Made by a program: the position numbers and the translations under genes. DNA of 64,000 nt from a virus: IMG/VR virus record IMGVR_UViG_3300027754_000041, positions 1 through 64,000 of that record. One strand, written 5' to 3'. This document shows, one piece after another, positions 1-64,000 of the stretch. Below the pieces are notes generated by a model, which searched no databases, was not told where the DNA came from, and saw nothing but the letters and a program-made list of their open reading frames with translations. Every line of letters begins with the position of its first letter. Position 1 is the first letter of the stretch.

Positions 1-206
1 ATCTTATTGCGACCAAAGAAGGTCTAATAAAAATTAGCCAATTGACCTTGCTGGAAACAGTTAAAGAAATGAACTACCGTACAGACGCATTGCTTGAAAT
101 CTGCGAATCACACCAATTGCTTATCGAGCAGTTGGCAGACAAGATCGTTGAATTGCAAGATAAACTTGATAATGTGTCAAGTCACCAAATTATTAGTCTC
201 AACTGA
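1..206 (+). CDS. C-terminal part of a small helical protein (left edge)
   Basis: An open frame enters at base 3 and ends at TGA 204-206, giving 67 residues with no start inside the window. The end is rich in Leu, Glu and Lys with heptad-like spacing ('LLIEQLADKIVELQDKL'), so a coiled coil is likely. The next gene begins 10 bases later. Function unknown. Confidence 0.6.
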   Translation, partial: LIATKEGLIKISQLTLLETVKEMNYRTDALLEICESHQLLIEQLADKIVELQDKLDNVSSHQIISLN

Positions 207-216
207 AAGGATTGTT

Positions 217-435
217 ATGACATCAGAAGATACCGTATGGCAAATCTCAAGTGCCATCATCGCTGCAATGTTTCCACCTAAATCATGGTGCGAAGAAGCA
301 ACCAACAATGACCTTGACAAAGCATTGTTCAGGGTCCTCAACAGTGAAGGGGAATCAAAAATCTCTCACATCAAAGGATTGAACAAATTGGATGAAGTGC
401 TGGCTACTCTTGCTAAAGAAGCAGGAATAAAATAA
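217..435 (+). CDS. Small hypothetical protein, 72 aa
   Basis: The frame is open further upstream, but ATG 217 is chosen because GAAAGG lies 7 bases before it and it does not overlap the previous gene. The protein is soluble and helical, with no recognised motif. Its TAA overlaps the ATGG at 435, as in a packed phage operon. Function unknown. Confidence 0.6.
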   Translation: MTSEDTVWQISSAIIAAMFPPKSWCEEATNNDLDKALFRVLNSEGESKISHIKGLNKLDEVLATLAKEAGIK

Positions 436-446
436 TGGAGAACATT

Positions 447-659
447 ATGCCTCTCCTCATTTCAGCAATCTTCGTTATTTCAGCAATCTTCGTTCGCGGG
501 ATTACTCGTTATGTCGCCAGCATGCCAGGACGATACAGTCCCCGCAAGCATAAATGTGATAATCATCAACTTTACTTTGAAGATGAACTTTCACGCGGAA
601 CATTTTGTTCTGTATGCAACAAAACAATTGATGAAGAAATATTTAAACCTAAGGAATAA
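447..659 (+). CDS. Membrane-anchored Zn-binding protein, 70 aa
   Basis: ATG 447 is preferred over ATG 435 because GGAG at 438-441 is a ribosome site for it. Residues 1-18 form one hydrophobic segment. The remainder carries C-x2-H and C-x2-C groups ('KCDNH', 'CSVCNK') that could bind one zinc. The likely topology is an N-terminal anchor with a cytoplasmic treble-clef-like finger. Partner unknown. Confidence 0.6.
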   Translation: MPLLISAIFVISAIFVRGITRYVASMPGRYSPRKHKCDNHQLYFEDELSRGTFCSVCNKTIDEEIFKPKE

Positions 660-678
660 GTCGGAAAGGACTTAAACC

Positions 679-861
679 ATGAACATTCAAGTAATTAATG
701 ATGTACCACGCAAAGGACTATGTGGCATATGTCACAAAGCCAAATTAACATTAACAGTATCCATTACACCCAAGGGAAGTCCTATAGTCACCACTGAAGA
801 TTGGTGTCTAGAAGATTACCACACTCTACTCAACAAAACATTAACCTCAACAGAAAGATAA
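679..861 (+). CDS. Small CxxC protein, 60 aa
   Basis: This follows a GGAAAGGA ribosome site at 662-669. One N-terminal 'CGICHK' knuckle and a later Cys could hold zinc. The next gene starts four bases after its stop. Not recognised. Confidence 0.6.
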   Translation: MNIQVINDVPRKGLCGICHKAKLTLTVSITPKGSPIVTTEDWCLEDYHTLLNKTLTSTER

Positions 862-865
862 CACC

Positions 866-1195
866 ATGCAAATCAAAAGATATACACAAACAACACCAGG
901 AATAAACAAATACGGATTCAATGTGTTCAACGCAGACGGTACATCATTGCCCAAAGGTATGTTCAACTACTTTATGGCAACCGAAACACCAAAAAATGGT
1001 AAAGCTGAGTTGTCCCCATACCCGCAAGACAACCATGTAGAAATAGAATTCAGTGTGCAATCACCTACAGGTGACTCATCTGATCATCACAACTATGGTT
1101 ACCCATGCAAAACAATGATACAAGCACAATTCATTATTGATATGTATCACAACATGGCTCATGATTACATTTATGCTTTGGATAATGTATTATGA
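866..1195 (+). CDS. Hypothetical protein, 109 aa
   Basis: A soluble protein with mixed beta pattern, rich in Asn, Tyr and Pro. Its stop overlaps the ATG of the next gene (ATGA), so the two are translationally coupled. No motif recognised. Confidence 0.6.
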   Translation: MQIKRYTQTTPGINKYGFNVFNADGTSLPKGMFNYFMATETPKNGKAELSPYPQDNHVEIEFSVQSPTGDSSDHHNYGYPCKTMIQAQFIIDMYHNMAHDYIYALDNVL

Positions 1196-1293
1196 GAACA
1201 TTTGGCTTAGTCTTTACATCTTTTCTTGCGGGCGTATTCACAATGATAATGTGTGTTCGCAAAATGTTTAAAACAATGGGAGAACAGTTATGA
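1192..1293 (+). CDS. Small membrane protein, 33 aa
   Basis: Starts in the ATGA overlap with the preceding gene and ends in the next ATGA overlap. Residues 3-22 are one hydrophobic helix ('FGLVFTSFLAGVFTMIM') followed by a basic tail. Coupling on both sides supports a real gene despite its size. Confidence 0.55.
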   Translation: MRTFGLVFTSFLAGVFTMIMCVRKMFKTMGEQL

Positions 1294-1391
1294 AAAAACT
1301 TACAATCATCACCACAACAATAGCATTTGTTATTGCTGGCTTAGCAATATACATCAAGAAAATGAAACTATTCAAAAAGGATAAATCATGA
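1290..1391 (+). CDS. Small membrane protein, 33 aa
   Basis: Coupled by ATGA overlaps at both ends, with a GGGAG site about 10 bases upstream of its ATG. One N-terminal transmembrane helix is followed by a Lys-rich tail. The layout matches its neighbours, a run of one-helix proteins of unknown role. Confidence 0.55.
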   Translation: MKKLTIITTTIAFVIAGLAIYIKKMKLFKKDKS

Positions 1392-1600
1392 ACTATAAAA
1401 AACTATTCTTCGGATATCTAGCATTTAACTTCATATGTGGAGCAATTTTAGGTGTGCTCAATTCTAAAGCAAGTAAGCCAACACTTAAAGTAAGAACTAA
1501 GAATGGCTTCCAAACTGAAGAAATGCAAGAAATATATAACCACTACATTGAGCAAGCCCGAAACAAATATGGGCACGAACATGAAAAGGAAGTAGCATGA
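1388..1600 (+). CDS. Small membrane protein, 70 aa
   Basis: One N-terminal transmembrane segment (about residues 7-25) is followed by a charged helical region. ATGA overlaps at both ends place it in the same translational cluster. Function unknown. Confidence 0.6.
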   Translation: MNYKKLFFGYLAFNFICGAILGVLNSKASKPTLKVRTKNGFQTEEMQEIYNHYIEQARNKYGHEHEKEVA

Positions 1601-1806
1601 ACGGTTGGATCGCATTAGCAATTTATGTAAGCATAGATCTCACTCTAACAATTGGATTGTTTATTTACAAAAACAATCTAAAGAAGAAGCGTGTTCAAGA
1701 AATCATTCAAGCATTAGATTTCCCTGAATGGGTAAACAATGACATTGATGACAAATTCAACAGCATTGTAGGACGCTTGAACCACCCAACATACAAACAA
1801 AAATAG
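1597..1806 (+). CDS. Small membrane protein, 69 aa
   Basis: N-terminal hydrophobic helix (residues 4-24), then a basic stretch and an acidic helical tail. Last of the ATGA-coupled membrane genes that begin at 1192. Confidence 0.6.
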   Translation: MNGWIALAIYVSIDLTLTIGLFIYKNNLKKKRVQEIIQALDFPEWVNNDIDDKFNSIVGRLNHPTYKQK

Positions 1807-1843
1807 GAATAAGTCGGGTCTCATCTTGAAAGGGGGTGACCGT

Positions 1844-1900
1844 TTGTTTGATTGGCTATTTGATATTATTCATGAAATTATAAATTCACTATTCAACTAA
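1844..1900 (+). CDS. Possible 18-aa leader peptide
   Basis: A TTG codon follows an unusually strong Shine-Dalgarno run (AAAGGGGGTGA, 1830-1840, one mismatch from perfect). It opens an 18-codon amphipathic frame that ends at TAA 1898-1900. Only the ribosome site argues for it. Confidence 0.25.
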   Translation: MFDWLFDIIHEIINSLFN

Positions 1901-1913
1901 GGAGAAAAACACT

Positions 1914-2081
1914 ATGTTAGGCAAAATTATTGGAAAAGTCACAGGAAAAAGCGTTGAAGTAATCACTTCTACGCCAACATTTGTGACAAACACAACAAAG
2001 TCAACAATGGAAGCACTCAAAAACGCTAAAGAGAACTTCGTAACAGAATTCAAAACTGAAATTGACAAGTCTGAGCAATAA
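1914..2081 (+). CDS. Small Lys/Thr-rich protein, 55 aa
   Basis: ATG 1914 follows AAGGAG at 1899-1904. The protein is basic at the N terminus, with repeated 'GK' and an amphipathic C-terminal helix. No family recognised. Confidence 0.55.
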   Translation: MLGKIIGKVTGKSVEVITSTPTFVTNTTKSTMEALKNAKENFVTEFKTEIDKSEQ

Positions 2082-2169
2082 CTCTTAGACTAAAACAAAA
2101 ATTTGGGCTAGTCCCGAAATAAATAAAGCAATATCATATCCATATAATACAACTCAAAGGAATAAATAC

Positions 2170-3213
2170 ATGTCATTACTCGAAAAATTCGGATACAAGA
2201 AAGACGAGTTTGCAATTGTTCTGGAAAAACCAGAATTGTTTGCATCAAACTCAAAAACCACCAAGATTAAAGTTGGTGAAGTAACACCTATTGCTGGATC
2301 CATCAATGGAGTCTCAGTACCAACCACAATCTTGGTTAAAAACGCGAATTGGAGCAGACTTACCGTCCGTGACCACATGATTCGTCGTCAAAACGAAGAA
2401 CCACGCCTAAGCCAAGTATTTGGTGGTGTATTCAACAACTTTCAAGCAGAAGTAACACTTGAAGTTGACGGAACATCAATGAGCCTGTACGATTTGCTTC
2501 GTCAGTTCTGTGTTGAGAGTTTCGGCACAGGCTTGTCAGAAGATAAAATCAACGAAATGCTCAAGTCAAACTTGTCATTGAATGGTTTGCGCAATGGTGG
2601 ACCACTGATGTTCCAACAAATGGGTGCTAGCGTCGCTGGTATTTCCCATGCTGTTGAAACATTCCGTGCTGCTGGAGCAATTGACGATATGAAGTCAGTA
2701 GCAAACAGCCCATCGTTCAACACAGCATACAAGATGACTGGCGATAACGCTGGTCTTGAAGTTGTATCCTTTGAACTCAGTTCATCCAATCGTGCGTTGT
2801 CAAAGACAGAGCAAGGCTTTGTTGACATCGTAAGTGCAGTAACTGAGAACTTTGAGCGTATCAAGAACCATAAGGCAGTTGCTTCTGCTTTGTCCGACAC
2901 AATGAATGCCAATTTGGCAACAATGTCACAGGATCAAATTAAGAAAGCACAGTCTGAGATTGACATTGAGTTGAACTTGGCTAAAGATTACGGTAACTGC
3001 TGGTCAGGTGCTGCGCGTCAAACCAAGATTGACAATGGTCGCAAGATCGTTGAGAACAAGTACAATGCTGTTAATGCCCCTTGTGGTCGTTGGTCAGCAC
3101 TTGTTAATGGCGAAGTTGTGGACTTTGATGTATGGTCAAACTCAACAAAAGCACCATCACAGACAACAGAACAACTTGTTACAGCGATTTCTTCGCTTGA
3201 AGAGCCGTTCTAA
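2170..3213 (+). CDS. Hypothetical 347-aa protein with SSB-like acidic tail
   Basis: Good AAAGGA site at 2156-2161. The sequence is soluble and well balanced, with beta-rich N-terminal 110 residues and a long helical middle. It ends in 'SSLEEPF', an acidic tail finishing in Pro-Phe like the protein-docking tip of single-strand DNA-binding proteins. The codons here are markedly more G/C-rich than in later genes, as in a highly expressed gene. A 10-bp inverted repeat follows it. It may act in DNA metabolism, but I recognise no catalytic motif. Confidence 0.75.
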   Translation: MSLLEKFGYKKDEFAIVLEKPELFASNSKTTKIKVGEVTPIAGSINGVSVPTTILVKNANWSRLTVRDHMIRRQNEEPRLSQVFGGVFNNFQAEVTLEVDGTSMSLYDLLRQFCVESFGTGLSEDKINEMLKSNLSLNGLRNGGPLMFQQMGASVAGISHAVETFRAAGAIDDMKSVANSPSFNTAYKMTGDNAGLEVVSFELSSSNRALSKTEQGFVDIVSAVTENFERIKNHKAVASALSDTMNANLATMSQDQIKKAQSEIDIELNLAKDYGNCWSGAARQTKIDNGRKIVENKYNAVNAPCGRWSALVNGEVVDFDVWSNSTKAPSQTTEQLVTAISSLEEPF

Positions 3214-3230
3214 TACTGTAGACAAATGTT

Positions 3231-3279
3231 ATGGGTGGTGTGGGTTGACCTACCTCATGGTGATATGCGCACCACCCAT
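3231..3279 (+). other. Long inverted repeat downstream of the 347-aa gene
   Basis: A 10-bp perfect stem (ATGGGTGGTG 3231-3240 / CACCACCCAT 3270-3279) encloses 29 bases. No U-run follows, so it is either a weak terminator, an mRNA-stabilising 3' end or a small RNA. A similar element closes the next gene. Confidence 0.5.
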
Positions 3280-3321
3280 ACTTAAGTAATAAGAATAAAG
3301 AAACAAACGAAGGGAACAAAC

Positions 3322-3612
3322 ATGTACACAATCGCACTTGTGGTAATGCTTGGTCTTATCGCTGGAGTGGTGCTTGAGTTGTTAGTGGAAAAACTTCCAT
3401 TTATCAACAAAATCCCAGTCATTGGCGATAACGCTGTGCTATACATTGTTGTATCCGTACTTATCGTTTGGCTTACAGACACTTCGGTGCTTGGAGCCTT
3501 CGGTATCGGAGCAACAGACAAATGGATTGATGTAGTGGGCTCAGGATTCGCAGTTGCCGTAGTAAATACGACAGTTGTCCATTCTTTGGTCAACTACCTC
3601 GACAAAAAGTAA
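3322..3612 (+). CDS. Membrane protein, 96 aa
   Basis: ATG follows GAAGGGA. About three hydrophobic segments (residues 3-20, 35-50, 68-88), with few charges between them. No holin or transporter signature is visible. Flanked on both sides by long inverted repeats. Confidence 0.65.
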   Translation: MYTIALVVMLGLIAGVVLELLVEKLPFINKIPVIGDNAVLYIVVSVLIVWLTDTSVLGAFGIGATDKWIDVVGSGFAVAVVNTTVVHSLVNYLDKK

Positions 3613-3622
3613 ATTTAGATTT

Positions 3623-3688
3623 ATAGTGGGTAGTAGATGTCAACATATCCCGTTGATATGTGTGAACCAACCGTTTACTACCCACTAT
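3623..3688 (+). other. 13-bp inverted repeat with nested hairpin
   Basis: Outer arms at 3623-3635 and 3676-3688 are perfectly complementary over 13 bp. Inside them, ACATATC (3643-3649) pairs with GATATGT (3655-3661). This two-tier fold lies between the membrane gene and WhiB-1. It may end or stabilise the upstream message, or be a separate RNA. Confidence 0.55.
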
Positions 3689-3739
3689 TCTAAATAGTAT
3701 TATAAAAAAAATTTTAGCTAATACAAAAAGGAACAATAC

Positions 3740-4003
3740 ATGAACATAGACGAATTCAACAGAAGAAATGGGCGAGAATGGATGATAAACGCCGCATGTG
3801 CTAAAAGGCCAGATGTTAATTTCTTTCCCGAACAAAGTGGTGGAGCATACTATCCCGCCAAAGAAGTATGTGAAACATGTGTAGTCAAAGCAGAATGCCT
3901 AGAGTATGCTCTAAAATATGTAGAAAAATATGGTGTATGGGGTGGAGTAGGAGCCCGCGCAAGAGTAAAAATGAGACAAAAACGAAGGGAACAGGCACAA
4001 TGA
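3740..4003 (+). CDS. WhiB-family Fe-S transcription regulator
   Basis: Cys20, Cys44, Cys47 and Cys53 form the C-xn-C-x2-C-x5-C ligand set for a [4Fe-4S] cluster. 'GVWGG' at 65-69 is the family's beta-turn. A basic tail (from residue 72, many Arg/Lys) would contact DNA. Length (87 aa) is normal. WhiB proteins bind the sigma-A region 4 and redirect RNA polymerase, and phage copies can repress host whiB genes. This is the strongest single sign of an actinobacterial host. The next gene overlaps by ATGA. Confidence 0.92.
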   Translation: MNIDEFNRRNGREWMINAACAKRPDVNFFPEQSGGAYYPAKEVCETCVVKAECLEYALKYVEKYGVWGGVGARARVKMRQKRREQAQ

Positions 4004-4377
4004 GTGAATATCCAACAGATTATCCTCGTCGCGGTTTTCACATCTGTCATGGGTGTGGAAATATGGCTCCGCATCATACTCAAAAAGACATTTCAGACAA
4101 TGGTTGGGCATTCGATCTTAATAGTTTCGGATCCTACGGTGGATTCACAGACCCAATAGGAGAACAGCCAGAATGGGTAAGATTATGTCACGACTGTGTA
4201 CTCAAATTCTTAAATACCTTTCCATTAATTGGACTGCTCGTAAAAGCAGGAAACCATAGCCAATTCGGCCCCAACGAAAAACCATGCTGCAAATATGCAT
4301 GGAAAGCCGAATGGATAGGAGAAAGCAGCATAACCTATATAGCTTCAGAAGATGGCCAACAATGGATAGCCAGATAA
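4000..4377 (+). CDS. Cys/His-rich hypothetical protein, 125 aa
   Basis: ATG 4000 overlaps the WhiB stop, so it is coupled and preferred to the longer upstream frame. 'CHGCG' near residue 16, 'CHDC' near 67 and a later 'CCKY' suggest a zinc-binding fold. Co-translation with WhiB-1 hints at a shared regulatory role (inference). Confidence 0.6.
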   Translation: MSEYPTDYPRRGFHICHGCGNMAPHHTQKDISDNGWAFDLNSFGSYGGFTDPIGEQPEWVRLCHDCVLKFLNTFPLIGLLVKAGNHSQFGPNEKPCCKYAWKAEWIGESSITYIASEDGQQWIAR

Positions 4378-4408
4378 GATCTATACTTCCCTATATGATA
4401 ATACTAAT

Positions 4409-4478
4409 CCCCAAACCTTTTTTCTTGGGGCGAGCGAAGCGAGCCCCTATATTAACACATAGCCCCCGATAAGGGGCT
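4409..4478 (+). terminator. Tandem GC-rich hairpins
   Basis: CCCCAA 4409-4414 can pair with TTGGGG 4425-4430. GGGGC 4427-4431 can pair with GCCCC 4443-4447, an alternative fold. A separate hairpin AGCCCC 4461-4466 / GGGGCT 4473-4478 follows. These GC blocks stand out in AT-rich DNA and close the WhiB operon. Confidence 0.5.
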
Positions 4479-4532
4479 TCTAAAAAAATTTCGAGTAGAT
4501 CTCAGATCGCCGAAAAAAAAAGATATATTAAG

Positions 4533-4561
4533 TTGTCAAACATATTATATAATGCTATACT
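4533..4561 (+). promoter_or_regulatory. Promoter (-35 TTGTCA, -10 TATACT)
   Basis: TTGTCA 4533-4538 and TATACT 4556-4561 are separated by exactly 17 bases, upstream of the HicA-like gene at 4601. It overlaps an inverted repeat, consistent with regulated transcription. Confidence 0.65.
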
Positions 4562-4575
4562 TACCAATGTAAGTA
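4558..4575. promoter_or_regulatory. Operator-like inverted repeat
   Basis: TACTTAC (4558-4564) and GTAAGTA (4569-4575) are perfect 7-bp arms around CAAT. They overlap the -10 box and the expected start site, the classic place for a repressor. Confidence 0.5.
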
Positions 4576-4600
4576 AAACACCAATATAAGGAGACATGTT

Positions 4601-4810
4601 ATGCCTCGGCAACATCAATCTAAAGCAGTTCGGAAAATCCTCCAAGAATTAACCCGATTAGGATTCAAAGTCGATCAAAACCGTTCAGGAGTATATCGGA
4701 TCATCCCCCCAAAAGGGGTAGGAGGACCCACATATACTACACACGGCACAGAATCAGCGTTGCATCCAATGCGCCGAGATTTCAAAAAATATTATAACAT
4801 AACCTTATAA
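4601..4810 (+). CDS. HicA-like small protein
   Basis: The 69-aa sequence follows the HicA plan: an N-terminal helix ('AVRKILQELTRLGFKV'), a beta hairpin, then a His-containing strand and a C-terminal 'RRDFKK' helix. HicA toxins are mRNA interferases with a dsRBD-like fold and a catalytic His. Here the strand 'YTTHGTE' could supply it. No HicB antitoxin lies next to it, so it may be an orphan with another use. Preceded by AAGGAG and a consensus promoter with operator. Confidence 0.5.
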   Translation: MPRQHQSKAVRKILQELTRLGFKVDQNRSGVYRIIPPKGVGGPTYTTHGTESALHPMRRDFKKYYNITL

Positions 4811-5149
4811 AAACTGTTTTGCTTACAAGGGGGAGTTCACTCTTGTATAGCTACTAGGTGTGGTGGTAAACTATATCATATGTCGTGGGCTCCCCCACTT
4901 TACCCCACAACAACCCACAAAATGTTAGACAAATAAGAATAAGGATACCTCTCGGGCCACTGCCCATTATAACCTATATAAATCTGTATATGATACACAT
5001 ACCTGTGTACACACAGATACAGTACACAAGTGTACACATATAGGAATAAGACGGGGTATCAATGCCTAGTCCGTTAAGGACAATATTAGAATAAGATTAG
5101 AATACAATTAGTATTACACACCTACAAGTATCACGAAAGGATACATACC
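4811..5149. other. Gene-poor regulatory stretch with GTACAC palindromes
   Basis: No credible gene. GGGGGAG (4829-4835) pairs with CTCCCCC (4890-4896) over a long loop. Perfect palindromes TGTGTACACA (5004-5013) and GTGTACAC (5030-5037) sit among other TACAC copies. This looks like a protein-binding array ahead of the membrane gene at 5150. Confidence 0.45.
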
Positions 5150-5596
5150 ATGTTATTCAGTATGATGATTGCATTAGCTATAGCTTCTACTGTAGTTGAG
5201 ATGATGTTTGCGGCGAGATTTCCAATCTGGCGTAAAAACGCTCACAAATACAAATGGGTTAATATGACCCTATCAATACTCTTATCATTCATCCTAGGCG
5301 TAATGTTCGGTGCAGCCGGACTTATCACCCTTGGAGCAGCAATGATATCTACAGTATTATCTATCCCTGGATACCAATTCCTACATTGGGCATATGACTC
5401 TCCCCAAGCATTAAAACATAATGGCAATATGATAGTTCATTTGCGGGCGAAATGGGGACAAGTATTCAAAGACTTGGCCAAAATGATTTACGGATTACTC
5501 CGTATCATCACAGCCCCAATATGGGTAACAGTCAAAATCATCCAGAAGATAAACAAACTAAACAATAAAATTCAATCCAGAAGAGCACACGCATGA
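5150..5596 (+). CDS. Membrane protein, 148 aa
   Basis: Starts after GAAAGGA. Hydrophobic segments at about 1-22, 40-75 and 105-130, with a basic C terminus. No family recognised. A tiny gene overlaps its stop by ATGA. Confidence 0.6.
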   Translation: MLFSMMIALAIASTVVEMMFAARFPIWRKNAHKYKWVNMTLSILLSFILGVMFGAAGLITLGAAMISTVLSIPGYQFLHWAYDSPQALKHNGNMIVHLRAKWGQVFKDLAKMIYGLLRIITAPIWVTVKIIQKINKLNNKIQSRRAHA

Positions 5597-5655
5597 TATC
5601 TATACTCTATAGAATATTAAGATCAATCTTTATTGGACTAACGAAAAGAAAATGA
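5593..5655 (+). CDS. Possible 20-aa peptide
   Basis: A short hydrophobic frame with a basic end, coupled by ATGA overlaps to both neighbours. Its position in an overlap chain is the only support. Confidence 0.35.
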   Translation: MISILYRILRSIFIGLTKRK

Positions 5656-5801
5656 ACACTTTAAACAGAAAATGTACATCCTCAACAAGTAACAATACAC
5701 CATGTAAACGCAGAGCCACATCATTCAGTGTATACTGTACAGTACACATACAACCACACAAAAGAACCAAACCCCTACTAACACCAAAGGCTACAACATA
5801 A
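5652..5801 (+). CDS. Small basic Cys-containing protein, 49 aa
   Basis: Starts in an ATGA overlap and ends before tRNA-Arg. Three Cys and many Lys, Arg and Thr. The palindrome ACTGTACAGT (5734-5743) lies inside it and resembles the TGTAC palindromes at 5.0 kb. Confidence 0.4.
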   Translation: MNTLNRKCTSSTSNNTPCKRRATSFSVYCTVHIQPHKRTKPLLTPKATT

Positions 5802-5838
5802 AAGGTCAAAAAATTACAAAAAATTTTGCGCCGAACTG

Positions 5839-5911
5839 GCCTTGGTAGCTCAGGGGATAGAGCAACGGACTTCTAATCCGCAGGTCGTAGGTTCAATTCC
5901 TACCCAAGGCG
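5839..5911 (+). tRNA. tRNA-Arg (TCT)
   Basis: The 73-nt cloverleaf has acceptor stem GCCTTGG/CCAAGGC, a standard D arm, anticodon loop CTTCTAA reading AGA, and T arm with GTTCAAT. AGA is a common codon in this AT-rich genome. CCA is not encoded directly after the discriminator. Confidence 0.93.
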
Positions 5912-5958
5912 CTCCAGTACAAACACAAAACAATGACTAACTAAGCATTGGAAGTACC

Positions 5959-6321
5959 ATGACTAAACACTCAATAAACTGGGATGAACACTACTTTATA
6001 CTCTATAAAGTAAACCCAGACAGAACCATTACTTCAGTATCTAAACCTAAACCTATTACACTATGTGATAACAAAAATGGTCAAAAATTCTACGGCGTTC
6101 GAGCCGGCAAATACGGCATGTACGTACCTTCAGACGCACAACGCTGGGGTATCTTTAGCTTTAAAGATAACATTTGGAAAGCACATTTCTCAGAATTAAT
6201 GCCCGAATCATATCAGCGGCAAGTCATCACACTTGGTGACGGACGTATAGCATACTGTCGCCGCGGCAAAACAAATCTCAACTTCTCTATTACCATAAAG
6301 AAAGATAAGGAAATATCATGA
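5959..6321 (+). CDS. Hypothetical protein, 120 aa
   Basis: Soluble basic protein after a GGAAG site. Its end overlaps the next gene by ATGA. No motif recognised. Confidence 0.6.
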   Translation: MTKHSINWDEHYFILYKVNPDRTITSVSKPKPITLCDNKNGQKFYGVRAGKYGMYVPSDAQRWGIFSFKDNIWKAHFSELMPESYQRQVITLGDGRIAYCRRGKTNLNFSITIKKDKEIS

Positions 6322-6932
6322 CCACCATACGAATTACACTTCCAAACAACATCATTGTAGAAACAGACTTTACATCTGCAATGGCTATCATCAACGGATA
6401 CAGCTCAAATACAGCAACACCTAAGCAGGATAGAGCAGAACAAATCAAGGCAAACAATGCTTTAATTGCTCCTAAATTAGCCCTTGAAGCTAAAAAAGTT
6501 CAAGCTAAAATCAATCAAAATAATTTGTATAGTCCTCAAGTTATTGAGTACAATCCAATGGAATTGCTCACAGCACAACAGCGCAAGATTCTATCTGCGT
6601 CATTCCATTATGCCCCATCTAAAGATAAGTCTAAAGGACGAGCAGCCTATGTAGCTGCTATACTTATGGACTTTCAAATCCATACTATCAAAGAAATTGC
6701 TACCCTTTCAGGTGCCAATTTATCAACTATAGGATTCGCTATTGACCGCTTGCGAGAAATCGGATCACAAATAGATACTACTTCTGAAAGATTAGGATCT
6801 AAAACTATGGTCCAACTTAACATATTAGTTAAGCCAAATCCTAGAAGAATTTATGCTAAGGCCCACAGCGTAAAAACAGCTACAAAATCTCAAGCCAGCA
6901 CATCTGATGGCTTCAACAATCTAACGGTTTAA
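6318..6932 (+). CDS. Protein with winged-helix-like segment, 204 aa
   Basis: Residues about 80-160 ('LTAQQRKILSASF', then 'TIKEIATLSGANLSTIGFAI') follow a helix-turn-helix plan like that in small phage regulators. The N-terminal 80 residues are helical and Lys-rich. A DNA-binding regulator is the best guess. Coupled to the 120-aa gene upstream. Confidence 0.5.
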   Translation: MTTIRITLPNNIIVETDFTSAMAIINGYSSNTATPKQDRAEQIKANNALIAPKLALEAKKVQAKINQNNLYSPQVIEYNPMELLTAQQRKILSASFHYAPSKDKSKGRAAYVAAILMDFQIHTIKEIATLSGANLSTIGFAIDRLREIGSQIDTTSERLGSKTMVQLNILVKPNPRRIYAKAHSVKTATKSQASTSDGFNNLTV

Positions 6933-7085
6933 CCGTTAAACAGAAGTAAGTTGTGGGTTATGCATCTCAGCCAGTTCATGGACTGATTGTATAAGGACCC
7001 TTTCGACTAAACTCCCCAGTTTAGTTCCGCTCCGTTCCCCAACGTGAGCCCCACACTTGCTATATTCTATATAGAAAGTAGTTAT
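6933..7085. other. Structured intergenic RNA region
   Basis: No gene. It holds a perfect hairpin ACTAAACT (7006-7013) CCCC AGTTTAGT (7018-7025) and a weaker CAGTTC/GGACTG hairpin at about 6972-6985. It may end the upstream message or fold as a leader for the gene at 7086. Confidence 0.4.
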
Positions 7086-7523
7086 ATGTTTATACCAGAA
7101 CTACCTGACAACGTCAACCAAATATTAGTGGTACACCACTCACTATGGAACCATGCACCAACTATTAAATATGGTGGTATTTCATACTCAACATATACTC
7201 CATCCCATGAAGGATATACGTCTGTCATTCTTCCAAATGACAACGCTAAAAACTTTTTGTGGATCACACAAAATCTTAACAAGTCATCCTATGCTACTTC
7301 AGAAATAACCAAAGCTCAAACTCTTGGTCATGTCAAACGTATCACCTGGATAGTTGACAACAACGATAATAAATTTAATTATTGCGGCATGGTAAAAACA
7401 TGCGCATACTTTGATTCTACTCAAGATATTTTTATCGAAAAATACATTGGAGATACTACCAAGGTGATCTATTCTTCAGATCCAACTTACGCTAGTTATG
7501 TCTCTCCACAATCAAGATACTAA
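7086..7523 (+). CDS. Hypothetical protein, 145 aa
   Basis: ATG 7086 is used rather than the longer frame from 7044, which runs through the structured leader. The protein has mixed alpha/beta character, is rich in Tyr, Ser and Asn, and has no transmembrane segment. Not recognised. Confidence 0.5.
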   Translation: MFIPELPDNVNQILVVHHSLWNHAPTIKYGGISYSTYTPSHEGYTSVILPNDNAKNFLWITQNLNKSSYATSEITKAQTLGHVKRITWIVDNNDNKFNYCGMVKTCAYFDSTQDIFIEKYIGDTTKVIYSSDPTYASYVSPQSRY

Positions 7524-7703
7524 CTCAAAAATGTTAGATATCAAATTTTATATACCTTTTATGCAATCGCATACATTATATATATATTTCTTGTAATCTT
7601 ATATTTCATAAAATTAACTATTACATACAAAATTCTCATATTATATTATATATTCTATACACCCTTATACACCTTTCATTACACAAATAAAGGAATCATT
7701 ATC
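7524..7703. other. Very AT-rich intergenic stretch
   Basis: Runs of TATAT and no open frame of note up to the AAAGGA site at 7690. It probably contains the promoter of the HTH gene, but no single box stands out. Confidence 0.3.
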
Positions 7704-7913
7704 ATGGCAAAACCATCAAAAACTCCAATCATCCAAGAATTCATTGCTAAAAATTCTGGCAATACATTCTCAACAAAAGATATGTGTAAGGAAATTGGCG
7801 TTAGCCTTCCTACACTTCTTTCATACATTAAAACCAATCCTTCAATGTTTACACTCACCAGCTATGGTGTCTACAAAATTGAATCATCGATCACAGCATC
7901 GGAAACATACTAA
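7704..7913 (+). CDS. Small helix-turn-helix protein, 69 aa
   Basis: Residues 22-50 ('FSTKDMCKEIGVSLPTLLSYI') fit a helix-turn-helix, followed by a short beta wing. A DNA-binding regulator is likely. Confidence 0.5.
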   Translation: MAKPSKTPIIQEFIAKNSGNTFSTKDMCKEIGVSLPTLLSYIKTNPSMFTLTSYGVYKIESSITASETY

Positions 7914-8051
7914 TACATATGCACAAATAAAGAATGAAACTTAACTTTTATTCTTTATACAGGTACTATTCATCTATCGTTAATATAACGGTAGCGCAGG
8001 TAAGTCTAGGCTTACCATCCTTCAATAAAGGATAATGTACTGAATACACAC
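7914..8051 (+). other. tRNA-like fold without a gene
   Basis: TATTCA (7967-7972) and TGAATA (8041-8046) could pair as an acceptor stem. Inside are a D-arm-like 'GGTAGCGC', a GGTAAG/CTTACC hairpin and an ATCCT/AGGAT hairpin with a 7-base loop. The middle loop is 6 or 8 bases, not 7, and extra bases follow the T-like arm. It is not a working tRNA by eye. Confidence 0.3.
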
Positions 8052-8080
8052 TTGTTACACCACCATATATGTGCTAGAAT
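8052..8080 (+). promoter_or_regulatory. Promoter (-35 TTGTTA, -10 TAGAAT)
   Basis: TTGTTA 8052-8057 and TAGAAT 8075-8080 are 17 bases apart. The expected start near 8087 is exactly where the folded leader begins. Confidence 0.65.
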
Positions 8081-8086
8081 AATACC

Positions 8087-8250
8087 AATGCCCGTAACCA
8101 GCGGGCAGGGGAATAATCCCTAACGTAACAGAGAAATACTGTGAAGTCGGAGATGGCTAACCTTGCCACTGTGACGGGCATGTTCGTATATGTCCGCACA
8201 TCTTCGGTTTCGCAACCTGCGCCGTACTAATGGTTTTCACTTCGAAAATC
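8087..8250 (+). ncRNA. Structured leader RNA (riboswitch candidate)
   Basis: ATGCCCGT (8088-8095) pairs with ACGGGCAT (8174-8181) as a closing stem. Inner hairpins include GGG-AATAAT-CCC, ACAG/CTGT and TGGC/GCCA. A later GGTTTTC/GAAAATC hairpin near 8231-8251 could be the switch. 'GAAGTCGG...GGCTAACC' resembles part of the c-di-AMP (ydaO-yuaA) riboswitch, which in Actinobacteria controls cell-wall hydrolases such as the gene here. 'GCCACTGTGA' resembles cobalamin riboswitches, so class is uncertain. Confidence 0.45.
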
Positions 8251-8280
8251 AGACAAAGACGAAAAGGAGCGAACACGGAA

Positions 8281-8883
8281 ATGCAGAATACTAAATACAA
8301 AATACAGATATCAATATTTGCAGCTTTCCTTGCTATGGCAAGTGGAGCTCAAGCAATGATGTCTGAATCCATCCAGGAGCCTCCTAGTACAAGCACTGCA
8401 ATAGTGCTTACTAGTAACATCTTAGATGAATCTCTAGTGATAGAGAAACAAACTGAACCTATCCAATTTAGACACGGTGACGTGTCATGGCTACCCGAAC
8501 TTGCCTCGCAAGCAGGATGGCCTAAAAACACTTGGAAACGCTTAGGACAGATTATCTTACGAGAATCAGGCGGTTGTCCAAACCGCATTGGTAGTTCTAT
8601 CGTAGATGAGAACTGCAATATCACTGGATACACTAGAGCAACTAATAGGTCAGATTCTGGCTTACTCCAAATCAATGGAGTTAACTGGGATCCTAAACGA
8701 TCTGGTACACAACTTCTTTGTGCAGAATACAAAATCTGTACACAAGAACAGTTACTAGACGCTTTAACCAACCTTAAAGCTGGATACATCTTGTACCAGC
8801 GTGCTGGTTGGGGACCTTGGGATCCTTGCCAATGGGGACCAGCATTTGCTTCCCGATGCGTAAAATCTGCATCAATGCCTTAA
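8281..8883 (+). CDS. Secreted lysozyme/transglycosylase-like protein
   Basis: ATG 8281 gives a typical signal peptide (Lys-rich start, hydrophobic 10-21, 'SGAQA' cleavage site near 25), and a GGAG lies upstream. The earlier ATG at 8230 would bury it. The C-terminal half is a goose-type/SLT lysozyme-like fold: Glu95 in 'ILRESGG' is the likely catalytic acid and 'DSGLLQING' is the family's second block. Cys pairs fit an exported enzyme. It would cleave peptidoglycan glycan strands. Placed outside the late region, it may loosen the wall early or aid exit. A promoter, a folded leader and a terminator make it a single-gene unit. Confidence 0.8.
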   Translation: MQNTKYKIQISIFAAFLAMASGAQAMMSESIQEPPSTSTAIVLTSNILDESLVIEKQTEPIQFRHGDVSWLPELASQAGWPKNTWKRLGQIILRESGGCPNRIGSSIVDENCNITGYTRATNRSDSGLLQINGVNWDPKRSGTQLLCAEYKICTQEQLLDALTNLKAGYILYQRAGWGPWDPCQWGPAFASRCVKSASMP

Positions 8884-8917
8884 TATTTAATTCAAAGGCA
8901 TAGATCTATAGGAATAA

Positions 8918-8940
8918 GGGGGGCCGCAAGGCCCCCTTTA
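8918..8940 (+). terminator. Intrinsic terminator
   Basis: GGGGGCC / GGCCCCC stem with GCAA tetraloop (8926-8929), followed by TTT. It ends the lysozyme message. Confidence 0.75.
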
Positions 8941-9006
8941 TATTTAACCCAAAAAATGTTTTTTTTATACTAAATCAAAATAAAAACAACACCCTACGAA
9001 AGGTAC

Positions 9007-11640
9007 ATGAACATGCCCTCTTATCAACCAGCCGTTCGTTTGCAATCCATGCACAACGGACCATTACGCAGTATTAATGATTATCAATTCGGTTTCTATG
9101 ATGTAGGCTTTAGCCGTAGAGCATTGCGATATCTATCCGAAGTTGAAAATGTAGAAAATCCAATATTCAGAATGGCTACACTGCCTATTCCTTCCAATAA
9201 AATTGAAGCTAAAATTGCAGAAGCATACATACGGAATCCTAAAATCTGCTATTCAGTAGTAGATAAGAATAAGATCGTTCTCGTTTCCATTAAAGGAAGC
9301 GATGGATGGCTTGATGTATATACTAAAATGGGTTTTGAAGTCCGTAGTGGCGACAAAACCGCTAAAAGACTTAAGACTTTTCACCGCGCCGCATTGCTAA
9401 ATGCTCACTTTGAAAAAGATGAACTTGGAGTTATGGTCGTCGACTCAGACGCCTACTCCTCATGGTCATATGACGATCCATCAGTTTCTGAATGGATTAA
9501 ATCAGAATACCCGAATATAGATACAGATGACCCTAAAGTTATCGACCGCCTTCTCGATGGCGGTTTTGTTATTTCACGTCGTATTATTGAACGTGCTACA
9601 CAAAATCTTCCAGTATATGAACCACACAAAACTCTTGACACTAAAGAATATTATTATGATTGGCGTGTACGAAAGAATTTCGTTAACGACATGATGGAAT
9701 GCTCTGTATTCAATGCCCGCATAGTATGCAGCCTTGGCTTCATTAAGGGCAATGCTATTGTTTCTGACAATATGCCCGAAGGTATTGATATCATTACATC
9801 TAAAGCTAATATCAAGTCTGAAATCATATATCACAACGGTTTTGACTTCTTGGCAGAACCTGTTGGATCGTATGAATCAGTACTTACCGACACTCAAACT
9901 GTAATTAATCTTCCCAAACTGTTTCCTATCGCCGATATGGAATACTGGCTTGACGAAGAGTATAAGAAGATCTTTGATCTTGCTATCACAGATAGGTTAC
10001 TAACTAACTGGCGTGCAGTTTACAAACGCCAATTCCGCAAGATTCACGAAGCGGAAGACGAAGAAGCATATGCCCGCATGAACTATGTGGGCTACCGTTG
10101 GCGTAAGCTCGGTATGAAGATAACTGATTCTCCATGGTTGTTTGAAACCTTGGCTATCAGTCATGCTCGACCATTCGCTGATTCATCTAAACCAAGAATA
10201 CCAATCCCTTGCACAGTAAGCGAGCAGGTTATTCCTGAATCATTAGCCCAAATGGCTGGCCATGATATCGAAGTTGAACAAGGCAAGATACGACGTATCG
10301 ACTCACTCGGTATACATGTCGTTAGTGACCTTGACTGGCTCGAGATGTACGAGAGCCATGGCGGTCACGACGAGGATGATTACTTCAAGCTATTCTATCG
10401 CACCATGCGTGGTGGCGAATATGATGGCAAACGAGTAGTTATAATTTGCCGTTCTCCTAATGATCACGGTGAGTACTCCATCTTCGAACACACCGAAGGT
10501 GACTGGTATCCTATATGGAAGGATTCTTCTGGAACTTCTTTTGAATTTCCTGAAGTTAACGGACGCGACTGGCCTAAGCGTCTAAGTAAAGCCATCCATG
10601 ATGGCGATATAACTTACTCTGGTCTTCCTTCTAAACTACTTAATAAACCAAAAAGAGAACCTAAACCATATTCCGCTGATGATGTCATCCAAGACATGCA
10701 TATTTCCATGGCTGGTGGACAAATTGGCGGATATGTTAACGCATGTATGATGCACTCATCAGTTATACATCGTCATCGCCCCAATCAGCTATGTACCCTA
10801 GAAACAGCTCTAGACAAATGCATTAACCCTGATTCTATTGAAGATGTTATTGCAATTGATCAAGAAGCTAACAATATCATGCGCCAAATCTTAGATAGCA
10901 AAACTCCTATTGATAGATTTGTTTGGGAAACTCGTGGTTCTGCACGCTTATTGGAAGTTGATGATGAACTCATTTTAGACGACAATGGCAAACTAAGCAT
11001 TATGTCTAAACTTTGCTATGATAAGTTTAATGAACATTGTCAACGCATTAAGCAGTGGTCGCAGGAAAATGCTAGACCACAAAATCCTCAACTACCACAA
11101 TTGGGTAACAGTCAAATGCAAATGTATTATCACGCTTTACCTATTGTCAATCAATTCCGTTCAGGAATTTGGTCAATCAACTCATCTGAAAGCACAGCTG
11201 AAAATGGTTCTATTGTTCGTAATTCATGGGAATATCTTTACTCTAAACAAGTAGATATTATCAATTCTCTTACAGTAGAATCTGATCGCCATGACTTCGT
11301 TCTTGCCCTTTATTCTGTATGTCTTAACGTACCGACTAAAGCTGGCAAGATTACAGATCATTACATGATGAATAGATTTGTATACCCTCACCTTGAAGCA
11401 GCTTTACAGTATTATGGAATTGGCAATGTTGTCAATTTCTTTATGCAACCAGACGGTGAAGTGCAAATTCTAGAAACTCGTGTTACTGAATGGAAATTTA
11501 CTGACCCAGATAACAATATCCACATCTTTACAGATCCAATTGAGTTTCAACAAGCACAATCGGTTTACTCTGAAATAGATTTCTCAATCAATTCCAGTGC
11601 TTTACCATCACAGGAATCTCGTACTACATCAAAATATTAA
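9007..11640 (+). CDS. Large unknown protein, 877 aa (possible divergent RNA polymerase)
   Basis: Starts after GAAAGG. No close family recognised. A weak clue is residues about 455-465, 'GGHDEDDYFKL', which resembles the metal-binding 'GGDLDGDxY' of two-barrel RNA polymerases (QDE-1, YonO). Nearby 'GFIKGNAIVS' and 'ICRSPNDHGEYS' recall other blocks of those enzymes, but the order differs from the known proteins and the third Asp is not clear. Its size, soluble character and place before a helicase fit a nucleic-acid enzyme. Treat the function as unknown. Confidence 0.75.
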   Translation: MNMPSYQPAVRLQSMHNGPLRSINDYQFGFYDVGFSRRALRYLSEVENVENPIFRMATLPIPSNKIEAKIAEAYIRNPKICYSVVDKNKIVLVSIKGSDGWLDVYTKMGFEVRSGDKTAKRLKTFHRAALLNAHFEKDELGVMVVDSDAYSSWSYDDPSVSEWIKSEYPNIDTDDPKVIDRLLDGGFVISRRIIERATQNLPVYEPHKTLDTKEYYYDWRVRKNFVNDMMECSVFNARIVCSLGFIKGNAIVSDNMPEGIDIITSKANIKSEIIYHNGFDFLAEPVGSYESVLTDTQTVINLPKLFPIADMEYWLDEEYKKIFDLAITDRLLTNWRAVYKRQFRKIHEAEDEEAYARMNYVGYRWRKLGMKITDSPWLFETLAISHARPFADSSKPRIPIPCTVSEQVIPESLAQMAGHDIEVEQGKIRRIDSLGIHVVSDLDWLEMYESHGGHDEDDYFKLFYRTMRGGEYDGKRVVIICRSPNDHGEYSIFEHTEGDWYPIWKDSSGTSFEFPEVNGRDWPKRLSKAIHDGDITYSGLPSKLLNKPKREPKPYSADDVIQDMHISMAGGQIGGYVNACMMHSSVIHRHRPNQLCTLETALDKCINPDSIEDVIAIDQEANNIMRQILDSKTPIDRFVWETRGSARLLEVDDELILDDNGKLSIMSKLCYDKFNEHCQRIKQWSQENARPQNPQLPQLGNSQMQMYYHALPIVNQFRSGIWSINSSESTAENGSIVRNSWEYLYSKQVDIINSLTVESDRHDFVLALYSVCLNVPTKAGKITDHYMMNRFVYPHLEAALQYYGIGNVVNFFMQPDGEVQILETRVTEWKFTDPDNNIHIFTDPIEFQQAQSVYSEIDFSINSSALPSQESRTTSKY

Positions 11641-11649
11641 GGATACAAC

Positions 11650-11883
11650 ATGAAAATATCATCTAAGCTTGGCAAGTACACAGGTAAATTCTGTGGTTTT
11701 ATGAAACAAAAAGAAACACGCGCAGCGTGGTTGACCGCAGAATGGGCCGTAAGTACTGTAGCATTTGCTACAACAGCTTATGCATTGCTTTTAATTGGTT
11801 CACCATTATTAGCATTGCTTTTTGCAGCCATTTACACTTACGGCAGTTACGCATTGTTTTCAATAATGCTACCTAATTCATAA
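11650..11883 (+). CDS. Small membrane protein, 77 aa
   Basis: Two hydrophobic helices (about 31-50 and 52-74) after a basic N terminus. Starts ten bases after the 877-aa gene. Function unknown. Confidence 0.6.
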   Translation: MKISSKLGKYTGKFCGFMKQKETRAAWLTAEWAVSTVAFATTAYALLLIGSPLLALLFAAIYTYGSYALFSIMLPNS

Positions 11884-11894
11884 AGGAAACTATA

Positions 11895-12500
11895 ATGAAC
11901 TCAATTAATTATACTGATCTTGTCGTTTACTGTCAGGAACCTAAAGACGAAATTGCTAACATAAGAAATTCTTTTTCTGAACATCTGCTTCTGGCAGACA
12001 AGCAAACCTTTAGACCTAAAGCTGTTTTCTTCGACTATCTTGGAAACAAAAAATTTGGTTTGTCCTCAAGACCATATAACGATATAAATGACCTTTATAC
12101 CGTAGTATCTGAAATGATGTATGCATATTCTGGCTTTAATGCCGGTTCATCCATACTAGTTTTAGATTCTAATTTAAATGACGATGGCCAAGATTCTTCT
12201 GGCGCCCTTGTCATATACTTTGTTTCATCTGACTCTGCGTGTTGCGTAAAGTTGTATTATAAACATTCTTCAGAAAATATTATTGAATGGATTGAATCAA
12301 AGGATAGTCATGAACTTATAGACACTAAATCTCAAGATTCTACAAATAGAATAATTGAAATATTATTTGTTCACAGCCACTTAGATAAAGCTCCATTTAC
12401 CAAAACAGAATTACTTTCCTATTACTCAATGAAAGGCTATAACTTTAGATCATTTAAAGATTTAAAAACATCTTACTTAGACTACAGTTTCAAGGCATAA
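11895..12500 (+). CDS. Hypothetical protein, 201 aa
   Basis: AAAGGAAA site upstream. Soluble alpha/beta protein with no recognised motif, co-directional with the helicase that follows. Confidence 0.6.
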   Translation: MNSINYTDLVVYCQEPKDEIANIRNSFSEHLLLADKQTFRPKAVFFDYLGNKKFGLSSRPYNDINDLYTVVSEMMYAYSGFNAGSSILVLDSNLNDDGQDSSGALVIYFVSSDSACCVKLYYKHSSENIIEWIESKDSHELIDTKSQDSTNRIIEILFVHSHLDKAPFTKTELLSYYSMKGYNFRSFKDLKTSYLDYSFKA

Positions 12501-12501
12501 T

Positions 12502-12678
12502 ATGAATATTAAACCATATGACAACAAAAAAATAATTAAAAAAGATTCAGATAAGTTTTGTTCTATAAACGAACATTCTGTATTAGTTTATACTATAATT
12601 GATAAAACATCAGAATATAAAACAGATCAAGTAGATGAACTAATGAACACCCAAAAATCTTTTTATTGGACGGAGTAA
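12502..12678 (+). CDS. Small hypothetical protein, 58 aa
   Basis: ATG 12502 follows directly on the previous stop, and TAA ends seven bases before the helicase start. Charged, Lys-rich and Asp-rich, no motif. Its own end carries GGAG, usable as the helicase ribosome site. Confidence 0.5.
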   Translation: MNIKPYDNKKIIKKDSDKFCSINEHSVLVYTIIDKTSEYKTDQVDELMNTQKSFYWTE

Positions 12679-12684
12679 TATTTA

Positions 12685-14364
12685 ATGAATATAAAATTAC
12701 GCCCATATCAAACAGAAGCTCTTGAATCTATACAGCTACATTTAGATAAAGGCGTAAAAAAGCAGCTTGTTGTTCTACCAACAGGTTCTGGTAAAACTGT
12801 TATCTTTAGCAATATACCACAAACTATAAAAGATAGTTTACCTATGCTCGTTCTCGCACATCGTGGAGAATTGCTTACTCAAGCTAAAGAAAAGATTCTT
12901 TGGTCAAATCCTCATTTGGATGTTCAAATAGAAAAAGCAGAAGATACAGCTGAGCTCTGCGATGTTGTTGTTGCGTCTGTACCAACATTGGGTAGAGCAG
13001 ATTCTGAAAGAATTAAAAAATACCCTAAAGATTACTTTAAAACTATTATAGTAGATGAAGCTCATCACGCAGCTGCTGAAACATATCGTAGAATACTTGA
13101 TTATTTTCAACCTACATTTCTTTTAGGAGTTACAGCTACTCCTCAAAGATCTGATTCAGTAAGACTAACTGATGTATTCGATGAAATTACTTACTATAAA
13201 ACAATCCAAGATTTGATTAAAGAAGGATATCTTTGTCGTCTCATTGGATACAGGATTCAAACAGACACAGACATATCTGAAGTGGAGACATCTCATGGCG
13301 ATTACATTGCTTCCCAGTTGGAAGAAACTATTAATACTCCTTTGCGCAACGCTACTGTTGTTAAAGCTTATCTCGAATTTGCGCCGCAGCAAAAAGCAGT
13401 CGTTTTCGCAAGCGGAATACAACATGCCGCCGACTTGGCCACATCCTTTGCGCAAAAGCAAATACCTGTACGAGTAGTAATTGGTTCTACTCCAGATGAA
13501 GAACGTGCTCAAACGTTAGCAGACTTTTCTTCTGGAAAAGTTAAAGTTATTGTTAATGTTGGAGTTCTTACTGAAGGCTTTGATGAACCATCTATTGGGG
13601 CTATCATATTAGCAAGACCTACTCGATCTACTTTGCTTTATACGCAAATTGTTGGTCGTGGCACAAGAATCTTTGAAGGCAAAGAACACTGTGTAATTAT
13701 AGATATAGCAGATACCACTAAAGGCAAGAAGCCTTTGGGCCTGCCAACTCTATTGGGCATGCCTCCTGAATTTGATTTGAAGGGCAATGATCTAATTGAC
13801 GTTGCCGAAAAATATAAAGAACTTGAAGATTACTGCCCCGGTGAAGCCGTCCGCGTATTATCCCCTGATGATATAACATTAGCATATAAGAGAATAGATC
13901 TCTTTATGCCACCACCACCTAACGAAATTGTTAAAACTTATTCTCGTTTTGTTTGGGCGGAAGTAGCAGATTCTGATTTCCATTTAGGTATCAACGAAAA
14001 TGAATCCATCAGAATACACATAGACCCACTTGGCAGATGGACAACCACTCTTAAGCAGCGTTCAAAAGGTGTTTCTGTTGATACTATACTTGGTCATCCT
14101 GAAGATATGCGCGAAGCATTCGTCCGCACTGATAGATGGATTACCAGCAATAGATCATACAGTCTTAACTTACTTGATAATAACGCTGCTTGGCGTTCTG
14201 ATTCACCTACTGATAAGCAAGCTAAAATGCTTAAAAGAATGGGTGTTCCGATTACTGCCGACATGACTAAGGGCACTGCTAGTCAAATCATAACTAAATA
14301 CTATGAAGCTAACCCTAAACCAAAATGGTTACAGAATAAAATAGCTTCAAAAAAATGGAATTAA
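12685..14364 (+). CDS. SF2 DEAH-box helicase
   Basis: Walker A 'PTGSGKT' at 32-38, DEAH at 124-127, 'TATPQR' at 150-155 and C-terminal motifs 'GVLTEGFDEP' (about 293-302) and 'QIVGRGTR' (321-328) define a two-RecA-domain superfamily-2 helicase of the RecQ/UvrB/SSL2 type. It would use ATP to unwind or remodel nucleic acid. The last 150 residues are extra, with a basic C-terminal helix. Phage copies often act in replication or in switching transcription. No nuclease domain is visible. Confidence 0.92.
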   Translation: MNIKLRPYQTEALESIQLHLDKGVKKQLVVLPTGSGKTVIFSNIPQTIKDSLPMLVLAHRGELLTQAKEKILWSNPHLDVQIEKAEDTAELCDVVVASVPTLGRADSERIKKYPKDYFKTIIVDEAHHAAAETYRRILDYFQPTFLLGVTATPQRSDSVRLTDVFDEITYYKTIQDLIKEGYLCRLIGYRIQTDTDISEVETSHGDYIASQLEETINTPLRNATVVKAYLEFAPQQKAVVFASGIQHAADLATSFAQKQIPVRVVIGSTPDEERAQTLADFSSGKVKVIVNVGVLTEGFDEPSIGAIILARPTRSTLLYTQIVGRGTRIFEGKEHCVIIDIADTTKGKKPLGLPTLLGMPPEFDLKGNDLIDVAEKYKELEDYCPGEAVRVLSPDDITLAYKRIDLFMPPPPNEIVKTYSRFVWAEVADSDFHLGINENESIRIHIDPLGRWTTTLKQRSKGVSVDTILGHPEDMREAFVRTDRWITSNRSYSLNLLDNNAAWRSDSPTDKQAKMLKRMGVPITADMTKGTASQIITKYYEANPKPKWLQNKIASKKWN

Positions 14365-14365
14365 C

Positions 14366-14827
14366 ATGAAAAGATATTCCATTGTACACCCTTCTGTAAC
14401 TCCAGAAGCTTACATTTTAGATAAAAGAGATAAAAGAAAAAACTATATAAAAGGTCTATATATACCTTCTAATCCTTCTGAGTTGATTAGAATTATATAT
14501 GCTCAAGCTGATTATGCTATTGAAGAATACATTGCTAGAAAAAATAAAGTAGAACGCATACCTATACATGATTCTTATCATATGTATGTTGACTTACATG
14601 CTTATGTTGACCCTTATGCAATTAATTTAGTTGCAACTCGTTTATTTAGACAATGCTTTTTAACTAATATTGGTTTACCTTCAAGCGAAATTGTTTATGG
14701 TCCTGCTCTTATATACGGTTCTTTACCAACTTCTTCATACACTTCTTATCTAGATAATTATTCAGTCCCATATGAACTTGTAGAACAAGTCTTTAGACTG
14801 TATGAAAATTATTGTTATGAAATGTAA
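14366..14827 (+). CDS. Hypothetical protein, 153 aa
   Basis: Starts two bases after the helicase stop. Rich in Tyr and Ile, soluble, no motif recognised. Likely co-transcribed with the helicase. Confidence 0.6.
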   Translation: MKRYSIVHPSVTPEAYILDKRDKRKNYIKGLYIPSNPSELIRIIYAQADYAIEEYIARKNKVERIPIHDSYHMYVDLHAYVDPYAINLVATRLFRQCFLTNIGLPSSEIVYGPALIYGSLPTSSYTSYLDNYSVPYELVEQVFRLYENYCYEM

Positions 14828-14879
14828 AATCAAAAAAACGGGGAATACAAAATAACCCTATAATAAACAAGGAATAATT

Positions 14880-15116
14880 ATGAGCTTAAATGTAATAATC
14901 GGTAATGATTTACTAGACGTTAAAAGAATAAATACTGCTATTGATAGATTGCGGGAATCCATTAAAACTGAAGAGGGCAAAATGATCTCTCATAAAGATC
15001 TTTTGACCGAAGACGCTATTTATTGGCTAGAAGGTATTTTAAATATTCTTACTAATAAAGATTTTGGTCAAGAAATGTATGACCCATCTGAATTAGTAGG
15101 AGAACTGACACCTTAA
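14880..15116 (+). CDS. Small helical protein, 78 aa
   Basis: Follows a 52-base gap with an AAGGAA site. Acidic and helical, no motif recognised. tRNA-Leu begins nine bases after it. Confidence 0.55.
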   Translation: MSLNVIIGNDLLDVKRINTAIDRLRESIKTEEGKMISHKDLLTEDAIYWLEGILNILTNKDFGQEMYDPSELVGELTP

Positions 15117-15124
15117 TATACAAT

Positions 15125-15210
15125 GCCTAGGTGGCGGAATAGGTAGACGCAAGGGGCTTAAACCCCCTCGGCTAGAAATGGCCGTACGGGTTCGACCCCC
15201 GTCTTGGGCA
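15125..15210 (+). tRNA. tRNA-Leu (TAA)
   Basis: 86 nt with a long variable arm, as in class II tRNAs. Acceptor GCCTAGG/CTTGGGC contains G-U pairs. The anticodon loop CTTAAAC reads UUA, a frequent codon in this genome. T arm GGTTCGACC is canonical. Confidence 0.93.
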
Positions 15211-15255
15211 CTATATAAATCATTGTAAACTACATAAACTACTAAAGGATCTGAA

Positions 15256-16698
15256 ATGCGGATTAAAGATCGTTGTATTAAAATAATTCTAACGTTAACT
15301 CTTATATTACCAGTATTTGTTAACTCAAAAATCAATGCTGTTTCAGCAGGAGATGTTGCTCCAGCTACTACTGGAGTTAAATTTTATCCTAGCTTATCTA
15401 ATGCAATCCCTACAATGGGTGCAAATATTGCTTTTGACAGCAACTATCAAGGCCAAGGATCATATATCGTGATCATTGATACTGGCATTGAAGCTGTTCA
15501 CTCCTTTGTGGGTGGTAGAGTTGCTCTCCAAGCATGCTTCTCTGTAAAGTGTCCTAACGGCCAAAATTCTATGGTAGGCTCCGGAGCAGCTGTACCCGTA
15601 CATTGGCACGGCACACACGTTGCAGGCATTGCTGGTGGCTATTTAAATGCTACCATGCATGGTGTTGCTCCTAAAGTTGGCATCATTGCTGTAAACGTTT
15701 TCGGCTATGACGGTTCTGCAAGCGATTCAGATATTGTTCGCGCCCTTCAATGGGTTGATTCTATATCTGGTCAATATAATATTGCAGCCGTCAACATGTC
15801 ACTTGGTTCTTCTGGTATATTTAGAACTTCATGCAATTCTTATTTACCTGAACTTACATCTATCATTGCTACATTAAAGTCTAAAAATATTGCTACTGTA
15901 GTTTCTGCCGGCAATGACGGACAGCAAGGCATGAACTCTCCTGCCTGTATCACTGATACTGTAAGTGTTGCTGCAACCTATACTAATTCTTCTGGTCAAG
16001 AAAAAATAACAGACTTCAGTAATGTTTTAGATATTACAGACCTTTCTGCTCCAGGCTTAAACATTAACTCCTCTAAGCTAATGGGAGCATACGGTGCTGC
16101 TTCTGGCACATCTATGTCTGCGCCCATGGTTACTGGTGCTTTTGCAGTTTATCGATCCAAGTATGGTGTTCAATCTGTAGACAAAGTAGTTTCTGATTTT
16201 CAGAACACTGGTGTCAACGTCACCGATGACTATACTAAGATAGTTACCAAAAGAATTGATTTTAGGACACTGTTTGCCAATGGCTCTACACTTCCTCCAA
16301 CAACAACTATTCCCTCACCTACAACTACCCTTCCTAATTCACCAACAACTACAACCGTTCCTTCTCCAACAACTACTGTTCTTGAAGATGATGATCAACC
16401 AGAAAACTTTTTAAATATTCCGTACATATCACAAATAAAGAAATATTCTTCTAGAGTAAATTATATCTATTTAGACTTTACCTACAGGTATACTGATATA
16501 CGTGTTTCAAATTATATTTTGACATGCCGATATACAGACGGTACTACCATAGATAAAGTTATTCCCAATAGAAATATGATGCACTCAGTTTATGTTATTC
16601 CTATGAATACTACTTCAATTAGATCTTGTAGAATGTTAGCTGTTTCTGCAGTTGACGCTTCTAAGGGTCAATACACTCCATACGTAAAGGTAAAGTAA
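15256..16698 (+). CDS. Secreted subtilisin-like serine protease (S8)
   Basis: A signal peptide (basic start, hydrophobic 8-22) is followed by a complete subtilase domain. Asp75 sits in 'IIDTG', His118 in 'HGTHVAG' and Ser286 in 'GTSMSAP'. The oxyanion Asn220 is in 'SAGN'. A Thr/Pro linker (about 345-376) joins a 105-residue C-terminal domain of beta type. It would be exported and cut proteins outside the cell, or mature virion or surface proteins. There is no long propeptide. Such Thr/Pro linkers also occur in the minus-strand surface proteins of this window. Confidence 0.92.
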   Translation: MRIKDRCIKIILTLTLILPVFVNSKINAVSAGDVAPATTGVKFYPSLSNAIPTMGANIAFDSNYQGQGSYIVIIDTGIEAVHSFVGGRVALQACFSVKCPNGQNSMVGSGAAVPVHWHGTHVAGIAGGYLNATMHGVAPKVGIIAVNVFGYDGSASDSDIVRALQWVDSISGQYNIAAVNMSLGSSGIFRTSCNSYLPELTSIIATLKSKNIATVVSAGNDGQQGMNSPACITDTVSVAATYTNSSGQEKITDFSNVLDITDLSAPGLNINSSKLMGAYGAASGTSMSAPMVTGAFAVYRSKYGVQSVDKVVSDFQNTGVNVTDDYTKIVTKRIDFRTLFANGSTLPPTTTIPSPTTTLPNSPTTTTVPSPTTTVLEDDDQPENFLNIPYISQIKKYSSRVNYIYLDFTYRYTDIRVSNYILTCRYTDGTTIDKVIPNRNMMHSVYVIPMNTTSIRSCRMLAVSAVDASKGQYTPYVKVK

Positions 16699-16699
16699 C

Positions 16700-16783
16700 A
16701 TGCTTAAATTTATAATATTCTCTTTGACAGCATTAGTTTTTATTTTGTTAATTCTTATCGATAAAAATAAAATTAATAAATAA
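16700..16783 (+). CDS. Small membrane protein, 27 aa
   Basis: ATG lies just after the protease stop, preceded by GGTAAAG. One transmembrane helix with a basic end. Size makes it uncertain, but similar one-helix genes are common in the window. Confidence 0.4.
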   Translation: MLKFIIFSLTALVFILLILIDKNKINK

Positions 16784-16790
16784 AGACTAT

Positions 16791-16863
16791 TCCCAGATAG
16801 CTCAGATGGCAGAGCAGCGGACTGTTAATCCGCTTGTCGTAGGTTCGAGCCCTACTCTGGGAG
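16791..16863 (+). tRNA. tRNA-Asn (GTT)
   Basis: 73-nt cloverleaf, acceptor TCCCAGA/TCTGGGA, loop CTGTTAA with anticodon GTT, T arm GGTTCGAGC. The next gene's ATG begins three bases after it. Confidence 0.93.
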
Positions 16864-16865
16864 CT

Positions 16866-17027
16866 ATGATAAATCAAATTAAACACATAATCTTTCCCAA
16901 TGATTGGGACTATGATATCAGACCTATTATAATTTTTATGTCTGCTATTTTTTTAAATATAGTTTTTTATACTAGAAGTCAATGGAAATTCATAAAAAAA
17001 GATATCGATAGTGATTGGGAGTTATAA
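16866..17027 (+). CDS. Small membrane protein, 53 aa
   Basis: ATG 16866 is used because the longer frame from 16806 runs through tRNA-Asn. One central helix (about 21-38), charged ends. Function unknown. Confidence 0.5.
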   Translation: MINQIKHIIFPNDWDYDIRPIIIFMSAIFLNIVFYTRSQWKFIKKDIDSDWEL

Positions 17028-17028
17028 T

Positions 17029-17568
17029 ATGTCTGAACAAAAAAATAACATAGTAAATCTTTTAGATTACGCTGAAAAAGTTAAAAATAAAAAACAAAAT
17101 AAAAACCCTGTTTCTTCATCCGATTATGAAAAAATTGCTAAACAGTTTTTATTAGCTATACACGAAATGACTGATCCTGAATTTGCTACTATGTATGCAT
17201 TTCATGTAGGACCTGATCTTCGTGTAGATTTTATAGCACACGTAACAACATCAAAAGATATTTATCAAATGATTTTGACACAAGATGCACAAGATGCAGC
17301 TTTAAATTTTGATTATATCGCTCTTTTAACATATGGTTGGTCTGCTCCTATCCGAGTTGAAGCCGATATAGAAGATGAAATTCTCCCACCATCTGAACAT
17401 CCTGAAAGACGTAGAGTCAAGATGGTAATTTTCTCTGATAAGTTTGGTCAACAAATGTCTGCTATATCATTTAGAAGCGAAGATGATGAATATGTTTTAG
17501 AAGATTACTTGTTTGATGATTCTGGCACTGGTAGTTTATCCAACGCAATAAAAGCATTATACATTTAA
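17029..17568 (+). CDS. Hypothetical protein, 179 aa
   Basis: Starts two bases after the previous stop. An acidic soluble protein with alpha/beta pattern, and no recognised motif. tRNA-Lys follows immediately. Confidence 0.6.
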   Translation: MSEQKNNIVNLLDYAEKVKNKKQNKNPVSSSDYEKIAKQFLLAIHEMTDPEFATMYAFHVGPDLRVDFIAHVTTSKDIYQMILTQDAQDAALNFDYIALLTYGWSAPIRVEADIEDEILPPSEHPERRRVKMVIFSDKFGQQMSAISFRSEDDEYVLEDYLFDDSGTGSLSNAIKALYI

Positions 17569-17571
17569 TTT

Positions 17572-17644
17572 GCGCTTTTAGCTCAGCCGGTAGAGCACCG
17601 GACTTTTAATCCGTTGGTCCTGGGTTCGAACCCCAGAGAGCGCA
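17572..17644 (+). tRNA. tRNA-Lys (TTT)
   Basis: 73-nt cloverleaf, acceptor GCGCTTT/AGAGCGC, anticodon loop CTTTTAA, T arm GGTTCGAAC. It reads AAA, one of the commonest codons in this genome. Confidence 0.93.
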
Positions 17645-17727
17645 CAAAGTGTTTGAAATAAAAACATACAGTGATATGTATTTTGGCACAAGAACTAAAA
17701 ATAAAAAAACAATTAGAAAGAAAACAC

Positions 17728-18075
17728 ATGCCACCACTAAAAAAGCAGAACAAAATAACCGCTAAAGATACTCGTACTCCAAACGAAATTGCTATTCAAT
17801 CAGCAATGACATCTCGTTACAATATTCTTACACCTATGTATAAAGCTCAGAATATTCGCATTAACAATCCTTTAACCGCTAAGGATCATTTGTTTAATGT
17901 AAAGGATTCTGCTTTCTTTGAAATGTTTTACGAACTTGCCGAATTGGGTCTTAAAGAAAAACTTTTTGATGAGCTCGAATCATTTATTGCAAACATTGAT
18001 CCTGATTGGCAAAGCGTTTACGCAGATATCGTTCAGTATTTTGAGGGCATGGAGGCTTCTTCTCATGCCTCTTAA
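17728..18075 (+). CDS. Hypothetical protein, 115 aa
   Basis: ATG 17728 ('MPPLKK') follows a GAAAG site; the longer frame from 17671 has none. Basic N terminus and acidic helical C terminus. The next gene overlaps its end. Confidence 0.55.
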   Translation: MPPLKKQNKITAKDTRTPNEIAIQSAMTSRYNILTPMYKAQNIRINNPLTAKDHLFNVKDSAFFEMFYELAELGLKEKLFDELESFIANIDPDWQSVYADIVQYFEGMEASSHAS

Positions 18076-18217
18076 TGTAAAAGAAATTGTTAAAAAAAAT
18101 ATGGAAAACGCATACGAACGCAAAGAGGTGGCTATGGCTCATTCCAGTCTTGATTATAAATACTGGGATGGTTACATAGATGCCTTACAGTCTGTTTATA
18201 TTTGTCTTCCTGATTAG
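18065..18217 (+). CDS. Small protein with 'YWDGYIDAL' motif, 50 aa
   Basis: Starts in an overlap with the previous gene. Its centre ('YKYWDGYIDALQ') matches 'YDYWDGYLTALD' in the 94-aa protein at 18902, so the two are paralogues. Role unknown. Confidence 0.5.
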   Translation: MPLNVKEIVKKNMENAYERKEVAMAHSSLDYKYWDGYIDALQSVYICLPD

Positions 18218-18225
18218 AGGATTTT

Positions 18226-18480
18226 ATGCCAAGAATAAGAAAATCAACACCTGCAAGTAAAGCCCAAAATATTGCTAGTTCACGAGCTCATAGAGCACGC
18301 GAAAAAGCAAAGCGGGATGCATTTTTAAACCATATGGCTTCTAAAGATCCTTCTTGCTGCACGTATAGAGATTGTACAGTTATCTTAAACCGTTACAATA
18401 CTTCTAAAGTTTGCTATGCTCATCAAAGAGCTGCATTCAGAGAAATGCCTAGATCTAAATTTACTTTGCAGGATCTTTAA
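18226..18480 (+). CDS. Small basic Cys protein, 84 aa
   Basis: Basic N-terminal half, then 'CCTYRDC' and 'CYAHQ', a possible zinc site. Good ribosome site AGAGGA. A nucleic-acid-binding protein is plausible. Confidence 0.55.
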   Translation: MPRIRKSTPASKAQNIASSRAHRAREKAKRDAFLNHMASKDPSCCTYRDCTVILNRYNTSKVCYAHQRAAFREMPRSKFTLQDL

Positions 18481-18481
18481 T

Positions 18482-18664
18482 ATGCTACATCCGCCGATAG
18501 AAGCTCGAAGCAAACTTCTTTACAGGTATTATGATGATACACGCAACATGGATACTATTACGTCTTTAATAAGATATAAACAGGCTATGCATTATTTGTA
18601 CAGAGAATATAATCCTTGGATGAAACCAGTCAAAATTACTCTTGATAACTGGCAGCACAATTAA
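18482..18664 (+). CDS. Hypothetical protein, 60 aa
   Basis: Starts two bases after the previous stop. Tyr- and Arg-rich helical protein, no motif. The longer frame upstream overlaps the Cys protein and is not used. Confidence 0.5.
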   Translation: MLHPPIEARSKLLYRYYDDTRNMDTITSLIRYKQAMHYLYREYNPWMKPVKITLDNWQHN

Positions 18665-18823
18665 TTATTTTAGTTTAATGTTATCCCAATATAGCATGCG
18701 CGAAATATTGTTATATTCTTTATAATTATGTTCGTACTCGTAGGATTCTACGGCTTTCATTAAGCCTTTATGTACAGCTATTATTGCTAGTATTATTGTT
18801 AAAATTATAAGTGTTGTTATCAT
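18665..18823 (-). CDS. Antisense small membrane protein, 52 aa
   Basis: The one open minus-strand frame in a + strand block. An N-terminal transmembrane helix (residues 2-18) is followed by a charged tail, like many small proteins nearby. No clear ribosome site. It fills a stretch otherwise empty of genes and starts beside an inverted repeat, so it could be divergently controlled. Confidence 0.4.
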   Translation of the reverse strand: MITTLIILTIILAIIAVHKGLMKAVESYEYEHNYKEYNNISRMLYWDNIKLK

Positions 18824-18829
18824 GCTTAC

Positions 18830-18844
18830 ATAGTATCATACTAT
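18830..18844. promoter_or_regulatory. Operator-like inverted repeat
   Basis: ATAGTAT and ATACTAT are perfect arms around one base, lying between the minus-strand membrane gene and the + gene at 18902. A protein here could control both. Confidence 0.4.
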
Positions 18845-18901
18845 CGCGTTATGCGAACCTACTAACTGGTAGTATCTCTAAAATAGATAGGAGCCATCTT
18901 T

Positions 18902-19186
18902 ATGTCAGAACCTAAAAATGTTAATGTTACCATATCTAATGTAATATCTTGGTTTGAAGAATCTGAACAATGCATGTTGCATAACCACGCTGAGGTTATA
19001 CCTAACTCTCTTGATGATCCTATAAAAAAAGTAATTAAACTTTTAACTCAAAAAGCTAATGAGGCTGAACAACTTAGAGAATCAGCAGAAGCCGATGGTA
19101 ACAGCAATTATGATTACTGGGATGGATATCTAACAGCATTAGATTTTGCTATTGATTCATTCCCTGAAGGAGATTATCATGAATGA
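18902..19186 (+). CDS. Acidic protein with 'YWDGYLTAL' motif, 94 aa
   Basis: Paralogue of the 50-aa protein at 18065 over 'YDYWDGYLTALD'. Strong AGGAG site. Acidic and helical. The next gene overlaps its end. Confidence 0.6.
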   Translation: MSEPKNVNVTISNVISWFEESEQCMLHNHAEVIPNSLDDPIKKVIKLLTQKANEAEQLRESAEADGNSNYDYWDGYLTALDFAIDSFPEGDYHE

Positions 19187-19577
19187 GCTACAACTTCAAG
19201 TTGGAAAGCTGATAGATAAGTTTTTGCCAAACTATTATAAGTCAGTAGATGTTGATGAAGGTTGGTATCAGATAGTTGTTGATTGCGACAATTTATTAAC
19301 TAAGATTGATCCTGATTATAAAATCGCGCAAATCAAACAAAAGTTTGGTGAACTACGTTATTACTTTCAACCATCAGATACTAACAATGGTGAACTATAT
19401 GTAAAAATGAATGCAGTTGTTTTGGCATACGAAAAAATTGCTTCAATTACTTGTGAAGCTACTGGTAATCCTGGTGTATTGATGAAATCTACAGGTGGAT
19501 GGTTTAAAACCCTTGACCCAGAATATGCTAAGTCAACGTTATTCTTTAAAAACTTTACTGTAGTTGAAAAGAATTAA
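19179..19577 (+). CDS. Hypothetical protein, 132 aa
   Basis: ATG 19179 overlaps the previous gene and follows GAAGGAG. Soluble, with a block 'IKQKFGELRYYFQP'. Not recognised. Ends at tRNA position -1. Confidence 0.6.
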   Translation: MNELQLQVGKLIDKFLPNYYKSVDVDEGWYQIVVDCDNLLTKIDPDYKIAQIKQKFGELRYYFQPSDTNNGELYVKMNAVVLAYEKIASITCEATGNPGVLMKSTGGWFKTLDPEYAKSTLFFKNFTVVEKN

Positions 19578-19650
<73 letters not shown>

Positions 19651-19679
19651 CTATAACTATTATTAACAAAGGATATAAT

Positions 19680-19826
19680 ATGAGTAAAATAAATGCCAAT
19701 AAATTACGTAAAAAACTGCAGAAACTTATTCCTAATTCTTCTTTTGATAAAGATAATGAAGGTCAAGTTATTATCTATACAGGTTTAAAAGAAACAAAAG
19801 ACGGAAACTATAAGGAGTTAAAATGA
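19680..19826 (+). CDS. Small basic protein, 48 aa
   Basis: ATG 19680 follows AAAGGA; the longer frame runs through the tRNA. Lys-rich, ends in an ATGA overlap with the next gene. Confidence 0.5.
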   Translation: MSKINANKLRKKLQKLIPNSSFDKDNEGQVIIYTGLKETKDGNYKELK

Positions 19827-20020
19827 ACTTTAAAAAAGTTATTTCTTTCTATAAGATGAATCGTTTATGGGGTGACACTATCTGGCAAGCAGCATACTAT
19901 GCCTTGCGCGGCAAAGCATTTCTCGTTTCATATGAAGGCCGTCCCTTAACTGAACAAATACTTACTGAACTAAACCAAAATCCTGATACTGAAGATAAAT
20001 GGTGGCAGGCAATAAAATGA
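19823..20020 (+). CDS. Hypothetical protein, 65 aa
   Basis: Coupled at both ends by short overlaps and preceded by AAGGAG. Contains 'LWGDTIWQAAYYALRG', probably helical. Function unknown. Confidence 0.55.
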   Translation: MNFKKVISFYKMNRLWGDTIWQAAYYALRGKAFLVSYEGRPLTEQILTELNQNPDTEDKWWQAIK

Positions 20021-20193
20021 AAGTTTATGATTTATCTGAAAAACAACCATACATTAAACAAATGCCTAAAGGCGAATGCACTTATTGTGACCTAGAGTAT
20101 GATAAGCCTACTGGCTTGTTTCCACCTCACACAGCGTCTCCTAGGTGCCAATCAGGGCATTATAACCACTGTACCTGTGATACTTGTTTTTAA
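20017..20193 (+). CDS. Small Zn-binding protein, 58 aa
   Basis: ATG 20017 overlaps the previous stop. Cys and His pairs ('CTYC', 'CQSGHYNHCTC', 'CF') fit one or two zinc sites. Confidence 0.5.
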   Translation: MKVYDLSEKQPYIKQMPKGECTYCDLEYDKPTGLFPPHTASPRCQSGHYNHCTCDTCF

Positions 20194-20219
20194 TAATAAC
20201 AATTGGAGAGTACTTAATT

Positions 20220-20384
20220 ATGAATCAAGCAAAAGTTTTTCAAATTACTGTAAAGAAATCAGATGACATAGATCAGTCAGCTGCAAATTATACTTTAGAA
20301 AATCTTTTAAAAAATTTACTTGAGCGCGGTCATTTCCTTAAAGTTATAGAAATAAAAGACATTGGAAAATCAAATGAAAGCTAA
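20220..20384 (+). CDS. Small hypothetical protein, 54 aa
   Basis: ATG 20220 follows GGAGAG. Alpha/beta pattern, overlapped by the next gene. No motif. Confidence 0.5.
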   Translation: MNQAKVFQITVKKSDDIDQSAANYTLENLLKNLLERGHFLKVIEIKDIGKSNES

Positions 20385-20526
20385 TCATACAGATCATTAT
20401 ATTATTATTCTTATTTGTTCTTTCTTTATTTTCTTTTGTCCAGCTATTATTCTTCCCATAATATTTTATTTTGGTTTTAGAAGTATATATATAATAAATA
20501 AAAACAATCTTAAAGGAAAACAATGA
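20374..20526 (+). CDS. Small membrane protein, 50 aa
   Basis: Begins inside the end of the previous gene and ends in an ATGA overlap with the next. One very long hydrophobic stretch (residues 9-41), possibly two helices. Confidence 0.45.
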   Translation: MKANHTDHYIIILICSFFIFFCPAIILPIIFYFGFRSIYIINKNNLKGKQ

Positions 20527-20759
20527 ACACTATCGAAATGCCTTTGCAGCCTTCAAACTATTATGGAAGTTCAAGAGCTTTAAATAATCTACAAATTGGC
20601 GATGTTCTTTATGTTGGGGATAGACTTACTGTAGTAGAAATGACAGTTCTTTCTATAGAAAAATCTAATAAAGATTCTACCTACTCTAAGGTTACTACCG
20701 ATAAAGCATTGCTCATAGTGTCAGAAAATTCACGTATTAATGTAGCCAGTAAGGACTAA
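20523..20759 (+). CDS. Small beta-rich protein, 78 aa
   Basis: AAAGGAAA site and ATGA coupling. A beta-barrel-like pattern ('IGDVLYVGDRLTVVEMTVLSIE') suggests an SH3-like or OB-like mini-barrel. Function unknown. Confidence 0.5.
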   Translation: MNTIEMPLQPSNYYGSSRALNNLQIGDVLYVGDRLTVVEMTVLSIEKSNKDSTYSKVTTDKALLIVSENSRINVASKD

Positions 20760-20763
20760 TGTT

Positions 20764-21219
20764 ATGGGCATGGACGTTTACGGCACTGAGCCAAAAAATG
20801 AAAAAGGCGAATACTTTCGCAATAACGTTTGGTGGTGGCACCCTCTTTGGAGTTACTGCCAAGAAAATCATCCTAGTATAACAGCTTCTGTTCAAAACGG
20901 TCACGACAATAGTGGTGATGGATTAGGTGATGAAGATTCCATTAAACTTGGAATAGCTTTAAAGAAAGATATTGCCAGTGGAAAAACACTTGCTTATGAA
21001 GAAAAAAGAATAGCTTATCTTGCTGGTCTTCCGCTTGAACCATGCATATATTGTAAATCTACCGGTATCAGAAAAGATGCATATGTTGACGGTTTATGCA
21101 ATTCTTGTTCTGGTTCCGGTTCAGTTAAATCTTTTGAAACAAACTACCCTTTTAGTTCAGAAAATCTTCAAGAATTTGCTGAATTTCTAGTTAACTGTGG
21201 TGGTTTCTCTATTTGCTGA
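20764..21219 (+). CDS. Conserved phage-type protein with zinc ribbon, 151 aa
   Basis: The opening 'MGMDVYGTEPKNEKGEYFRN' followed by 'VWWW' is a start I know from many phage proteins of unknown role. Residues about 95-120 hold two CxxC knuckles ('CIYC', 'CNSC') like a DnaJ zinc centre. Function not established. Confidence 0.65.
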   Translation: MGMDVYGTEPKNEKGEYFRNNVWWWHPLWSYCQENHPSITASVQNGHDNSGDGLGDEDSIKLGIALKKDIASGKTLAYEEKRIAYLAGLPLEPCIYCKSTGIRKDAYVDGLCNSCSGSGSVKSFETNYPFSSENLQEFAEFLVNCGGFSIC

Positions 21220-21273
21220 TATAATAGGAGTTATGAATATGACTATAGGAATCTTTGATCGAATATAAAGCTC

Positions 21274-21347
21274 ACTGCACGGGTGAGCTGGTCGAACACA
21301 GATGTCTTATAAACATCCATTGCGGGGTTCAAATCCCCGGTGCAGTA
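21274..21347 (+). tRNA. tRNA-Ile (TAT)
   Basis: 74 nt, acceptor ACTGCAC/GTGCAGT perfectly paired. Anticodon stem GATGT/ACATC with loop CTTATAA gives TAT, reading AUA. T arm CGGGG-TTCAAAT-CCCCG. The base at position 8 is G rather than the usual T, a departure from canon. Confidence 0.78.
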
Positions 21348-21366
21348 CTAATATTAAGGACCTCAC

Positions 21367-21699
21367 ATGCTTATTAGCAGACAACCTTGGATGAACCAGT
21401 CTTCATGTCGTAACGAAAATTTAGAGATATTTTTTCCTAATAGATACACTGAAAATAATGTAGCTAAACCTTTTTCAGTGTGTAAAAATTGTCCTGTAAA
21501 AGTTCAATGTCTTCAATATTCTTATGCTACTGATTCCATAGGCATATGGGGTGGCACCACCGAATATCAACGTAATGTAATTCTTGTAAATTATTTTAAG
21601 AAAAAACCCAAAAAACTTACCTTGTCTGATGCTAGACAGATTATAGATAATGACTATTATTCTGTTTCTATTAATTCAAAAAGTTTAGATTCATACTAA
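21367..21699 (+). CDS. WhiB-family regulator (second copy)
   Basis: Cys14, Cys39, Cys42 and Cys48 give the same cluster-binding spacing as WhiB-1, with 'GIWGG' at 59-63. The C-terminal tail is longer and less Arg-rich (110 aa in all). Two WhiB paralogues in one phage suggest staged control of transcription. Starts after AAGGA, directly behind tRNA-Ile. Confidence 0.88.
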   Translation: MLISRQPWMNQSSCRNENLEIFFPNRYTENNVAKPFSVCKNCPVKVQCLQYSYATDSIGIWGGTTEYQRNVILVNYFKKKPKKLTLSDARQIIDNDYYSVSINSKSLDSY

Positions 21700-21738
21700 T
21701 TCTAAAAAAACACATCCTTCTAAAAGATAGGCTACAAC

Positions 21739-22485
21739 ATGACCAGCGAATCTTTTGCCAGCGATGATGATCTCTTTGGTTACGACCCATCTCAAGAATC
21801 ATCTTCGTTACCAATCAACCCTATCAACTCTAGTTCCGATTATTCTAATTCTGATATATTTCAAGACATTAGTAAACGGATAGATAGCTCTAAAGATAAT
21901 GATCTTATAGGATCGTTTACATTAAAGATACGCTTTGCTCAATCTTTACTTGAAGCGTACACAGAATTTGTTCAACCAACTACTATATCCTTTCATAAAG
22001 CCGTACATCAAACATTAGATAAATTGACTAATGGTAATTTTTCTCTTATATATATGTACAATTATTTAGAGCAGAATATTATTAGAAGACTACATATAAA
22101 ATATCTTATAGAAAGTTCTTTTCTTTCCGAAAATAACTCTTCTATAAGTTCAGATTTTAAGTCTTTTTTATCTAAAATAGGATTGGACATTGATTCTACT
22201 TTTATAAAAATTCACATCAAAACCAATATAGATATCAATAATCATATTCTAAATAATGAGCGATCTTTATATATGGATTTAGTAGAAAAATTATCTTATA
22301 CTCCACATCCTTTAATAGATAATCCAGAACCTAGCAATAATGACATCCATGAATCTATACCTAATAGTATTCAAGGGTATCATCAGGACATGTATGAATC
22401 TATTTTCATGGCTCTTGCAGATTCCAGCTATACAGATAAATTATCACAATTATATCTTAGCCCAGTAAAGGTGTCTCAATTATGA
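21739..22485 (+). CDS. Hypothetical protein, 248 aa
   Basis: An acidic Ser/Asn-rich N terminus (1-50, probably disordered) precedes a helical body. No motif recognised. The M50 protease gene overlaps its stop by ATGA. Confidence 0.6.
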   Translation: MTSESFASDDDLFGYDPSQESSSLPINPINSSSDYSNSDIFQDISKRIDSSKDNDLIGSFTLKIRFAQSLLEAYTEFVQPTTISFHKAVHQTLDKLTNGNFSLIYMYNYLEQNIIRRLHIKYLIESSFLSENNSSISSDFKSFLSKIGLDIDSTFIKIHIKTNIDINNHILNNERSLYMDLVEKLSYTPHPLIDNPEPSNNDIHESIPNSIQGYHQDMYESIFMALADSSYTDKLSQLYLSPVKVSQL

Positions 22486-22940
22486 AAAAGATAAAATTAA
22501 AAAGATTCTTTATAATGATTGCTTCAGCTTCTGCAGTCGCTGCAATAAATTATACAATTTTTCATACTAGCTTTGTATACTTTGCTTTACTGGTATTATT
22601 CTGTCATGAGTTAGGTCATTACTTTGCCGCTCGGATAAATAACATTTATTCAGATCTTCCTTATTTTATACCATTTCCAGTTATATCGTTGGGTATTACA
22701 CACATTCCTAATATGCGTAATCTATCAAATTCTTTGAAGAAAAAGATATTAGCTTACGGACCTATTACCGGATTTATGGTATCTATGTATTTTCTTTTCC
22801 TTTCCTTTATCTTTCCTTCCATCCCAACTTCCACTTTTTTGCTTCTTTCTATATCTGAATTTGTATTTAATTATTTTGGTTCTGACGGTAAAAAATACCG
22901 CTCAATAAACGAACAGGAAAATACATTATGTATTTTATAA
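22482..22940 (+). CDS. M50-type intramembrane metalloprotease
   Basis: 'CHELGHYFAA' at 41-50 is the HExxH zinc motif inside a transmembrane helix, as in site-2 proteases. Later hydrophobic segments and 'FNYFGSDG' near 128-135 match the place of the family's second zinc ligand (N-x-x-P-x-x-DG). At 152 aa it is a minimal core without PDZ domain. In hosts such enzymes cut membrane-bound anti-sigma factors, so a phage copy might release host regulators (inference). Coupled to the genes on both sides. Confidence 0.75.
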   Translation: MKKIKLKRFFIMIASASAVAAINYTIFHTSFVYFALLVLFCHELGHYFAARINNIYSDLPYFIPFPVISLGITHIPNMRNLSNSLKKKILAYGPITGFMVSMYFLFLSFIFPSIPTSTFLLLSISEFVFNYFGSDGKKYRSINEQENTLCIL

Positions 22941-23143
22941 TTGCTCCTTTTATATTAACAGGTTTAGTTTTAAAACTGATTAATAATAAAAAAGAAAAAG
23001 ACAAACTTAATAATCAGTTTTCTTTTCTTATTGAAGAAAAAGATTCGTTAAACCTTATATTAAACAAGTTCAAAAACAAAATAACAGAAGAGGCAGATAC
23101 CAATGGAACCGACAGATACAAATACGAGCACTTTAACAAATAA
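22928..23143 (+). CDS. Membrane-anchored coiled-coil protein, 71 aa
   Basis: One N-terminal helix (3-16) then a Lys/Glu-rich coiled coil. Starts inside the end of the M50 gene, so it could be its partner. Confidence 0.5.
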   Translation: MYFIIAPFILTGLVLKLINNKKEKDKLNNQFSFLIEEKDSLNLILNKFKNKITEEADTNGTDRYKYEHFNK

Positions 23144-23330
23144 ATTTCCTAAATCATTACAGTCATATTTAGAAGATTGCTGTTTTGATATTCAAGCTAA
23201 TCCAAATTTACTTTCTGGATCAGAAACCTATTTAATAAAAATACTATCAAAGATAGCTGTTGGCTCGGCTACTGTATGGTGGTCAATCTTAGAATTAAAG
23301 CAATTCATTAAAAACCGCCAATCTATCTAG
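23103..23330 (+). CDS. Small protein, 75 aa
   Basis: ATG 23103 overlaps the previous gene by 41 bases. Helical, with 'AVGSATVWWSILELKQFI' near the end. No family. Confidence 0.45.
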   Translation: MEPTDTNTSTLTNKFPKSLQSYLEDCCFDIQANPNLLSGSETYLIKILSKIAVGSATVWWSILELKQFIKNRQSI

Positions 23331-23338
23331 GAGTACTA

Positions 23339-23722
23339 ATGAGCTCAGAAGATTATAAAAAGATAGAAAAGATTAATAAATTTAACTTTTCATTTGATAT
23401 GGTTACAAAAAGTAAAGACGACATCCAAAAGCAGCGCGATGCCGTAAAAGAAAGAATAGACAAAATAGTAAATCATTTTACAATAGATGATGTACCTATT
23501 CTCTCTTATATACTTCATGTTACCAGCTCTAGGCCTGAACTAAAAAAATTATCTAAAGCCTTAGATCGACTTGCTGACTTAGCAGAAGTTAATGCATCTT
23601 TGAATAATAAACTTAAAGTTATTGAAGCAGCCGAATCAGATCCTAATTGGTTTGCTTTAGCTTTTGGCGATTTTGATCAAGAAATAGATAATGATCTAGA
23701 AAAGTTCTTTACTCAAGATTAA
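23339..23722 (+). CDS. Helical protein, 127 aa
   Basis: Good AGGAG site. Predicted all-helical with heptad stretches, ends in an acidic tail. It stands directly before the ubiquitin-like cluster and might belong to it, but no motif shows this. Confidence 0.55.
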   Translation: MSSEDYKKIEKINKFNFSFDMVTKSKDDIQKQRDAVKERIDKIVNHFTIDDVPILSYILHVTSSRPELKKLSKALDRLADLAEVNASLNNKLKVIEAAESDPNWFALAFGDFDQEIDNDLEKFFTQD

Positions 23723-23748
23723 TTTTTATACTTAAGGATATTTATATT

Positions 23749-25389
23749 ATGGACAAAGTTTCTTACGCATTCGTTAAAGAAAAGGATAACTTGATTTTTA
23801 GATCTAAAGTTAATTCTTTTAATCTAGATCATGTTACCGATAAAGATATAGCTTCTTTTTATGCATCGTTTTCTGAATACGCTTATTTCGATACAGGACT
23901 GTTGCCACTTGATGGTACTGGCTTGTTAGGAATTAGGAAAGCTGGAAACCATACTCAGGTTATATATCAATATAAACCTGGTATGTATTATGTTAATTGG
24001 GGTGCTTCAGAGCGGGACCCCCATGCCAAGAAGTATTATCTAGCTCAACCATATCGTATTGTTATTATTGACTTCTTAGATAATAACCTACTAGGCGCTA
24101 GAACATTTTACTCTGTTGAGCCCGCAAATCATGGAGGCATACAGTTATACCATGTTAATCTTCCCAACATAAACTGTAAAGGTTATCGCGGCAATGGTGT
24201 TGGTTGGATATGCTTGTACCATAATGAAGATTGGTCTGCTTTGTCTTTCAACGATAGATTGAACAGGGCTCTTGAGCGTTGTTCGGGCGTTGAAGTTTAC
24301 AATGATGCCAACATGAGCGAAACCGATGGTCCAAGATTCTATGCTGAAAATGAAATGCCTGGATACACTTCTGTCCCTGAGCGATGGGAAAGAAAATCTG
24401 AATCAGAAGGCTATGAATGGACATTAGATGCCTCTGAATGGTTACCTATTTTAATCAAAGATAAAGATAATCAAGAAAAACATTATAACGATGGTTCCCC
24501 TCTTACTCTCGTCGATGCAATCACTGGTAATTACAGTGCATATTATGGTGACACATTTTTGCCAAAACCAATCAATGCTATAACCCGTCCCGATTTAAGT
24601 TTAGAGACCAGCCAGATTACAAATTGGTTTGTAAAATCTTACAACTCTTCTCTAACTACATTCTCTGGCATAGACCCATATTCTTCAAGCGCTGCGTATA
24701 AAGAAACTATTTCCATCACACCTGTCAATCCTCCTTCGTTATTTGACGAAGATGAAGACAATGAAGACGAAGAATCAGAAGAACAAGATAATGATATCTT
24801 TTGCCCAATGAGCGAAACTTGGATAAACTCTAGTGATTGTGGCCCACATATTGAACTTATTGTTCAAGAAAACGGAAACGAAACTAATGTTTGCATGAAC
24901 TGTGTTAATAATCATGGCATGGATTATGTTTATGTTAAAAATGCAATGAAGTTTTATGATTCAGATAGTAAAGATCTTGTTTATGATACGCTTTTAAATG
25001 AATATTATTTAATATCAGCAATTAAAAATCCTTGGGCAGTATGCACAAACTGTGAGTCTGTACATATAAGCATAGACAAAGATAAATTAGTAGTCAATGT
25101 TTGGGATAAAATTGGTGGAATTGATTTAGACGATTCTCAACCAAATCAAGTTTGCGAAAATTGTTACCCTAAATATACTTCAGATATTTCTGGTATAGGA
25201 AACGAAACCCATCTCGATTGCTGTGATCAGTGCTCTTGCTTTATGCCTTCTCAAGATTCTATATTTTGTGTAGATACAATTATTTCGGGATTTCAGGGAG
25301 TTCATTCCCAAAAGACCTGTACAACTTGTTCACATGTTATTTATAATCAAGCTGAAGTAAAGCCGTCTGATGACGAAGAACCATTCTAA
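23749..25389 (+). CDS. E2-like conjugating protein with C-terminal zinc-knuckle domain
   Basis: Residues 75-200 follow the UBC/E2 plan: strands 'YRIVIIDFLDNNLLGARTFY', then 'LPN' at 138-140 and 'GWICLYHNEDW' with Cys155 where the catalytic Cys of E2 enzymes lies. An acidic linker (332-350) leads to a Cys-rich region (352-530) with many CxxC pairs, possibly RING- or ribbon-like. The tail 'DDEEPF' looks like an SSB tip. It heads a run with JAB, E1 and Ubl genes. In the PRTRC plasmid system the B protein has an E2-like fold and stands before the JAB and ThiF genes. E2 activity is inference. Confidence 0.7.
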   Translation: MDKVSYAFVKEKDNLIFRSKVNSFNLDHVTDKDIASFYASFSEYAYFDTGLLPLDGTGLLGIRKAGNHTQVIYQYKPGMYYVNWGASERDPHAKKYYLAQPYRIVIIDFLDNNLLGARTFYSVEPANHGGIQLYHVNLPNINCKGYRGNGVGWICLYHNEDWSALSFNDRLNRALERCSGVEVYNDANMSETDGPRFYAENEMPGYTSVPERWERKSESEGYEWTLDASEWLPILIKDKDNQEKHYNDGSPLTLVDAITGNYSAYYGDTFLPKPINAITRPDLSLETSQITNWFVKSYNSSLTTFSGIDPYSSSAAYKETISITPVNPPSLFDEDEDNEDEESEEQDNDIFCPMSETWINSSDCGPHIELIVQENGNETNVCMNCVNNHGMDYVYVKNAMKFYDSDSKDLVYDTLLNEYYLISAIKNPWAVCTNCESVHISIDKDKLVVNVWDKIGGIDLDDSQPNQVCENCYPKYTSDISGIGNETHLDCCDQCSCFMPSQDSIFCVDTIISGFQGVHSQKTCTTCSHVIYNQAEVKPSDDEEPF

Positions 25390-25429
25390 CTAAAAATAAC
25401 GATCAATAAATTCCCATTAAGGAGATTAT

Positions 25430-27148
25430 ATGTCTGACAAAAAAGAAATATCACTTGAAGATCTACAATATTTTTGGATGCCTTCAGGAGTCCCATGCTT
25501 TATCGCTGACAATGACAATATATGCGATATAGTTGAAAACATGGGTTTTAATATTTATTATTTACTTTCTAATAAAAAAATTATTAAAGCACCAGTTGTC
25601 ACTACGCCAAAAAATACTACTGTAGTTTCTGGCACAGCATACAACTCCTACACGTTAGGTGCTCCAACTGCACCCCCACAGCCAACAGTAACATACGAAT
25701 CTTGTTTATTTAAGGTTGTAAACAATTTTGTTGGAAGAGTAGTTGAAGCTTCAACCGATGAACTTCCCGATACTTTCCTTTCTCTTGAGGAAGCATGTGA
25801 ATATACAATGCCACCTATACCTCATGTATTGGTAGAGAAAATGGATCAATTCTTTAGACTTGTCCATTCTCAGCACGGCACTGAATCAATAGTTCTTCTT
25901 ACTTTTGATATGAATAAAACTGGTTCTGATGGTTGGGGCATTCTAGTTCCTGAACAAACAAATACTTCCGTTCATTGCAAGTATGATGCTGACAGCATTG
26001 CTGAGATTAAACCAGAACATGTTATGATAGTTGGTTCTGTTCATTCACATCCAGAAATGTCTGCTTATGCATCTGGCACTGATCATGAAGATCAATCAGA
26101 TTTTGACGGCTTGCACATAACTTATGGTTGGCAGAAAACTATGAATCATGGAGCCACCCAATATCATATGGAACTTCAGATGTCAGGTACAGCTTATTCT
26201 CTCAAAGTTCAGGATGTTTTTGAGGAGTACATTGTAGAAAAAATACCTGATCCCGAAGTTGTAGAATGGTCCGGTAAAGTAAAAAAAGCGCTCCCCCCTT
26301 TAGCGGGGGGTACAACACCGCTGGCTTCGGCGCAGGCCCAATATCAACAACAGACAAAAACAATTTACTCAGCAACTGGGACAACTCATACAACGGCTGG
26401 GGTGGCTACAACTAAATCTTATTCTAATAGAAATAAATCTTGGGCTGATATGATCAATACATTAGAAGTTAATTCTATTGTAATAGGTGAAGTAGAAGCA
26501 AGAAACAGTAATTTTTCTGTTTGTCCAAGTTGCGATTTTGATTTAGATATGCCAGATTACACTTCTGGCTCATGTGGTGTTTGTGATATTCCAATTGTTT
26601 TGGAATCTGATGGCATACATGACATATCTTCAAAGTTCGAAAAATATTGTCAAGTTAGAAAAATTAATAAAAATTCTCTTATTGTTTATTTGTTTGGGTC
26701 AAATGATAAAGCTGAACAGTACTTAATGAAGATGAATTTTTCTGATGACGTCTTTCCTCATGCTACAGCTACAGATTATGCTTACGAAAAAGATTCAGAT
26801 TATGTTCATTTAGCTTCTGATCTATATGATGATGATGGCACTCGCACAATATGCTGCAACATACCAATGGAGGACTATTTGAGTGCTTGCTTTTGCCAAC
26901 CATCTGTGTTGCTAGAAGATTTAGTACTTTTTGAAAAATACACTGAGCATGTAGATTTGTATGCGCCAAACACTGTTTGCGGTGAATGTGTTCATTACCA
27001 TACATCATTGTGCCCAGACTATAGAAATCTTTTAATTGATTTTACTAAAAGCAATTTATTAGATTTATTTGAAGTTTCAAATTCTATTTCTCCATGTCCA
27101 AGTTACGAAAGTCTTTATATTACACTTGAAGCAGAATCAGAAAGATAA
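25430..27148 (+). CDS. JAB/JAMM metallo-isopeptidase
   Basis: Glu152, then His205-Ser-His207-Pro, seven residues, Ser215 and Asp218 reproduce the JAMM zinc motif (E, HxH-x7-S-x2-D) exactly. JAMM enzymes cut isopeptide or peptide bonds after ubiquitin-like proteins. About 125 residues precede the domain. Behind it are a Pro/Thr linker and a second half with two CxxC knuckles ('CPSC', 'CGVC') and further Cys near the end. Like PRTRC protein A it sits next to an E1/ThiF gene. It probably trims the Ubl or removes it from targets. The stretch at 26287-26340 is unusually GC-rich. Confidence 0.85.
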   Translation: MSDKKEISLEDLQYFWMPSGVPCFIADNDNICDIVENMGFNIYYLLSNKKIIKAPVVTTPKNTTVVSGTAYNSYTLGAPTAPPQPTVTYESCLFKVVNNFVGRVVEASTDELPDTFLSLEEACEYTMPPIPHVLVEKMDQFFRLVHSQHGTESIVLLTFDMNKTGSDGWGILVPEQTNTSVHCKYDADSIAEIKPEHVMIVGSVHSHPEMSAYASGTDHEDQSDFDGLHITYGWQKTMNHGATQYHMELQMSGTAYSLKVQDVFEEYIVEKIPDPEVVEWSGKVKKALPPLAGGTTPLASAQAQYQQQTKTIYSATGTTHTTAGVATTKSYSNRNKSWADMINTLEVNSIVIGEVEARNSNFSVCPSCDFDLDMPDYTSGSCGVCDIPIVLESDGIHDISSKFEKYCQVRKINKNSLIVYLFGSNDKAEQYLMKMNFSDDVFPHATATDYAYEKDSDYVHLASDLYDDDGTRTICCNIPMEDYLSACFCQPSVLLEDLVLFEKYTEHVDLYAPNTVCGECVHYHTSLCPDYRNLLIDFTKSNLLDLFEVSNSISPCPSYESLYITLEAESER

Positions 27149-27154
27149 AATATT

Positions 27155-27907
27155 ATGACAACTAAAAGATTTATAGTTATTGGTGCTGGCGGTATAGGTA
27201 CTTGGCTTACCGCTGGATTAGTTAGACTCTTGGAATGGAAATTTCCTGGATCCGCTCTTATTATTGTAGATGGAGATAATTATGAACAGAAGAATAAAGA
27301 ACGTCAAGAATTTACTAAAATTGGCAACAAAGCAGTCGTTAAAGCGCACGAACTCACACCGCAGTTCCCAAATACTACCATCATTCCGATTCCTAAATGG
27401 GTTGTATCCGAAGACTTTGGTGGAGTCACCACTGAAGAAGACGCTCCGAAAATTAAAGCTTCAGATCTTATTAATGAAGGAGATATTGTTTTTGCGGTTG
27501 TCGATAATTTTGCAGCTCGTAAAATAATATTTGATTCGGCTTCTCGGTTAAACAACGTAGATGTTTTTACTGGCGGAAATGATGATGCATTATTCGGTTC
27601 TGTTTATCACTATCAAAAAAGAGATGGTAAGCAGATAACTGAACATCCAGTTGCATTTCATCCAGAATACGAGAACCCACCAGACAAAAACCCTGGTGAG
27701 CTATCTTGTCAACAGCGTTCGGAGATAGAAGGTGGCACTCAATTACTTGCCACTAATATGGCCGTAGCTGCATTAATACTTGGTCGAGTACAGAAAACAA
27801 TTGTATTAGATCAAAGTCCTGAAGAAACAGAAATCTATTTTGATTTAGGTCTTGGAAAATCTGAACCATATAATAGATTGTTTACTTCTATTCCAGTAAC
27901 AGTTTAA
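27155..27907 (+). CDS. E1/ThiF-like activating enzyme
   Basis: 'GAGGIG' at 10-15 binds ATP. Asp39/Asp41, Asn47/Arg50 and Lys59 fit the adenylation site and 'FAVVDN' at 113-118 is the conserved crossover. Cys185 in 'GELSCQQR' is the candidate thioester Cys, just before a conserved-looking 'GGTQ...TN'. The 250-aa single-domain length matches PRTRC ThiF proteins. It would adenylate the C-terminal Gly of the Ubl encoded 34 bases later and pass it to an E2. Only six bases separate it from the JAB gene. Confidence 0.88.
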   Translation: MTTKRFIVIGAGGIGTWLTAGLVRLLEWKFPGSALIIVDGDNYEQKNKERQEFTKIGNKAVVKAHELTPQFPNTTIIPIPKWVVSEDFGGVTTEEDAPKIKASDLINEGDIVFAVVDNFAARKIIFDSASRLNNVDVFTGGNDDALFGSVYHYQKRDGKQITEHPVAFHPEYENPPDKNPGELSCQQRSEIEGGTQLLATNMAVAALILGRVQKTIVLDQSPEETEIYFDLGLGKSEPYNRLFTSIPVTV

Positions 27908-27941
27908 CAACAAAAACAACAATAAAATCAAGGAGACAATC

Positions 27942-28193
27942 ATGGAAAATCAATCAACTGGTCCTTCTGCAGCTCGTCCTGCAGGTATGGCTAATCTAAG
28001 ATTCGGTGTTTACAATCAGCCTACAAACGTAGCTGGCAAATCAGTTCAAGAAGCTCGTGAACAGTTTTCGAAAATTTGGGGCATCCCAACTGATTCCGTT
28101 GCATATAAGGGCAAGGATAAGCTCGATGAGAATTATGTTATCCAACCAGGTGACAACGTAGAGTTCCACCGTCGTGCTGGAGAAAAGGGCTGA
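27942..28193 (+). CDS. Ubiquitin-like protein ending in Gly
   Basis: An 83-aa protein with strong AAGGAGA site. After a loose N-terminal tail (1-17) come a beta strand, a helix ('SVQEAREQFSKIWGI'), further strands and the end 'FHRRAGEKG'. That is the order of a beta-grasp Ubl. The terminal Gly is exposed for E1 activation without processing. The ending resembles PRTRC protein C as I remember it. It closes the E2-JAB-E1-Ubl run and is followed by a very strong terminator. Confidence 0.78.
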   Translation: MENQSTGPSAARPAGMANLRFGVYNQPTNVAGKSVQEAREQFSKIWGIPTDSVAYKGKDKLDENYVIQPGDNVEFHRRAGEKG

Positions 28194-28212
28194 TACATTC
28201 AGCTTTAGGTTT

Positions 28213-28257
28213 GTGGGAAGATATTCTAATCCGCTGAATATCTTCCCACATTTTTTT
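28213..28257 (+). terminator. Strong intrinsic terminator after the Ubl gene
   Basis: A perfect 14-bp stem (28213-28226 / 28236-28249) with 9-base loop is followed by A and seven T. It separates the conjugation genes from the AAA ATPase. Confidence 0.92.
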
Positions 28258-28290
28258 GCAAAGGGTTAAGTCTATCCAATAGGGGACAAA

Positions 28291-29895
28291 ATGTTATTTA
28301 ATGAAATAAAATTAGGTTATCCATCTTTGTGGCTTAAAACCACTGAATCAACAAGGGCAATCCAAAGTTTAACTACATATGATTTTAGAACTTTTTTTAC
28401 TATAGATTTTGAATTAGGTTTTTGCCAATATATTCAAGGTGCTTGGAAAACTATTCTAATTGATATTTTAAATCCAGAAACAGAACAAATAGTTCCAACA
28501 GCTACTTTTAATTCTGCTGTTGCTATGGATTACTTAATGAAGACAAAATTTGAAAAGCCTATAACCTTCATCTCTAATCTGCTAGGTAAGCCAGACGAAG
28601 CATTAGCTCCTTACATTCCTTTTATTTCTTTTCTAAATTCTAACTATCGTACAAATTTTTGGTTAGATGATGTCTCTGCTTCCAATAATCAAATCCTTTT
28701 TATTTCTTCTATTGACTGTCCAGAAGAATATACTCATATGTTTAAGAACATAGAGTTTTCTTATCCTACCCCTGAAGAACTATCTACTGTTGTTAATCAT
28801 ATAGATACATCTTCTGCTGGAAGGTTTGTCCAACAAGATTCTGTCAAAGAAATTGTTAGAGCTGGTTTAGGATTAACTGAAGATAAATTTGTTGATCTAT
28901 GTCTTCAATCTATTGTTCAAACAAATAAAGTTGATCCAAAATATATCTATGATCAAAAGATGCTTCAGATCAAACAGGCTGGAATATTGGAGATTATTAA
29001 ACCATCTATATCTTTTGCTAACATCGGTGGATTAGATAATATTAAAGATATTATTCAAAGAACCAAAGCATTGTGGTCTAACCGAGAACAAGCTAAGTCT
29101 TATGGTGTTGTTCCGATCAGAAGAGTATTAATGGTTGGCGTTCCAGGCACTGGTAAATCTGCTATCTGCCAAGCTACTGCGCATGAGCTAGGTCTTGATT
29201 TGGCCCGCACTGGTATCAGCCAAGTTATGAATTCTTTTGTCGGTCAATCAGAATCAAACATGAGAGCAGTCTTCAAGCAGATAAAGATGATGACTCCTTT
29301 ATGTGTTTGGATAGACGAGTTTGGCAGAGACCTATCAGGTGGTGCAAGTTCTTCTTCTGTAGATGCTGGCACTACTGACCGTGTTCATGGTGAGTTCTTA
29401 ACTGGATTGCAGGAACTTCCAGAAGATACATTCTTGATGTGTGCTGCTAACCAGATTGAAAACTTAAAACCAGAAATGTTAAGAGCTGATCGCTTTGACA
29501 AAATTGTTTTTGTTGGTCTTCCTTCTTTATCGGAAAGAAAAGATATACTTAAAATCTATCTTAAATCGATCAAGACTGACCATGAATTTGATTATGATAT
29601 TCTTTCTGAAAAGACTGAATTCTTTACTGGAGCCGAGTTATCAGCTTTAATTAAAGAAGTCAAGTTCTTTGTTGTTTCCTCTGAGTTGCGGGCTATCAAT
29701 ACAGCTGATATTATGAAGTATATTCCGTTAACAAAAAATATACTCTGGAATAAAAACAGAGATATGATTAAAGGCATGTACCAATATGCAATGGAACAAT
29801 GGGATTGGGCGTCGACAGAACAGCAAAACGATGCTAAACTGATTCTATCCGGAAGAAAGTCTGATTCTCAATTAGAGTCAGCTTGGAAAATATAG
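28291..29895 (+). CDS. AAA+ ATPase, Ycf46-like
   Basis: The AAA module has Walker A 'GVPGTGKS' (283-290), Walker B 'WIDEF' (340-344), sensor-1 Asn387 and 'LRADRFD' (397-403) with arginine fingers. The N-terminal 230 residues begin like Ycf46 ('YPSLWLKTTES'). Such AAA+ rings thread or remodel proteins and resemble the proteasome ATPase and FtsH modules. Lying right after the Ubl, it is the natural unfoldase of the set, perhaps feeding the Ntn hydrolase at 38.4 kb (inference). No peptidase domain is fused. Confidence 0.88.
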   Translation: MLFNEIKLGYPSLWLKTTESTRAIQSLTTYDFRTFFTIDFELGFCQYIQGAWKTILIDILNPETEQIVPTATFNSAVAMDYLMKTKFEKPITFISNLLGKPDEALAPYIPFISFLNSNYRTNFWLDDVSASNNQILFISSIDCPEEYTHMFKNIEFSYPTPEELSTVVNHIDTSSAGRFVQQDSVKEIVRAGLGLTEDKFVDLCLQSIVQTNKVDPKYIYDQKMLQIKQAGILEIIKPSISFANIGGLDNIKDIIQRTKALWSNREQAKSYGVVPIRRVLMVGVPGTGKSAICQATAHELGLDLARTGISQVMNSFVGQSESNMRAVFKQIKMMTPLCVWIDEFGRDLSGGASSSSVDAGTTDRVHGEFLTGLQELPEDTFLMCAANQIENLKPEMLRADRFDKIVFVGLPSLSERKDILKIYLKSIKTDHEFDYDILSEKTEFFTGAELSALIKEVKFFVVSSELRAINTADIMKYIPLTKNILWNKNRDMIKGMYQYAMEQWDWASTEQQNDAKLILSGRKSDSQLESAWKI

Positions 29896-29904
29896 GAGAT
29901 TAAA

Positions 29905-30552
29905 ATGTCAGACCAAATAGATTTTGCCAATATAGAAGAAATACTTGAAAACATCAAAATAGATAAAGATACTCCTTCCAACCAATCAATTTCTGATGTT
30001 AAGCAGTATGATCAAGACCTCTATAAGAAGTGGTTCCGCTCAAAAACTCAAAGTGGATTCCTTTCTATTAAGCCATGGTATCAGGGTTTAAAATTTAAGA
30101 TTGATATTGGTAAGACTTCTCCTGATGGCAAGCTTCTCGGTAGCACAATGATTTTTGTTGATGCCATAGATTTTGCTGCTTATTTAGATTCTATTATTAA
30201 TGGTACTGCAAAAACGAATTTTCCTCAGAATGATAAAGGTGGCATTCCTACTGAAGAAGGATTTGTTTCTTATGGTGGTGGCATAATTGATTCTAAGCCA
30301 ATATCTAGAATATTTAAATCACATTATTGGCAGAACTCTGATAAGACTTATGACCAAAATTCTTTTGCTTGGAAGTGTGGTCATTTTCAAGCTCGCAAAA
30401 CAGAAAGTGGTGCCTTCATACCTAATATGAGTTCGCCCGTTTCTGTTGATAGCATAAAGGTTTCTAGGCAGGATGTAGTTAGTATAGCTTTTATACTTAA
30501 ACTTTCTTTAACTTCTCACGTAACTAATAACCCAGATTGGTACAACATATAA
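29905..30552 (+). CDS. Hypothetical protein, 215 aa
   Basis: Follows the AAA gene by 9 bases with AGGAG. Beta-rich body (30-190), acidic N terminus. Contains 'WKCGHFQARK'. A nucleic-acid-binding fold is possible, but I do not recognise it. Likely co-transcribed with the AAA gene. Confidence 0.6.
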   Translation: MSDQIDFANIEEILENIKIDKDTPSNQSISDVKQYDQDLYKKWFRSKTQSGFLSIKPWYQGLKFKIDIGKTSPDGKLLGSTMIFVDAIDFAAYLDSIINGTAKTNFPQNDKGGIPTEEGFVSYGGGIIDSKPISRIFKSHYWQNSDKTYDQNSFAWKCGHFQARKTESGAFIPNMSSPVSVDSIKVSRQDVVSIAFILKLSLTSHVTNNPDWYNI

Positions 30553-30553
30553 T

Positions 30554-30943
30554 ATGGAAGACTTAAATCAACAAGAAGATTTTACTGCGGTCAAAGATCT
30601 TTTGCATATTCTAGTAGAAGATATCTACAAGAAAATCAATAGTGAAATTGAAAGTCAGTTCAATGGTATATTTAAAAAGATAGATTCTTATGAACAGCAA
30701 ATAGCAACCATAGTTCTTGCATACGGTGAACAAGCTGTTATGATGGAAGCACTTATGGCACAAATTGCTTTTGCTTCTCCAGAAGCCCAAAAAGCTTTTT
30801 ATGATCAGTTAGCTATAAGCCGCCAACAAATGTTAGAGGTGATGAATGACGCATCCACAGGATTTGTGGGCAGCCAAGATCCAGGACTTGGAAAAGCCCT
30901 TGGGAATTTGGTTAAGGAAAAGCTACCTAGCACAGAGCAATAA
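30554..30943 (+). CDS. Helical protein, 129 aa
   Basis: Starts two bases after the previous stop. Predicted helical throughout, with a Met/Ala-rich centre and no membrane segment. Function unknown. Confidence 0.6.
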   Translation: MEDLNQQEDFTAVKDLLHILVEDIYKKINSEIESQFNGIFKKIDSYEQQIATIVLAYGEQAVMMEALMAQIAFASPEAQKAFYDQLAISRQQMLEVMNDASTGFVGSQDPGLGKALGNLVKEKLPSTEQ

Positions 30944-31130
30944 AAACGATTGCGTTTTATTTGTAGATAAACAAAATTACTTGTTGCTACAAAATTTTTT
31001 ATATATTTCTAAAATATATTCTATAATCAAAACTATATATCCAGATTTTAGGTCTTTACATATTGCTGAAAGCTCTCTTCTAGTATTTCTTAGACAATCA
31101 AAAATTGAACTTTATTCTATTGAGGTATAA
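30846..31130 (+). CDS. Hypothetical protein, start uncertain
   Basis: The frame is open from 30846 to 31130, but 98 bases overlap the upstream gene. A later non-ATG start (for example TTG 30888) is more likely. The downstream part ('NYLLLQNFLYISKIYSII') looks coding and leads straight to the next gene. Confidence 0.45.
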   Translation: MTHPQDLWAAKIQDLEKPLGIWLRKSYLAQSNKNDCVLFVDKQNYLLLQNFLYISKIYSIIKTIYPDFRSLHIAESSLLVFLRQSKIELYSIEV

Positions 31131-31132
31131 AT

Positions 31133-31813
31133 ATGCTTATTACTAATTTTTCTACTAAAGAATCTTTTAACTCTTTTTGGAATAATCAATTATCTACATT
31201 ACATGGAGCTACTCGGTTAACCGCTCCTCTTTATGTATTGTGGAAATTTAAAAAAATAGATTTAATTAAAGCTCATATAGAAAATGATATTAGTATTTTA
31301 AATTATGTAGAACAGATTTCCTGCTCTGATAAAGAACAATATGTTGAAGTAGTTAATGAATACAACTCAACCTATTCAGGGCGGGTTTTATATATATATC
31401 CTTATACTTCTACTAAATTTTTCAATAATTTATTTAAAGATATTTTACCTTCTGCTAAGGATACTTTAATTTCTACTCTATTTTCTCATTCTGATTACAA
31501 GCCTAATATTGTTGTAGATCTTTATGATTCTTCTTCTGTTAGTAGTTTTAAAGCTTGTATTCTGTCTGAATATAACCCAGAACAGCCAGATTTAGATAAA
31601 CTAAATTCTCTTTGTTTCCCCGAAAAATCTGTTCAATCTGACACAAATATTGCACTTAAAGATATATTAACTTATATGGATTTTCTCATTAAAGATAATA
31701 TTGCTTATTCATCATATATTAAAGAACTTGAAGCTGCGGTCAGTACCTTAAGTTTAACAATAGATAAAGACCAAAAAGAAGGATTAAACGGCTACCTTTT
31801 AAGCTGGCATTAA
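31133..31813 (+). CDS. Hypothetical protein, 226 aa
   Basis: GAGG site six bases upstream. Helical, soluble, very AT-rich codons. No motif. First of four consecutive unknown or E2-like genes. Confidence 0.6.
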   Translation: MLITNFSTKESFNSFWNNQLSTLHGATRLTAPLYVLWKFKKIDLIKAHIENDISILNYVEQISCSDKEQYVEVVNEYNSTYSGRVLYIYPYTSTKFFNNLFKDILPSAKDTLISTLFSHSDYKPNIVVDLYDSSSVSSFKACILSEYNPEQPDLDKLNSLCFPEKSVQSDTNIALKDILTYMDFLIKDNIAYSSYIKELEAAVSTLSLTIDKDQKEGLNGYLLSWH

Positions 31814-31839
31814 TATAACTATATAATATTAGGAGTTTT

Positions 31840-32691
31840 ATGTATAAAATAAAAACAACAGAATTAGGAAATAATTTTTTTACTGTTAAACACGGTGATA
31901 AATACACTGTTAATTTCTACATTAACAAAAATTACGATCAAATACCTAGCGATAAAGTTGTTTATGACTTCTTTAATAGTGGGGAATTGTTTCACAATTT
32001 GCCACAAAATTCAAAGATAATGAGTGCGGCTGAATCATTAGGCACAATATATAACGCATACGTTATGGGTGAAGACAATGTTAATTTCATAAAGAACCCT
32101 AATCCTGATATCAGTACTTTACCTCATTGGGTTAAAAGGTATGTTGACGACCGTTTAAATGGATGGATTTTTGACGTTTCTCTTATATTCCACATCGAAG
32201 AAACTTTAATTGATTATCCTATATGTAAACATTTTACTGGACAAGGTGTTGTTTCTCCCAATTACCACTTTGCTAATATACCATTAAATTCTAATATATG
32301 CTCAAATTCTAAAGTTTATACTTCTAAGACTGTTCCTCATTCATGCAGATATTCTTCTAATACTTCAAGTAGTAATTTTTCTAAGTGCCCATTTTATGAA
32401 TATAATTATGATGTCATAAAATCTATTTCTTTAAATTTTGATACAGAAAAACAATTAGACTTAGAACTTAGATACTCTAAACTCGCAAATAACATTGCAA
32501 TATATCAAGTGTATGATTTAACTCATAACCAAATAAATTATACCATTAAGTCTGATGATACTCCTGAATTTTCTGAAAATGCTCTTTTAGTTCTTAACGA
32601 AATAGTATCTTCATATGAAACTTGCAAAGACATATCCCCTAGCAATGTAGCTATTAGTAAAAATAAAAGTTACATTCTTTCTTTAGTCTGA
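31840..32691 (+). CDS. Hypothetical protein, 283 aa, possible E2-like relative
   Basis: After AGGAG. Residues 141-154 ('NYHFANIPLNSNIC') put Cys154 eight residues after Asn146, the same spacing as in the two proteins that follow. The remainder has several further Cys. The likeness is weak and rests on spacing and on place in the operon. Confidence 0.55.
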   Translation: MYKIKTTELGNNFFTVKHGDKYTVNFYINKNYDQIPSDKVVYDFFNSGELFHNLPQNSKIMSAAESLGTIYNAYVMGEDNVNFIKNPNPDISTLPHWVKRYVDDRLNGWIFDVSLIFHIEETLIDYPICKHFTGQGVVSPNYHFANIPLNSNICSNSKVYTSKTVPHSCRYSSNTSSSNFSKCPFYEYNYDVIKSISLNFDTEKQLDLELRYSKLANNIAIYQVYDLTHNQINYTIKSDDTPEFSENALLVLNEIVSSYETCKDISPSNVAISKNKSYILSLV

Positions 32692-32699
32692 GGTTCACT

Positions 32700-34199
32700 A
32701 TGGTTTCTATGAAAAATTTGATTACAATCGATGCAGATACGACTTCTTTATACTCTGTACAGTTTGAGAAGAACGCGGCATTCCATGATCTTTGTAGGAG
32801 TTTTACTTCTCTTAATCTTGAAGATAAAGAATTAGATATTCATGCATTGTTTGAAATGACTTATATCCATGAATCTGATATTTCTACTGATTCTTTTTAT
32901 TCTCTTAAAAATAAAAGATCTAAAGATACTTATAAAGATTTTGTTTACCCTATGGCAGTAAGATATATTTCTAAGGAAAACACATATGTTATTGAAAGAC
33001 CTCCATTTCAATTTGAGGTCGATTTTCGTTTAGGTACAGCTAGTTCTGGTAGCGCTAAAATGCATCCAGTAACTATGTGGGCACCTTGGACAGTTATGGT
33101 TTTTAATGCTAATAGTTTAGCTTTTGGTGATTTTTCTGGAGTAAAACTATATTTTAATGATGGTCCGATTAATTCTTTGGATGATATTCTTGTACCTTGT
33201 TTTTATCCTAATAGTTATAGTGATGCTAGAATTTGTTTTTCTGGTTCGCTTAATGACTTTAATGATGTTCTAGATATTTCATTATTTGACAATGGAAATA
33301 TTGGTTATATATATAATTATATATTCAACAATTATATGATGGGTGGTTGGAATACTGACCTTGATGCTCAAATGCTATCACTGTTAGATAATGTTAGCAT
33401 TTTAAGCTCAGAAGTAGAAGCCTGCAAAGAATATCCTACAATTAGCTTATTTAGGAATCCTATACAGGATACTAATTTTTATAAATCTATTTTTGCTAAA
33501 TACCCCAGATCTTTTACTGGTAAATATAAAAGATATTTTGAAAATACTTTTTCATTTTCAAGAACTAACCTAAGTAAAGAGAAAATGTTTGCTAGAAACT
33601 TTATAATTTATTCTATGTTTACTTTAGAAAAGAAACTTTCTTTAATCTCTGAAATGAAAAAAATAAGAGAGCTATATATACTTAAAGGATCTTCTCACGT
33701 ACATCTACCTCAAAAAAGTATTAATACTATTATTAATTCTTTTTCTGAAGAATCAAAATCTAAGTCAACTTCTAATTTTTCTATCAAATCACTTTATAGA
33801 AATAAAGATATAAATTTTGATTATAAATATAAATCTTCTAAATTTCATATTTACATAACAAATTTGTCTCCTGGATTTATTTCATCATACTCTCGACATC
33901 ATGTTTTAGATCAAATAATTTCTTTAGAAAATTTTCAAAAGATAAATAAAATTATTTTGGACAACATAAATAGTCAAGATTCTCAAATAGCTTTTATCTA
34001 TAATTTTAAAGATCATACTTTTGATGTTATTGTAAATTATAATGCAAAAAGTTTTATAACTCCTATTTACGAATCTTTAATAGAAAGATCTTCTGCTGAT
34101 CCAAAAATTGTCACTAGATACTTTAGTCACATTACACAGTATCCTCTTACAACATATTTGCAGGGTATATATAATTTTCAGGAACCCTCTTTAACTTAA
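32700..34199 (+). CDS. E2-like protein (PRTRC-B type), 499 aa
   Basis: Blocks 'IERPPF' (98-103), a strand 'VKLYF', then 'YPN' (169-171) and Cys179 in 'RICFSG' copy the E2 signature in which the catalytic Cys comes eight residues after the Asn of HPN. A helical, Trp-containing segment (203-220) follows, as in PRTRC-B proteins. The C-terminal 280 residues are an extra, Lys- and Ser-rich domain. Paralogue of the 385-aa protein downstream. Confidence 0.6.
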   Translation: MVSMKNLITIDADTTSLYSVQFEKNAAFHDLCRSFTSLNLEDKELDIHALFEMTYIHESDISTDSFYSLKNKRSKDTYKDFVYPMAVRYISKENTYVIERPPFQFEVDFRLGTASSGSAKMHPVTMWAPWTVMVFNANSLAFGDFSGVKLYFNDGPINSLDDILVPCFYPNSYSDARICFSGSLNDFNDVLDISLFDNGNIGYIYNYIFNNYMMGGWNTDLDAQMLSLLDNVSILSSEVEACKEYPTISLFRNPIQDTNFYKSIFAKYPRSFTGKYKRYFENTFSFSRTNLSKEKMFARNFIIYSMFTLEKKLSLISEMKKIRELYILKGSSHVHLPQKSINTIINSFSEESKSKSTSNFSIKSLYRNKDINFDYKYKSSKFHIYITNLSPGFISSYSRHHVLDQIISLENFQKINKIILDNINSQDSQIAFIYNFKDHTFDVIVNYNAKSFITPIYESLIERSSADPKIVTRYFSHITQYPLTTYLQGIYNFQEPSLT

Positions 34200-34208
34200 G
34201 GAGTAGAA

Positions 34209-35366
34209 ATGGCTCTTATTATACTAGAAGATCCAAGCCCACATTATAATGTTATTTCACATAAATCACCTGAAAATACTGTTGATAGTATGTGCTATGT
34301 TTCTTCCGATGATAGATATCATATGCACACTACAACAATTTCGGAATTAGCTAAGGTTTATACCGATAATTTTTTCTCTGAATTTAATACAGTAAAGACT
34401 AAAAAAATTCATTCCGGATTGCTTCAACCAGGTGTAAAAATGATTGGTGACAATTATTTAATTTTTGAACGTCCTCCAACTTTTAAGAATGTTTTTTATA
34501 TTGGCACAGATAAGGCCAATGTCCCTGACGAGTTTTTGGGTATCGAAGATGCACAGAATGTTTTTCGCATTCCTATACCTTGGCAATTATATTTTGTTAA
34601 ATTTAATAATGAAATGTATACATATGAAGTAAGAATGTATTTCATGAATAACAGCTTAGTTTCTCTTGACCAAGTATTGTCTTTGCCACCACTTCCAAAC
34701 TTTTTTACCAATGCCCTTCTTTGCTCTCCTTCAATGGATAATATGGATGATGTTGATAGATATTCTAAGGATGCATCGGGCGTTATGGCATGCGCTTATG
34801 ACTGGGTTTGGAATTCTGGCACTAATCATGATTTAACCGAATCCTGCTTAAGCGCCTCTAGCCAAATTGAACATTCTTCTGGCCTGTTTAAGAATAGGGA
34901 CAAATCTGAAGTAGATGCAAAATTTATTTCTAAAAATTTTAACTCTTATGCTGCTACAGTTTCTCAGGTTAATTATCTACTTTCTTGCTGGGAAGGATTT
35001 TCCCTTCATGACGTATGCAATATGACTTGGCCAAATATTTCTGGTGATTCTAAAAACTTTAATAGAATTAATCCTGCTGATCATCATAGCTATTATGATT
35101 ACCTTAATGAATATTTAATTGATTATTTAAACATAGAACAAGAAGATGTTGAAGATATTGTTGAGAATGAAGGATATGATTCTAATGATTATTTTATGTG
35201 GCTTACTCATAACAATAAAATAGATTTTTCTTCAATCAATAGATATCCCGAATACTGCTACCCTGAAGTAATGCCTGGTTTAATAGATGGAATATACAGA
35301 GAACTTAAAGCTCCTTTACACAATCTTTTGCGCGATGTTGCTGCTCATCAATCTTTAACACTTTAA
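34209..35366 (+). CDS. E2-like protein (PRTRC-B type), 385 aa
   Basis: Shares with the 499-aa neighbour 'FERPP' (86-90), strand 'YEVRMYFMNNSLVSLDQVL', 'LPN' (162-164) and Cys172 in 'LLCSPS', again eight residues after the Asn. 'YDWVWNSGTNHD' near 197-208 matches the neighbour's 'MMGGWNTD'. Tandem duplication with divergence is clear. Catalytic role is inferred from spacing only. Starts nine bases after the neighbour, with AAGGAG. Confidence 0.6.
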   Translation: MALIILEDPSPHYNVISHKSPENTVDSMCYVSSDDRYHMHTTTISELAKVYTDNFFSEFNTVKTKKIHSGLLQPGVKMIGDNYLIFERPPTFKNVFYIGTDKANVPDEFLGIEDAQNVFRIPIPWQLYFVKFNNEMYTYEVRMYFMNNSLVSLDQVLSLPPLPNFFTNALLCSPSMDNMDDVDRYSKDASGVMACAYDWVWNSGTNHDLTESCLSASSQIEHSSGLFKNRDKSEVDAKFISKNFNSYAATVSQVNYLLSCWEGFSLHDVCNMTWPNISGDSKNFNRINPADHHSYYDYLNEYLIDYLNIEQEDVEDIVENEGYDSNDYFMWLTHNNKIDFSSINRYPEYCYPEVMPGLIDGIYRELKAPLHNLLRDVAAHQSLTL

Positions 35367-35369
35367 AAC

Positions 35370-35398
35370 TTGACATCTTTTTTGTCTGGTGCTATTAT
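35370..35398 (+). promoter_or_regulatory. Consensus promoter (TTGACA - 17 - TATTAT)
   Basis: TTGACA 35370-35375 and TATTAT 35393-35398 with a 17-base spacer lie right after the E2-like gene and before the HTH gene. It starts a new transcription unit with SSB and UDG. Confidence 0.8.
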
Positions 35399-35434
35399 TA
35401 TCTTCTTATATAAACTTAAGTAAAGGTAGATAAA

Positions 35435-35728
35435 ATGTCTAAAAGTTCTGTGACTGAACCCATTTTCAATAGATCAGAGATTGCACAAATATTAAATGTT
35501 TCTACACTAACAATCTCTAATAGAGAAAAAAATACTAAGTATCCTGTTCCTAAAAGAGATCTAAACAATTATAGGGTGTATACTTTAAATGATGTATTTA
35601 ATCTTCAATTAATAACATATAACCATATTGATCCTAAACCAATCATTTCTATTATGTATGATAAAGGTTTTGAAGATGTACGTCAACTAGGAAAAATGAT
35701 TGACGCTGCGTTATCTAGGAGAACTTAA
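35435..35728 (+). CDS. MerR-type HTH protein, 97 aa
   Basis: Residues 11-35 ('FNRSEIAQILNVSTLTISNR') form a MerR/excisionase-like helix-turn-helix with a following wing. First gene behind a consensus promoter, so it may regulate the SSB-UDG unit. The next gene begins two bases after its stop. Confidence 0.6.
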   Translation: MSKSSVTEPIFNRSEIAQILNVSTLTISNREKNTKYPVPKRDLNNYRVYTLNDVFNLQLITYNHIDPKPIISIMYDKGFEDVRQLGKMIDAALSRRT

Positions 35729-35729
35729 A

Positions 35730-35975
35730 ATGGAAAATCTTAATGAAGACACAAAAATCGACAGCCTCGTCGCGCAAGTAAACGAGCAGGTATCCACTGA
35801 TACTGTACTTGATTTAAAATCTGGAATATATAACTTATTTATTTCCCTTTTTAATGACTACACCATAGAATATGGCCCCATGGAAGCGGTAAGATTATCT
35901 ACTGAATTTTTAGATGAAATATCTTTAAACTTTAAATCAATTCTCAATAACAATACAGAAAGTAAGGACAAATAA
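35730..35975 (+). CDS. Small acidic helical protein, 81 aa
   Basis: ATG 35730 follows GGAG and the upstream stop; the longer frame overlaps the HTH gene. All-helical, acidic. No family. Confidence 0.55.
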   Translation: MENLNEDTKIDSLVAQVNEQVSTDTVLDLKSGIYNLFISLFNDYTIEYGPMEAVRLSTEFLDEISLNFKSILNNNTESKDK

Positions 35976-35976
35976 T

Positions 35977-36411
35977 ATGATAGATCCACGCAACTTAATA
36001 AATCTTACCGGCGGAGTTGTAACCGACGTTGAGTTAATAAATGATAAAATTGCAAAGTTTAGACTTGCAGTAGATTATGCTGGTTCTGAAAAAGGTTCAG
36101 ATAATACTTCTGGATATTTTGATATTGTTTATTATCTTAAGGACAACACTGGATTCTCCAGCAAGAATGCTACCTTCATTCATGGTCAGATTAAAGCTGA
36201 TAAGATTAAAAAAGGTGGCAAACTTCAAATAGTTGGTCGCCTTATTCAAGAAAGATGGAAGCAGGACGATCAGAATAAGAATCGTGTTGTAATTGTAGCT
36301 GAGCATATCTCGTATGCCTTGTCTGCTGGCACAGCTGGTGCAAAAACTGCAACTGCTGGAGCTACAACATCTGATGCGTCAAGCCAAAACTCTGTTCCAG
36401 ATAGCTTTTAA
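35977..36411 (+). CDS. ssb: Single-strand DNA-binding protein (SSB)
   Basis: An OB-fold of SSB type: 'LTGGVVTDVELINDKIAKFR', a middle 'GYFDIVYY', then 'IKKGGKLQIVGRLIQERW' and 'VVIVAEHISYA'. An Ala/Thr/Ser-rich linker (112-138) leads to the tip 'SVPDSF', a weak form of the usual acidic-aromatic tail. At 144 aa it is normal in length. It would coat single-stranded DNA during replication and recruit partners such as the UDG encoded next (its ATG overlaps the SSB stop). Confidence 0.85.
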   Translation: MIDPRNLINLTGGVVTDVELINDKIAKFRLAVDYAGSEKGSDNTSGYFDIVYYLKDNTGFSSKNATFIHGQIKADKIKKGGKLQIVGRLIQERWKQDDQNKNRVVIVAEHISYALSAGTAGAKTATAGATTSDASSQNSVPDSF

Positions 36412-37160
36412 TGGAAGAGTTTAGCGAAGAATCGCTGAACTCTCTCATACAAGAAGCTCTCAACGACAAAGGCGATAGTCTATTAAGACCGTCTTCTGGG
36501 ATGTATCTATCTTTTACTGAAACTAGTTTACTTCAAACTGTATATGATTATCTTGGTAAACATTTACCTGAATCTGAAGTTAATACCATTTTTCAGGATT
36601 TTCGTTCTGAGCTTACTTCGAGAAAAGTTGGCATTACAGTAAAAGAATTACATACTGTTACACGTAACTGCAAAAAGTGTGATATCCCAGCACAAGCAGA
36701 ATTGCCCAAATGGAATGTTTCCAATCCAGATGTAGTTATAGTTGCTGATTCTCCCTCTATAGAATCTGAAGCCATAACTTTAATGGTAGAATCTATAAAA
36801 CTTGCCGGATTTAAATCTTCTGATTTATGTTTAACTTATGTAAATCGTTGCCCTAAATTTGGCAAGTACGATAATAAACAGATTATTAATTGTTCTCCTT
36901 ATTTACATACTGAATTGCAAGTATTGAACCCTAAACTTATAATTACAATGGGCGGTTTACCATCTTCTGTTTTATTTGGAACAGAAATAAAAATTAAAGA
37001 ATATAGGGGTAATATATCTTGGCTTGGCTATTGGCCTATTCTACCAACGTATTCACCTGGATACGTTTTAAAATCTGGAGCAACTGCCATAGAACAATTC
37101 CGCTCTGATATAGTTCAAGCTTATCAATTTATACACCCCGCTAAGAAAGAGGTTATCTGA
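36411..37160 (+). CDS. Fe-S uracil-DNA glycosylase-like protein
   Basis: Cys87-x2-Cys90 and Cys147-x13-Cys161 give the four cluster ligands of family 4/5 uracil-DNA glycosylases. 'VADSPS' (111-116) is in the place of the catalytic-loop 'GEAPG'. 'IITMGGLPSSVLFG' and 'TYSPGYVL' (213-220) match the later motifs (usual 'HPS' is 'YSP' here). The changed motifs could mean altered specificity, or a binding protein. About 80 extra N-terminal residues. Coupled to SSB. Confidence 0.8.
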   Translation: MEEFSEESLNSLIQEALNDKGDSLLRPSSGMYLSFTETSLLQTVYDYLGKHLPESEVNTIFQDFRSELTSRKVGITVKELHTVTRNCKKCDIPAQAELPKWNVSNPDVVIVADSPSIESEAITLMVESIKLAGFKSSDLCLTYVNRCPKFGKYDNKQIINCSPYLHTELQVLNPKLIITMGGLPSSVLFGTEIKIKEYRGNISWLGYWPILPTYSPGYVLKSGATAIEQFRSDIVQAYQFIHPAKKEVI

Positions 37161-37555
37161 TGAAGGAAACAATATTTTCTCAATCTCTTATCGCTGATTT
37201 AAGTTCCCAAGAGTTAACTCAATTTGAAGATTATGTAACTAAAGATGTTAAAAATTCTACATCCCCAGAAGAAGTTAACATTCTTAAGTCTAATCTAGAA
37301 CTATGGTTATACTGCCTTTCTTCTATCAGAAGAAGTGTTGAGTATCATCTAGCTTCTAGAAGTGCTACTAAAAAATCTAAATTACTAGACATGGTTAACA
37401 ATGGAACCGATAAAGAGTCTATGAATTCTTTTAGAACTTCTGAGTCTGAATGGCGTGTTAATGCTATAAAGTTTCTTTCTACGATAGAGAAAAAAACATT
37501 GTATGTTAAGATGCTTACTCGTGAACAAAAACAACTTTCTAACATTCAATATTAG
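37160..37555 (+). CDS. Helical protein, 131 aa
   Basis: Starts on the last base of the UDG stop. Predicted all-helical, no motif. Operon position suggests a DNA-metabolism accessory role (inference). Confidence 0.6.
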   Translation: MKETIFSQSLIADLSSQELTQFEDYVTKDVKNSTSPEEVNILKSNLELWLYCLSSIRRSVEYHLASRSATKKSKLLDMVNNGTDKESMNSFRTSESEWRVNAIKFLSTIEKKTLYVKMLTREQKQLSNIQY

Positions 37556-37564
37556 GTTACTCTA

Positions 37565-38020
37565 ATGCAGCCTGTAATACACTGTCCTGAATTGTTGCAT
37601 GCTATAGATTCTACTTTAATTGAGTCTGAGTCTTTTAAATTAGTAGAAAATTTTTCTAGTATATTTCCACTTTATTATCATTATTCATCTAATGAATATG
37701 GTTTAAAAAAAGTTTTAGATCTTTCTACAACATTTTCACTTTTACATGCTAGGGTGCAGATTTCCATTAACAAAGGTTTTAATCAGACAATAAATTCTAG
37801 TATTCCACTAGATGTATTAAGATATAAAATGCTTTCTGATGGATCATGTTACAATCTAAGTAGGATACCTTCTGTGTATAAGCCTGGTTATATTGTTGAA
37901 GGAGTTCTCTGGACAAATGGTTTTTATTATTTGACTAGACAAGAAGGATCTAAAGATATATTAGATATACATTTTTATGTCGACCAATACACAAGGGATT
38001 TGCACAACTATGAGTCTTAA
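37565..38020 (+). CDS. Hypothetical protein, 151 aa
   Basis: Preceded by TTAGG. Mixed alpha/beta, Tyr- and Ser-rich. Overlaps the next gene. Not recognised. Confidence 0.55.
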   Translation: MQPVIHCPELLHAIDSTLIESESFKLVENFSSIFPLYYHYSSNEYGLKKVLDLSTTFSLLHARVQISINKGFNQTINSSIPLDVLRYKMLSDGSCYNLSRIPSVYKPGYIVEGVLWTNGFYYLTRQEGSKDILDIHFYVDQYTRDLHNYES

Positions 38021-38285
38021 AACTTATTTTTACCGTGATAGTTCTTTTATCATAAACGCTAGTTGGGATGAAGATTCCGAATGCTTATATATACAATTTA
38101 ATTCTGGCACAACATGGATATATTATGAAGTAGCTCAAGATGTATATAATAGATTAATTAAGTCTATTTCTGTTGGTGAGTATTTTAATAAAAATATCCG
38201 CAACAAATATGTTTCTGAAAGAATAAATTATCCTATTAAAGGAATTCATACTGATGTCGAAGAAAAGAAACAAGAACAAGTTTAG
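38010..38285 (+). CDS. KTSC-domain protein, 91 aa
   Basis: Residues 12-62 fit the KTSC pattern: 'WDEDSECLYIQFNSGTTWIY' followed by 'VYNRLIKSISVGEYFNKNIR'. This small domain is also found at the C terminus of a lysyl-tRNA synthetase and in phage proteins, probably binding RNA or a protein. ATG 38010 overlaps the previous gene. Lys/Glu tail. Confidence 0.7.
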   Translation: MSLKTYFYRDSSFIINASWDEDSECLYIQFNSGTTWIYYEVAQDVYNRLIKSISVGEYFNKNIRNKYVSERINYPIKGIHTDVEEKKQEQV

Positions 38286-38424
38286 GAATAATAACCATAA
38301 ATCTTATCCGCAAAAATCATTGCCTACTGCTTCCCCCAAGGATATAAACCATATAGCCATTGAAGTTTTTGGATCTTTTTATTATGAGCAACAAGACAGT
38401 AAAGATGATATACTGTTAGCATGA
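38254..38424 (+). CDS. Small basic protein, 56 aa
   Basis: Begins inside the end of the KTSC gene and ends in an ATGA overlap with the Ntn-hydrolase gene. Very basic N terminus ('KKRNKNKFRNNNHK'), acidic end. It is translationally coupled to the hydrolase. Confidence 0.5.
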   Translation: MSKKRNKNKFRNNNHKSYPQKSLPTASPKDINHIAIEVFGSFYYEQQDSKDDILLA

Positions 38425-39032
38425 CTACCATAATCGGCATACAAACCGATACTTTTGCTATGATCTGTGTGGATTCTCGCATATCTTCAATGGATTCATC
38501 CGGTTTTGCCTCTCATGTGTCAACCCTAAAAGAGGGATCTGGCAAGGTTGCTATAAATGGTAAATACCTACTCGGTGCTGCTGGAGATGTTAGAGCTATT
38601 AATATTCTCCACCATGTTTTTCAACCACCAGTTCCCGCAGTTAATCTTAAGGGTAAGAAGTTAGACCAATTTTTTACTGCTAAGTTTATACCAGCTCTTA
38701 GAGAATGTTTTGAACATGAAGGATATGCTATACCGGATAAAGAAGATAAAGAACATATGGCAGAACAGGCTTCTGAGATTCTAGTTGTTATACATGGATC
38801 GATATATGTTGTAGATGGCGATTACTCTTGGGCTTCAGATGCTTCGGGCCTGTATGCTCTTGGCAGCGGGTCATCTTATGCTTTAGGTGCCCTTCAAGCT
38901 TTAACTACTACTAAGAAATTAACTGTTCCTCAAGCTAAAAAAAATGCTTTAAAGTCTTTGACTATAGCTGCTAAATTTGATCCATATACAGGTTTTCCAT
39001 TTCACTGTTATGTGCAGGAACAGGTCAAATAG
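38421..39032 (+). CDS. Proteasome beta / HslV-like Ntn hydrolase
   Basis: The start 'MTTIIGI' leaves Thr as N-terminal nucleophile once Met is removed, as in HslV. Counting from that Thr, Asp17 and Arg19 ('VDSR') fit the active site. 'KVAINGKYLLGAAGD' matches the HslV strand and 'AGF' turn. 'ALGSGSSYALGALQAL' aligns with the HslV 'AIGSGGPYAQAAARAL'. The family Lys33 is not fixed by eye (Lys36 is near). About 203 aa, somewhat longer than HslV. No propeptide. It would form a protease ring needing an AAA+ unfoldase, and a candidate is encoded at 28.3 kb. Confidence 0.82.
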   Translation: MTTIIGIQTDTFAMICVDSRISSMDSSGFASHVSTLKEGSGKVAINGKYLLGAAGDVRAINILHHVFQPPVPAVNLKGKKLDQFFTAKFIPALRECFEHEGYAIPDKEDKEHMAEQASEILVVIHGSIYVVDGDYSWASDASGLYALGSGSSYALGALQALTTTKKLTVPQAKKNALKSLTIAAKFDPYTGFPFHCYVQEQVK

Positions 39033-39108
39033 TTACTTTTTGCTTTTTGCTTCTTACCTATATATAATATCCAAAGCATACTATTTGGCAATTACTTAAG
39101 GATTAATA

Positions 39109-39456
39109 ATGTCTAAAGAAACTTTAACTTGCGAAACATGTGCTTGTTCTTGGCAGCGTGAACAGGCTCGAGGACGTAAACCTCGCCTTTGCCCTAACTG
39201 CCTGGCAGCCCCTGAGACAGCTCCTAAGGCCTCTAGAATCGTTATAGAAGATCCTTCCCTAAGAAGACCAACCCTTAAAGCAATTGACACCACTGTGAGG
39301 CAATCAAAATACACTGGCAAGAACAGTTGGCATTGCCCCTTATGCAAAGAGAAGCTTAAAACTTTTGTTGGTTTAATAGAAGCACCTACTCATCAATGTA
39401 GGCTTCAAAGAAATACTTGTATTCCACTTTTATTGGTTCGGGAACAAGAAGTATAA
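39109..39456 (+). CDS. Zinc-finger protein, 115 aa
   Basis: Two zinc ribbons: 'CETC...CPNC' near 8-34 and 'CPLC...HQC' near 76-97. Basic, probably nucleic-acid binding. Good AAGGA site. Confidence 0.6.
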   Translation: MSKETLTCETCACSWQREQARGRKPRLCPNCLAAPETAPKASRIVIEDPSLRRPTLKAIDTTVRQSKYTGKNSWHCPLCKEKLKTFVGLIEAPTHQCRLQRNTCIPLLLVREQEV

Positions 39457-39520
39457 TATATAATACTTACAATATCCTGCTATACTTCCATAACTCCTTC
39501 CATTACATAAAGGATTCAAT

Positions 39521-39685
39521 ATGAGCATGATTACTGAGTTTATAAATGATATTTTTAGCAAAGAAAATTTTAAGAAAATACTTTCCAAAGTTAAAGATCT
39601 TAGATTTTTTCTTACTTTAATTCAGGAAGTATTATATTTATTGTTTAATTTAATATATGGCAACAAGCCTTTATTGACCATGTAA
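39521..39685 (+). CDS. Small helical protein, 54 aa
   Basis: Strong AAAGGA site. Amphipathic and hydrophobic helices ('FFLTLIQEVLYLLFNLIY'), possibly membrane-bound. Function unknown. Confidence 0.5.
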   Translation: MSMITEFINDIFSKENFKKILSKVKDLRFFLTLIQEVLYLLFNLIYGNKPLLTM

Positions 39686-39687
39686 TT

Positions 39688-39921
39688 ATGGAACAGAACA
39701 AAGAGGAAATCGTGAAACTTAAAGAAACCCTTTCAGAACTTCAAGTAAAGTACGAGGGAATGAAAATGCAAAAGTCAGCAGAAACTTTCTTAAGAAGTAA
39801 AGATTCTTATCTGATGGAGGACATGATGCAACTTATAGATCAGTTTGCTACAGGCAACGTAGACCTTAAGTTTTACCAAAGAACCCGTGATGCATACCAG
39901 CGATCAATTAAAGACAGATAG
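39688..39921 (+). CDS. Coiled-coil protein, 77 aa
   Basis: ATG two bases after the previous stop. Heptads over 3-35. No other motif. Confidence 0.55.
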   Translation: MEQNKEEIVKLKETLSELQVKYEGMKMQKSAETFLRSKDSYLMEDMMQLIDQFATGNVDLKFYQRTRDAYQRSIKDR

Positions 39922-39922
39922 A

Positions 39923-40141
39923 ATGGACTTTGACGAATGGATCAAGATTGGCCTTGAAAGCAATTGGTGTGGACCAGCAGTCTGCTATACACATGATGGA
40001 CTTCCAGCCTCTTTGAGTGAAGAAGAAGAAATGTACGAAGGCGACCCATGCCTGCATATCGTTAGACTATACCAAGACAAAGAACACAAAGAATCAATAG
40101 AAGATAACCATTCCCCCTCGCAATGGAGAAAACCGCTTTAA
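39923..40141 (+). CDS. Conserved phage-type acidic protein, 72 aa
   Basis: ATG 39923 ('MDFDEW') is chosen over 39887, which overlaps the coiled-coil gene. 'CGPAVCYTHDGLP' and an acidic run 'SEEEEMYEGDPC' recall small proteins of actinobacterial phages. Role unknown. Confidence 0.55.
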   Translation: MDFDEWIKIGLESNWCGPAVCYTHDGLPASLSEEEEMYEGDPCLHIVRLYQDKEHKESIEDNHSPSQWRKPL

Positions 40142-40248
40142 ATTAAAAAAAAATATGTTAACTCAAAAATTATTACAGTTTTTTTAACTTAGTGCCTTAA
40201 ATCGCAACAATACATGATATACTGTTGATACGAAGTCAGATGCTCTCC

Positions 40249-40282
40249 ATGGGTGGAGTCAATAAATGTTGGTTCCACCCAT
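40249..40282 (+). other. Inverted repeat before the 40.3-kb gene
   Basis: ATGGGTGGA (40249-40257) and TCCACCCAT (40274-40282) pair over nine bases with a 16-base loop. The arm shares ATGGGTGG with the repeat at 3231. Being just ahead of a start codon it may be a leader hairpin. Confidence 0.5.
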
Positions 40283-40298
40283 AGGGTTAAGGTGTGTT

Positions 40299-40670
40299 AT
40301 GGGAATGTTTGATTATGTAGACATAGAATATGATCTACCAATGCCGGAAAATGCGACCGAAGAACAAATACCGTTCATCAAACAAGGTATAAAAGCAAAT
40401 CATTTTCAAACTAAAGACTTAGAATGTATACTGTTCCATTACCTAATAGATGAACATGGTGAAGTATTTGTTAAAGATCATTTATCCTTGGATAAAACAG
40501 GATACAAAAAAGAATATATTCATCAACATGTTTTTTGCTATATTGACATAGAAATGCCATTAGAAGAAAAGTATTGGTGGTTAGAGTATGATATTCGTTT
40601 TACTGACGGTATAATAGATAAAGTCAGTATATCCGATTGGGCTATGCTGGATAGACCATACGGACACTAA
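40299..40670 (+). CDS. Conserved phage-type protein, 123 aa
   Basis: Opens 'MGMFDYVDIEYDLP' and contains 'FQTKDLEC', a pattern I know from a family of phage proteins of unknown function. Beta-rich. ATG 40299 is used because the longer frame includes the inverted repeat. Confidence 0.6.
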   Translation: MGMFDYVDIEYDLPMPENATEEQIPFIKQGIKANHFQTKDLECILFHYLIDEHGEVFVKDHLSLDKTGYKKEYIHQHVFCYIDIEMPLEEKYWWLEYDIRFTDGIIDKVSISDWAMLDRPYGH

Positions 40671-40677
40671 AAGTTTT

Positions 40678-40753
40678 GCGGTTGTAGCTTAATGACAAAG
40701 CGAGTATGTTTCCGACCTACGAAATGAGGGTTTGATTCCCTCCAACCGCTCCA
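40678..40753 (+). tRNA. tRNA-Gly (TCC), CCA encoded
   Basis: Acceptor GCGGTTG/CAACCGC, discriminator T, then CCA in the DNA. D arm GCTT/AAGC; anticodon stem GTATG/CCTAC has one T-C mismatch; loop TTTCCGA reads GGA. T arm GAGGG/CCCTC. It is the only tRNA here with encoded CCA, so it may have a different origin. Confidence 0.85.
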
Positions 40754-40769
40754 TGTAAAGAAGGAAAAT

Positions 40770-41120
40770 ATGAGACAAGTATTAATATCATTAAAAGAAG
40801 AAAAATTAAACAAAATTGATTACAAAAAAAAGTATCAGAGAACCTGGCTGCAGCTACGCAGAAACGAGTGGCTGAAGAAAAATGGTCCATGTAAAGTTTG
40901 TGGCACTTGGGAAAATCTAGAAATAGACCACATAGACCCAAGTAAAAACAAAATTAGAATAGCAACAATTTGGAGCCGCAGAAAAGAAGTAAGACAAAAA
41001 GAATTAGCCAAATGCCAAGTCTTATGTAAAGCCCATCACCAAGATAAGAGCTCAGAGGAATCTAGAGTTCGTAACAAAAAAAATAGCAAAAAGAAAGCTA
41101 AAGCTAAAGCTGCTTCTTAG
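40770..41120 (+). CDS. HNH endonuclease
   Basis: 'CKVCGTWENLEIDHID' (about 41-56) and 'KCQVLCKAHHQDKS' (about 86-99) give the beta-beta-alpha metal fold with a structural zinc held by two CxxC-like pairs. Catalytic His in 'DHID' and 'HHQ'. Basic tail. It may be a free-standing homing nuclease or a packaging-associated HNH protein. Its 3' end overlaps the minus-strand gene by 17 bases. Confidence 0.85.
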   Translation: MRQVLISLKEEKLNKIDYKKKYQRTWLQLRRNEWLKKNGPCKVCGTWENLEIDHIDPSKNKIRIATIWSRRKEVRQKELAKCQVLCKAHHQDKSSEESRVRNKKNSKKKAKAKAAS

Positions 41121-41754
41121 AATTCTTTCTATTTCTTGCTCCTAGTCCCAGCACTAACGCACCAGCACCCGCAGCAACTGCTGCATAACCAAGCCTATTA
41201 CTTTGGACAACTTCTATTGCATTAAGTGTATCTTCAGCTAATCTAGCTTTTGTTGAAATAGAAGTAGAAGTAGATTTTACTGCGCGTACTACATCTTCGC
41301 TTACTTCTGTAGCATTAACTACAGGGTCAGAATGTATTGCCGCTGTTAGTTGGTTCTTTAATTCTTGCGATCTAGCTGTTAAACCTTCTGGTGTTACATC
41401 TTGCGGTGAAGGAAATTGATGAGTTCCACTTCCATATTCGAACGGAATTCCAGCAGGTTCTGGTGGATAAGGATTTATTGGGACAATTTTGCCAGTATCG
41501 TCTCTCATGTATCCGAACGGTCCCTTTTTGGGTTCAACTCTTTTACTAATTGTATCTACTCTTTTACCAACCGGCCTTCTTCTACTTGCATATTTATTTA
41601 GTTCTTCGTTTCTTGCTTCGATTACATTAGATCTTAATCTAGATAAAGATGATTCGACTCCATTTGCACTTATACCAGATGGTGAATACCCATAATTGCG
41701 TAAAGTTAAATCGTCTACATACCCCTGGTACATGGCAAATCTTTCATCACTCAT
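41104..41754 (-). CDS. Membrane-tethered hypothetical protein, 216 aa
   Basis: Soluble helical body with a Pro/Gly middle and a C-terminal hydrophobic segment ('LGYAAVAAGAGALVLGLGA') before a Lys/Arg end. The frame stays open upstream to about 41835, beyond the first ATG, right up to the stop of the neighbour upstream. A +1 shift would fuse the two. Confidence 0.6.
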   Translation of the reverse strand: MSDERFAMYQGYVDDLTLRNYGYSPSGISANGVESSLSRLRSNVIEARNEELNKYASRRRPVGKRVDTISKRVEPKKGPFGYMRDDTGKIVPINPYPPEPAGIPFEYGSGTHQFPSPQDVTPEGLTARSQELKNQLTAAIHSDPVVNATEVSEDVVRAVKSTSTSISTKARLAEDTLNAIEVVQSNRLGYAAVAAGAGALVLGLGARNRKNSKKQL

Positions 41755-41824
41755 AGACGCAAGCTTTGCGGATAAAGAATTAGTGGACGTGATTCCACTA
41801 TGAGCAATGTTTATCGTTTCTTCA

Positions 41825-42133
41825 CTAAAATTTACAGGATTTCCGCACCCTTATAGAGTCAGTAAGTTTTTGTAAATCTAAAAATTCATCAATTGTTTGC
41901 GTTTCAGGAAAAGCTGCTTTTGCACTTTTACCTTGCCTCCTAGTTACTCTAGGTCTAGGCTGATTAGCTTGAGCTTTAGCGGCCCTTTGCGCTTCAATTC
42001 TAGCCCTAATTGGTAGGTCGTTTTTGTCGGCTTTGTTTGCAACGGCTGCTGCGTTTTTTTCCCTGGCTTGTTCTTGCTTTCTGATTTTTTTTTGGTTCGC
42101 CTCTGCCATACCGGCGCCTAATGCTTTAGCCAT
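41825..42133 (-). CDS. Basic Ala/Gln-rich protein, 102 aa
   Basis: ATG 42133 with AAGGA upstream is used; the frame further up lies in the divergent promoter zone and overlaps the + gene. Helical, Arg/Lys/Ala-rich, like a DNA- or scaffold-binding protein. The stop context TTT-TAG is a slippery site for +1 shifting. Confidence 0.6.
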   Translation of the reverse strand: MAKALGAGMAEANQKKIRKQEQAREKNAAAVANKADKNDLPIRARIEAQRAAKAQANQPRPRVTRRQGKSAKAAFPETQTIDEFLDLQKLTDSIRVRKSCKF

Positions 42134-42148
42134 GAGAATCCTTACAGG

Positions 42149-42173
42149 GTTACTACTATACGTTAATAGTAAC
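42149..42173. promoter_or_regulatory. Inverted repeat between divergent genes
   Basis: GTTACTA (42149-42155) and TAGTAAC (42167-42173) face each other across 11 bases, midway between the start codons at 42133 (-) and 42192 (+). A shared operator is likely. Confidence 0.5.
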
Positions 42174-42191
42174 ACATCCAGGAGGTGTATC

Positions 42192-42407
42192 GTGGCCGGC
42201 AAAAAACCAGCAAAAGTTAATTCAAGTAATAAAGTTAAACAAGACGATAGACCAGGTAAAGCTACACTATATATAGCAACTGGAAGAGATACGTTTAATA
42301 ACTGCCCTACATGTAACAAAAAAACGGGCAAGGGTATTGTTTATGAAGACCAAAATATTCTTTACTGTAGCCGCGGATGCATAGCTAAGGCTAGTGTGGT
42401 ACTATAG
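42192..42407 (+). CDS. Small zinc-ribbon protein, GTG start, 71 aa
   Basis: GTG 42192 stands five bases after a perfect AGGAGGTG ribosome site (42179-42186), which decides the start. Basic N terminus, then 'CPTCNKK' and 'CSRGC', one zinc ribbon. Confidence 0.65.
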   Translation: MAGKKPAKVNSSNKVKQDDRPGKATLYIATGRDTFNNCPTCNKKTGKGIVYEDQNILYCSRGCIAKASVVL

Positions 42408-42411
42408 CATT

Positions 42412-42795
42412 ATGCGAAATTACTGGCTTTCAGATATTGACTATCAAAAGAATCTAAACAAGGCTATTCAAGAAGCCGTTAAAAAATCTGTTCCCGAAGA
42501 TGGTGAGGATGACGCTGCCGAACCACCTTATTATCATCCAGCCGAAAAAGAATTTATATCAGCGATGGACCGCATTGCTCGTAAATACGGAAAATTGGAA
42601 GACTACGATAATAAAGGGATATGGGTTGGTTACAAATCTGAAGCCGAAAACGAGAATTACTCAATAGGTATCAAATGCGAAAATTGCGCTCATTACGAAT
42701 CCGAGAAAGTATGCATGATAGTGAAAAAAGCAATTGAACCAGGAGGCTACTGTCGCTTTGCTGCTATCCCTTCAGAAAAAGTAAATGTTGAATGA
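42412..42795 (+). CDS. HiPIP-like Cys protein, 127 aa
   Basis: Residues about 90-115 hold C-x2-C-x8-C and a later 'GGYC', resembling high-potential iron-sulfur proteins and a Cys motif seen in phage structural proteins. Acidic N-terminal half. The next gene, a ferredoxin, overlaps its stop by ATGA, so two possible Fe-S proteins are made together. Confidence 0.6.
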   Translation: MRNYWLSDIDYQKNLNKAIQEAVKKSVPEDGEDDAAEPPYYHPAEKEFISAMDRIARKYGKLEDYDNKGIWVGYKSEAENENYSIGIKCENCAHYESEKVCMIVKKAIEPGGYCRFAAIPSEKVNVE

Positions 42796-43037
42796 GAGTT
42801 TGGATTGACCAAGACCTATGCACTGGAGATGGACTATGCGCAGAAATAGCACCCGATGTATTTACGATGATGCCCGATGGTTTAGCTTATGTACGAGAAG
42901 GCGAAAAGATATTTGCCTCATCTGTGGGAAACCCAGAAGGCGCAGCTGGTTTAGCATCCTTTTCGGACGATAGGCTTGATGATGTAATTGAGTCCGCCGA
43001 GGAATGCCCTGGTGAGTGCATTTTTATAGAACCATAA
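42792..43037 (+). CDS. Ferredoxin (3Fe-4S type)
   Basis: 'LCTGDGLCAEIAPDVF' (Cys10-x5-Cys16, then A-P-x-V-F) and 'AEECPGECIFIEP' at the end are the pattern of small bacterial ferredoxins with a [3Fe-4S] cluster. Actinobacterial ones serve P450s. At 81 aa it is of family length, with an inserted middle loop. As a phage gene it would carry electrons for a host or phage oxidoreductase. The reductase partner is not in the window. Confidence 0.82.
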   Translation: MRVWIDQDLCTGDGLCAEIAPDVFTMMPDGLAYVREGEKIFASSVGNPEGAAGLASFSDDRLDDVIESAEECPGECIFIEP

Positions 43038-43047
43038 GGAATATGGT

Positions 43048-43197
43048 ATGAATGAAGAAAATTTTTACGACCCTGAAAAACCAGAAGAATATGTTTATGA
43101 CCCTGAACTGCTTGATTATAATCAATTCTTTAAAAACTTATGGGAAAAAGAAAATGAGTTTTTAAAATCTGTTGGCGTTGAACCTAGCCCCAATTAA
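43048..43197 (+). CDS. Small acidic protein, 49 aa
   Basis: TAAGGA site, ATG 43048. Repeats 'FYDPE' and 'VYDPE'. Glu/Tyr-rich. Unknown. Confidence 0.5.
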   Translation: MNEENFYDPEKPEEYVYDPELLDYNQFFKNLWEKENEFLKSVGVEPSPN

Positions 43198-43252
43198 TAT
43201 TAGCCTTTAAGACTAAACCTATTACTATAGGTAATATTATATTGGAGGAATT

Positions 43253-43495
43253 ATGAACAAAATAAAGAATATCTTAAATAGAATTATTGCAACCTTTGCC
43301 GCATCGGGTCTCGGCATAATAGGTGCTGGAGCAGTTGCTGGAGTACCTGTTTGGAAAGCCTGCTTTATGGCTGGAATTGCTGGTGTAGCAGTTGTGATAG
43401 AGGGATTATCAAGGGAATTTCTTGACGATGGTATTCTTTCTGACGCAGAAATAAATGAAGTTTTTGATATAGTCGATAAAAAAAGTAAAAAATAA
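43253..43495 (+). CDS. Holin-like small membrane protein, 80 aa
   Basis: GGAGGA site. Two hydrophobic segments (10-30 and 33-50) without charges between, then 'FLDDGILSDAEINEVFDI', an acidic EF-hand-like tail. The plan resembles small holins of actinobacterial phages. Function not proven. Confidence 0.6.
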   Translation: MNKIKNILNRIIATFAASGLGIIGAGAVAGVPVWKACFMAGIAGVAVVIEGLSREFLDDGILSDAEINEVFDIVDKKSKK

Positions 43496-43498
43496 TTA

Positions 43499-43765
43499 AT
43501 GAAAAAACTACTATTAGCCACCGTACTAATTATGGGTACGATGTCCTGTGGTGATTCCTATCGATACAAATGTCAAAACCCCGACAATTTTGGAAAACCT
43601 GAATGTGTTCCACCCGGATGCCTGGCCGACAATTCATGCACCTCGACCCTTCTTGGTTTTGACCCACTACTTCCAGAACAAACAAGTGAAACAGAATTAG
43701 TTTCAGACCCAACGCAGGAGACTATCCCGTGTCCCTGCCCAACACAGGAGACCACAGCACCATGA
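43499..43765 (+). CDS. Small lipoprotein, 88 aa
   Basis: Signal peptide with lipobox 'MGTMSC' (Cys17 to be lipidated). The rest is Cys- and Pro-rich, with an acidic end. It lies between two holin-like genes, so a spanin-like or superinfection-blocking role is possible (inference). Confidence 0.65.
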   Translation: MKKLLLATVLIMGTMSCGDSYRYKCQNPDNFGKPECVPPGCLADNSCTSTLLGFDPLLPEQTSETELVSDPTQETIPCPCPTQETTAP

Positions 43766-44043
43766 GTAAGCGTTTGACCCCGGTAGAACTTGATGCCCGC
43801 CTAAAGTTTATTATTGGATGTCTATTGGGAGTTGTTCTCCTAATGACAACTGGAGCAATACTCTACGCTCTTGTATTTGTTACACAACCGATTGGAGCAC
43901 AGGCCGAGAACGACAAGATGTTCTTTGGTGTTCTTTCAAGCGTCGCCACATTCATTACCGGCACACTTGCTGGATTGATGATCGCTACTGGCAAAGGCGG
44001 AAAAGATACTGATAACAACGGTATTCCTGACGATCAGGAATAA
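43762..44043 (+). CDS. Two-helix membrane protein with Asp-rich tail, 93 aa
   Basis: ATG 43762 overlaps the lipoprotein stop and has GGAG upstream. Two transmembrane helices (about 15-37 and 53-72) and a C-terminal 'DTDNNGIPDDQE' calcium-binding-like loop. A second holin candidate. Confidence 0.6.
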   Translation: MSKRLTPVELDARLKFIIGCLLGVVLLMTTGAILYALVFVTQPIGAQAENDKMFFGVLSSVATFITGTLAGLMIATGKGGKDTDNNGIPDDQE

Positions 44044-44104
44044 ATTTCTATAATAGGTAAAATTGGGAAAAAAATTTTTAGGCCCAAAATGGTTTTATCG
44101 ATTT

Positions 44105-44266
44105 TTAGCAACTAGCTAAATTGTATATGTCCAACAATATATTTTCTATTTCTTGGTGAGTAAATAGCTCTCGCTCTTGTTTAGATATATCAATCAGAAA
44201 ATTTTCTACAGATAATTTAATATTATTAACTCTTTCATCTTTGCTAGCCGATAATATTTTACTCAA
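44105..44266 (-). CDS. Small helical protein, TTG start, 53 aa
   Basis: TTG 44266 directly follows the stop of the 1425-aa gene, whose final codons (GATGAGGAT) supply AGGA. Acidic helix, no motif. It fills the gap to the convergent + genes. Confidence 0.45.
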   Translation of the reverse strand: MSKILSASKDERVNNIKLSVENFLIDISKQERELFTHQEIENILLDIYNLASC

Positions 44267-47200
44267 TTAATCCTCATCTTTTTTAAGTATCTGATGTGTG
44301 TAGTGTACCACACAAGCAGTTACGGTTGAGGCTAAGGCAATCATTTGGGTTGTTCCAGAAAGTGTATAGTAAACAATTACGCTACCTGCAAATGTGAATG
44401 CAAGACCAGCAGTTATATCCCATAATTTCTTAGCAAAACCTAACCAATTAAATTCCTTCATCTCTATACCCTCCTTGATATAATATTTAAATATACTATT
44501 TTTTGTAAAATTACTATCTTCATCATCTTCTGGGCCAGCAATTTCACCGGCCATTTCTTCCTCTTCGTTCTTTTTAGCTACGTTATTATTAGTACCGCTA
44601 GGACCGTTAGAGTTACCTCCTCCAGAAGAGCCTCCAGAGCCTCCAGGACCGCCTGTAGCAGCCCCAGCTGCCGTTATTGCTGCAACAGCTGTAGTGGCAG
44701 CTATAAGTGTTCTACGAGCTCCTACGTCAACCTGGGAACCAACGGCAACATAGTCATCAAAGCCTTCTCCATAGATGTCAACCTCTTCTTCAAGGGCTTC
44801 TTTAATATCGTTTGGTGCATTAGTAAGAGCTTCTGCCAATTGGGCTTCTTGTTCTGGCGTTACGTTTGTCACGTCTAAAGCAGCAAACACTGCAGTAGCT
44901 TGCTCTGGGGTTATGCTTTCTAGAACTTTAGGACTTGCAGATAGCTCAGCTGATTGACCTGGATCAATGCCACCTTCTTGACCCGTGATCAAGTCAACGA
45001 CTTGTGATACTTGGTCATTTGTAATTGAGTCTGACTCCAACACATCTACGATGACACCAACAGACTCGGCGTCCAATTCATTACCCAAAACGGCGGTAAA
45101 GGTTTCAATCAAAACTTCTGTGCTTACTGCTTCGTCAAAGACTGCACCGAGAACAGAGCCCAACAACTCTGCTGTTAGACCGTCTTTCAATACATCAACG
45201 ATGAGGTCAATAGTTTCTGCATCCGAGAGGTCGCTGTCAAACACATTATCAAATACTGCTTCTGCTTCCGACTTGCTCAGAGTTGTTTCAAGCAAGTCTC
45301 CAAGTACAGCCTTGGTATCCTCAACGGAAATGTCTTCGTCAAATACTGCACCCATTATTTTTGAAATATCCGCACCACTTGTTGGACCGTCAAAGATTGA
45401 ACTGAGTGCAGAAACCATGGCTTCAGGAGATGTTGTTTCCGAGAATGCAGCATCAAGAACTTTGTCCAACTCTTTGTCGCTAAGGTCGGCACCAAGCATT
45501 GTTGTTAGTGCTTCTGTGAAAACTTCATCAGATACATCTTCGGAGAACACGGCATCAAGAACCTTTGTGAATTCCTTATCGCTCAGGTCGGCTTCTAGGA
45601 ATGAATTAACAACAGCACCAACATCCGCACCGGGTTCTTCAAGCGAGCCAAGGGTTGCGTCTACTACTGCGTCAAACTGTTTTGGTGTTAAGTCGGCATC
45701 AAGGAGTCCATCAAGTACGGCAGTCACTTCTTCCGATGATGCATCTGGGGTGAAGGCATTATCCAAAATACCTGCAAGGTCACCTGTGGATATTGCTTCT
45801 CCTGCTTCTGGGAGGGTAACCTCATCTGATGGAATTATTACTACTACCGTTTCGGGTTCTGTTCCAACTGGTGGAATTACTGTTCCTGGCAGTGCGGTTT
45901 CTGGTTCTGTTCCTACGGGAAGCGTCACCGTTGTGGATTCTGTTTCAGGCTCTGGCAATTGCGGCAGTGGCACTGTTGTATCGTCTGGGGGAGTTACAAC
46001 GACAGGAGAGACGCTCGTACTGGTCGTCGCAGTATCAACAGGTGGAATAACAACAACTGGCGGTACATAAACGGTAGTTGTAGTTGTAGTTGGAACAGTC
46101 GTAGTTGTAGTACTGGTAGTACTGGTAGTACTGGTAGTAGTAGAAGAAGTAGTTGTAGTAGGAGCCACAGTAGTAGTTGTAGTAGTGGAAGAAGTAGTTG
46201 TGGTAGTTGTGGTAATTGTGTTACCAGACTCCACATACCCAGAGCCCGAGAAATTGTTTGTGTTGGCAGAAGTATTACCAAATGTGTTTCCAGATATTGT
46301 TGCGAACGAGTTCGCGCTCACACCGTTATATGTGCGTGAGCCATTGCTCCATGAATTGTCAAATTCAATAGCAATTTTGTTGCCATTAAACGTATTTCCC
46401 GACACAGTTTGGTTGCCTGCACCCATAGCCCAACCCATAGGAATCCAAGCCGCAAAATATATTGCGGCGCCTTCAGTCGCACTTGTAGTTCCATTTGATG
46501 TAAACACCGAGTTGGTTACCTGTTGACGATTAAGACCAGCAAGAACTGCACCATATGTGTTGTTGGAAAATTGACTGTTATCTATTTTTGTAAATCTCTG
46601 CGAATAAACAGCGTAGTAGTTGTCGGAAAATACTGAGTCATAGATGTATGTACGGTTTGTGTAATCGGAATCCGTCAGGCTCAAAGCAGAAGGAGTTGAG
46701 CCGTAGTCTCCGTGAATACCGTAATTGAGGTGGTCAAAAGTTGTATTTGTAAAAGTAGATACAGAACCACTACCGCCGTTATATGTAGCGGCGCCACCAG
46801 TCATGGCAGTGAAACGCATATTTGTAGCAGACAGGGTTCCAGCACCATTGTAAATAAGACCACCGTTGGTGATTTGCCCCCTCTTGAGTGTCATGTCCGA
46901 AATTGTCAACGACTTGCCAGACGAGATATTGAATGGGCGATATAAATTGTTGCCGTCAATAATGGTGGAAGTTAAACCAGCACCAGTGATTGTCAAGTTG
47001 TCTGAAATTGCAGGCAGGGCAGAAGTAAGAGTAATTGTTCCAGTGTTTCCTGAAGCAAAGGTAATCGTGTTAATAGTGGCTGAAGCGTTCGCCGTAGTTA
47101 TAGCCCAACGCAAAGAGCCCGAGCCGGAAGTATCTGAAAGATTTGTAACAATGACAGATGTTGGGGCAGGAACCGTGATGGACGCAGCCGAGTTTGCCGT

Positions 47201-48544
47201 TAGTGACCCAATTGAGTTTGTTTTAGTTACGCGGACTCGTATTTGTTTCGCAACATCATCTGAACCAACCGCATATGTTGAAGATGTTGCGCCAGATATA
47301 TTTGTCCAGGTACACGAAGAAGGAGTACAGGATTGCCACTGATAGGTTGTCGCAGTTACAGCAGACCCACCGTCACCCCAAGTTCCATCAACTGCGGTCA
47401 GAGTTTCCCCATAAGCAACAGTTCCAGACATTGATGTTCCACCAGATGTTGTTGGAGCCGTAGACCCTGCAAGGAGGGTAAACGACTGGCTCACTGTGGC
47501 TGCTGCTACATATGAGTTATTGGCAGAACTATTCGTGGAGATGGTACAGGTTCCTGTTTGACTAGCCAGCACAGTCACTGTCGCAGTTGAAGTTCCGCCG
47601 CCATCAGTTGACGAACCAACGGTGCACTTGCCCGTAGTGCTGGATGTAAAAGTAACCGACAACCCAGAAGTAGCAGTGGCTGAGACAGTAAATGTTTGGT
47701 TTGATGAAGATGTAACTATGTCGGCAGGCTGAGCAAAAGTAATACTGTTTGCGCTGGCTACAGATATTGCTGAGTCAATATACATTGACGCACCAAGGGC
47801 TTGACCGCCAGTTGCATCATAAGAACCATTCACAAACCTGAATCTGTAATAACCAGTAGATGAAACTATGCCCGTAGATGTAACCCATGATTGGTTTTGC
47901 CCACGTCCGTATGAAACCAAAGTCGAAGTAGCACTAGAACCGTAGTCGTACGTGTTTCCGCTTGCCGAAACTTTAACCAAGTATCCGTATGCTTCGTAGT
48001 CGTCGTAACCACCAGCGGCAGCCCAGTCAAAAGAAATTGATTGATTCGCTGTGGCGGGAAACGGCTCTGACCATATCTCTGGTCCAAACGCCGAACCGTA
48101 TGTTGAATGGTTATTACAGGTATTGCTGTAAGAAATATAACCCTGAGAAACAAGTTGAATTACTCCATTACGCCCAGAATATGTTTGTCCTGTAGATGTG
48201 GTGTAAGACAGGCTCTGGTTGGGTGATTCCTGACCTTCGTACAACTGCGCTGTTTGCGTGTAGTTCTTGTCGGTTACATAGGAATATGAACTATTGGAGG
48301 TGGCATCGGTGCCAGTCATTGTGTATGGCCCAATCCCTTGCTTGCCTAGAACCGCACATTGGGTTCGGCTTGCCAATGAACCTAGGGTTACCTTTGCTGC
48401 CGCAGTTGACTCAAAAACAGGCGACAATGCTTGGGCTGGGGTAGCCATAGGCATAAACATTGATATTAAAAAAGCTGGAGCTAATACCCAAGCGCCCTTA
48501 CGTATGCGCATAGATCTAATACGTCTTGTACTAAAAAAGCTCAT
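44267..48544 (-). CDS. Giant secreted surface protein, 1425 aa
   Basis: A signal peptide (basic start, hydrophobic 17-35, 'TPAQA' cut) is followed by beta-sandwich domains (40-465) and a right-handed beta-helix (about 465-770, with 'SGSLRWAI' and many Asn/Gly turns). A Thr linker ('TTTTTVAPTTTT') follows (about 775-840). Next come about ten degenerate helical repeats of roughly 30 residues ('LSDKELDKVLDAAFSE' type, 905-1200). Transmembrane-like stretches (about 1240-1260 and 1375-1415) end it. It looks like a host-type cell-surface protein carried by the phage. Possible uses are adhesion, receptor masking or a tail fibre. Strong GC bias relative to the left half. Confidence 0.75.
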   Translation of the reverse strand: MSFFSTRRIRSMRIRKGAWVLAPAFLISMFMPMATPAQALSPVFESTAAAKVTLGSLASRTQCAVLGKQGIGPYTMTGTDATSNSSYSYVTDKNYTQTAQLYEGQESPNQSLSYTTSTGQTYSGRNGVIQLVSQGYISYSNTCNNHSTYGSAFGPEIWSEPFPATANQSISFDWAAAGGYDDYEAYGYLVKVSASGNTYDYGSSATSTLVSYGRGQNQSWVTSTGIVSSTGYYRFRFVNGSYDATGGQALGASMYIDSAISVASANSITFAQPADIVTSSSNQTFTVSATATSGLSVTFTSSTTGKCTVGSSTDGGGTSTATVTVLASQTGTCTISTNSSANNSYVAAATVSQSFTLLAGSTAPTTSGGTSMSGTVAYGETLTAVDGTWGDGGSAVTATTYQWQSCTPSSCTWTNISGATSSTYAVGSDDVAKQIRVRVTKTNSIGSLTANSAASITVPAPTSVIVTNLSDTSGSGSLRWAITTANASATINTITFASGNTGTITLTSALPAISDNLTITGAGLTSTIIDGNNLYRPFNISSGKSLTISDMTLKRGQITNGGLIYNGAGTLSATNMRFTAMTGGAATYNGGSGSVSTFTNTTFDHLNYGIHGDYGSTPSALSLTDSDYTNRTYIYDSVFSDNYYAVYSQRFTKIDNSQFSNNTYGAVLAGLNRQQVTNSVFTSNGTTSATEGAAIYFAAWIPMGWAMGAGNQTVSGNTFNGNKIAIEFDNSWSNGSRTYNGVSANSFATISGNTFGNTSANTNNFSGSGYVESGNTITTTTTTTSSTTTTTTVAPTTTTSSTTTSTTSTTSTTTTTVPTTTTTTVYVPPVVVIPPVDTATTSTSVSPVVVTPPDDTTVPLPQLPEPETESTTVTLPVGTEPETALPGTVIPPVGTEPETVVVIIPSDEVTLPEAGEAISTGDLAGILDNAFTPDASSEEVTAVLDGLLDADLTPKQFDAVVDATLGSLEEPGADVGAVVNSFLEADLSDKEFTKVLDAVFSEDVSDEVFTEALTTMLGADLSDKELDKVLDAAFSETTSPEAMVSALSSIFDGPTSGADISKIMGAVFDEDISVEDTKAVLGDLLETTLSKSEAEAVFDNVFDSDLSDAETIDLIVDVLKDGLTAELLGSVLGAVFDEAVSTEVLIETFTAVLGNELDAESVGVIVDVLESDSITNDQVSQVVDLITGQEGGIDPGQSAELSASPKVLESITPEQATAVFAALDVTNVTPEQEAQLAEALTNAPNDIKEALEEEVDIYGEGFDDYVAVGSQVDVGARRTLIAATTAVAAITAAGAATGGPGGSGGSSGGGNSNGPSGTNNNVAKKNEEEEMAGEIAGPEDDEDSNFTKNSIFKYYIKEGIEMKEFNWLGFAKKLWDITAGLAFTFAGSVIVYYTLSGTTQMIALASTVTACVVHYTHQILKKDED

Positions 48545-48603
48545 TCACCCTCCAAGGTTATGAGCTATATAGTAACTAGAGTTAAACGAAATTATTTAAG
48601 ATT

Positions 48604-50916
48604 TTATTCCAACCATTCAATATAATCTTGTTTACGAGAACCACTTAAGCATGATGTAAAGTTGGATAACGTTCTCTTAGCTAGACTAAGAGCTTGATCA
48701 TCAGATAAAACATTAATCGGATCTATTTTACCAGCGTTCCTTGTCAAAACATCCCTAGCGATAGAATATAGTGCACCAGATGTCCACGGGTTGTTTGTGT
48801 CTTTATCCCAATGATTAAATAAATATCTACTAGGAGGCATTTTTGCAGCCATCTGTAAAGTCATTGGTATGATTGCATCTTGTGATGTATATGGAAATTC
48901 TATGGTATTTAATTGATTGCTAAAGAAATTTGGTCCTAAACCAAACTTAGATTTCATCATTAATATTTGATTAGCTGGGATTCTAGCCCAATCAGATATA
49001 AATTGAGATGATTCTGTTATTTTGCTAGGGGTAGGAGATTGTTCTACGCCATTAATAAAATCTGGACTTGGCATGTTGTTTGATAAAATTGATCTAACTT
49101 TTTTTTGTACCGCATCGTTGGGCATCGAAAACTTTGAAGAATCTAATTTTAATAATGATTTTATATCTAAAATAGTTTTTTTATTTTGGATGAATGCTTC
49201 CCAAGAATATTTTTTAGATGTTGGAAACGTTGTGGCGCCCACTTGACCAGAATCAATATACGGGGCTACCCAATTCAAAGAAGGTGAAACCCATCCGTTT
49301 TTTTGGTCAAAAGCTTTTAAATTTTGAGGGCGACATCTAATCTGTAGAAAACCCAAATGACAAGAACCATTTGCCACGCCAATACCGATTTTATTATCCC
49401 CTAAATTTCCTTCTCTTTGAGCTATGGCCGTAAAAATAGCAGCTATAGCTGGGCTAAAATTACCAAGCCTAGGATGGATAAGCATCATAAAAAATTCATC
49501 TTGCGTTAAAAATCCTCCAGGGCTATTTGACCCTCTGTAAGGTTCTGCTACTTGAAAAATTTTAGGAGAAAGACCATCTAGATTTTTTATAGTTGGGATT
49601 GAACGAACTGTTTGTGATTTAAAACTAGGTAACTTGACCATTACTTTTGAACCACCACCTACTCCATCAATTGGCACTGTAACTGGTGCAGTTATACTTG
49701 GATCTGGAGTATAATGTTTTTTTAAATCTTTTATAAAAGTTACGTTCAATGGCCAACCTGTAGTGACGCCTATGCCAAAGTCAGTGAGAAATTTAAATAC
49801 TGTGGTACCAACCTTTGATGCCTTTTTAAGTAAATCTATTTGTATATCTATAGCTGTTTGAGAAATGTCTGAAGACACATAATTGTTTAATGCGTCTAAA
49901 GCAAGATCTGGTGATGATTCAATTAATATTTGCAAATGTTGAAGAAAATTATTTGATTTACTATCCGTAACTATTGCAGGTATATATGTACTAATAATTG
50001 AGTAATTTGGTGTAGCGCCAGGAGGAATTACTTCGGTTGGAGGAAAAGAACGTATAGGACGGACATGGTTCTTGTTAATTTTATTATTTATATTTGCAAC
50101 ACCATTCAAAAAATCTCTACTTGAAGCGTAGTCTGCATTACCTTCTGTAGAACTCCAATAAACTTCATTATAAAAACCGCCAATAGTTGTCCTGCTTATG
50201 TATAGTTGGTTTAATTCATTCTTTGATGGCAAAAACCAATCTGTTTTTCCACCACCACGATATGAACGGCAATATGCTGCAGCACTTACTGCGTGCCTGG
50301 CTGCTATAGCTAATGTATTTTGGTATCCTCTGCCAATTTCTACTGCGGTAGTTCCAACACCAACAGCCCATTTTACGGTAGGACCATCATTACGCCAAGC
50401 TGCTTTTAAGTATGGAGATTTACTTCCATCATACCAATTTTTTGGCGCAACCTCAAAATATCTTCCAGTAGTATTACCTGGAGTTGATGGAGTAATAAAA
50501 ATTCTTCCACCACCAGGACCAGTTTGACCAATATTATATGCAACTGGAAGAGAAATAATTGCATCTGTAGTTTTTACTAGACGTATAGAATTTCCTGGAC
50601 CTGTAGGAACAACTTTAGGGGTAACAGGAAACGGTAAAAGCGGTTGAAGGGGAATGTATGTATTTGTATTTGTTTTTGGTTTAGGGGCAACAGTTTTACT
50701 TGTTGTTACCGTAGCGGGTTTTAAATTAACGCTTGCAGCTTTTGCCTTACCTAAACCAAAGTAAATAATATGATATTTATCATTCGCAGTAGGGTTGTCC
50801 GTTACCCCCTTTTCCCCGCTCCAACCATAATCTTCGATATGGTCTATGAGCCACTGCATTGAATCCTGATTAGCTACCACTGTAGCAATTTTACCTGAGT
50901 GAATATCTAAAGCCAA
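48604..50916 (-). CDS. Tail-type cell-wall hydrolase, C-terminal part (M15 end, DUF1566-like, lysozyme-like)
   Basis: Upstream codons in this frame read 'TPGNSKHGWGLALDI', the His/Asp zinc motif of M15 D,D-peptidases, and 'YHIIYF' near 48-53 gives the last His. So this frame is the continuation of the 50936-51586 frame. A domain like DUF1566 ('GQTGPGGGRIF', 'DWFLPSKNEL', 'WSSTE', 'VRPIRSF') spans about 128-293. A lysozyme-like domain with Glu in 'AIAQREGNLG' and 'HLGFLQI' lies near 490-525. It probably digests peptidoglycan during entry. Confidence 0.7.
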   Translation of the reverse strand: MALDIHSGKIATVVANQDSMQWLIDHIEDYGWSGEKGVTDNPTANDKYHIIYFGLGKAKAASVNLKPATVTTSKTVAPKPKTNTNTYIPLQPLLPFPVTPKVVPTGPGNSIRLVKTTDAIISLPVAYNIGQTGPGGGRIFITPSTPGNTTGRYFEVAPKNWYDGSKSPYLKAAWRNDGPTVKWAVGVGTTAVEIGRGYQNTLAIAARHAVSAAAYCRSYRGGGKTDWFLPSKNELNQLYISRTTIGGFYNEVYWSSTEGNADYASSRDFLNGVANINNKINKNHVRPIRSFPPTEVIPPGATPNYSIISTYIPAIVTDSKSNNFLQHLQILIESSPDLALDALNNYVSSDISQTAIDIQIDLLKKASKVGTTVFKFLTDFGIGVTTGWPLNVTFIKDLKKHYTPDPSITAPVTVPIDGVGGGSKVMVKLPSFKSQTVRSIPTIKNLDGLSPKIFQVAEPYRGSNSPGGFLTQDEFFMMLIHPRLGNFSPAIAAIFTAIAQREGNLGDNKIGIGVANGSCHLGFLQIRCRPQNLKAFDQKNGWVSPSLNWVAPYIDSGQVGATTFPTSKKYSWEAFIQNKKTILDIKSLLKLDSSKFSMPNDAVQKKVRSILSNNMPSPDFINGVEQSPTPSKITESSQFISDWARIPANQILMMKSKFGLGPNFFSNQLNTIEFPYTSQDAIIPMTLQMAAKMPPSRYLFNHWDKDTNNPWTSGALYSIARDVLTRNAGKIDPINVLSDDQALSLAKRTLSNFTSCLSGSRKQDYIEWLE

Positions 50917-50935
50917 TCCCCAACCATGCTTACTG

Positions 50936-51586
50936 TTACCCGGTGTTGACTTTACCGTTCCGTACAGATTTACTATAATACCATTTATTAGATTCTATAC
51001 TCCCATCTTCAAAATAAAATTTTATATAACTGTTAGTTAAAAAATTATGTCCAGAAAGAGATTTATCGTGTTCTGCTTTTACTAGTGCATAAACAGCGGG
51101 ATCTAATTTTTCATAAGGGGGTACTCCTCTAAATTCTCCATCCACAATCAACGGTTCATTAAGACCTGTGTTTTGTAATTTGGTTCGAGAATATATAGAG
51201 CTTGCTGGAAGAGCATAAAAGTTATTCCTAAAAGTATCAGAATTTTCTCTAAAAAATATACTTTTATCATTTTGTTTATTTACACTTGCAAGAAACGCTG
51301 CTGGGTTGGTAGAGTAAGCCTGTAAAAATGAAGCTTTTCTTACCTGGCCGTCTGCATAACCTCCGCCAAATGACGCAACTAGATTGATAGCGAATAGGTT
51401 TTGAAAGTCTTTCTGCAGCTTTAGAAATTGGTCTCCAGCTTCTTTATTTAACTTTATTGCTGGTTCTCCTTCTAATGCAATTTTTTTATAAGAAACAAGA
51501 CTTTTGTCGTTTGGATAACCATTTTTACCCATATTTGTTGGAGGTGCAAAACTATTAGCAGGAAGATTTAAAAAAGACTTAGTCAT
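50936..51586 (-). CDS. N-terminal part of the split M15 hydrolase
   Basis: Overlaps the 1619-aa gene stop by ATGA. The frame ends at TAA 50936-50938 just where an M15 active site should start; shifting by one base (a lost A in AAA, 50951-50953) restores 'STPGNSKHGWG'. Either a sequencing indel, a programmed shift or a mutation. Confidence 0.65.
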   Translation of the reverse strand: MTKSFLNLPANSFAPPTNMGKNGYPNDKSLVSYKKIALEGEPAIKLNKEAGDQFLKLQKDFQNLFAINLVASFGGGYADGQVRKASFLQAYSTNPAAFLASVNKQNDKSIFFRENSDTFRNNFYALPASSIYSRTKLQNTGLNEPLIVDGEFRGVPPYEKLDPAVYALVKAEHDKSLSGHNFLTNSYIKFYFEDGSIESNKWYYSKSVRNGKVNTG

Positions 51587-54500
51587 TTTGCTTTATACAC
51601 TCCTTTTATGCCATCTAAACTAAAACCTATTGGAGAAATAAAATTAGCAGAAGCTTTTCTTTCAGCAACATTTGATTTTTCTGATTCTGGACCAGAATAT
51701 TTAACGAAGTTTTTTACAGCATCAATGTTGGTATAGTCAGTCGGAACAAATATATTCCCTAAAGGATATGTCCTTCTTAAAGTTTTATTCCAAACTAAAC
51801 CAGACCACCAAATTCCATTTATTATAAAAGTATTAATATTGTCAAAAGTTCTTGCCTGGATTATGTTTAAAGTTGCGCTAGCAATTAAAAACCATTCTAA
51901 ACCATTCCACATATAAATTCTATCTGTATCAGTTTCATATATAGTATCTGAAAAAGCTGGACTTATAGGACGTGAAGTAGACAAACATTGAGAAGTAACC
52001 ACATACTCTTGTTGCTGCAAAAGTGATAAAGATACCCTAAATTGAAAAAGATCTCCAGGTCTCCATATTAAATTATTTCTTAACGACATGCCAGGACCGT
52101 GATCTGTAACCCTAGCCTCGCATGGAGCTTGCCTATATCTATCTACTGCTGAATCTGGTAATGTTTTTATCCCACCATAAATTGAGAAAAAGCATATCGA
52201 TGGCGACTCTGGATCACCAATACATTTGGATGCGTTTCTTTCTAAACCAATCCTACCTATATTCTTTATGACACCAGCATCATCAAGCATGTTGAACTGT
52301 AATGCCCAAGATGTATTCGGAGCAAATCTGGTTACTGTCATACTTTGATTAATTGCATTAAATTTAGTTCCAGAAAAAACATCTTCCCTTCTCCAAATAC
52401 CATCATTAGATTGTAGGGTTTTTTCATTTTCTACTGGATCAACTATAATAATATCCCCATTGCCGGGATCTATAACTGTTTCATTTGGTGGAGTAACAAC
52501 TGGCACCTCAGGCACTACTGGTTTTATTGGTGAAATTGGAGTGCCCGGTTTTGGTTTGGGTTTAGGTTTTACTGGAGGGACAACAGGTACGACCACTGGG
52601 GGCACAACAGGTGGGGCCACTGTAGGTGGGACTACTGGAATAACAATAGTCGGATCTGTAATTGTAATAAACAATATTTGATTTGCATTATTACCAAAAT
52701 TACCAGGCCAAGATTTTCCTAACTTTGTCTTTAATATATTTGCTGCAATTATAACACTTATCTCAGTATCATAAGGCATAACGTTTTTGGGGGCAATAGA
52801 TATTGTATTAACATCAGGGAAAGATACCTCAGAACTTGTGACATCAATTCTAGCTAAAGCTTTTGTAGTATTCTTTTTGAAAAAATTAATTGTCCCCCTA
52901 TTTACTTGCATGGGTTGATCAAATTTTAACGTTACTCTAACATCAATGTTCACTTTATTCGGATCAGAATCTGCGCTGAAAGAAGTCACTTCATAGGATA
53001 AAAGTTTTGGTTCAGGTATAGATGGAACTGGAGGAGCAAATTGAGGTCCATCTCTTTGATCTGGATAAGTAATCTTTGGTGTTGGTGCAACCTTAACCGG
53101 AATTGTCGTAGAAGGAGAAACAGTTGTCGTCGTCGTAGGTATTCGGGGTGGAGAAATTGTAGTGGAAGTTGTAGTGCCATTAGATAGAACTGTTGTAGTA
53201 GTCACAGCTGAGTTAGGAAGTGTTGTGGTGGTAGTGGTAACTACTGTCGATGGAGGAGCATATTTTGGAGCATCCCTTTGATCTGGAGATCTTATATATG
53301 GTGGGTTGTAGCTTGTGATGGTAGTGCTAGTCGAACCGTTAGGCAGTACAGTTGTGCTGGTAGTGGATGTGGTAGAACCGTTTGGTAATACTGTTGTAGC
53401 AGTAGTGGTTGTACTTGGTATTGTTGTTGTCGGAGCTGGTATAGTGGTAGTTGGCGGAACATATACTGTACCACTCGGAATTGCCCCGATTAGAGCATCA
53501 ACGATATTGTTGTAATTAGAAGGGTGCACGTCATCTCCAGGAGCGTCAAAACCACCCATATATGTATAGCCATACTCTTGGCATTTATCTGATATTTGTT
53601 TATTAATTTTCTTATTTGGATACTTAGCGTCAAGTTGATTAGACATTCCATAAACAAATACTGTTGAATTATATTTTTTTAATATATCGAATTGCCCTTT
53701 AATATAATTCATTATAAGTGAAACACTATTATCAGCTGAATTAGATGCTCCAGTTGACAACCAAACTATTCTATTTTTAGCCAAATTTTTCTTATCTAAA
53801 TAATCCATGCAACCAGCTATTCTCGTGGATACACGTAGCGTACTTTCTCCCAATAACTGGAATAACCCATCCCAACCTTTATCTGATTCTTTTACCGAAT
53901 ATGGATTTGGTACTATTTCTCCTGTATTTGTTCCTGGATTTAAAACATCATATCTATCTGATATACCCAATGCTATGCTGTCTCCTATAATTAATGGAAT
54001 TTTATTTAGTAATGTTATAGTTGCTGCTGGTAATATCGTAGTTGTAGTTGGATCATAGCGATCTGCTGGTTTAAAATTAGATGGAATAACTTTAGGTTTA
54101 ACAATTGTAGTAGAAGATTTGGGGATGGTTGTTGTAGAAGTTTTGGGGATCGTAGTCGTAGAGGTTTTGGGAACGGTTGTCGGAGGGGTAGTTGTTGTAG
54201 AGGGTCTAGGGATAGTTACGGGAGGCATAGTTGTTGTAGAAGTTTTAGGAATGGTTGTAGTGGTAGTGGGAGCTCTAGGGACAGTACTAGGAGTTACAAC
54301 AGTAGATTTAGGTACCACCAAAGGCCTGGAACCAAAACGTCTATCTATTTCTTTTTTGCCAGCAAGGTCGTTAGATAATATCCTTCCGTTACCATCATAA
54401 GTTTTTGGTGTGCCTGTCACACCTGCTAAAGAATTTAAATAACCATTCTGTAATGGGCCTTCAATTGTGGCAAAAAAATCAGCTAACTTGTCAATCGCCG

Positions 54501-56442
54501 CTATAAGAGGGGCCCCGCTTAGTATATTACCAGTGTTAACGGTTGAGCCAGTTCCCAGCAATAAAAGTGTATTAAAAGGAGTTATTACTTTTTCGCCGAC
54601 TTTAAGATTAACAGTTTTTGTTTTACCAACAATTTTTCTCCAATTAGATGGGCTTCCATTATCTGGAGTAGGTTCATTGTTGGGCCAGTTTTTAACTGCG
54701 GTCGGGAATACCTCCGATAAAAGCTTAAGTTTATCTGCTGTAGGAGCGCTTCCTGACTTATTGATAGTCCAATAATTATTTTGTATATTTACATTGCCAG
54801 CTAAAACTAGATTAAGAAAATATTCATTATATGCTGGGGCATAATCAAGCCCATACCTCATGATATTTTCCATTTCTGTTAATCTGCTAGTTTTAACATT
54901 TTTCAAAACATAATTGTATTTTGCTCCTTCAAATAAAGTTATTTTATTTAACATCGGAATAAAAATATTTTTTATATCCTCTTCCAACTCAGGCAGATAG
55001 TATATAACACTAGGAACACTAGGAGCTAATCCCATAACATAACCACCTGTGGGTTTCTCAAACCAACTTAAACTAGCTTCGTTAAAGCTAGTGCTACATT
55101 CTGAGTAGCGCCCTTTCCTATTTAATTCTGTGGTGTGTCTAAAATTTTTCCAATATTGTGTATTACTTCCGGGTATCCCCCTATCTGAGCTATAAACCAA
55201 ATTATCTTCAGCGACATAAAACTTATCATATATCTGCGAGTACAAGCTAGTTGATGCGGTTAGTGCATCTGTTTCGAAAATTTCGGGACGCAAAACCCCC
55301 CTATCAAGAAGCAAAGCCCCCGTATCTTGGAACTGGGGCAATAGCATTTCATAATAGTTAGTTTTCATTTTTATTGTAGGATTATTTATCCCCAAATAAT
55401 TTAATGTCGAACGTACTGAACTGGCAAAACGTGATACAGTAGTGGAATTAACAACTAAAGTATTAAACTTGTTAACTGGAATTGATTCATTAACATTGCT
55501 AGACCTTTGAATCGTTTGAGTTGTTTTAGTAGTTTGTGTTGTCTGAGTTGTTGGCAAAGGTTTTGAAGATACCCATATACCACCATTCGGGTGCCCTGAA
55601 ATAACTTTCCAAGTACTGATCTGTCCTAGGGGAACAGATACAACTACATTGCCAGCAAAAGCACTATACTGAGGCGCCGTAAGTTCTCCGGTAATCGGCA
55701 TAAAGTCTTGAATTAATGTTCTTGTTTTATCCTTATATTTTAATGGCTTTGTATCAGCAGCATAATATATTAATGTATCTTTAAAAATAGGATCAGAAGC
55801 TGGTATGTCTGAACACCAACTCCAACCATACTTTGCCCCATTATTTATGATATATTGTGTAACTTTTTCGTTATTATTTTTAAGTTTAATACTAAATCCT
55901 GTACCAACTGGGCTAAATCCAGGATAAGTATTGAGTTCCGTTAAGGTAATTGGATACCATTTATTGCCGGCCCAAGTTCTTCCATTTTTAACTTCTGGAA
56001 TAGACGAAGCCTTAGAAACTTTTGTCGGAGTTCTACTATTTAATTTTTTAAAATCTGTTTCTTGTACAGAGAGTTTTTTGTAAAACGATGAATAACTTAT
56101 AGAAATGCCTTTTGACTTGGCATCTGCAATCATGTCTTCTAAACACCATAGGGCGGCAACGTGTAAAGCTATACCTGATTTATGAAACAATTTTTCGGGT
56201 AGGACTCCATTAAAAACACCCATATATTTTTCTTGGGTGGTATACATATACTGCGCCAATTCCCCAAAATAAAGAGCTCTTAGACTTCCATCTAATACCC
56301 ACTGGTTATAAGAATTGCTCGATGTGGAGGCCGGCACTGGAAAATTTATCCAATTGTCAGCTAACGGCTGTCCAACTGAACACTGTTTATTAACTATAGA
56401 GTTCTGCGGAAGTTGCGAAGCTGAAAAGACTTTTACGCCCAT
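51583..56442 (-). CDS. Multidomain surface/tail protein with SGNH hydrolase, 1619 aa
   Basis: Residues 85-215 resemble an M15 peptidase whose zinc ligands are lost ('PGFSPVGTGFSIKL' in place of the usual S-x-H-x2-G-x-A-x-D), so this part may bind wall rather than cut it. After an unknown middle comes a Thr/Pro linker (about 725-795). An SGNH esterase follows: 'IGDSIALG' near 819, 'STGASNS' and 'DDVHPSNY'. More Thr linkers lead to an Ig-like SbsA domain (about 1150-1250) and a beta-rich end with 'MWNGLEWF'. A tail fibre or spike that deacylates host surface polymer fits best. Confidence 0.75.
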   Translation of the reverse strand: MGVKVFSASQLPQNSIVNKQCSVGQPLADNWINFPVPASTSSNSYNQWVLDGSLRALYFGELAQYMYTTQEKYMGVFNGVLPEKLFHKSGIALHVAALWCLEDMIADAKSKGISISYSSFYKKLSVQETDFKKLNSRTPTKVSKASSIPEVKNGRTWAGNKWYPITLTELNTYPGFSPVGTGFSIKLKNNNEKVTQYIINNGAKYGWSWCSDIPASDPIFKDTLIYYAADTKPLKYKDKTRTLIQDFMPITGELTAPQYSAFAGNVVVSVPLGQISTWKVISGHPNGGIWVSSKPLPTTQTTQTTKTTQTIQRSSNVNESIPVNKFNTLVVNSTTVSRFASSVRSTLNYLGINNPTIKMKTNYYEMLLPQFQDTGALLLDRGVLRPEIFETDALTASTSLYSQIYDKFYVAEDNLVYSSDRGIPGSNTQYWKNFRHTTELNRKGRYSECSTSFNEASLSWFEKPTGGYVMGLAPSVPSVIYYLPELEEDIKNIFIPMLNKITLFEGAKYNYVLKNVKTSRLTEMENIMRYGLDYAPAYNEYFLNLVLAGNVNIQNNYWTINKSGSAPTADKLKLLSEVFPTAVKNWPNNEPTPDNGSPSNWRKIVGKTKTVNLKVGEKVITPFNTLLLLGTGSTVNTGNILSGAPLIAAIDKLADFFATIEGPLQNGYLNSLAGVTGTPKTYDGNGRILSNDLAGKKEIDRRFGSRPLVVPKSTVVTPSTVPRAPTTTTTIPKTSTTTMPPVTIPRPSTTTTPPTTVPKTSTTTIPKTSTTTIPKSSTTIVKPKVIPSNFKPADRYDPTTTTILPAATITLLNKIPLIIGDSIALGISDRYDVLNPGTNTGEIVPNPYSVKESDKGWDGLFQLLGESTLRVSTRIAGCMDYLDKKNLAKNRIVWLSTGASNSADNSVSLIMNYIKGQFDILKKYNSTVFVYGMSNQLDAKYPNKKINKQISDKCQEYGYTYMGGFDAPGDDVHPSNYNNIVDALIGAIPSGTVYVPPTTTIPAPTTTIPSTTTTATTVLPNGSTTSTTSTTVLPNGSTSTTITSYNPPYIRSPDQRDAPKYAPPSTVVTTTTTTLPNSAVTTTTVLSNGTTTSTTISPPRIPTTTTTVSPSTTIPVKVAPTPKITYPDQRDGPQFAPPVPSIPEPKLLSYEVTSFSADSDPNKVNIDVRVTLKFDQPMQVNRGTINFFKKNTTKALARIDVTSSEVSFPDVNTISIAPKNVMPYDTEISVIIAANILKTKLGKSWPGNFGNNANQILFITITDPTIVIPVVPPTVAPPVVPPVVVPVVPPVKPKPKPKPGTPISPIKPVVPEVPVVTPPNETVIDPGNGDIIIVDPVENEKTLQSNDGIWRREDVFSGTKFNAINQSMTVTRFAPNTSWALQFNMLDDAGVIKNIGRIGLERNASKCIGDPESPSICFFSIYGGIKTLPDSAVDRYRQAPCEARVTDHGPGMSLRNNLIWRPGDLFQFRVSLSLLQQQEYVVTSQCLSTSRPISPAFSDTIYETDTDRIYMWNGLEWFLIASATLNIIQARTFDNINTFIINGIWWSGLVWNKTLRRTYPLGNIFVPTDYTNIDAVKNFVKYSGPESEKSNVAERKASANFISPIGFSLDGIKGVYKAK

Positions 56443-56502
56443 AAAAAATAAACCTTAATTTAATAGTTTGGCTACAATAATAGTAACCCAACTGCATGAA
56501 GG

Positions 56503-57243
56503 TTATCTAAAATTTCTGTATACCCACTCTGGATAAGAACTATCTATCTCATAATACTTTAGCGGGAACCTATCAAAGGGATCTATCCCATTCTCAACCC
56601 TATATAAGATGGCTTCACTATTTTTGTATTCATCTGAATTGTATTCAGTGTGTGCAAAAGATTCTATTTTATTCTTTATCTTCTCTACTTCTCCAAAAAA
56701 GGAAAAATGCCACCCTGCGTCGGGCACTAACGGTAAAGTATTAGCCCTTAAATCTTGGGCACAACTTACATCCAGATCCTTTTTGCGGGCGATAATAGGT
56801 CTAGCTCCCTGGTTGCAATGAGCTGGCACCTGCCAATGAAAATTCCAAAAATACTGTTTTACATCTAATCTGGTTGCAGTATCAAGTGAAGTTATATCTT
56901 TGATAACTCTTGCACTAACTATCTCATCGGCATCAGAAATTATAATAAAATCTTCAGAATCTGCTAGAGTTAACCCTTCGGCTATTGCATTACGCTGATA
57001 ATATTCTTTTAGCCAACTGCTATTTGCTTCGGCCGGGAAATCTATTTTTACTCTAATAATTTTTCTTTTCCATTTATCAATCCAGTTAGGAAGATTATCA
57101 AAATAGAAAGGCTTAGGAGCTCCAGTAAAAGTTTGCGATGCCTCTACTACGACAAAGTAATCAACAGCATCGCCCAACTCTTCCAATCTAATCTCAAGCA
57201 TTTCCTGCTCATTAAAGTATGTAAAGCAATCAAATATTTTCAT
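56503..57243 (-). CDS. Glycosyltransferase family 17
   Basis: ATG 57243 ('MKIFDCFTYFNEQEMLEIRL') gives the family's typical start; longer frames overlap the upstream gene. 'DYFVVVEASQTFTG' and 'IIISDADEIVS' (the metal-binding Asp-rich motif) are GT17 hallmarks. GT17 enzymes transfer N-acetylglucosamine or related sugars. Part of a minus-strand glycan cassette. Confidence 0.82.
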   Translation of the reverse strand: MKIFDCFTYFNEQEMLEIRLEELGDAVDYFVVVEASQTFTGAPKPFYFDNLPNWIDKWKRKIIRVKIDFPAEANSSWLKEYYQRNAIAEGLTLADSEDFIIISDADEIVSARVIKDITSLDTATRLDVKQYFWNFHWQVPAHCNQGARPIIARKKDLDVSCAQDLRANTLPLVPDAGWHFSFFGEVEKIKNKIESFAHTEYNSDEYKNSEAILYRVENGIDPFDRFPLKYYEIDSSYPEWVYRNFR

Positions 57244-57688
57244 AAACACTAACATCTTGCTGATTAAACATTGAGTATCTTTTGATCTCAGTTTCGACTT
57301 GTGCATTAATAGTTAAATGTTTTCCAAGATCATCTGCCCAAATACCTGGGTTTACTATCATTGCAAAACCACCAGGCTTCAAAAAGTTTTTAACCTGCCT
57401 AGCCGACATATCAGTATCACCATTCAAAAGTTCTGGATCATAATCAAAAGAAATAAACAAGTCACAAACTGATTCACCAAAATACATACCGTCGACACCA
57501 GCCTCCCAGTACTTACACCAGTCATTAGACAAATATTTTTCTCTTTCAGTATGCAACATAAATGCACCGATACCATGTTCTGGCATATGCAAAATATCTA
57601 TCAGTTCTTTATTGCGGCCGTAAAGAGTGGTGAATATTCTTTGTGGGAATATATCTCTAATTATATGTGCTACATAATCCCAGTTCAT
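57230..57688 (-). CDS. Methyltransferase-like protein, 152 aa
   Basis: 'FISFDYD' and 'VKNFLKPGGFAMIVNPG' match the later strands of a class I SAM methyltransferase. The SAM-binding first motif is absent, so it may be a short or degenerate member. Its end overlaps the GT17 start. Confidence 0.55.
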   Translation of the reverse strand: MNWDYVAHIIRDIFPQRIFTTLYGRNKELIDILHMPEHGIGAFMLHTEREKYLSNDWCKYWEAGVDGMYFGESVCDLFISFDYDPELLNGDTDMSARQVKNFLKPGGFAMIVNPGIWADDLGKHLTINAQVETEIKRYSMFNQQDVSVYENI

Positions 57689-57696
57689 GATATATA

Positions 57697-58236
57697 TTAT
57701 ACCATGGGTTTACGAGCGTCCACCTTAAGCCAGCCCCATTCATCTCCACGCTTAACATCTAATATTTCAAAACCCATTCTTTCAAAATCATCTTGTAGCA
57801 TTCGGTGTGTCAAGCCCACGAAGTGAAAGTCAAAAGGGTTTAGTTGTTCCGCAAAAAAGATTTGCTGCATGCGACGATCACCGTCAAGTGAATCCCAGTT
57901 TAATATTTGGTTGCAGGCTAACAAGAAGTCTGGAACTTCAATTCTAATCATCCCACCAGGCTTAACGATTCTACACCATTCAGCTAAAACAGCTTGGTAT
58001 TCTTTCCATGGAAAGTGTTCAAGACATTCGGAGTTATATACTATGTCTGCAAAATCATCTGGAAGATTAATCTTTCTAGCGTCGCAAACAACATCAACTG
58101 GGACATAAGTTTTATTAGCATTATCATATAATGGCGTTGGATCTATATCAATATGAATCCAATCTGGACCAAGATATGTTCTAGTGCCAATTACAACTTT
58201 TGTGCCTGCGCCTTGTGGGATAGTTTCTAATCTCAT
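57697..58236 (-). CDS. SAM-dependent methyltransferase, 179 aa
   Basis: 'DWIHIDIDPTP', 'VCDARKINLPDDFADIVYNS' and 'ECLEHFP' with 'IVKPGGMIRIEVPDF' are class I (type 11) methyltransferase motifs. Target unknown, perhaps a sugar. Adjoins the GT2 gene without a gap. Confidence 0.8.
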   Translation of the reverse strand: MRLETIPQGAGTKVVIGTRTYLGPDWIHIDIDPTPLYDNANKTYVPVDVVCDARKINLPDDFADIVYNSECLEHFPWKEYQAVLAEWCRIVKPGGMIRIEVPDFLLACNQILNWDSLDGDRRMQQIFFAEQLNPFDFHFVGLTHRMLQDDFERMGFEILDVKRGDEWGWLKVDARKPMV

Positions 58237-59094
58237 TTAAATTATTCTTCCTTTATAAAAATCTTTATATCTTGGAACTTTTATTAGATCATATTCTCTA
58301 CCCTCTAAAACTACAACCTCTGGATTAGCATTTAGATCAGGCATTCTTATCTTCCAGTACTCCTCAAGATACAGCGCATTGCATGGCCAATCTTCAAATC
58401 TTAGAACATTAGTGCTATGGTAATTCATTCCTTTACCACAGAAGTACGGCACCCACTTGTTCATCCATTCAACAACACCACGGCCTATTCTGGCATGAGC
58501 CTCAGGGTCCGTTGTCTGCTTAGCAAGGTGATGGACCGCCACTTCTTTAGCTACGCCCATCTTCCAGCCGGCAAGACGCATTCTAGTTTGATAGTCGACT
58601 TCATTTTGATGACCAATCTCTTGATCAAAATACCCTACGTCAGCCATAGCTAATTTTTTCAACATCCAGAAACAACCGGTGCCCCATAGACACTCTGTAT
58701 ATTTGTCTCTTTTTATTTCATAAGAATTATAACCACCACTAAAAACCATTCCTAGCTCTAAGTTCCTAGCAAGGTATCCCCACATAATCTCATCCCAGCC
58801 CTTAGTGTGAACAGTAGCATCATTATCTGAATAGGCAACATATTCTGTTTCTGCCCATTCCAATATTTTATTAACTGCACCAGAATACTTTATGTTTACA
58901 TCTAAATGCATTGGGATAATTCTAGAATCTTTTGCAGCATAAAAATCTAAAAGTTCTCTAACCCTAGGATCTTCCGAAGCATTATTAACAAGGAGAAGTC
59001 TCCACTCTGACGTGGAATTTTGTGCAATATTTTCTACTGCTGCTTGGATTCCTTCAGGGTTATTATAACATGATATGCCTATATCTAATCTCAT
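58237..59094 (-). CDS. Glycosyltransferase family 2
   Basis: N-terminal 'DIGISCYNNPEGIQAAVENI', 'LLLVNNASED' and 'VAYSDNDATVH' (metal-binding D-x-D-like) form a GT-A fold. Later Glu/Asp near 'IGHQNEVDYQTR' fits the catalytic base. ATGA overlap with the methyltransferase upstream. Confidence 0.87.
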   Translation of the reverse strand: MRLDIGISCYNNPEGIQAAVENIAQNSTSEWRLLLVNNASEDPRVRELLDFYAAKDSRIIPMHLDVNIKYSGAVNKILEWAETEYVAYSDNDATVHTKGWDEIMWGYLARNLELGMVFSGGYNSYEIKRDKYTECLWGTGCFWMLKKLAMADVGYFDQEIGHQNEVDYQTRMRLAGWKMGVAKEVAVHHLAKQTTDPEAHARIGRGVVEWMNKWVPYFCGKGMNYHSTNVLRFEDWPCNALYLEEYWKIRMPDLNANPEVVVLEGREYDLIKVPRYKDFYKGRII

Positions 59095-59837
59095 GGCTTA
59101 ATCCACCACTGTTTATTCTCATGTCTAACAAATCCTATCTCTACCAACAATGGATCCCAGTCCCATTCGAATCTATTATTAATAGCAAGATGCATAGGGA
59201 TAGAGTTCCCGTGTTCTAGATCCCCAATACCAAATGCATTGTTAGGTATAAATACACCATCTTTTCTAAGGCAAGCAAAAACTGCACGCGCCCAATCTTC
59301 AACGTTAACAACATGTTCTAAGAAATCTAGAGCCACAACTGCATCAAAACAATCACTACCCAGTTTTGGTTCAAAATTATCCGTAAAAAGAGTTTCTATA
59401 TTATAATTCCTATATGTTTCACCTCTTTTAAATCTAAACTGTGCAAAACCTGCAGTCTTGCTATTTTTTAGATCATGATACGTTGGGTTCAAACCCTCTT
59501 CGGCCATCCTAATGCAAAGGCTACCAATTCCATCTCCGATACTAAGAACATCTTTCTTGCCGGAATTCACAAGCCCTAAAGATATACCTTCACACATACC
59601 AGAGTAATTAAACCCGGGATCAAGATGGTAGGCGGAAAGCTCCCAAATATAAGAGTCCGTATTCCTATACCAGGATAACAAAGAATCTGGGTTATTGACA
59701 TCTGTATTGGCATCATTAAAATCTTTTGCTACTTCATGATGATTGTAGTGAAATCCTTTTTCTAATCTCTGTCTAGTATACCCTTCTGGTACCTTGAGAA
59801 ATTCTGCTATATCTTTTGTTTGTATCTCAATATCCAT
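59091..59837 (-). CDS. SAM-dependent methyltransferase, 248 aa
   Basis: 'DVLSIGDGIGSLCIRMAEEG' is the glycine-rich SAM motif and 'FDAVVALDFLEHV' a later strand. N-terminal 80 residues are extra. Lies between the oxygenase and GT2 genes, coupled to both. Confidence 0.8.
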   Translation of the reverse strand: MDIEIQTKDIAEFLKVPEGYTRQRLEKGFHYNHHEVAKDFNDANTDVNNPDSLLSWYRNTDSYIWELSAYHLDPGFNYSGMCEGISLGLVNSGKKDVLSIGDGIGSLCIRMAEEGLNPTYHDLKNSKTAGFAQFRFKRGETYRNYNIETLFTDNFEPKLGSDCFDAVVALDFLEHVVNVEDWARAVFACLRKDGVFIPNNAFGIGDLEHGNSIPMHLAINNRFEWDWDPLLVEIGFVRHENKQWWIKP

Positions 59838-60617
59838 TTATGCTCCAAATTTAGTAGTAATTACATTGCCTTCTATTTGATTTTTAGGTGGTAATTCTTT
59901 TCTTACCAACATTCTTTGCACCCATCTATCTGTTCCATTATATCGTGGTTGGAATGGTTTACGACCATGTATTGTATTGGAATTATCAATAATCAATAGA
60001 TCACCAGATTTAAGTACAATTTCTTTTGTGCATTTTTGTATAGCCGAATTTAATTCGGACAAAGCTAACTGAGCATATTCATTAATACCCTGCATAAAGA
60101 AGCTGTCGTAAACAATTGTAAAATTTTTACCATCAGTGCTTAAGATCGGGATAATAAACTCTTGCTGTATTTCACCGTGTGATCTGAAGCTATCATCTAT
60201 TGCTGTTTTATACCAAGGTTTTTTTAATGTCTCTATAACCTGGATTGATAGTAGCTCAACAATATCTTCTACGTTTGCGTAAGTTGTTATCGCACTAGGA
60301 TCGCCCCTTAGACAAAGTAGCAAAACATAATCCGGCTTATAGGGATGGAAAGCACTTTCCGTATGCAATGCTAGTTCAACTTTTGATGAGGAAGAAATTT
60401 GTTCGTATTCAGTTTTGTGAACAGGAACAATATTCTGTATTAATTGTCCATCTTGCTCTTGAGCGTAGGCTACTGGATAACCCAGTTGATGCCCGTAGTG
60501 CAGTAATGTTGCTGCTGGTATTTTGACTAGCAGCTCATTGGTTGAGCGACCATTAGGTATTGATGGCGTTTTAGGTACAGCCCCAATACCTACGCCACCA
60601 TGTAATTTAACTCCCAT
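59838..60617 (-). CDS. Fe(II)/2-oxoglutarate oxygenase, TauD/clavaminate-synthase-like
   Basis: His85-x-Glu87 in 'LHTESAFHPY' and a distal His in 'IDNSNTIHGRKPF' with a following Arg ('RWVQRM') are the iron and 2-oxoglutarate ligands. Such enzymes hydroxylate or desaturate small molecules or sugars. It heads the glycan cassette, so a surface sugar or amino-acid decoration is a fair guess. Confidence 0.82.
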   Translation of the reverse strand: MGVKLHGGVGIGAVPKTPSIPNGRSTNELLVKIPAATLLHYGHQLGYPVAYAQEQDGQLIQNIVPVHKTEYEQISSSSKVELALHTESAFHPYKPDYVLLLCLRGDPSAITTYANVEDIVELLSIQVIETLKKPWYKTAIDDSFRSHGEIQQEFIIPILSTDGKNFTIVYDSFFMQGINEYAQLALSELNSAIQKCTKEIVLKSGDLLIIDNSNTIHGRKPFQPRYNGTDRWVQRMLVRKELPPKNQIEGNVITTKFGA

Positions 60618-60618
60618 G

Positions 60619-60849
60619 TTAACCCGATAAAACTTTCCCTATTAGGAAATATAATTTTGTTAGATCTTCTTGAGTTATACTAAAAACAAAATCTTTATTT
60701 TCTCTGGTATTAACAACAAAAGAATGTGCGTGGATTAATTCCCCTTCAGTGTTTAGCATGGCGGTGCTGTGGGAAACAGTGATCTGTTTAACCATTGGCA
60801 TGAAGCCGCTAAAAGAATTATTTTCAATCATAAATTTCTTCAAAAACAT
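60619..60849 (-). CDS. Small hypothetical protein, 76 aa
   Basis: One base before the oxygenase start. Beta-rich, no motif. A second ATG at 60831 is possible. Confidence 0.55.
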   Translation of the reverse strand: MFLKKFMIENNSFSGFMPMVKQITVSHSTAMLNTEGELIHAHSFVVNTRENKDFVFSITQEDLTKLYFLIGKVLSG

Positions 60850-60891
60850 TCATACCCATAAGTATACCATCTTATGAGAAGATAAGTGTTT

Positions 60892-60996
60892 TTATAGTTT
60901 TGTTATTATAAGATAAATTTCAAAAATATGTAGCCCTAAATATAGAAAATTTAAACCCCAGCTTTTAAAAGATTGTTTATTAATTGACCAGCGCAT
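60892..60996 (-). CDS. Small membrane protein, 34 aa
   Basis: AAAGGA lies inside the end of the upstream gene, eight bases before ATG 60996. Tail is one hydrophobic helix. Small size limits confidence. Confidence 0.45.
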   Translation of the reverse strand: MRWSINKQSFKSWGLNFLYLGLHIFEIYLIITKL

Positions 60997-60998
60997 AA

Positions 60999-61202
60999 TT
61001 ATTTTCCTTTACTAATTTTTCTAAGAGTCTTTGCAAGAGAAGCTTGCTTGCGAGTGAGAGGGCTGTACTTACCTGGATTCTTTGATACAGCAGCTGCCAT
61101 ACCTGCTACGGATTTACCGGCCTTCTTAGCTTTAGCCGTAAAAGCTCCTGGTCTTTTAATCGCTCCAGCAATCCAATTCTTATCTGATTTCTTACTTGCC
61201 AT
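60999..61202 (-). CDS. Lysine-rich basic protein, 67 aa
   Basis: Ala/Lys-rich with 'KKAGKSVAGMAAAVSKNPGK', resembling histone-H1-like tails. Related in style to the tiny proteins at 62.4-63.9 kb. Overlaps the candidate holin by 11 bases. Possibly condenses DNA. Confidence 0.6.
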   Translation of the reverse strand: MASKKSDKNWIAGAIKRPGAFTAKAKKAGKSVAGMAAAVSKNPGKYSPLTRKQASLAKTLRKISKGK

Positions 61203-61560
61203 CTTTAACTTTTTCTCCTGTTTTAAACTTTACATCATCTATATCAAATCCACCTAATGCGTGATCCCTAATATGGGTATCAAGCTTACCCTCTATTCTA
61301 TCAACAGAATCATTTGTTTTGTCGATTGAGCGGCCGAGGCTTTTACCCAACTGCTGTATCATTGATACAACAGTTGCATGGTCTGCTTTGTTCTGCAACC
61401 ATTCGGACCTTGCTTCTTCACCGCGCTTTTTTCCAGCTTTATAAACAAATTGTAGATATGCTACTGCAATAAGACTACATGCAGTAATTAAAGTTACAAT
61501 AATATTTTGCCAGTTGGTCATGTCGGCCGCTGGAGTAATAAGAGTTTCAGACCCAAACAT
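61192..61560 (-). CDS. Candidate holin, one-helix coiled-coil protein, 122 aa
   Basis: One transmembrane helix (about 20-42) followed by a charged coiled coil ('VVSMIQQLGKSLGRSIDKTN'), a plan common in phage holins and hemolysin-XhlA-like proteins. It directly follows the endolysin gene, the usual lysis order. Confidence 0.6.
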   Translation of the reverse strand: MFGSETLITPAADMTNWQNIIVTLITACSLIAVAYLQFVYKAGKKRGEEARSEWLQNKADHATVVSMIQQLGKSLGRSIDKTNDSVDRIEGKLDTHIRDHALGGFDIDDVKFKTGEKVKDGK

Positions 61561-61832
61561 TACTTAAGGCCAAGCAGTTCTTCTACCTTCGGTCCAACAA
61601 CCGAATCTGCATTGAGCTTATTGGCTACCTTAAAAGCTTTCACTGCTGCATCGGTCGCAGCGTCTTTCTGACCATTGATTAGACCCTTATAGAACCCCTT
61701 AGCCTTCAGAGCCTCTTGTAGAGCTTTGTGGTCATGGATAGGCGGTGTTGTGTTTAGGTTGACAATTGGTGCTACTCCGCCCATAAATGCTGCAACCGCA
61801 GCTGGAACATTATCTCCCGATACATAACGCAA
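61560..61832 (-). pseudogene. M15 endolysin, C-terminal piece with peptidoglycan-binding domain
   Basis: The frame is open from about 61950 and codes 'GIAVDVSDAGNPKRLNWLIA' and 'FSWEVVPEEPWHLRYV', the second half of the M15 zinc site, before the TTG used as start here. The last 60 residues are a peptidoglycan-binding domain ('LQEALKAKGFYKGLINGQ', 'VVGPKVEELLGL'). It is cut off from its N-terminal half by two single-base shifts. A D,D- or L,D-peptidase endolysin is the intact form. Confidence 0.65.
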
Positions 61833-62098
61833 ATGCCATGGCTCTTCTGGAACAACCTCCCACGAAAAACCAAAATCCTTAACATTAGCTATTAACCAAT
61901 TAAGACGTTTAGGGTTGCCAGCATCACTAACATCAACTGCAATCCCGCAAGTTGTGCTGACTGGAACCCGGAGCAGCTAAGGGGGCGTTACCCTTTTTCA
62001 AATACCACTTCTTACCTTCATAAGTTCTTGTGCTCGAGCCGGCAATTTCTGCCAACTGATAGCGCTGCATAAAGCCAGCAAGCTGCTGCTCTAGGGTT

Positions 62099-62314
62099 CT
62101 ATATGTATCTCCGTGAAGAAGTTGGCTTTAGCTCAATGCCTTCAGCTGCAGCCTTGGTAACCATAGCTAGCCATGCATTTGCGGCAAGCTTGTGTAGCTT
62201 TCCTCCGCCCGGTATCGATACCAAAAGATTAGCTGGCAATTTCCCTGGAGTTACCCCTTTTAGATCTGCGGGCAACTTAACTGGAACGATGTAATCCCAT
62301 GCAACCTTGCTCAT
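62099..62314 (-). pseudogene. M15 endolysin, N-terminal piece
   Basis: Runs from 'MSKVAWDYIVPV' to 'LKPTSSRRYI'. One base fewer near 62113-62121 would continue 'GDTYRTLEQQLAGFMQRYQL' and then 'APGSSQHNL', the first half of the M15 motif. A second shift near 61943-61950 returns to the C-terminal frame. Whole gene would be about 250 aa (61560-62314). Confidence 0.6.
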
Positions 62315-62403
62315 AAAATAATCCTATCTTTGGAATAAATGGCTTTATATATTAGTAACTTTTATTTGCCAAAAAACCATGATTATCCATCAACATTGTA
62401 ACA

Positions 62404-62436
62404 TAAAAAAAACCCCCACCTTTAAGGGTGGGGGTT
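62404..62436 (-). terminator. Intrinsic terminator (minus strand)
   Basis: Ten-bp stem AACCCCCACC (62411-62420) / GGTGGGGGTT (62427-62436) with loop TTTAAG. On the minus strand it is followed by a T-run (62412-62404). It ends the lysine-rich operon before the endolysin gene. Confidence 0.88.
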
Positions 62437-62451
62437 TAAATTATGAAAGAA

Positions 62452-62703
62452 TTATTTCTTACCTTTTCCGGTACCAATCTTGCCCAAAACTTTTATTGGA
62501 CGCTTAGCCATATTCATCTGACCAGAAGTAGCTGTTGGCTTAGGTGCAGTTACACCTTTGCCTGCAGGCGTAATAACTTTGTTAGTGCCCGCTTGTTTAA
62601 TCGGACGCATTGCCATTTTAGCTTGGCCTGGTGTAGCGGTAGGATCTGGTGCACTAAGCGAACCGCCTCCGCCCATTTTACTTTTTGATTTCTTCATAGC
62701 CAT
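62452..62703 (-). CDS. Lys/Pro/Gly-rich repeat protein, 83 aa
   Basis: Two internal copies of 'P-[DK]-PTAT-[PS]-GQ-x-[KN]-MA-x-RPIK' separated by a Lys/Gly spacer. Very basic. AAGGAG before ATG. Last gene before the terminator. Confidence 0.6.
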   Translation of the reverse strand: MAMKKSKSKMGGGGSLSAPDPTATPGQAKMAMRPIKQAGTNKVITPAGKGVTAPKPTATSGQMNMAKRPIKVLGKIGTGKGKK

Positions 62704-62707
62704 AATC

Positions 62708-62827
62708 CTATTTCTCCTTGGTTTTTTTATTAGTTTTTTTAACTGTAGCTTTTTTTTTAGCTACACTTTTAGTTTTATTTGCCACCTGCTTTTCAACAGA
62801 AGGTATGCTTTGTATGTATTTAGACAT
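62708..62827 (-). CDS. Lysine-rich peptide, 39 aa
   Basis: ATG 62827 to TAG 62708. The C-terminal half is nearly all Lys, Thr, Ala and Val. Its end carries AAGGAG for the next gene. Same style as neighbours. Confidence 0.5.
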   Translation of the reverse strand: MSKYIQSIPSVEKQVANKTKSVAKKKATVKKTNKKTKEK

Positions 62828-62847
62828 AGTAACTATATTCCCTTAAA

Positions 62848-63009
62848 TTACTTCATTCTTTTATAATTAGGTTTTGTAGTGCCTTCTTTTTTCTTGGGAC
62901 CTTGTTTTTTAGCATCTGTTACTAATTTTGTTGATGGTTTACCTGCAAGAATAAGGGTAGCTGGTGCTGTTTTTTTTACATTTGTTAATTTACCCTTTTT
63001 AGCGGCCAT
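62848..63009 (-). CDS. Lysine-rich protein, 53 aa
   Basis: ATG 63009 right after the upstream gene. Starts 'MAAKKGK' and ends in a Lys-rich tail. No fold recognised. Confidence 0.5.
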   Translation of the reverse strand: MAAKKGKLTNVKKTAPATLILAGKPSTKLVTDAKKQGPKKKEGTTKPNYKRMK

Positions 63010-63010
63010 C

Positions 63011-63145
63011 TTATTTTCCCTTTTTCTTCTTAGCTATAGCTGCCTGTATAAACGGAGGAAGCTTCTTCTGCGATGCTGTCATACCAGCTTTTGCGGCTGG
63101 TGCCGGTACTTTTGCCATTTTTTTTGGTTGTTTTTTCATAGCCAT
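63011..63145 (-). CDS. Lysine-rich protein, 44 aa
   Basis: 'MAMKKQPKKMAKVPAPAAKA' resembles histone-H1-type repeats. Ends one base before the next ATG. AGGAG upstream of ATG 63145. Confidence 0.5.
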   Translation of the reverse strand: MAMKKQPKKMAKVPAPAAKAGMTASQKKLPPFIQAAIAKKKKGK

Positions 63146-63154
63146 TGTGTTCTC

Positions 63155-63382
63155 CTATTTGGTTTTTTTATTTGTTGTTTTATGTGGGTGATCTTTATGC
63201 CATAATTTGGCAGACTTAACACCCTGTTTTACAGTCTTGACACCAGCTACTTTGGTAAGGTCAGCTTTTTTCCAAGCGCCCTTTTTTATACCTGGATGGT
63301 CAACAATCACATCACCAGTTTTATCTGTTTTAAAAACGTGTGTAACACCTGTGATTTTTAATTTCTTTTTTTGAGTAGCCAT
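63155..63382 (-). CDS. Basic protein, 75 aa
   Basis: Lys-rich ends around a small beta core ('VTHVFKTDKTGDVIVDHPGI'). Shares one base with the stop of the upstream gene (TAATG). Confidence 0.55.
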   Translation of the reverse strand: MATQKKKLKITGVTHVFKTDKTGDVIVDHPGIKKGAWKKADLTKVAGVKTVKQGVKSAKLWHKDHPHKTTNKKTK

Positions 63383-63516
63383 TACTTTTTCTTCTTTGAT
63401 TTGTTTTTGTTAACTTTAGGAGACTTAACTGGTTTTGGTGCGTTCTTTAATTCAACGCCGTACATAAAATTATTTTGGCCCATTCTAGGACCAGATATAT
63501 AAATACGATTTCCCAT
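63382..63516 (-). CDS. Small basic protein, 44 aa
   Basis: ATG 63516 to TAA 63382. Opens 'MGNRIYISGPRMG' and ends in a Lys-rich tail. Its stop overlaps the next start. Confidence 0.5.
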   Translation of the reverse strand: MGNRIYISGPRMGQNNFMYGVELKNAPKPVKSPKVNKNKSKKKK

Positions 63517-63521
63517 AACCA

Positions 63522-63614
63522 TTATTTTTTTTCTTTCTGTGCTGGTGGTTCACCTAAAACTTTTACAGGTGCTGAATTACCCTTAGAAACTTTTCTAAAT
63601 TTAGCTAAAGACAT
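63522..63614 (-). CDS. Small basic peptide, 30 aa
   Basis: ATG 63614 to TAA 63522. Lys-rich, 'KVLGEPPAQKEKK' end. Supported by its place in a gap-free chain of like genes. Confidence 0.4.
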   Translation of the reverse strand: MSLAKFRKVSKGNSAPVKVLGEPPAQKEKK

Positions 63615-63620
63615 AGCTAT

Positions 63621-63890
63621 TTATTTAGTGGTTTTTTTTGGCTTAGCTTTTGCTGTTGGAGCTTTTGGTGCTGTTTTCTTTTTTGCATCTGATACAGCTT
63701 TTGTAGTTTCTTTTTTAGCATTCTTGGCAATATTGCTTGCAGCTACCTTAGCAATAACAGCAACATCTTCTGCTTGATTTACTAATTCATCCAGCATTTT
63801 TGCCTGAGCTTTAGCGGCCGGACTATTTGGGTCTATTTTTTCAACACTGAAAAGAACTGCTTTAAGTTTACTTGCTATTTTCTTAAACAT
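63621..63890 (-). CDS. Histone-H1-like Ala/Lys-rich protein, 89 aa
   Basis: An amphipathic N-terminal helical half followed by an H1-like tail ('KKTAPKAPTAKAKPKKTTK'). GAGGT site upstream. First gene behind the consensus minus-strand promoter. Confidence 0.6.
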   Translation of the reverse strand: MFKKIASKLKAVLFSVEKIDPNSPAAKAQAKMLDELVNQAEDVAVIAKVAASNIAKNAKKETTKAVSDAKKKTAPKAPTAKAKPKKTTK

Positions 63891-63931
63891 TTTTACCTCT
63901 GTTTGTATTTGGTTTGAATAATAATAGTAAC

Positions 63932-63961
63932 ATTATACTATGTAATATAGTAACTTGTAAA
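63932..63961 (-). promoter_or_regulatory. Promoter of the lysine-rich operon
   Basis: Read on the minus strand: TTTACA (63961-63956), 18 bases, TATAAT (63937-63932). It lies 42 bases before the first ATG. Confidence 0.7.
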
Positions 63962-64000
63962 GTATTTTTTGCTATTTACCCTGCTGTGTATCTTTAATCA

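What the first reader, a model, noticed from the sequence alone, without database searches (positions are those of the whole stretch)
23749..28257. Phage-borne E2-JAB-E1-Ubl conjugation operon
Four adjacent genes carry, in order, an E2-like fold (LPN...Cys155), an exact JAMM motif (HxH-x7-S-x2-D with Glu152), an E1/ThiF (GAGGIG, Cys185) and an 83-aa beta-grasp-like protein ending in Gly, closed by a 14-bp terminator. This is seen in the sequence. From known families, the closest match is the plasmid PRTRC set, with CBASS Cap2/Cap3 and Bil as cousins. Inference: a complete ubiquitin-like conjugation and deconjugation pathway used by a phage, for host takeover, anti-defence or virion labelling.
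Basis: partly seen in the sequence, partly recalled or inferred. Interest (0 to 1): 0.95.

Follow-up and report, generated by a model that had tools for sequence, protein, structure and literature searches.

The report
Phage-encoded ubiquitin-like protein-tagging system
A large lake bacteriophage carries its own complete kit for attaching and removing a small ubiquitin-like protein tag, related to a kit known from bacterial plasmids, and the same kit turns out to be widespread in other large phages, including a few that can be grown in the laboratory.

Summary
Window 23749-28257 (a 171.5-kb IMG/VR contractile-tailed phage record) encodes, in order, an E2-like protein, a JAMM/JAB protease, an E1 (single, invariant Cys185) and an 83-aa Ubl ending GEKG, then a perfect 15-bp-stem terminator. 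The Ubl model matches ubiquitin/SUMO/NEDD8 (Foldseek probability 1.00). These genes, with an upstream 127-aa gene, occur in 29/29 representative relatives. The system is a divergent branch of the PRTRC / "6d" plasmid class (Prok-E2_D, PRTRC_A, PRTRC_ThiF, Ubl ending GxKG): E1 and E2 link to it by profile, and the E2-JAB-E1 order is shared. Among 108 distinct viral E1 loci with adequate flanks, 72 have all four genes nearby. The catalytic Cys is kept in 126/126 E1s and 209/212 E2s. In Arash, published virion mass spectrometry reports E1, JAB and E2. A UBC fold for the E2 was not confirmed structurally, no biochemistry exists, and the role in infection is inference. Verdict: a new phage variant of a known class, unusually interesting and directly testable.

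The parts
23339..23722 (+). 127-aa protein of unknown function, immediately upstream; conserved companion of the operon
   Evidence: present directly upstream of the E2 gene in 29 of 29 representative loci, 30-87% identity
23749..25389 (+). E2A: E2-like (Prok-E2_D-related) protein, 546 aa; N-terminal domain with LPN (24160-24168) and invariant Cys155 (24211-24213); C-terminal part with five CxxC motifs (predicted zinc ribbons / treble clefs, dispensable: absent in L004 and L024)
   Evidence: alignments A4 and A9; iterated profile reaches plasmid Prok-E2_D at 6e-6 in the 2nd round and PRTRC_B at about 1e-4 in the 3rd; coordinates
25430..27148 (+). JAB/JAMM metalloprotease, 572 aa, with complete JAMM motif (Glu152 at 25883; H205xH207x7S215x2D218 at 26042-26083), N-terminal extension and CxxC-containing C-terminal tail
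   Evidence: Prok-JAB 7.7e-5, PRTRC_A 6.5e-5, motif invariant in alignment A3, hhalign to PRTRC_A E 4.7e-4
27155..27907 (+). E1 / ThiF-type activating enzyme, 250 aa, GAGGIG nucleotide motif (27182-27199), single cysteine Cys185 (27707-27709)
   Evidence: ThiF 3.3e-11, PRTRC_ThiF 1.5e-6, hhalign to PRTRC_ThiF 98.5%, E 2.7e-15; N47, R50, Q51, D39, K59, D117, C185 invariant in 126 E1s
27942..28193 (+). Ubl: 83-aa ubiquitin-like modifier, beta-grasp, flexible tail ending GEKG (28179-28190)
   Evidence: AlphaFold2 model pLDDT 80, order bbabbb; the 50 best PDB hits listed are ubiquitin, SUMO, NEDD8, other Ubls and designed ubiquitin variants, prob 1.00; GEKG invariant in the alignments
28212..28257 (+). 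intrinsic terminator: 15-bp perfect stem, 9-nt loop, T7
   Evidence: TGTGGGAAGATATTC-TAATCCGCT-GAATATCTTCCCACA-TTTTTTT
28291..29895 (+). AAA+ ATPase of the FtsH/PAN/CDC48-like branch, 534 aa; neighbour, probably not a core component
   Evidence: AAA 2.1e-23; near the Ubl in the close clade, 27 of 29 loci, but absent from the other Ubl loci and present in phages without Ubl genes in the region examined
32700..34199 (+). second E2-family paralogue, 499 aa, YPNSYSDARIC (Cys179 at 33234-33236)
   Evidence: 1.8e-5 with the second-round E2 profile; orthologues in 21 of 29 loci
34209..35366 (+). third E2-family paralogue, 385 aa, LPNFFTNALLC (Cys172 at 34722-34724)
   Evidence: 1.7e-10 with the second-round E2 profile; orthologues in 22 of 29 loci; in the distant relative L219 a second E2-family gene downstream in the cluster matches Pfam Prok-E2_D at 1.8e-6

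Best explanation
A phage-encoded ubiquitin-like protein conjugation and deconjugation system, a divergent branch of the PRTRC / Iyer-2006 type-6d class. Proposed mechanism: the JAMM protease trims Ubl precursors to expose the GxKG carboxyl end (needed where there is a short extension or a poly-Ubl; in the window phage the gene already ends at Gly). The E1 adenylates that glycine with ATP and forms a thioester on Cys185. The Ubl passes to the catalytic Cys of an E2-family protein (Cys155 of E2A; the two paralogues at 32700-35366 may serve other targets). The E2 joins it to lysines of target proteins without a recognisable E3, unless the zinc-motif tail of E2A plays that part. The same JAMM protease removes it again. 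Shown: the genes, their conservation, invariant catalytic residues, the ubiquitin-like fold of the modifier, the relation to PRTRC, and protein expression of a homologous E1/JAB/E2 set in a cultured phage. Inferred: every chemical step, the targets, and the use. My preferred use is modification of phage or host proteins during infection by the phage itself, rather than defence of the host.
For: Complete gene set in fixed order in 29/29 relatives. 72 of 108 distinct viral E1 loci with adequate flanks have E2, JAB and Ubl within 7 kb; E2, JAB and E1 are in that order in 85 of 86 complete loci. E1: N47, R50, Q51, K59, D39, D117 and Cys185 invariant in 126 diverse sequences, no other cysteine in the window E1. 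E2 family: Asn of LPN 99%, Cys in 209 of 212 rows, no hits in reversed sequences or control loci. JAMM motif in 99 of 104 distinct JABs. Ubl model is ubiquitin-like. The Ubl ends at or near GxKG, with short extensions in relatives (SL, NI, SK, LA, C) and tandem poly-Ubls with repeats ending in GTKG in L165, Vibrio phage D69 and Bacillus plasmid pAD3, which only make sense with a processing protease. PRTRC relation. Salmonella phage Arash: the virion mass spectrometry table lists Gp246-Gp249, which covers E1, JAB and E2 whichever way its numbering maps to GenBank (PMC10585845).
Against: No UBC-fold match for the E2A model in the PDB, with low confidence at the active-site loop. PRTRC_B and PRTRC_C profiles find no solved structure, so the reference family is itself structurally unproven. 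Phage E2 and Ubl do not match PRTRC_B/C directly; the E2 link needs intermediates, the Ubl link rests on fold and tail. The window's own Ubl needs no trimming. In Arash 116 proteins were detected in the virion preparation, so carry-over is likely. No conjugate has been observed.
Confidence: 0.75

Rival explanations
1. A sulfur-carrier system: the Ubl is a ThiS/MoaD-like protein whose C-terminal glycine becomes a thiocarboxylate for a thio-modification (tRNA, cofactor or natural product), and the E1 works like ThiF/MoeB.
For: Beta-grasp carriers activated by ThiF-type enzymes are classical sulfur carriers; JAB is paired with ThiS/MoaD in sulfur gene clusters (PMC1779556).
Against: The tail is GxKG rather than the GG that I recall for ThiS/MoaD (own knowledge); no rhodanese domain was found in the E1; an E2-family protein with invariant Cys accompanies the E1 in nearly every locus; no sulfurtransferase, cysteine desulfurase or synthase gene was recognised beside the operon.
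Confidence: 0.08
2. An anti-phage defence system carried by the phage against competing phages, analogous to CBASS Cap2/Cap3 or Bil.
For: E1-E2/JAB systems are used in bacterial defence (CBASS Cap2/Cap3; Bil and Bub from my own knowledge). PADLOC E1-E2 models match the E1 weakly (2.6e-4) and IetA models match the AAA ATPase (1.3e-27).
Against: PADLOC matches cover only the common adenylation or AAA domains; no effector such as a CD-NTase was recognised; the set is kept in all representatives of a phage lineage (29/29), as expected of a core function rather than sporadically gained defence cargo.
Confidence: 0.12
3. A plasmid/phage DNA-maintenance function of the PRTRC type (the system modifies replication or partition proteins).
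For: PRTRC cassettes sit with ParB-like, DnaN or primase genes on several plasmids.
Against: The window operon lies among tRNA, WhiB and hypothetical genes on the + strand, not with the replication genes of the record, which are on the - strand near 69-105 kb; no ParB-like gene was recognised beside it. The role of PRTRC itself is not established.
Confidence: 0.15
4. The 546-aa protein and its paralogues are not E2 enzymes: a Cys-containing family that co-occurs with E1 and JAB but acts as scaffold or substrate, so that conjugation is E1-only or absent.
For: No UBC fold match in the PDB; hhalign to a UBC-type family aligns only the Cys motif; three paralogues in one genome.
Against: The Asn and Cys of the PN...C motif are nearly invariant across the whole family; Pfam curates the family as Prok-E2_D; Iyer et al. 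2006 report significant matches of the 6d member to E2 profiles spanning the Cys.
Confidence: 0.15

Closest known systems
PRTRC system (PRTRC_A/B/C/ThiF; Iyer 2006 operon type 6d) of proteobacterial plasmids
   Same: E2-JAB-E1 gene order; homologous E1 (hhalign 98.5%), JAB (E 4.7e-4) and, through intermediates, E2; small Ubl ending GxKG (PRTRC_C carries GTKG or GAKG at or near its end)
   Different: Ubl gene after the E1 instead of before the E2; no PRTRC E, F or ParB partner recognised; zinc-motif tails on E2 and JAB; two extra E2 paralogues; far below the PRTRC model cut-offs (22.6 bits against 101.8, 27.7 against 144.75)
Prok-E2_D / ThiF cassettes of Bacillota plasmids (pN497-ZHONG, pAD3)
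   Same: E2_D, ThiF and a poly-Ubl with repeats ending AGTKG; intermediate between phage and PRTRC E2 in the profile search
   Different: plasmid-borne, poly-Ubl of 2-4 units, different flanking genes
Other phage PRTRC-like clusters (Arash, D69, KLEB27-3, ME3, BgVeeders33)
   Same: phage-borne Ubl, E2, JAB and E1 of the same families
   Different: Ubl-first order, distant E1 clades, annotated as hypothetical, structural, ThiF or PRTRC proteins
CBASS Cap2/Cap3
   Same: E1-like adenylation domain, E2-like domain and JAB-type protease logic
   Different: E1 and E2 fused; modifies with a CD-NTase instead of a beta-grasp Ubl; bacterial defence; only the E1 domain matches and only weakly
Bil / Bub operons
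   Same: separate E1, E2, JAB and Ubl (own knowledge)
   Different: not retrieved by any search here; no sequence test made beyond PADLOC models
Lambda/T1 tail assembly protein I with K (Ubl and JAB)
   Same: phage Ubl paired with JAB (PMC1779556)
   Different: no E1 or E2; located in the tail module

Membership tests
Ubiquitin-like conjugation system (general) | beta-grasp modifier with C-terminal glycine | tested here: met
Ubiquitin-like conjugation system (general) | E1 with adenylation motifs and catalytic Cys | tested here: met
   sequence conservation
Ubiquitin-like conjugation system (general) | E2 with UBC fold and catalytic Cys | tested here: inconclusive
   Cys and Asn conserved; UBC fold not recovered
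Ubiquitin-like conjugation system (general) | JAMM deconjugase/processing protease | tested here: met
   motif and family match
Ubiquitin-like conjugation system (general) | covalent Ubl-protein adducts | not testable with these tools
   needs biochemistry or proteomics
PRTRC system | scores above the NCBIfam PRTRC_A and PRTRC_ThiF cut-offs | tested here: not met
   22.6 vs 101.8 and 27.7 vs 144.75 bits; no PRTRC_B or PRTRC_C match
PRTRC system | E2(B)-JAB(A)-E1(ThiF) contiguous in that order | tested here: met
PRTRC system | homologous E1, JAB and E2 | tested here: met
   E2 by iterated profile only
PRTRC system | PRTRC proteins E, F and ParB in the cassette | tested here: not met
   no such gene recognised beside the window operon; genes further out were not all scanned
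Prok-E2_D (PF14460) | window E2 matches the Pfam model | tested here: not met
   no direct match; relatives L178, L170 and a downstream E2-family gene in L219 match at 3e-4, 2e-8 and 2e-6
CBASS type II (Cap2/Cap3) | E1-E2 fusion with CD-NTase | tested here: not met
   separate E1 and E2 genes, no CD-NTase recognised
Bil / Bub | sequence relation of each component | not tested
   only PADLOC models were scanned

The most novel reading that the evidence does not exclude
Large phages are a main reservoir of an independently diversified ubiquitin-like system: several E2s per genome give target choice, poly-Ubl precursors are processed as in eukaryotes, and enzymes (and perhaps tagged proteins) are packaged in the virion and delivered to act on the host at the start of infection.
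Probability: 0.2. Interest if true: 0.95.

Novelty: new variant of a known kind. Interest (0 to 1): 0.8.

Why it matters
Ubiquitin-like conjugation in bacteria is known mainly as plasmid cassettes of unknown use and as anti-phage defence. Here the machinery belongs to the phages themselves, in a conserved block, with invariant active sites, poly-Ubl precursors in relatives and several E2s. I found no paper in the open library that describes a phage-borne E1-E2-JAB-Ubl pathway (most subscription papers and bioRxiv preprints were not searchable). Because cultured phages carry relatives, the question 'what do bacterial viruses do with a ubiquitin system' becomes testable by mass spectrometry and mutants.

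Tried and rejected
Direct family matches for E2 and Ubl: none. Direct hhalign E2 against PRTRC_B: not significant; replaced by iterated profiles. hhalign E2_D against Prok-E2_B: only the active-site motif. Foldseek of the E2 model against the PDB: no UBC hit; against BFVD: only other phage proteins of unknown function. AAA ATPase as the unfoldase of a phage 'proteasome-like' pathway: rejected as a core component because it is missing from other Ubl loci and present in phages without Ubl genes in the region examined. Downstream genes compared with those of phage RcTiptonus: no BLAST similarity. Bacterial genome scan for the window-type E1: one hit only, a 10-kb contig in a MAG. Control comparisons between unrelated members gave nothing.
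Full report
WHAT IS THERE. The window is bases 1-64000 of a 171,522-bp IMG/VR virus record. Elsewhere the record encodes a phage DNA polymerase, primase, DnaB-type helicase, ribonucleotide reductase, head proteins and a tail sheath, so it is a contractile-tailed phage; a WhiB-like gene (21367-21699) suggests an actinobacterial host (inference). The reported operon is intact at the stated coordinates: E2-like 23749-25389, JAB 25430-27148, E1 27155-27907, Ubl 27942-28193, and a 15-bp perfect-stem terminator with T7 at 28212-28257.

EACH PART. The E1 matches Pfam ThiF (3.3e-11) and NCBIfam PRTRC_ThiF (1.5e-6, below its cut-off); it has one cysteine, Cys185, and the adenylation residues. In an alignment of 126 distinct E1s from viruses and plasmids, N47, R50, Q51, D39, K59, D117 and C185 are all invariant. 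The JAB protein matches Prok-JAB (7.7e-5) and PRTRC_A (6.5e-5); its full JAMM motif is invariant in close relatives. The Ubl has no family match, but an AlphaFold2 model from 29 relatives (pLDDT 80, order bbabbb) finds ubiquitin, NEDD8, SUMO, parkin Ubl, FAT10 and designed ubiquitin variants as its best PDB neighbours, Foldseek probability 1.00, E 2e-4 to 1e-3. Its tail is of low confidence in the model and carries GEKG in every close relative, followed in some by two extra residues (SL, NI, SK, LA). The E2-like protein has an N-terminal domain with invariant Pro-Asn and Cys155 (LPNINCKGYRGNGVGWICLY) and a variable tail rich in CxxC motifs, which is missing in L004 and L024.

IS THE E2 AN E2? 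Alone it matches nothing. Iterating its profile over 21,595 ORFs from the fetched loci reached Bacillota plasmid Prok-E2_D proteins at 6e-6 and 5e-5 in the second round, and PRTRC_B of proteobacterial plasmids at 7.5e-5 and 1.1e-4 in the third, converging at 1e-21 to 1e-29. Phage relatives that bridge the gap match Pfam Prok-E2_D directly (L170 1.9e-8, L178 3.1e-4). The final profile has no hit in reversed sequences and none in control loci, and in it the Asn is 99% and the Cys 209 of 212 rows. So membership of the Prok-E2_D superfamily is well supported. That this superfamily has the UBC fold rests on Iyer et al. 2006 (PMC1779556: profile matches to E2s spanning the Cys) and on Pfam's name. 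My own structural test did not confirm it: Foldseek found no UBC match for the 304-residue model, whose active-site loop is of low confidence, and hhalign to a UBC-type bacterial family aligned only the Cys motif. I count this as inconclusive.

TWO MORE E2-FAMILY PROTEINS. The second-round profile finds window 34209-35366 (385 aa, LPNFFTNALLC, 1.7e-10) and 32700-34199 (499 aa, YPNSYSDARIC, 1.8e-5). Orthologues lie at the same place in 22 and 21 of 29 loci. The phage therefore carries three E2-family proteins with the candidate Cys.

CONSERVATION AND SPREAD. In 29 representative loci the 127-aa gene 23339-23722, E2A, JAB, E1 and Ubl are present in all, in the same order. Scans of IMG/VR with the window-type E1 gave 42 loci, with E2 45, and with PRTRC_ThiF and a broader E1 profile 79 and 73 (these sets overlap). 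Of 108 distinct viral E1 loci with adequate flanks, 72 have E2, JAB and Ubl within 7 kb, 20 lack a recognised JAB and 10 a recognised Ubl. Among the 86 complete loci (plasmids included) the order is E2-JAB-E1-Ubl in 48 and Ubl-E2-JAB-E1 (the PRTRC order) in 37. IMG/VR classification of the more PRTRC-like contigs as viral was not checked one by one; some may be plasmids or integrated elements. In a FastTree of 131 E1s the window lies in an all-virus clade of 29 (support 100) inside an all-virus clade of 52 (support 98); the proteobacterial PRTRC plasmids lie in another part, mixed with viral contigs, and the Bacillota plasmids group with Bacillus phage KLEB27-3. The midpoint root and long branches do not allow a statement on the direction of transfer.

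PROCESSING. Ubls across the class end GxKG: 88 exactly at the end and 20 with 1-5 extra residues, the others with longer tails or tandem units (Ubls were required to contain [GA]xKG for this count, so the motif frequency itself is conditioned, but its position at the end is not). L165 has five tandem units, Vibrio phage D69 three, plasmid pAD3 four and pN497-ZHONG two, the units ending in GTKG. This is the layout of polyubiquitin and gives the JAMM protease an obvious first task, as Iyer et al. proposed for other Ubl-JAB pairs.

CULTURED RELATIVES. tblastn with an intermediate E1 found Bacillus phage KLEB27-3, Vibrio phages D69/D148/D181, Salmonella phage Arash, Acinetobacter phage ME3 and Burkholderia phage BgVeeders33; profile searches of the fetched regions show E2, JAB, E1 and a Ubl in each of the five examined, ME3 being the weakest (E2 0.015, Ubl 5e-4). 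In Arash, virion mass spectrometry reported 116 proteins; its table lists Gp246, Gp247, Gp248 and Gp249 (PMC10585845), and GenBank marks gp246c (E1) and gp248c (E2) as structural. The table's numbering may be shifted by one against GenBank, but E1, JAB and E2 are covered either way. This shows expression; packaging is uncertain because proteins abundant during infection can carry over, as the paper itself notes.

HOW IT PROBABLY WORKS. See Best explanation. Shown: genes, conservation, fold of the Ubl, relation to PRTRC, expression of a relative. Inferred: adenylation, thioester transfer, isopeptide formation, deconjugation, targets and use. The operon is on the strand opposite to most structural and replication genes and sits among tRNA and WhiB genes, which fits an early or regulatory role better than the late structural module (inference).

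WHAT IT IS NOT. It does not pass PRTRC model cut-offs and lacks recognised PRTRC E, F and ParB partners, so it should be called PRTRC-related rather than PRTRC. It is not CBASS (no E1-E2 fusion, no CD-NTase recognised). The neighbouring AAA ATPase is a lineage-specific neighbour, not part of the class (phages with the ATPase but no Ubl genes in the region examined).

VERDICT. Observation confirmed, interpretation partly supported, new variant of a known kind, interest 0.8.

Noticed in passing
window 32700-35366: Two further E2-family paralogues next to each other, so three per phage; in L008 and L031 two such neighbouring genes were also detected by the profile.
   Followed up: partly
L266 (Salmonella phage Arash OQ632216) 107-307: Unannotated 66-aa Ubl ORF ending RTGTKG upstream of E2, JAB and E1; GenBank annotates an overlapping reading frame here.
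   Followed up: partly
L165 2595-3701; L265 2391-3182; L058 955-1716: Tandem poly-Ubl genes (5, 3 and 4 units) in two phages and a Bacillus plasmid, a prokaryotic counterpart of polyubiquitin.
   Followed up: partly
IMGVR_UViG_3300042868_009074 (G001), 19568 and 235147: One 267-kb contig holds two diverged copies of the operon (E1 76%, E2A 40% identical) but one DNA polymerase hit; either two operons in one phage or a chimeric assembly.
   Followed up: partly
window 28291-29895: FtsH/PAN-like AAA ATPase with relatives in Rhodobacter, Rhizobium, Pseudomonas and Mycobacterium phages; also matches IetA defence models in the AAA domain.
   Followed up: partly
L044 (PXAT01000157.1): Window-type operon on a 10-kb contig binned into an Ectothiorhodospiraceae MAG; probably a phage contig binned by mistake.
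   Followed up: no
G003 near 8384-11705; G012 near 107087-110360: DNA polymerase gene split or with an in-frame stop in two relatives; could be an intron, intein, frameshift or assembly error.
   Followed up: no
L258 3568-10481 (G000 record): A run of similar glycine-rich putative tail-fibre or adhesin genes in tandem.
   Followed up: no
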